From Caulobacteraceae bacterium (GTDB taxonomy: Bacteria; Pseudomonadota; Alphaproteobacteria; Caulobacterales; Caulobacteraceae): 15,742 nucleotides of DNA. This document shows, in pieces, positions 1-15,742 of the stretch. The DNA is taken from assembly GCA_028291305.1 (NCBI GenBank), contig JAQGII010000366.1:1-15742 (forward strand). The letters are read 5' to 3'. The position numbers and the translations under genes were made by a program. The first letter of the stretch is position 1; each line of letters opens with the position of its first letter. The notes below the pieces were generated by a model. That model was not told the DNA's origin, did not search any database, and worked only from the letters and a program-made list of their open reading frames with translations.

Positions 1-2359
1 TGGGCGTCTCTACGTCCGGCAAGGCGCCCTGGCGGGAAACGGGCGGCGCCGCCGCGGCCGGCGGTTGGAGGGTGGCGATCAGCGCGTCCTGCGCCTGCTC
101 GGCCCGGACGGCCTCGGCGTCGCTGACGACCGCGAACACCACCGTGTCGCCAGGGGCGAGCTGGCCGACCTTCCACAGCTCCGCCTGGATCACCACGAAG
201 GGGCAGACGAAGCCGCCTAGCGAGGGGCCGTCCGGCCCCAGGATGATCGGCATGTCCCCTGTGAAGTCCACGGCGCCGATGGCGTAGGCGTTGTCGTGGA
301 TGTTGGAGGGATGCAGCCCCGCCTCCCCGCCGTCGCGGCGGGCCCACTGGGGCTTGGGCCCCACCAGCCGCACGCCGGTGCGGTTGGAGTTGTAGTGCAC
401 CTTCCACTCAGTGGAGGCGACCATGGCCATATCGTCCGGGGTGAAGAAGTCGGGCGCCCCGTGGGGACCGTAGAGGACGCCGATCCGCCACTCCCGGGTC
501 AGCGCCGGCTTGAGGGACCGCGCCAGCGGCGGGGAGGCGATCCCCATCGGGTTCCCCAGATGCAGCACATCGCCGGCGGCGAGCGCCCGCCCGCCGTGGC
601 CGCCGAACCCACCGAGGGTGAAGCTGGCGCGGCTGCCCAGGTAGGGCGGGGTGTCGAGGCCGCCGGCGAACAGCAGGTAAGCCCGCAGGCCCGGCCCAGT
701 CGCCCGGCCCAGCTTCAGCGTCTGGCCGGCCCCGACCGCCAGGGGCGCGTAGGGGGCCACGGGCTCGCCGTCGAGCCTGGCGTCCAGTTGCGCCCCGGTC
801 AGGCAGACCGTGGCGGCGTGATCGAACAGCAGGGTCGGGCCGAGGGCGGTGATCTCCAAGCCCGCAGCATCCTCGTCATTGCCGAGCAGCCGGTTGCCCA
901 GGCGGAACGCCAGGGCGTCCATCGGGCCGGAGGGCGGCACGCCTACGTCCCAGTAGCCCAGCCGGCCGGGGTAATCCTGCACGGTGGTCGAGGGGCCACC
1001 GCTCAGCACCCGCACGGTGTTGGGGGTGTAGGCGATCTCCGCCAGGGCCCGGGTCGACACCTGTCCTGAGACAAAGGCCTCGCTGCGCGCCACCGTCCGC
1101 AGCCAGCCGAGGTTGGTCTCAATGCCGGACAACCGCGTGCGATCGAGCGCCCGCTGAAGGGCCGTGACCGCCGCCGGTCGATCCGGCGCCGTCACGATCA
1201 GCTTGGCCAGCAGGGGATCATAGTAGGCGCTGATCTCGGCCCCGTCCGCCACCCAGGTGTCGACGCGGACGTCGGCCGGGAAGCGGGCCTCGGTCAGAAG
1301 GCCCGAACTGGGGCGATAATCCTGATGCGGATCCTCCGCATAGAGGCGGACCTGGATAGAGGCGCCTTGCGTGCGGCCGCTCCAGGCGTGCATGGGCGAG
1401 AAGTCGCCGGCCGCGCCGCGGATCATCCATTCCACCAGATCGAGGCCGGTGACCTGTTCGGTGACGCCGTGCTCGACCTGCAGCCGCGTATTGACCTCGA
1501 GAAAGAAGAAGTCGTCGCGGTCGGGGTCGTAGAGGAACTCCACCGTGCCCGCCGAGCGGTAGTGGACCGCCGCCGCCAGGCGCACGGCCGCATCCGTGAG
1601 GGCAGCGCGGGTCGCCTCAGGCAGGTGCGGCGCGGGGGTCTCCTCGACCACCTTCTGGTTGCGCCGCTGCAGGGAGCAGTCCCGTTCGCCGAGTGCGATC
1701 ACCCCGCCCTGGCCGTCGCCGAAGATCTGCACCTCGATATGGCGGGCCCGGCGCACGTAGCGTTCCAGGAAGACGCCGCCGTCACTAAAATTGCCCGCCG
1801 CCAGCCGCGCGACCTGGGCGAAGCCGTCCAGCACGCCGACGGCGTCCTCGCAGATCCGCATGCCGATGCCGCCGCCGCCGGCGGTGGCCTTCAGGATCAC
1901 CGGGAAACCGATGGCCTCGGCGGCCCGGGCCGCAGCCTGGGCGTCTAGGAGCAGATCCGTGCCCGGCGCCAGCGGTATGCCGTTCGCCTGGGCCAGGTTG
2001 CGGGCGACGTGCTTGAGGCCGAAGGCGCGCAGGTTGTCGGGCGTGGGGCCGATGAAGGCGATGCCGGCCGCGGCGCACGCCTCGGCGAAGGCGGTGTTCT
2101 CGCTGAGGAAGCCGTAGCCGGGATGGATGGCCTCGGCGCCCGTGCGCCGAGCCGCCTCCAGGATGGCGTCGATGTTGAGATAGCTGAGCGCCGCCGCGGC
2201 CGGGCCGATATGCACCGACTCGTCGGCCTGCGACACGTGCAGCGAGCCGGCGTCGGCGTCGGAGAACACTGCCACGGAGCCGATGCCCATGGCCCTCAGT
2301 GTACGGATGATCCGGCAGGCGATGGCGCCCCGGTTGGCGATCAGGACCTTGGTGAACAC
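1..2359 (-). CDS. Biotin-dependent guanidine/urea carboxylase, C-terminus missing (runs off the left edge)
   Basis: ATP- and biotin-dependent carboxylase, usually annotated urea carboxylase; context favours guanidine as substrate. The visible 786 codons start with a biotin carboxylase domain (about 1-450): the N-terminal [16 protein letters not shown] motif, the ATP-grasp glycine-rich segment [11 protein letters not shown] with Lys157, and the [10 protein letters not shown] motif with Glu288, the numbering of E. coli biotin carboxylase. From about residue 450 a carboxyltransferase/allophanate hydrolase subunit 2-like domain follows ([19 protein letters not shown], then [11 protein letters not shown]). 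The second carboxyltransferase half and the biotinyl-lysine domain lie beyond position 1; the family is about 1200 residues long. The start is GTG, directly after the TAG stop of the preceding gene, so translation is probably coupled. Asp698, in AVDFTGD, is at the position where I recall urea carboxylases having Asn (Asn1330 of the Kluyveromyces enzyme); Asp is associated with guanidine. Family assignment is near certain, substrate likely. Confidence 0.95.
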
Positions 2360-2992
2360 CTACTCCACCACGATCATGCGCACCGGCGTGGGATTGAAGC
2401 CGTTGCAGGGATTGTTGATCTGGGGGCAGTTGGAGACGACCACCCTCAGGTCCATCTCGGCGCGCAGATCGACGTACAGGCCGGGCGCCGAGATGCCGTC
2501 GACGATGCCCAGCGCGCCGTCCGCCTCCACCGGCACGTTCATGAACCAGTTGATGTAGGAGACCATGTCGCGCTTGCCGCGGCCGTGACGGCCGTTGGCT
2601 TGCAGGAAGTTGTCGACGCAGCTGTGCTGGGCCTTGGTGTGATGGCCGTAGCGCAGGGTGTTGGACTCGCAGGAACAGGCGCCGCCGATGGTGTCGTGGT
2701 AGGCCACGGCGGTGTCCATGACCGTGGCCATGGGCGCGCCTTCGTTGGACAGCAGCATGCTGCCGGTGCGCAGAAAGATGTTCCCTTGTGCGGCGATGGT
2801 GTCCTGAGCGCTGTAGCGCTCGGCCCCGTCGTGCAGGTTGTAGGCGAGGAAATCGACCGCCTGGTTGCCTTCCAGGTCGACGATCCGCAGGGTCTGGCCC
2901 TTCCTGAGCGGATGGTCCCAGGGCGCACGGGCAGGCACGATTTCGTCGTGCACGATGCGGCCCGGCAGGCCCTGAACAGCGGCGTCCTTCAT
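2360..2992 (-). CDS. DUF1989 protein, urea amidolyase-associated protein 2; probable carboxyguanidine deiminase subunit
   Basis: A 210-residue soluble protein of the DUF1989 family (urea carboxylase-associated protein 2 type). Visible family marks are DLEGNQAVDFLAYN (about 39-52), the segment around GGACSCESNTLRYG (103-116), INWFMNVPV, and the C-terminal SNCPQINNPCNGFNPTPV (187-204). Cys106, Cys108, His117, His118, His123, Cys125, Cys189 and Cys196 could make a metal or catalytic site; this is inference. Published work showed that the paired DUF1989 proteins next to such carboxylases form the heteromeric carboxyguanidine deiminase CgdAB, converting carboxyguanidine to allophanate and ammonia. 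I leave the symbol empty because I am not sure which subunit is A or B. The gene starts 3 nt after its paralogue upstream, and its stop abuts the carboxylase start. No signal peptide or membrane segment is seen. Confidence 0.9.
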   Translation of the reverse strand: MKDAAVQGLPGRIVHDEIVPARAPWDHPLRKGQTLRIVDLEGNQAVDFLAYNLHDGAERYSAQDTIAAQGNIFLRTGSMLLSNEGAPMATVMDTAVAYHDTIGGACSCESNTLRYGHHTKAQHSCVDNFLQANGRHGRGKRDMVSYINWFMNVPVEADGALGIVDGISAPGLYVDLRAEMDLRVVVSNCPQINNPCNGFNPTPVRMIVVE

Positions 2993-2995
2993 GCC

Positions 2996-3823
2996 CTACC
3001 TGCGGTAATAGTCGTCGACGTTGAGGAAGGCGCGGAGCCCTTCCGGAGTCCTGTCGCGCACCGGATCGGCCTCGCCGGCTGGCTCTCCGCGCCAGGCGGT
3101 GACTCGCACCGGGGTTATGGCGTAGTCCGCTCGGGGATCGAGCACATGCGGGCAGTTGGCCAGGACCACGATGACATCCATTTCAGCGCGCAAGGTGACG
3201 CTGCGGCCCGGCGCGAACGGCCCGGCGTCCAGGCTCACGGCCCCGTCCCCCGCGACCGTCACGGCCTTGAACCAGTTGATGCAGGGATGGATGTCGGCCC
3301 GGCCGAGGCCGTGCTTGGCCAGGGCGATGCCGAAACGGTCCCGGGCGTTGGGATGGGCGCCATGGTTGAAGCCGTCGCCGTACTTCCTCGCGTTGGACGC
3401 CTGACTGGAGGCGCCGCAGAAGGCGTCGGGCGCCGGGGCGTCCGTCTCCAGGATGCTGGCCAGCACCCGGCCCATGTCGGACAGCAGAAGGCCGCCCTGG
3501 CCAAGGTAGGCGTTCCACTGCACCTTTAGCGTGTCGGCGACGTTGAGCCGTTCCACCGGCGTCGCGGCGTTGAACAGGAGCGTGGAGACGCAGGCGTCCC
3601 CATGAATGTCCTCAAGCTTCAGCCGCGCCCCGCGGCTGAGGATTCTGGACGCGTAACCGCCGGCCGCGAGGGTTTCTCGCCAGACCAGGCTTTGCCGATC
3701 GACGTCCGCGGGCAGGTCGTCGGCCCGCCAAGGCGGCAACACCGGCATGGCCTCGACGTCGGCGCCGGCCATGGCGCGAGCGTGGGCCTGGGCGCCGTAA
3801 GGATCGGCTGTGTTGGCGCCCAT
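2996..3823 (-). CDS. DUF1989 protein, urea amidolyase-associated protein 1; probable carboxyguanidine deiminase subunit
   Basis: A 275-residue paralogue of the next gene (urea carboxylase-associated protein 1 type). It shares the DUF1989 layout: KLEDIHGDACVSTLLFNA near residue 80, a GGLLLSDMGRVLAS segment, SNARKYGDGFNHGAHPNARDR, HPCINWFKAV, and ANCPHVLDPRADYAITPV near the C-terminus. The Cys/His-rich centre of its partner is only partly kept (CGASSQASN instead of CSCESN), so the two subunits probably have different roles in one complex. Expected function, from published work on these gene pairs, is deimination of carboxyguanidine to allophanate as CgdAB. I chose ATG at 3823 rather than 3841: GGGGAG lies 7 nt before it, whereas the 3841 ATG overlaps the regulator gene by 14 nt and has no well-placed ribosome site. 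The gene begins 4 nt after the regulator stop. Confidence 0.9.
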   Translation of the reverse strand: MGANTADPYGAQAHARAMAGADVEAMPVLPPWRADDLPADVDRQSLVWRETLAAGGYASRILSRGARLKLEDIHGDACVSTLLFNAATPVERLNVADTLKVQWNAYLGQGGLLLSDMGRVLASILETDAPAPDAFCGASSQASNARKYGDGFNHGAHPNARDRFGIALAKHGLGRADIHPCINWFKAVTVAGDGAVSLDAGPFAPGRSVTLRAEMDVIVVLANCPHVLDPRADYAITPVRVTAWRGEPAGEADPVRDRTPEGLRAFLNVDDYYRR

Positions 3824-3827
3824 CGCG

Positions 3828-4286
3828 CTACTCCCCGCCATCCCCGTGGAAATGCAGCGGCGGCAGCAGGGCCGTGGTCGTGACCAGCTTGATCTGCTGC
3901 ACCCCGCGCACCCGGCGCAGGTCGTCGCACAGCTGCTGCAGCCGCTCGGACGGCCCCTGGACCAGCAGCACCTCCAGCGACTGGTCGTCCTCCAGGAAGA
4001 CGTGTTGCGAGGAGATGGTCTCCTTCAGATAGGTCAGCTGGGTCTGGGCCAGCGCCTGCCGGACACGGCCCTTGTCCGCCCGGTAGATGAGGGTGACGGT
4101 GCCGGCCAGGACGGCGTCTGGCGAACGCTCGGAATGTTCGGCCAGCTCATGGCGGATCAGCTCGGCGATCATCTGCGAGCGGCTCGGCAGCCCCCGCTCG
4201 GCCACCATGGCGTCGAGTTGCGCCAGGAGCTCGGCCGGCAGGCTGACGCTGAGGCGGGCGAGCAGAGAGACAGGGTCCATGTCCAT
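3828..4286 (-). CDS. NikR-like ribbon-helix-helix regulator with a degenerate nickel site
   Basis: A 152-residue DNA-binding protein with the NikR layout. The N-terminal ribbon-helix-helix has strand RLSVSLP (11-17) and helices through SRSQMIAELIRHEL (35-48). A C-terminal ACT-like domain (about 60-140) has the GTVTLIYRADKG and SLEVLLVQG strands. Aligning by eye to E. coli NikR, the nickel ligands His76, His87, His89 and Cys95 become Leu84, His95, Phe97 and Ser103, so only one of four remains and high-affinity nickel binding is unlikely. It is the first gene of the operon, 4 nt before the DUF1989 gene, and a perfect inverted repeat lies 17 nt upstream of its start, so it probably controls its own operon; the effector is unknown. 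No Shine-Dalgarno sequence precedes the ATG at 4286; a second ATG 6 nt downstream is an alternative start. Fold confident, signal unknown. Confidence 0.88.
   Translation of the reverse strand: MDMDPVSLLARLSVSLPAELLAQLDAMVAERGLPSRSQMIAELIRHELAEHSERSPDAVLAGTVTLIYRADKGRVRQALAQTQLTYLKETISSQHVFLEDDQSLEVLLVQGPSERLQQLCDDLRRVRGVQQIKLVTTTALLPPLHFHGDGGE
3831..3836 (-). promoter_or_regulatory. Ribosome binding site GGGGAG deciding the DUF1989 start
   Basis: GGGGAG on the minus strand, overlapping the end of the regulator gene, 7 nt before the ATG at 3823. It supports that start over the ATG 18 nt upstream. Confidence 0.65.
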
Positions 4287-4292
4287 GACCCA

Positions 4293-4320
4293 TGACTACA
4301 ATGTTATTACGTCGCGTCAA
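4293..4320 (-). promoter_or_regulatory. Candidate promoter of the guanidine operon
   Basis: Reading the minus strand, TTGACG (4320-4315) resembles a -35 box, followed after 16 nt by TAGTCA (4298-4293) as a weak -10. Transcription would then begin at about 4286, the A of the regulator's ATG, giving a leaderless message. This fits the missing ribosome site. The -35 box lies inside the spacer of the inverted repeat at 4303-4332. Inferred from sequence only. Confidence 0.4.
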
Positions 4321-4332
4321 ATTCGTAATAAC
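4303..4332. promoter_or_regulatory. Perfect inverted repeat, candidate operator of the NikR-like regulator
   Basis: GTTATTACG (4303-4311) and CGTAATAAC (4324-4332) are exact reverse complements separated by 12 bp. The AT-rich arms stand out from the GC-rich surroundings. Overall length is 30 bp, close to the 28-bp E. coli NikR operator (two 6-bp half-sites separated by 16 bp), as expected for a tetrameric ribbon-helix-helix regulator. The repeat overlaps the candidate promoter, so binding would repress. It may also affect the divergent gene at 4596. Confidence 0.7.
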
Positions 4333-4595
4333 GCGCCGCTTGTGGGCCGCCGTTTTGTGGACGGTTGAGGGGCACGGGCGCCTAGTGGTTAGGCAGCCGG
4401 AACGAGCCCGAGGAAGGCCCACCCCTCCCGTTTCGGTCAACCGAGGGCGAGATGGCGGCCATGCCTGGCGTTCGCGCTTAGCCCACGGCCCTCTCGCAAC
4501 GGCAACCCTGCGGTCTTCGCGGTCTTCGCCCCTAGCCTTGGGGCGGGGGAAACGGCTAGCTATATGGCAATCGATTGGTCCCGGTTCCCTTGGTC
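4333..4595. other. Intergenic region between the divergent guanidine and two-component operons
   Basis: I see no convincing gene here; open frames crossing it look like chance GC-rich frames. It holds a small hairpin GCCTA-gtggt-TAGGC (4380-4394), a 9-bp tandem repeat GCGGTCTTC x2 (4510-4527), and a 6-bp inverted repeat CTAGCC/GGCTAG (4532-4537 and 4554-4559). TATATG at 4563 could serve as a -10 box for the regulator gene at 4596. I looked for guanidine-I (ykkC) riboswitch landmarks on the minus strand and did not find them. Confidence 0.5.
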
Positions 4596-5276
4596 ATGCC
4601 GCGCATTCTCGCCATCGAAGACGACGAAACCACCGCGCAGGAGATCGTCGCCGAGCTGAGCCGTCGAGGATTTGACGTGGAATGGGCCGCCGACGGGCGT
4701 AACGGCCTTGTCCGCGCCGTGAGCGGCGATTTCGATGCAGTGACCCTGGACCGCATGCTGCCCCACGTCGACGGGCTGACCATCGTCAGCGTGATGCGCA
4801 ACACAGGGATCAACGTCCCGGTCCTGATGATCAGCGCCTTGACCGAGGTCGACGAGCGGGTCCGCGGCTTGAGGGCGGGAGGCGACGACTACCTGACCAA
4901 GCCGTTCGCCTCTGAGGAAATGGCCGCGCGACTGGAAGTGCTGTTGCGGCGCGCGCGGATACAGGCGCGCGAGACCGTGCTGAGGGTGCAGGACCTGGAG
5001 CTTGATCTGGTCACTCGCGAGGTGCGCCGCGGCGGCCGCGAAATCGCGCTAATGCCCACCGAGTTCAAGCTGCTGGAATTCCTGATGCGCAACTCCGGCG
5101 CGGTGCTCACTCGCACGATGATATTCGAGGCGATCTGGGGTTATCACTTCGACCCTGGGACGAACCTGATCGACGTGCACCTGAGCCGTCTGCGCCGGAA
5201 GGTGGATCCGCCGGGGAGCGAGCCTTTGATCAAGACGATCCGCGGCTCCGGATACGCTCTAAATGCGTCGTTCTGA
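4596..5276 (+). CDS. OmpR/PhoB-family response regulator
   Basis: A 226-residue response regulator with a complete receiver domain and a winged-helix output domain. The acidic pocket is Glu8-Asp9-Asp10, the phospho-acceptor is Asp52 (TLDRMLP), the switch residue is Ser80 (MISALTEVD), and the conserved lysine is Lys102 (YLTKPF). The winged helix (about 128-225) shows LMPTEFKLLEFLMRN, the IDVHLSRLRRKVD recognition region and the terminal TIRGSGYAL. The start is ATG at 4596 (MPRILAIEDDE); an in-frame TTG at 4575 would only add seven residues lacking conservation marks. No Shine-Dalgarno sequence is visible. The kinase gene overlaps its 3' end by 14 nt, so the two are a cognate pair. The RND efflux genes downstream on the same strand are its likely targets, by analogy with other efflux-linked two-component systems. 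Confidence 0.95.
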   Translation: MPRILAIEDDETTAQEIVAELSRRGFDVEWAADGRNGLVRAVSGDFDAVTLDRMLPHVDGLTIVSVMRNTGINVPVLMISALTEVDERVRGLRAGGDDYLTKPFASEEMAARLEVLLRRARIQARETVLRVQDLELDLVTREVRRGGREIALMPTEFKLLEFLMRNSGAVLTRTMIFEAIWGYHFDPGTNLIDVHLSRLRRKVDPPGSEPLIKTIRGSGYALNASF

Positions 5277-6618
5277 GCTCTGGCGCACCACGACCTTCCG
5301 CCTGACGCTCGTCTATGGCGCGGTGTTCGCCGCCGGCGTCATGGCGCTATTGGGGCTGATCTACGCCAGCGCCGCTGTCTTCCTGACACAGCAGATGGAC
5401 GAGATCGTCATCGGCCAGGCCCGGGCCTTCCACGGCGTCCCCTCCTCCGCGCTGCCGGAAAAAGTCCGCGAGGTGGAAATCCAGGACGTCCGCAACGTCA
5501 ACTTCTACGGCCTCTTCACCGCGGACGGCGTCTGGATCGCAGGCAACGTGCGTCGACTGCCGAAAGGCGCGCCGCTGAACGGCATTCCGCGCGAACTGCG
5601 CGAACCGGGCTTTCAGCCGGGCGCGCGGGCGCTGGCCGAACGCCTGCCTTCCGGCGAAATCCTGTTTGTCGGCTTCGACGCCAAGACCTTGGCCGGGCTG
5701 CGCGCCATCATCCTGCAATCGCTGATCTGGAGCGGGGCCTTGATCATCCTGCTTGGCTTGGGCCTGAGCGCAGCCCTGAGCCTGGGGCCGCTCAGGCGCA
5801 TCCGGGAAGTGCAGCAGGCCAGCCTGCCGATCCTCGACGGTCAGTTGAGCGCCCGCCTGCCGACGTCGAACCGCCGGGATGAGATCGACATGCTGGCCGG
5901 CATCGCCAATGCCATGATGGACGAGGTCGAACGATTGCTCTGGGCCGTCAAGAGCGTTGGCGACAATGTCGCCCACGATCTGCGCACCCCGCTGACCCGC
6001 CTGCGCGCGCTGCTCTATCGCGTGCGCGAGGAAGTGGGCGTCAGCGAGGCTCACCATGGCATGCTTGACCAGGCATTGTCGGAGACCGACGCCCTGCTGG
6101 CCCGCTTCAAGGCCATTCAGCGCATCTCCGAGATCGATCGACGTGAACGACGGGCCGGTTTCGCCCGCGTGAGATTGCACACGCTGGTGGAGGAAATCGG
6201 CGAACTGTACGGGCCGCTGGCGGAGGAACACGGCCTGAGTCTGCTGACCGAGACTGAAGCCTCATGCGAAGTCCTGGCCGATCGCGACCTGCTGTTCGAG
6301 GCGCTCAGCAATCTGGTCGGCAATGCGGTCAAGTTCACGCCCTCGGGAGGCTCGATCCGATTGAGGCTGACGCGGCGGATCGAAGGTCCCCAGTTGGAAA
6401 TCACCGACACGGGACCGGGCGTCCCGGAGGATGAACGTCAGGCCGTGTTGGAGCGCTTCTATCGCGGCCGCCAGGAGCGCCAGGCGCCGGGGTCGGGGCT
6501 TGGCTTGAGCATCGTCGCCGCGGTCGCCCGACTCCATGAATTCAGCCTAGTGTTGGGCGACGCCTCGCCCGGTCTGAGGGTTACCCTGGACTGCTGGCCA
6601 AGCGCGATAGTCCACTGA
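5263..6618 (+). CDS. Membrane sensor histidine kinase
   Basis: A 451-residue inner-membrane kinase, partner of the overlapping response regulator. Transmembrane helices lie at about 14-37 and 148-172, enclosing a periplasmic sensor region of about 110 residues that I do not recognise. A HAMP linker follows (LGPLRRIREVQQA, RRDEIDMLAGIANAMMDEV). The dimerisation domain has the phospho-acceptor His238 in NVAHDLRTPLTRLRALL. The ATPase domain has an N box (ALSNLVGNAVKFTP, Asn354), G1 box DTGPGVPE, the RFYRG region, and G2 box GSGLGLSIVAAVARLH. All core catalytic motifs look intact. The signal cannot be read from sequence; its place before an RND system suggests a toxic compound, metal or envelope stress. 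Confidence 0.95.
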   Translation: MRRSELWRTTTFRLTLVYGAVFAAGVMALLGLIYASAAVFLTQQMDEIVIGQARAFHGVPSSALPEKVREVEIQDVRNVNFYGLFTADGVWIAGNVRRLPKGAPLNGIPRELREPGFQPGARALAERLPSGEILFVGFDAKTLAGLRAIILQSLIWSGALIILLGLGLSAALSLGPLRRIREVQQASLPILDGQLSARLPTSNRRDEIDMLAGIANAMMDEVERLLWAVKSVGDNVAHDLRTPLTRLRALLYRVREEVGVSEAHHGMLDQALSETDALLARFKAIQRISEIDRRERRAGFARVRLHTLVEEIGELYGPLAEEHGLSLLTETEASCEVLADRDLLFEALSNLVGNAVKFTPSGGSIRLRLTRRIEGPQLEITDTGPGVPEDERQAVLERFYRGRQERQAPGSGLGLSIVAAVARLHEFSLVLGDASPGLRVTLDCWPSAIVH

Positions 6619-6624
6619 CAGCCC

Positions 6625-7284
6625 ATGCATCTGCTCTATGTCACCGACCGTCAGATAGACGCCTATGTCGTCAAGGCGCTGCGGGAGGCGGGCCACGTCG
6701 TCGAGCCCACGGACCAGCCGGCGGACGGTCTGGCGATGGCGTCGGCCGGCGACTACCCGGCGATGGTCTTGGACTGGTGGGCGCGGCCGGCGGAAAGCGC
6801 CGCCCGTTTCGCCCAAGCGGGGCCGTGGTCGCGGGTGGTCGTGATCTGCGCGATCGCAGACGAGGCTGAACGCATCGAAATCTTCAAAGCCGGCGCCGAC
6901 GCCTGTTTCATCCGTCCGGCGCCCTTCATCGAGCTGGCGGCGCGGCTCGAGGCGCTTGACCGCATGATCCAGCGCGCCCGGCCCGCCGCCTCGGATCAGG
7001 TCGCGGGCGAGATGATCGCAGCCGAACAGGCGGTCCGCCTCGATGGCCGAACCATCCCCTTGTCGGCGCGGGAGTTCCGCGTGATGTCGTATTTGGTCGC
7101 CCACGCGGGCGAGGTGATCAGCCTCGACCGGCTACAGCAGCAGATCTGGGGCGACGTCGCCGAGCCCAGACCGGATCTGGTCCAGGCCTGCCTTTCGCGG
7201 CTGCGCCGAAAGCTGGCGACGGCAGGCGCCCCCGGGCGCCTGCGGACCGTGGCAGGCCACGGCTACGTCATCGACGCCCGATGA
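6625..7284 (+). CDS. Atypical OmpR-family regulator with a degenerate receiver domain
   Basis: A 219-residue protein built like an OmpR response regulator but with an altered receiver. The usual acidic pair is TDR here, leaving only Asp8. A candidate phospho-acceptor Asp50 is kept (VLDWWARP), but the Ser/Thr switch is replaced (VVICAIADE) and the conserved Lys is Arg97 (CFIRPAPF). The winged helix (about 120-219) looks functional: LSAREFRVMSYLVAHAGEVIS, VQACLSRLRRKL and TVAGHGYVIDAR. It starts 6 nt after the kinase stop, so it belongs to the same transcript. It may bind DNA without phosphorylation, or dimerise with the canonical regulator at 4596. The ribosome site is weak. It ends about 190 nt before the efflux genes. 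Family is clear; mode of signalling is inference. Confidence 0.9.
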   Translation: MHLLYVTDRQIDAYVVKALREAGHVVEPTDQPADGLAMASAGDYPAMVLDWWARPAESAARFAQAGPWSRVVVICAIADEAERIEIFKAGADACFIRPAPFIELAARLEALDRMIQRARPAASDQVAGEMIAAEQAVRLDGRTIPLSAREFRVMSYLVAHAGEVISLDRLQQQIWGDVAEPRPDLVQACLSRLRRKLATAGAPGRLRTVAGHGYVIDAR

Positions 7285-7314
7285 AAATCTTTTAATGAGA
7301 GCGACAGCTCCGCT

Positions 7315-7359
7315 TTAGCTGCTGCAGCGCATTAGCTGCAGTGCAGCAAGACGCTGCGT
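7315..7359. promoter_or_regulatory. Cluster of CTGCAG-based repeats upstream of the efflux operon
   Basis: TTAGCTGC occurs at 7315-7322 and 7332-7339 (17 bp apart), and GCTGCAG at 7321-7327 and 7335-7341 (14 bp apart), the first within the 8-bp palindrome GCTGCAGC. GCAGC-aagac-GCTGC (7344-7358) follows as a short hairpin. Direct repeats of this kind suit an OmpR-family binding region, but the spacing is not the usual 10-11 bp, so the assignment is tentative. Confidence 0.35.
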
Positions 7360-7362
7360 CGG

Positions 7363-7411
7363 TCTCGCGCAGAGTCGCCCCACCGCCCCCCCGCGGCCGC
7401 TCTGCGCGAGA
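7363..7411. repeat. Perfect 12-bp inverted repeat in the efflux leader
   Basis: TCTCGCGCAGAG (7363-7374) and CTCTGCGCGAGA (7400-7411) are exact reverse complements with a 25-nt C-rich spacer containing seven consecutive C (7386-7392). It ends 63 nt before the pump start. It could form a strong stem-loop in the mRNA leader, act as an operator, or end transcription of the regulator genes; no T tract follows, which counts against an intrinsic terminator. Confidence 0.75.
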
Positions 7412-7474
7412 TTTCCCATGGCAGCCCCCGGCCCGACCGGCCAGCCGCTGCGCGTTGCGAGAGACGATGTTGTA

Positions 7475-10400
7475 ATGCTTTGGATTGTCCGCGTTGCGCT
7501 GCAGCGCCCCTACACCTTCGTGGTGCTGGCGCTGCTTATCATGATCATCGGACCGCTGGCGGCGCTCAACACGCCTACCGACATCTTCCCCAACATCCGC
7601 GTCCCGGTGATCGGCGTGGCCTGGCAGTACGCCGGCCTGTCGCCCGACGAGATGGCGGGCCGGATCATCGCCCCCTATGAGCGGACGCTGACGACCACGG
7701 TCAACGACATCGAACATACCGAGAGCACCTCCCTGCCGGGGATGGGCATCGTCAAGATCTACTTCCAGCCCGGCGTCGATATCCGCACGGCCACGGCCCA
7801 GGTGACCGCGGTCTCGCAAAGCATCCTGCGGCAGTTGCCCCCCGGGGAGACGCCGCCGCTGATCCTCAACTACAGCGCCTCCACGGTGCCGATCCTGCAG
7901 TTGGCGACGTCAAGCCACAGCATGTCAGAACAGCAGGTCCTGGACCTGACCCAGAATTTCATGCGCCCGGTGCTGACTTCGGTGCCCGGCGCGGCGATCC
8001 CCTATTCCTATGGCGGACGCGTTCGCCAGGTGCAGATCGACCTCAATCCCCAGGCGCTCCAGGCCAAGGGCCTGTCGGCCCAGGATGTCGAGAGCGCCAT
8101 CGGCGCCCAGGACCAGATCCTGCCGGCGGGCACGACCAAGATCGGCTCGCTGCAGTACACGGTGAAGCTCAACGACTCGCCGGACACCGTGCAGGAATTG
8201 AACGATCTGCCGGTCAAGACGGTGGGGGGGGCCACCATCTACATTCGCGACGTCGCCCATGTGCGTGACGGCTCGCCGCCCCAGCAGAGCCTTGTCCACG
8301 TGGACGGCGCGCGCGCGGTATTGACCACGATCCTCAAGGCCGGGTCGGTCTCGACCCTGTCCATCATCCAGGGGGTCAAGGACGCGCTGCCGAAGTTCAA
8401 GGAAACCGTGCCCCGCGACTTCCAGATCACGCCGCTCAACGATCAGTCGCTGTTCGTGAACGCCGCGATCTCCGGCGTGATCAGGGAAGGCGTGATCGCC
8501 GCGGCTCTGACCAGCGTGATGATCCTGCTGTTCCTTGGAAGCTGGCGGTCGACCCTGATCATCGCCACCTCGATCCCGCTGTCGGTCCTGTGCGCGCTCG
8601 CGGGCCTGTCGATGGCGGGCCAGACGCTGAACATCATGACCCTGGGCGGGCTGGCCTTAGCCGTCGGCATCCTGGTCGATGAGGGCACGGTGACCATCGA
8701 GAACATCAACTGGCATCTGGAGCAGGGCAAGGACGTCCACACCGCCATCCTCGATGGCGCTCAGCAGATCGTGGCGCCCGCGTTCGTCAGCCTGCTCTGC
8801 ATCTGCATCGTCTTCGTGCCGATGTTCGCCTTGAAAGGCGTCGCCGGGTTCCTGTTCGTGCCGATGGCGGAGTCTGTGGTGTTCGCCATGATCGCCTCCT
8901 TCGTCCTGTCGCGGACACTGGTTCCGACGATGGCGATGTATCTCCTCAAGCCGCACGTGCATCCAGGAGAGAGCCTGCAGGACGCCGATCGGGATGTTCA
9001 TTCGACGCCGCCGTCGCGCAATCCGCTGGTGCGTTTCCAGCGCGGTTTCGAAGCCGGGTTCGAACAGTTCCGCGAGGCCTATCGCAACCTGTTGGCGGTC
9101 GCCCTGAAGCACAGGCGGGTCTTCGTGACCGGCTTCCTTTGCGTCGTCATCGCGTCGTTCGGCCTTACGCCGTTCCTCGGCGTCACCTTCTTCCCTTCCG
9201 TGGATTCCGGACAGATCACCCTGCATGTGCGCCCGCCCGTCGGCACGCGCATTGAGGACGCCGCAGCTATGTTTGGCGATATCGAACAGCAGATCCGCCA
9301 GGCGATCCCGCAGAAGGAGCTGACATCGGTCGTCGACAACATCGGCCTGCCCGTCAGCAGCATCAACACGGTCTACAACAACTCGGGCGTGATCGGTTAT
9401 CAGGACGGCGACATCTACATTCACCTGAGCGACAAGCATCACCCAACGGCCGATTACGTGCGCAAGCTGCGTCAACGGCTGCCGGCCGCCTTCCCCGGCG
9501 CGACCTTCTCCTTCCTGCCCGCCGACATCATAAGCCAGATCCTGAACTTCGGCGCGCCGGCGCCCCTGGACCTGCAGATCACCGGCCCGGACCAGAAGGC
9601 CAACCAGAACTATGCGATGGAGCTGCTGCGGCGGATGCGGACCATTCGCGGGATCGCTGACGCGCGCATGCAGCAGTCGATGGACAATCCGCAGCTGCGC
9701 GTCGACATCGATCGGTCCCGGATGGCCCAATTCGGCCTGACCGAGCGGGACGTGACCAACAGCGTCACCACCTCGCTGGCCGGCAGCACCCAGACCGCGC
9801 CGGTCTTCTGGCTCAATCGCAAGAACGGGGTCTCCTACCCCGTCGTCGCTCAGACTCCGGAGTATCAGGCCGATACTCTGGCGAAGCTGGAGAACATCCC
9901 GATCACCGGCGCCGCGCCGGGTTCCGGCCTGCAGGTGCTGGGCGGCCTCGGCAAGATCACCCGCGAACAGACGCCCGCGGTGGTCAGCCATTACAACGTC
10001 CAGCCGGTCATCGACCTGTTCGCCACAACGCAGGACCGGGATCTCGGCGGGGTCGCGGGCGACGTCCAGGCGCTGATCAAAGCCACCGCCAAGGATGCGC
10101 CCAGGGGGTCCACCGTCACCCTGCGCGGCCAGGTGACGACCATGAACACGGCCTTCGCCGGCCTGGGCTTCGGTCTGCTGGGCGCGATCGTCCTGATCTA
10201 TCTGATCATCGTCGTGAACTTCCAGTCGTGGCTGGACCCGTTCGTGATCATCACCGCCCTGCCGGCGGCGCTGGCGGGCATCGTCTGGATGCTCTTCACC
10301 ACCCATACCAACCTTTCGGTTCCCGCTCTCACAGGCACCATCATGTGCATGGGCGTCGCCACCGCCAACTCGGTCCTGGTGATCAGTTTCGCCCGCGAAC

Positions 10401-10705
10401 GGCTGGCCGCCACCGGCGACGCCGCCATCGCGGCGATGGAGGCCGGCATCACCCGCTGCCGCCCCGTGCTGATGACCGCCCTGGCCATGATCATCGGCAT
10501 GCTGCCGATGGCGCTGGGCCTCGGCGAGGGCGGCGAACAGAACGCGCCGCTCGGCCGCGCGGTCATCGGCGGCCTGATCTTCGCGACCTGCGCCACCCTG
10601 ATGTTCGTGCCGGTGGTGTTCAGCATGGTTCACGGCCGCAAGGCCGTTAAGCCCCTCGGCGCGCAGGCCGAGCCTGCGCCCCATTCCGGAGAAGCCTATG
10701 CGTGA
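7475..10705 (+). CDS. RND-family efflux pump, inner-membrane permease
   Basis: A 1076-residue proton-driven pump of the AcrB superfamily. The first membrane helix begins right after the start (LWIVRVALQRPYTFVVLALLI), then the first porter region, TM2-6 (about 330-500), a second duplicated half with TM7 near residue 550, and TM8-12 at the end. In TM4, Asp402-Glu403 (GILVDEGTVTIENI) occupy the place of the AcrB proton-relay pair Asp407-Asp408. In TM10 the place of AcrB Lys940 appears to be Ala964 (GVATANSVLVISFAR). These look like marks of a subfamily found beside NodT-type channels rather than damage. I chose ATG at 7475 because the family starts with this WIVRxALxRP segment and GAGAGACGA precedes it; an ATG at 7418 would add 19 uncharacteristic residues overlapping the leader. 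The adaptor gene overlaps the 3' end by 8 nt. Substrate unknown. Confidence 0.95.
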   Translation: MLWIVRVALQRPYTFVVLALLIMIIGPLAALNTPTDIFPNIRVPVIGVAWQYAGLSPDEMAGRIIAPYERTLTTTVNDIEHTESTSLPGMGIVKIYFQPGVDIRTATAQVTAVSQSILRQLPPGETPPLILNYSASTVPILQLATSSHSMSEQQVLDLTQNFMRPVLTSVPGAAIPYSYGGRVRQVQIDLNPQALQAKGLSAQDVESAIGAQDQILPAGTTKIGSLQYTVKLNDSPDTVQELNDLPVKTVGGATIYIRDVAHVRDGSPPQQSLVHVDGARAVLTTILKAGSVSTLSIIQGVKDALPKFKETVPRDFQITPLNDQSLFVNAAISGVIREGVIAAALTSVMILLFLGSWRSTLIIATSIPLSVLCALAGLSMAGQTLNIMTLGGLALAVGILVDEGTVTIENINWHLEQGKDVHTAILDGAQQIVAPAFVSLLCICIVFVPMFALKGVAGFLFVPMAESVVFAMIASFVLSRTLVPTMAMYLLKPHVHPGESLQDADRDVHSTPPSRNPLVRFQRGFEAGFEQFREAYRNLLAVALKHRRVFVTGFLCVVIASFGLTPFLGVTFFPSVDSGQITLHVRPPVGTRIEDAAAMFGDIEQQIRQAIPQKELTSVVDNIGLPVSSINTVYNNSGVIGYQDGDIYIHLSDKHHPTADYVRKLRQRLPAAFPGATFSFLPADIISQILNFGAPAPLDLQITGPDQKANQNYAMELLRRMRTIRGIADARMQQSMDNPQLRVDIDRSRMAQFGLTERDVTNSVTTSLAGSTQTAPVFWLNRKNGVSYPVVAQTPEYQADTLAKLENIPITGAAPGSGLQVLGGLGKITREQTPAVVSHYNVQPVIDLFATTQDRDLGGVAGDVQALIKATAKDAPRGSTVTLRGQVTTMNTAFAGLGFGLLGAIVLIYLIIVVNFQSWLDPFVIITALPAALAGIVWMLFTTHTNLSVPALTGTIMCMGVATANSVLVISFARERLAATGDAAIAAMEAGITRCRPVLMTALAMIIGMLPMALGLGEGGEQNAPLGRAVIGGLIFATCATLMFVPVVFSMVHGRKAVKPLGAQAEPAPHSGEAYA

Positions 10706-11906
10706 TCAACGTGACCCAGAGGATGCCACACCCGACATCCTCCGCCAGAAGATGCCGCGGCGCATGAAGGCGATCGGCGTCGCCGCCCTTTGCGTCGGCG
10801 CCGGCGTGGTCGCCCTGGGCGTCATCAGCCGGGTCCAGGCGGATCAAAGGCTGACGACCTGGACCGATGACCAGGCCGTCCCCGTGGTCCATCTGATCAG
10901 CGTGGGAGCCGACCCGAACACGGGCAACCTGGTCCTACCCGGCGCCGTCCAGGCCTTCAACGACGCGCCGATCCATGCCCGGGTCAGCGGCTATCTCAAA
11001 CGCTGGTATGCGGACATCGGGGCCTCGGTGAAGGCGGGCCAGCTTCTGGCCGAAATCGACACGCCGGACCTCGACCAGCAACTGGCCCAGGCCAAGGCCG
11101 ACCTGGCGACAGCCGTCGCCAACCAGCACCTCTCGGCTATCACGGCCCAGCGCTGGGTCGGACTGCTGGCCCAGGACGCCGTCTCGCGTCAGGACGCCGA
11201 CGACAAGAACGGCGACCTCGAAGCCAAGACCGCGCTCGTCGATTCCGCGAAAGCCAATATGCAGCGGCTGGAGGCGCTGGAATCCTTCAAGCGCATCACC
11301 GCGCCGTTCGACGGCGTGGTGACCACCCGCTCGACCGATATCGGGGCCCTGATCACGGTCGGCGGGACGACCGACATCCCGCTGTTCTCCGTCGCCGACG
11401 AGAAGCGGCTGCGGATCTATGTGCAGGCGCCGCAGAGCTATTCGGCCGACATCAAGCCGGGCATGGTCGCGACCTTCACCGTTCCCGAATACCCGCGCCG
11501 CACCTTCACCGCCGAGCTGGCCACCACCGCCCGCGCGGTCACGCCGCAAACGGGGGCCCAGACCATCGAGCTGCAGATCGACAACGGCGACGGAGCGCTG
11601 AGACCCGGCGACTACGCCCAGGTCCACTTCACCCTGCCGCCCAACAGCGGCGCCATCCGGGCACCGGCCACCGCCCTGATGTTCCGCGACGCGGGCATGA
11701 CGGTGGCCGTCCTGGCGCCGGACGGGCGCGTCGCCTTCAAGCCGGTCACGATCGGCCGCGACCTGGGGGCCACGGTCGAGATCGCCAGCGGGCTGGCGTC
11801 AACGGACCGCCTGATCGACAACCCGCCGGATTCGCTGCGCGCCGGCGACAAGGTGCGGGTCGCCGCCAGCCAGCCGGGCGGAACCGGAGCGAATCCCCAT
11901 GCTTAG
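10698..11906 (+). CDS. RND efflux periplasmic adaptor (membrane fusion protein)
   Basis: A 402-residue adaptor joining the pump to the outer-membrane channel. It has an N-terminal membrane anchor (about 22-45, KAIGVAALCVGAGVVALGVI) with no lipobox. The first lipoyl half is around ARVSGYLKRWYADIGASVKAGQLLAEID, then an alpha-helical hairpin (about 125-200, LDQQLAQAKADLATAVANQH), the second lipoyl half (FKRITAPFDGVVTTRSTDIGALI), a beta-barrel domain and a membrane-proximal domain. Length and order are normal for the family. Its ATG lies inside the end of the pump gene, with GGAGAA 6 nt upstream, and its own end overlaps the channel gene by 8 nt, so the three are translationally coupled. Confidence 0.95.
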   Translation: MRDQRDPEDATPDILRQKMPRRMKAIGVAALCVGAGVVALGVISRVQADQRLTTWTDDQAVPVVHLISVGADPNTGNLVLPGAVQAFNDAPIHARVSGYLKRWYADIGASVKAGQLLAEIDTPDLDQQLAQAKADLATAVANQHLSAITAQRWVGLLAQDAVSRQDADDKNGDLEAKTALVDSAKANMQRLEALESFKRITAPFDGVVTTRSTDIGALITVGGTTDIPLFSVADEKRLRIYVQAPQSYSADIKPGMVATFTVPEYPRRTFTAELATTARAVTPQTGAQTIELQIDNGDGALRPGDYAQVHFTLPPNSGAIRAPATALMFRDAGMTVAVLAPDGRVAFKPVTIGRDLGATVEIASGLASTDRLIDNPPDSLRAGDKVRVAASQPGGTGANPHA

Positions 11907-13347
11907 ACTCGCGGCGTCGGCCGCTCCGCTGTTGCTCGGCGCGGCGCTGGCCGGGTGCTCGCTGGCGCCGGCCTATGCCCCGCTGACAATGGCGACCCCG
12001 CCGGCTTACAAGGAAACGGGCCCGTGGACGCCAGCCAATCCCGAAGATACGGAGCCGCGCGGCGACTGGTGGACGGTCTATGGCGACCAGACTCTGAATG
12101 ACCTGGAACGGCGGATCGAGGACGGCAATCCTGATCTCGCCATCGCCCTGGCGCGTTATGACGAAGCCCGTGCGCTGGCGGCTCAGGCCCGCGCCGCCTT
12201 GGTTCCGGAGTTGGACGCGACGGGCAGCGCGACCGGCAATCGCCAGTCCGCGGCTCGCCCGCTGCGCGTGGGCGGCCCGAGCCAATATGGCAGCGACATC
12301 GCCGGAGGAACGGTCTCCTACGAGTTCGACCTATGGGGCCGGGTGCGCAACATGGTCGCCGCCGGCCGCGCCGAGGCCCAAGCCAGCCAGGCCGACGTCG
12401 CGTCGGTGAGGTTGAGCCTTCAGGCGCAGCTGGCTGACGCCTATCTGAGCCTGCGCGGGCTCGACGCCCAGACCAAGCTCCTGGCCGACGCCAGCGACGC
12501 CTATGCGCGCGCGCTCAAGCTGACCCGGGCCCAGCACGACGGCGGCGCGGTCGCCGGTCTGGACGTGGGGCGCGCCGAAACCCAGTTGAATACGGCGCGC
12601 GCCCAACAGATCGACGTCGTCGCCCAGCGCGCCCTGGTCGAGCATGAGATCGCCGTCCTGGTGGGCCAGACCCCCTCGACGTTTTCGCTCTCCCCTCTCG
12701 CGCCGATGCTCGAACCGCCCGCCATACCCGTCGCCGCCCCTTCGCTGCTCCTGCAGCGGCGGCCGGACATCGCGGCGGCGGAGCGACGAGCGGCGGCGGC
12801 CAACGCCCGGATCGGCGTGGCGCGCGCGGCGCTCTACCCGAGCATCACCCTCGACGCGACCGGCGGGTTCCAGACGGCCGGCGGCGTGAACCTGCTCCAG
12901 GCCGCCAACAGTTGGTGGACGCTGGGACCGAACATCAACCTTCCCCTGTTCGACGGCGGTCGGCGCAAGGCCGTGGTGCGGCAGACGCGTGACCAGTTCG
13001 ACGAGGCCAGCGCCAGCTATCGCTCCACCGTGCTCATGGCGTTCCAGCAGGTCGAGGACAACCTGGCGCTGTGCAACAAGCTGGCCGAGGAAGGCCAGGC
13101 GGAGGCGGCAGCGGTTGAGGCGGCGAACCGCACCGAAGCCTTGGCGATGATCCAGTACAAGATGGGTGCAACCCCCTATCTGGACGTGGTCACCGCGCAG
13201 ACGGCCGACCTGGAAGCCCAACGCGCCGCCCTGATGATCGCCACGCGTCGCCTCCAAGCCAGCGTGGACCTCATTCGGGCGCTCGGCGGGGGCTGGAACG
13301 AGGCGTCGGCCACAACCGCAGGCGCAACCAACCTGCATTCGGGGTAA
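11899..13347 (+). CDS. NodT-type RND outer-membrane channel lipoprotein
   Basis: A 482-residue TolC-like outer-membrane factor completing the tripartite pump. The signal peptide ends in the lipobox ALAGC, giving lipid-modified Cys20. The mature protein shows the family's two repeats: GDWWTVYGDQTLNDLERRI near residue 55, ISYEFDLWGRV-like VSYEFDLWGRVRN (about 138-150), then LLLQRRPDIAAAERRAAAANARIGVARAALYPSITL and LFDGGRRKAVVRQTRDQFDEA in the second half, ending with the usual TRRLQASVDLIRALGGGW. Length and motifs are complete. The start overlaps the adaptor stop (ATGCTTAG). Confidence 0.95.
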   Translation: MLRLAASAAPLLLGAALAGCSLAPAYAPLTMATPPAYKETGPWTPANPEDTEPRGDWWTVYGDQTLNDLERRIEDGNPDLAIALARYDEARALAAQARAALVPELDATGSATGNRQSAARPLRVGGPSQYGSDIAGGTVSYEFDLWGRVRNMVAAGRAEAQASQADVASVRLSLQAQLADAYLSLRGLDAQTKLLADASDAYARALKLTRAQHDGGAVAGLDVGRAETQLNTARAQQIDVVAQRALVEHEIAVLVGQTPSTFSLSPLAPMLEPPAIPVAAPSLLLQRRPDIAAAERRAAAANARIGVARAALYPSITLDATGGFQTAGGVNLLQAANSWWTLGPNINLPLFDGGRRKAVVRQTRDQFDEASASYRSTVLMAFQQVEDNLALCNKLAEEGQAEAAAVEAANRTEALAMIQYKMGATPYLDVVTAQTADLEAQRAALMIATRRLQASVDLIRALGGGWNEASATTAGATNLHSG

Positions 13348-13351
13348 TCCT

Positions 13352-13418
13352 GGCTTCAACACCGGTCGGATGGCGGATGGGGGGCGATCGTTCCCTTTGC
13401 AGGCGCCCGCTTGAAGCC
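13352..13418. repeat. 8-bp inverted repeat after the efflux operon
   Basis: GGCTTCAA (13352-13359) and TTGAAGCC (13411-13418) are perfect reverse complements separated by 51 nt, beginning 5 nt after the channel stop. A second short stem, CTGCCT/AGGCAG, lies at 13451-13469. Neither is followed by a T tract. They may protect or end the efflux transcript. The rest of 13348-13568 shows nothing else I can name except the ribosome site at 13554. Confidence 0.4.
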
Positions 13419-13553
13419 CCACCAGCCGGCGCCAGCTTGCAACGCTGATCCTGCCTGCGGCCTAGGCAGATTCCGCCGGAAGCGCCCCAACCACCCCTGC
13501 GCAGCTTGTTGGCCGGTCAAGCCCGTGCCGTGCTCGGTCCCGCACCAACGGGC

Positions 13554-13562
13554 GAGGGGAGA
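13554..13562 (+). promoter_or_regulatory. Ribosome binding site deciding the amine oxidase start
   Basis: GAGGGGAGA ends about 7 nt before ATG at 13569. It supports that start over an in-frame upstream start at 13506, which would add 21 residues in front of the Tat signal. Confidence 0.7.
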
Positions 13563-13568
13563 CTTCCA

Positions 13569-15167
13569 ATGACCGACGAGGCCGAGGGCGCGCCGAGCCG
13601 GCGGGACATGTTCCGCATGATCGGCGTCATGGGCGGCGCCAGCGCCATGTACATGGCCATGGCCGAGCTCGGCCACGCCGAGACCACGGACGCGTTCCGG
13701 GGGCCGGCCAAGCTGTCCAGGCCGCCGCCCGGAGCCTCGGTGCTGATCCTCGGCTCGGGGGTCGCCGGCATGGTGGCGGCGATGGAGATGCGCGACGCGG
13801 GCTACAAGGTCCAGGTGCTCGAGTACCAGGACCGGCCGGGCGGGCGGAACTGGTCGCTCTACGGCGGCGACACGTTCACCGAGCTCGGCGGCGCCACCCA
13901 GCACGTGCAGTTCGATCCGGGCATCTACCTGAACCCCGGCCCGTGGCGCATCCCCTACCACCACCAGGGCATCCATCACTACGCGGCGCGGGTCGGCGTG
14001 CAGATGGAGCCGTTCATGCAGATCAACTTCAACGCCTACGTCCATTCGACCAAGGCCTACGGCGGCAAGCCCAAGCGCTACCGCGAGGTCCAGGCCGACT
14101 TCCAGGGCCACGTGGCCGAACTGCTCGGCAAGTCCGCCCAGCAGGGGGCGCTGGACCAGGCGGTGAGCAAGGAGGACCGCGAGGTCCTGATGGAGGCCCT
14201 GCGCAGCTGGGGCGCCCTGGACGGCAACTTCCAATATACCAAGAGCCTGGCCGCCTCGAACCGGCGCGGCTTCGCCAAGGACGTCGGCGGCGGCCTCTCC
14301 GCCGTGCCGGTCCCCTCCGATCCTGATCCCCTGAGCCAAGTGCTCAACGGCCGCCTGTGGACCGCCATCGCCCAGATGAACGACCACATGCACCAGTATT
14401 CGATCTTCCAGCCCAAGGGCGGCATGGGCCAGATCGGCAAGGCCATGGGCCGCGAGCTCGGCCCCCTGATCCAGTACAACTCCAAGGTCGTCGACATCCA
14501 TCAGGACGCCAAGGGCGTCACCGTCACCTACGTCGACACCAAGACCGGCGGGCCGCCGCGCACCGCCACCGCCGACTGGTGCATCTGCACCATCCCCCTG
14601 CCGGTGCTGAGCCAGATCCCGATGAACGTGGGCGCGCCCCTGCAGGCGGCCATCAACCACATGGGCTACCACCCCTCGATGAAGGTGGGGCTGCAGTTCA
14701 AGCGCCGCTTCTGGGAGCAGGACGAGCAGATCTACGGCGGCATCACCTACACCGACCAGCCCAACGTCTCGGTCGGCTATCCCAACTACGACTACTTCTC
14801 CCGGGGCAAGGGCATGCTGCTGGGCGCCTATGTCTCGACGCCGGAGTCCTACGCCTACGCCGCCATGCCGCCGGAACAGCGCATCAAGGAGACCCTGCAC
14901 TGGGTGTCCCAAATCCACCCCCAGGCGGTGGCCGAATACGAGTGCGGGGCGGCGGTGGCCTGGCACCGGGTGCCGTGGATCCTGGGTTGCGCCAGCACCT
15001 GGACCGAGGAGACGCGGGCCAAGCACTACGACAACCTCTGCGCCATCGACGGCCGCATCGTGCTGGCCGGCGAGCACGCCTCCTACATCGGTGGCTGGCA
15101 GGAGGGCGCGGTGACCTCGGCCACCGACGCGATCAAGCGCATCCACCAACGCGCGATGGGGGCCTAG
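13569..15167 (+). CDS. Tat-exported flavin (FAD) amine oxidase/dehydrogenase
   Basis: A 532-residue flavoprotein of the monoamine oxidase family, expected to oxidise an amine or amino acid to an imine in the periplasm. The N-terminus has a twin-arginine signal (SRRDMFRMIG, Arg11-Arg12) followed by a hydrophobic stretch to about 33. FAD binding is shown by GSGVAG (62-67), ERxGGR-like YQDRPGGRN (to Arg93) and the C-terminal VLAGEHASYIGGWQEGAV segment. Lys372 (HPSMKVGLQF) matches the active-site lysine near flavin N5. At the second aromatic-cage position, a Tyr in human MAO-B, it has Trp510. The cytochrome c gene begins 2 nt after its stop, pointing to cytochrome c rather than oxygen as electron acceptor, as shown for nicotine oxidoreductase NicA2 with CycN. 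The native substrate cannot be read from sequence; tryptamine-, tyramine-, polyamine- and L-amino acid-type activities are all possible. Confidence 0.93.
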   Translation: MTDEAEGAPSRRDMFRMIGVMGGASAMYMAMAELGHAETTDAFRGPAKLSRPPPGASVLILGSGVAGMVAAMEMRDAGYKVQVLEYQDRPGGRNWSLYGGDTFTELGGATQHVQFDPGIYLNPGPWRIPYHHQGIHHYAARVGVQMEPFMQINFNAYVHSTKAYGGKPKRYREVQADFQGHVAELLGKSAQQGALDQAVSKEDREVLMEALRSWGALDGNFQYTKSLAASNRRGFAKDVGGGLSAVPVPSDPDPLSQVLNGRLWTAIAQMNDHMHQYSIFQPKGGMGQIGKAMGRELGPLIQYNSKVVDIHQDAKGVTVTYVDTKTGGPPRTATADWCICTIPLPVLSQIPMNVGAPLQAAINHMGYHPSMKVGLQFKRRFWEQDEQIYGGITYTDQPNVSVGYPNYDYFSRGKGMLLGAYVSTPESYAYAAMPPEQRIKETLHWVSQIHPQAVAEYECGAAVAWHRVPWILGCASTWTEETRAKHYDNLCAIDGRIVLAGEHASYIGGWQEGAVTSATDAIKRIHQRAMGA

Positions 15168-15169
15168 CC

Positions 15170-15637
15170 ATGACTGGCAAGACGATGCGCCTTTCAACCC
15201 TGGCCGCGGCCGTGCTGCTCGCGGCAAGCGCCCTGCCCGCCCTGGCCCAGTCCCCGGCGCCCGACGCCCTTGAACCCCGGGTCAAGGGCGGCAGGTTCGT
15301 CATGCGCGACGGCGAGGCGATCTACAGGAACGTCTGCCAGGCCTGCCACATGGCCGACGCCAAGGGCGCCCAGGGCTCCGGAATCTACCCCGCCCTGGCC
15401 GCCAATCCCAGGCTCGCCGCCGCCGCCTATCCGATCCGGGTGATCGTCAACGGCCAGAAGGGCATGCCGTCCCTGGGCGCCCTGTTCGACGACGACCAGG
15501 TCGCCGCCGTGGTCGCCTACGTGCGCACCCACTTCGGCAACAGCTACGCCGGGGCGGTGACCGCCGCCGAGGTGAAGGCCCAGCGGCCCGCGGCGGCGCG
15601 GGCGGCGCGGGCGGCGGGGGCCGCTACGGCGGGGTGA
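15170..15637 (+). CDS. Secreted class I c-type cytochrome, probable electron acceptor of the amine oxidase
   Basis: A 155-residue periplasmic monohaem cytochrome. The signal peptide (about 1-26) ends at ALA before Gln27. Haem attaches at C56-Q-A-C59-H60; Met99 in KGMPSLG is the likely sixth ligand; the final helix is DDQVAAVVAYVRTHFGN. It follows the flavin amine oxidase by 2 nt, so it most likely takes electrons from its FAD and passes them to the respiratory chain. The last 25 residues are an Ala/Arg-rich tail, partly from a 9-bp tandem repeat, with no known function. An in-frame ATG at 15185 (MRLSTLAAAV) is an alternative start that would leave a normal signal peptide. Confidence 0.93.
   Translation: MTGKTMRLSTLAAAVLLAASALPALAQSPAPDALEPRVKGGRFVMRDGEAIYRNVCQACHMADAKGAQGSGIYPALAANPRLAAAAYPIRVIVNGQKGMPSLGALFDDDQVAAVVAYVRTHFGNSYAGAVTAAEVKAQRPAAARAARAAGAATAG
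15592..15618 (+). repeat. 9-bp tandem repeat inside the cytochrome tail
   Basis: The unit GGCGGCGCG occurs twice exactly and a third time with one mismatch. It encodes part of the Ala/Arg/Gly-rich C-terminal tail of the cytochrome and keeps the frame, so copy-number change would lengthen or shorten the tail by three residues. Confidence 0.75.
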
Positions 15638-15654
15638 CGGCCCCTGCCCGGTCG

Positions 15655-15718
15655 GTGGTGCGAGACCACTCCGCTGGAAGTGCAAGACCAGCGAATAGTG
15701 AACCTACAAAGGTTCACT
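15655..15718. repeat. Three successive inverted repeats after the cytochrome gene
   Basis: Three perfect stems lie almost end to end: GTGGT-N5-ACCAC (15655-15669), CGCTGG-N10-CCAGCG (15672-15693) and AGTGAACC-N6-GGTTCACT (15697-15718). The last has an 8-bp stem and six-base loop, the best terminator-like stem in the window, although no T tract follows. They could end the amine oxidase transcript, form a structured RNA, or be part of a palindromic repeat element that continues past the window. Confidence 0.7.
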
Positions 15719-15742
15719 GCTACTGGCTGCTACTGGCTGCTA
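15717..15742. repeat. 10-bp tandem repeat at the right edge
   Basis: The unit CTGCTACTGG occurs at 15717-15726 and 15727-15736, with six bases of a third copy before the window ends. The array may continue beyond the window. Its base composition is less GC-rich than the neighbouring genes. Confidence 0.75.

Follow-up and report, generated by a model that had tools for sequence, protein, structure and literature searches.

The window analysed here (the whole stretch of 15,742 nucleotides, from a Caulobacteraceae bacterium) carries on its reverse strand a closely packed set of genes in the order nikRL-UAAP1-UAAP2-carboxylase. The gene nikRL (3828..4286), recognised from its open reading frame, Pfam matches and a structure model, encodes a NikR-like regulator of 152 amino acids with a ribbon-helix-helix (RHH) and an ACT-like domain. 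It overlaps by 14 bp the gene for UAAP1 (2996..3841), a DUF1989 subunit matched by profile TIGR03425 (290 bits, over the cut-off), which is followed after 3 bp by the gene for the other DUF1989 subunit, UAAP2 (2360..2992; TIGR03424, 329 bits, over the cut-off), and then, with a gap of 0 bp, by a urea/guanidine carboxylase gene recognised by profile match (2..2359) and truncated by the end of the window, of which 786 amino acids could be read. We take UAAP1 and UAAP2 to be CgdA and CgdB, the two DUF1989 subunits of carboxyguanidine deaminase. An earlier note on this DNA had called nikRL the first gene of a guanidine operon, and the overlap with UAAP1, followed by UAAP2 and the carboxylase, bears this out.

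Residue D698 of the carboxylase (codon 266..268, reverse strand) aligned with N1330 of the urea amidolyase of K. lactis (5i8i), 1330 being the number of the specificity position in that enzyme. Under the Asp/Asn rule, as set out in part of PMC12186494, Asp at this position marks a carboxylase of the guanidine type, and a urea carboxylase was ruled out by this residue. We compared the operon with a set of 79 loci holding 89 nikRL copies, which are the best of 195 matching genome-contig stretches, the window itself being excluded. A clustered carboxylase ORF was present in 71 of these loci, and in the 59 where the specificity column could be aligned it was Asp in every case (59/59). UAAP1 lay directly 3' of nikRL in 75 of the 79 loci, the exceptions being L020, where the contig ends, and L063, L076 and L078, where other nikRL copies adjoin 2OG-Fe(II) oxygenases. 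UAAP2 and the carboxylase mostly followed, as far as the contigs reach, and an allophanate hydrolase ORF (cluster c7) stood after or near the carboxylase in 17 loci. In sphingomonads the nikRL operon usually lies after an importer of the 'putative urea ABC transporter' type, and some of these bacteria have a second nikRL before that importer.

The NikR fold and the loss of nickel ligands

The assignment of NikRL to the NikR fold, proposed earlier from the sequence, was confirmed by several comparisons. NikR_C scored 73.7 bits against a cut-off of 22 and RHH_1 37 bits against one of 20.5, and these matches together with the AlphaFold model gave the domain layout of NikR, with an N-terminal RHH and a C-terminal NikR_C ACT-like domain. 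The closest solved relative by sequence was P. horikoshii NikR (E 7.1e-24), and NikR chains were the top fold matches to the model. The next fold relatives included ACT domains in acetohydroxyacid synthase (AHAS), RelA-type and phosphoglycerate dehydrogenase chains, and the ACT-domain protein TM1266 (2nzc) aligned with the model over the ACT-like residues 58–138 only. Five NCBIfam NikR models matched, all under their cut-offs (the best at 99.5 bits vs 105). NikRL is homologous to NikR and probably binds DNA in the NikR manner.

According to part of PMC7055735, NikR binds GTATGA-N16-TCATAC, holds nickel through H87, H89, C95 and H76', and has a K+/low-affinity site that includes E30 and D34; the equivalents of the nickel ligands in H. 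pylori NikR are given in part of PMC9860126. In alignment with the E. coli MG1655 sequence, H76, H87, H89 and C95 correspond in NikRL to L84 (codon 4035..4037), H95 (4002..4004; the sole ligand retained), F97 (3996..3998) and S103 (3978..3980), all on the reverse strand and exactly as the earlier note had read them. Among the 89 homologues, position 84 was A, G, S, L, V or others, with His in 2; position 95 was His in 79 and Asn in 10; position 97 was Phe in 80, Val in 6 and Leu in 3, and never His; and position 103 was Ser in 79 and Ala in 10, and never Cys. A second set, the best 120 of 2138 protein hits, never had His at position 84 and had H (110) or N (10) at 95, F (113), L (6) or I (1) at 97, and S (110) or A (10) at 103; both sets consist of close relatives, of about 70% identity or more. 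The ten N95 copies also carry A103 and A93, which we read from the alignment as changes that go together in the former nickel pocket.

The K+/low-affinity site was altered as well, with E. coli E30 replaced by Q (Q38) and D34 by E (E42) in 89/89 copies, and an Arg stood at E. coli position 116 in all 89. New invariant residues lie near the old ligands in sequence (E89, Q94 and E99) and further along (C120); the last was Cys in 89/89 copies and in all of the best 120 of 2138 hits, and its column was Ala in the 10 compared NikRs (all except L136). The ACT-like part was tightly kept, with 29 of 40 invariant columns of a 58-sequence alignment at residue 60 or beyond. Judged by its residues, NikRL is not a nickel sensor, and the name 'nickel-responsive transcriptional regulator', which many of the best 120 of 2138 hits bear, is probably wrong for them.

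The possibility that this copy is merely a decaying NikR with fully liganded close homologues, which the earlier note had raised, was ruled out: none of the 89 copies had a complete four-ligand His3Cys site, the ligand loss was common to the whole sampled clade, and the remainder of the protein was strongly kept. NikRL formed a single clade (51 rows) separate from 11 other NikR sequences with support 100/99, with long branches, on which its placement beside P. horikoshii NikR rests. Two of those 11 sequences, the NikR_C proteins L136 (G041) and L137 (G355), are also without some nickel ligands; ligand loss, as read from these sequences, has therefore occurred outside the NikRL clade too. P. 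horikoshii NikR gave 4009 hits, and the best 120 of these held no usable intermediate between NikR and NikRL, those with a named source being mostly from Pyrococcus or Thermococcus. A conserved TTALLPPLH-like tail (nikRL residues 136–145) was absent from the other NikR sequences compared.

A palindrome before genes of guanidine import and degradation

Upstream of nikRL lies a perfect inverted repeat (4303..4332), the candidate operator GTTATTACG-N12-CGTAATAAC, which has 9-bp arms with 12 bp between them, ends 16 nt before the start codon, is kept in relatives, and contains in its spacer a gene-strand TTGAC that might be a -35 element. A score of at least 12/16 was reached in 68 of the 89 nikRL upstream regions vs 4 of 1780 shuffles. 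In 61 of these 68 cases the operator ended 16–20 nt before the start codon and in 38 its spacer held TTGAC; no -10 element was recognisable at nikRL promoters. The family consensus, GTATTACG-N12-CGTAATAC, equals in layout the E. coli nikA operator, which in the fetched sequence reads GTATGACG-N12-CGTCATAC. Its half-site is one base off that of nikA and the half-site of the window copy two, having also T for the outer G; the fifth base was T, not G, in 136/136 half-sites and the first was G in 76/136. NikRL thus resembles NikR of E. coli, H. pylori and P. horikoshii in its RHH and ACT-like domains and in a candidate 28-bp two-half-site operator of the same spacing, and is unlike it in having no His3Cys site, an altered K+ site, a conserved LLPPL(H) tail, and a guanidine regulon in place of nickel genes.

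The other 21 nikRL copies scored below 12 within 80 nt upstream. Of these, 15 belong to or precede an importer operon that has a site of its own, which leaves L033 (a second copy), L035, L041, L063, L076 and L078. In one genome (G472), two divergent NikRL copies (L098 and L102; 62–65% identity) had operators changed in both half-sites (GTGTTACG or GTAACAC type), namely GTGTTACG-N12-GGTAACAC and GTGTTACG-N12-CGTAACAC, and this paired change is as expected if a symmetric protein binds the DNA.

Across the 79 loci (891 kb) we found 104 sites scoring at least 13/16, and none with the reversed control. Of these, 65 precede nikRL; another 26 lie close to where the gene for the substrate-binding protein (SBP) of an importer begins, and a divergent 2OG oxygenase shares 3 of these 26. 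TonB receptors lie near 4 more, and the last 9 have no annotated neighbour. At least one site was present in 77 of the 79 loci; L047 and L071 reached only 12. A genome scan allowing at most one mismatch detected sites in 17 of 20 genomes with NikRL (two of which, G353 and G399, look like one genome), in none of 5 same-family genomes without NikRL, and nowhere with the reversed control. The genomes with sites had two or three each, in most cases on a single contig and inside a stretch of about 11 kb. The three siteless genomes (G437, G448 and G486) yielded matches of 13–14/16 in a looser scan; at L096 (G483) the stretch scanned held no site of 12 or more.

In the genome of the window contig C500 holds a second site, which lies 45 bp upstream of the start codon of the SBP gene in an SBP-permease-ATPase importer (TIGR03427, 556 bits), with an allophanate hydrolase gene convergent to it. 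In G400 and G274 the stretch that separates the importer from a divergently oriented 2OG oxygenase gene holds two sites; of the two in G333, the second overlaps the called oxygenase ORF at its 5' end. The gene that follows the oxygenase is 44% identical between its L124 copy and its riboswitch-controlled counterpart in L150, both of which have no Pfam match, and the oxygenase of L124 with this next gene resembles, by arrangement alone, the MgdH/MgdL pair described in part of PMC12508155. The L126 site (G416 C6) had no recognised neighbour, and two 13/16 matches in the riboswitch-type locus L141 coincide in part with repeated GTATTAC motifs, and we regarded them as chance matches. The Caulobacter sRNA CC1840 (RF01521) matched at 8113–8207 of L123, within a few kb of the operon for guanidine import.

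NikRL and guanidine riboswitches

The guanidine-I and -II riboswitches (RF00442 and RF01068) control the same kinds of genes, namely an ABC importer, UAAP1/2, guanidine carboxylase and sometimes a 2OG oxygenase with its partner; they are leader RNA aptamers, whereas the NikRL system consists of a protein and a candidate DNA palindrome. The earlier note had seen no guanidine riboswitch, and this stood: none was detected in the whole window at the Rfam gathering score or in 2300–4700 at E<=5. A hidden riboswitch was ruled out at the Rfam gathering level for the window and 33 NikRL loci and, for guanidine-I, in 17 genomes.

We surveyed genomes for UAAP2, matches under the family cut-off (e.g. G863, G157 and G122) being excluded before riboswitches were counted. 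In a sample of 240 genomes from the class, UAAP2 scored over the cut-off in 8. The genome of the window (79% complete) was one of these, with NikRL adjacent to UAAP2 and no guanidine-I found; the other 7 had no adjacent NikR_C, and all 7 had guanidine-I on the same strand, 2.7–3.8 kb upstream. NikRL was adjacent in 8/8 UAAP2 genomes of the window's order (160 genomes sampled), and among 147 genomes of Sphingomonadales, the order of G405, exactly the 9 UAAP2 genomes had NikR_C, adjacent to UAAP2 in each. Guanidine-I was found in 0/17 NikRL genomes of these two samples by a genome-wide search for this aptamer that scored at most 91 or 150 first-look candidates per genome, so that a weak aptamer could be missed.

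A sample of 398 genomes from the phylum had UAAP2 over the cut-off in 41, which comprised six of the NikRL type (G000, G274 and four shared with the Sphingomonadales sample by identical coordinates), G042, and 34 that were fetched. All 34 fetched operons carried a guanidine riboswitch, which was guanidine-I in 33 and only guanidine-II in L168, and none had a NikRL match within the stretches fetched. In the Pseudomonadota samples, guanidine riboswitches were thus present in 41/41 comparable operons without NikRL. Only one change between the types of control is needed on a quick UAAP2 tree (SH-aLRT 86), and the split of 41 vs 17 therefore probably goes back to one evolutionary replacement rather than to 17 separate events.

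The two kinds of control met in one of 29 NikRL genomes (G401), a MAG in which a single contig (L176, G401:C141:11000-26000) carries the operator, NikRL, UAAP1, UAAP2, carboxylase, allophanate hydrolase, ABC genes, a guanidine-I riboswitch and a TonB receptor.

The signal sensed by NikRL

Our preferred reading, to which we give a probability of roughly 0.7, is that NikRL is a guanidine-responsive, NikR-derived repressor of guanidine import and degradation that stands in for the riboswitches. RHH dimers of NikRL would bind the 28-bp palindrome (of the GTATTACG-N12-CGTAATAC type), as in NikR, at its own promoter, at those of the guanidine ABC importer and of TonB receptors, and in some species also at that of a methylguanidine-hydroxylase-like operon, and would there block RNA polymerase. 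Guanidine (or methylguanidine) entering the cell would bind the ACT-like domain, in or close to the former nickel pocket, and the ligand-bound protein would leave the DNA and so switch the genes on; nickel would play no part in this repression. We call NikRL a repressor because a protein bound so near the start codon would be expected to hinder transcription. Control of the guanidine regulon by NikRL appears very probable, and its direct ligand is probably guanidine or methylguanidine. The regulon and its operator are well supported by comparison among genomes, and together with the mutual exclusion of NikRL and riboswitches they strongly support the guanidine-linked signal that the earlier note had envisaged; that the molecule itself is guanidine we infer.

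It is rather unlikely, but the most credible of the alternatives, that NikRL controls this regulon and senses an intermediate or product of the pathway (carboxyguanidine, allophanate, urea or ammonium) instead of guanidine. Proteins of the ACT fold commonly bind small metabolites of other kinds, ACT domains are among the next relatives of the model, the ligand cannot be named from operon position alone, and a downstream metabolite as ligand would yield an identical genomic picture. However, the regulon takes in uptake genes and, in some species, the methylguanidine-hydroxylase-like gene, which act upstream of the intermediates; guanidine aptamers elsewhere control the same kinds of genes; and NikRL and guanidine-I control occur side by side on the MAG contig described above.

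That NikRL still senses nickel or some other metal, at a site rearranged to involve, say, H95, the invariant C120 or the H145 tail, and so ties guanidine use to metal supply, seems improbable. H95 is retained in most copies and C120 in all, but H97 and C103 occur in none of the 89, the ten Caulobacter-type copies with N95 and A103 keep the same operon and operator, the K+ site has changed too, and no nickel genes were noticed nearby on casual inspection of the neighbourhood. There is a similarly slim chance that NikRL is a constitutive, ligand-free autorepressor and co-regulator and that another regulator such as NtrC brings about induction, which would fit the clear site near its own start codon and the free variation of position 84 in the old pocket, but not the tight conservation of the ACT-like part, and which would leave guanidine-specific induction in NikRL genomes without a known sensor, unlike in the 41 riboswitch-type operons.

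If NikRL does respond to guanidine as we propose, a metallosensor would have been turned to sensing a small organic cation, and protein and RNA sensors would have swapped places over the same genes. According to part of a 2025 review (PMC12186494), riboswitches are the only known guanidine receptors besides transporters and enzymes, and guanidine-binding transcription factors may yet turn up. The open-access papers that we searched held no report of a NikR-like guanidine regulator; the portion of PMC2667541 covered held no link between NikR and urea carboxylase, and a word search of PMC11410670 returned neither NikR nor 'regulator'. As the first protein known to sense guanidine, NikRL of Caulobacter- and Sphingomonas-type bacteria is a strong candidate, and a concrete and easily tested one in Caulobacter, a genetic model. 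We consider it likely that it is the first protein transcription factor to sense guanidine(-ium), a metal sensor turned organic-cation sensor that replaced riboswitches across an entire regulon in one bacterial lineage, with the ancestral operator layout kept.

Elsewhere in the window, 6625–7281 encodes an OmpR-type regulator whose receiver domain, perhaps degenerate, scored under the Pfam cut-off (17.4 vs 30.1 bits), and which adjoins a response regulator/kinase-like pair and an RND-efflux-like gene set. The region 13506–15167 reads, in translation only, as a flavin amine-oxidase-like ORF followed by a cytochrome-c-like reading.
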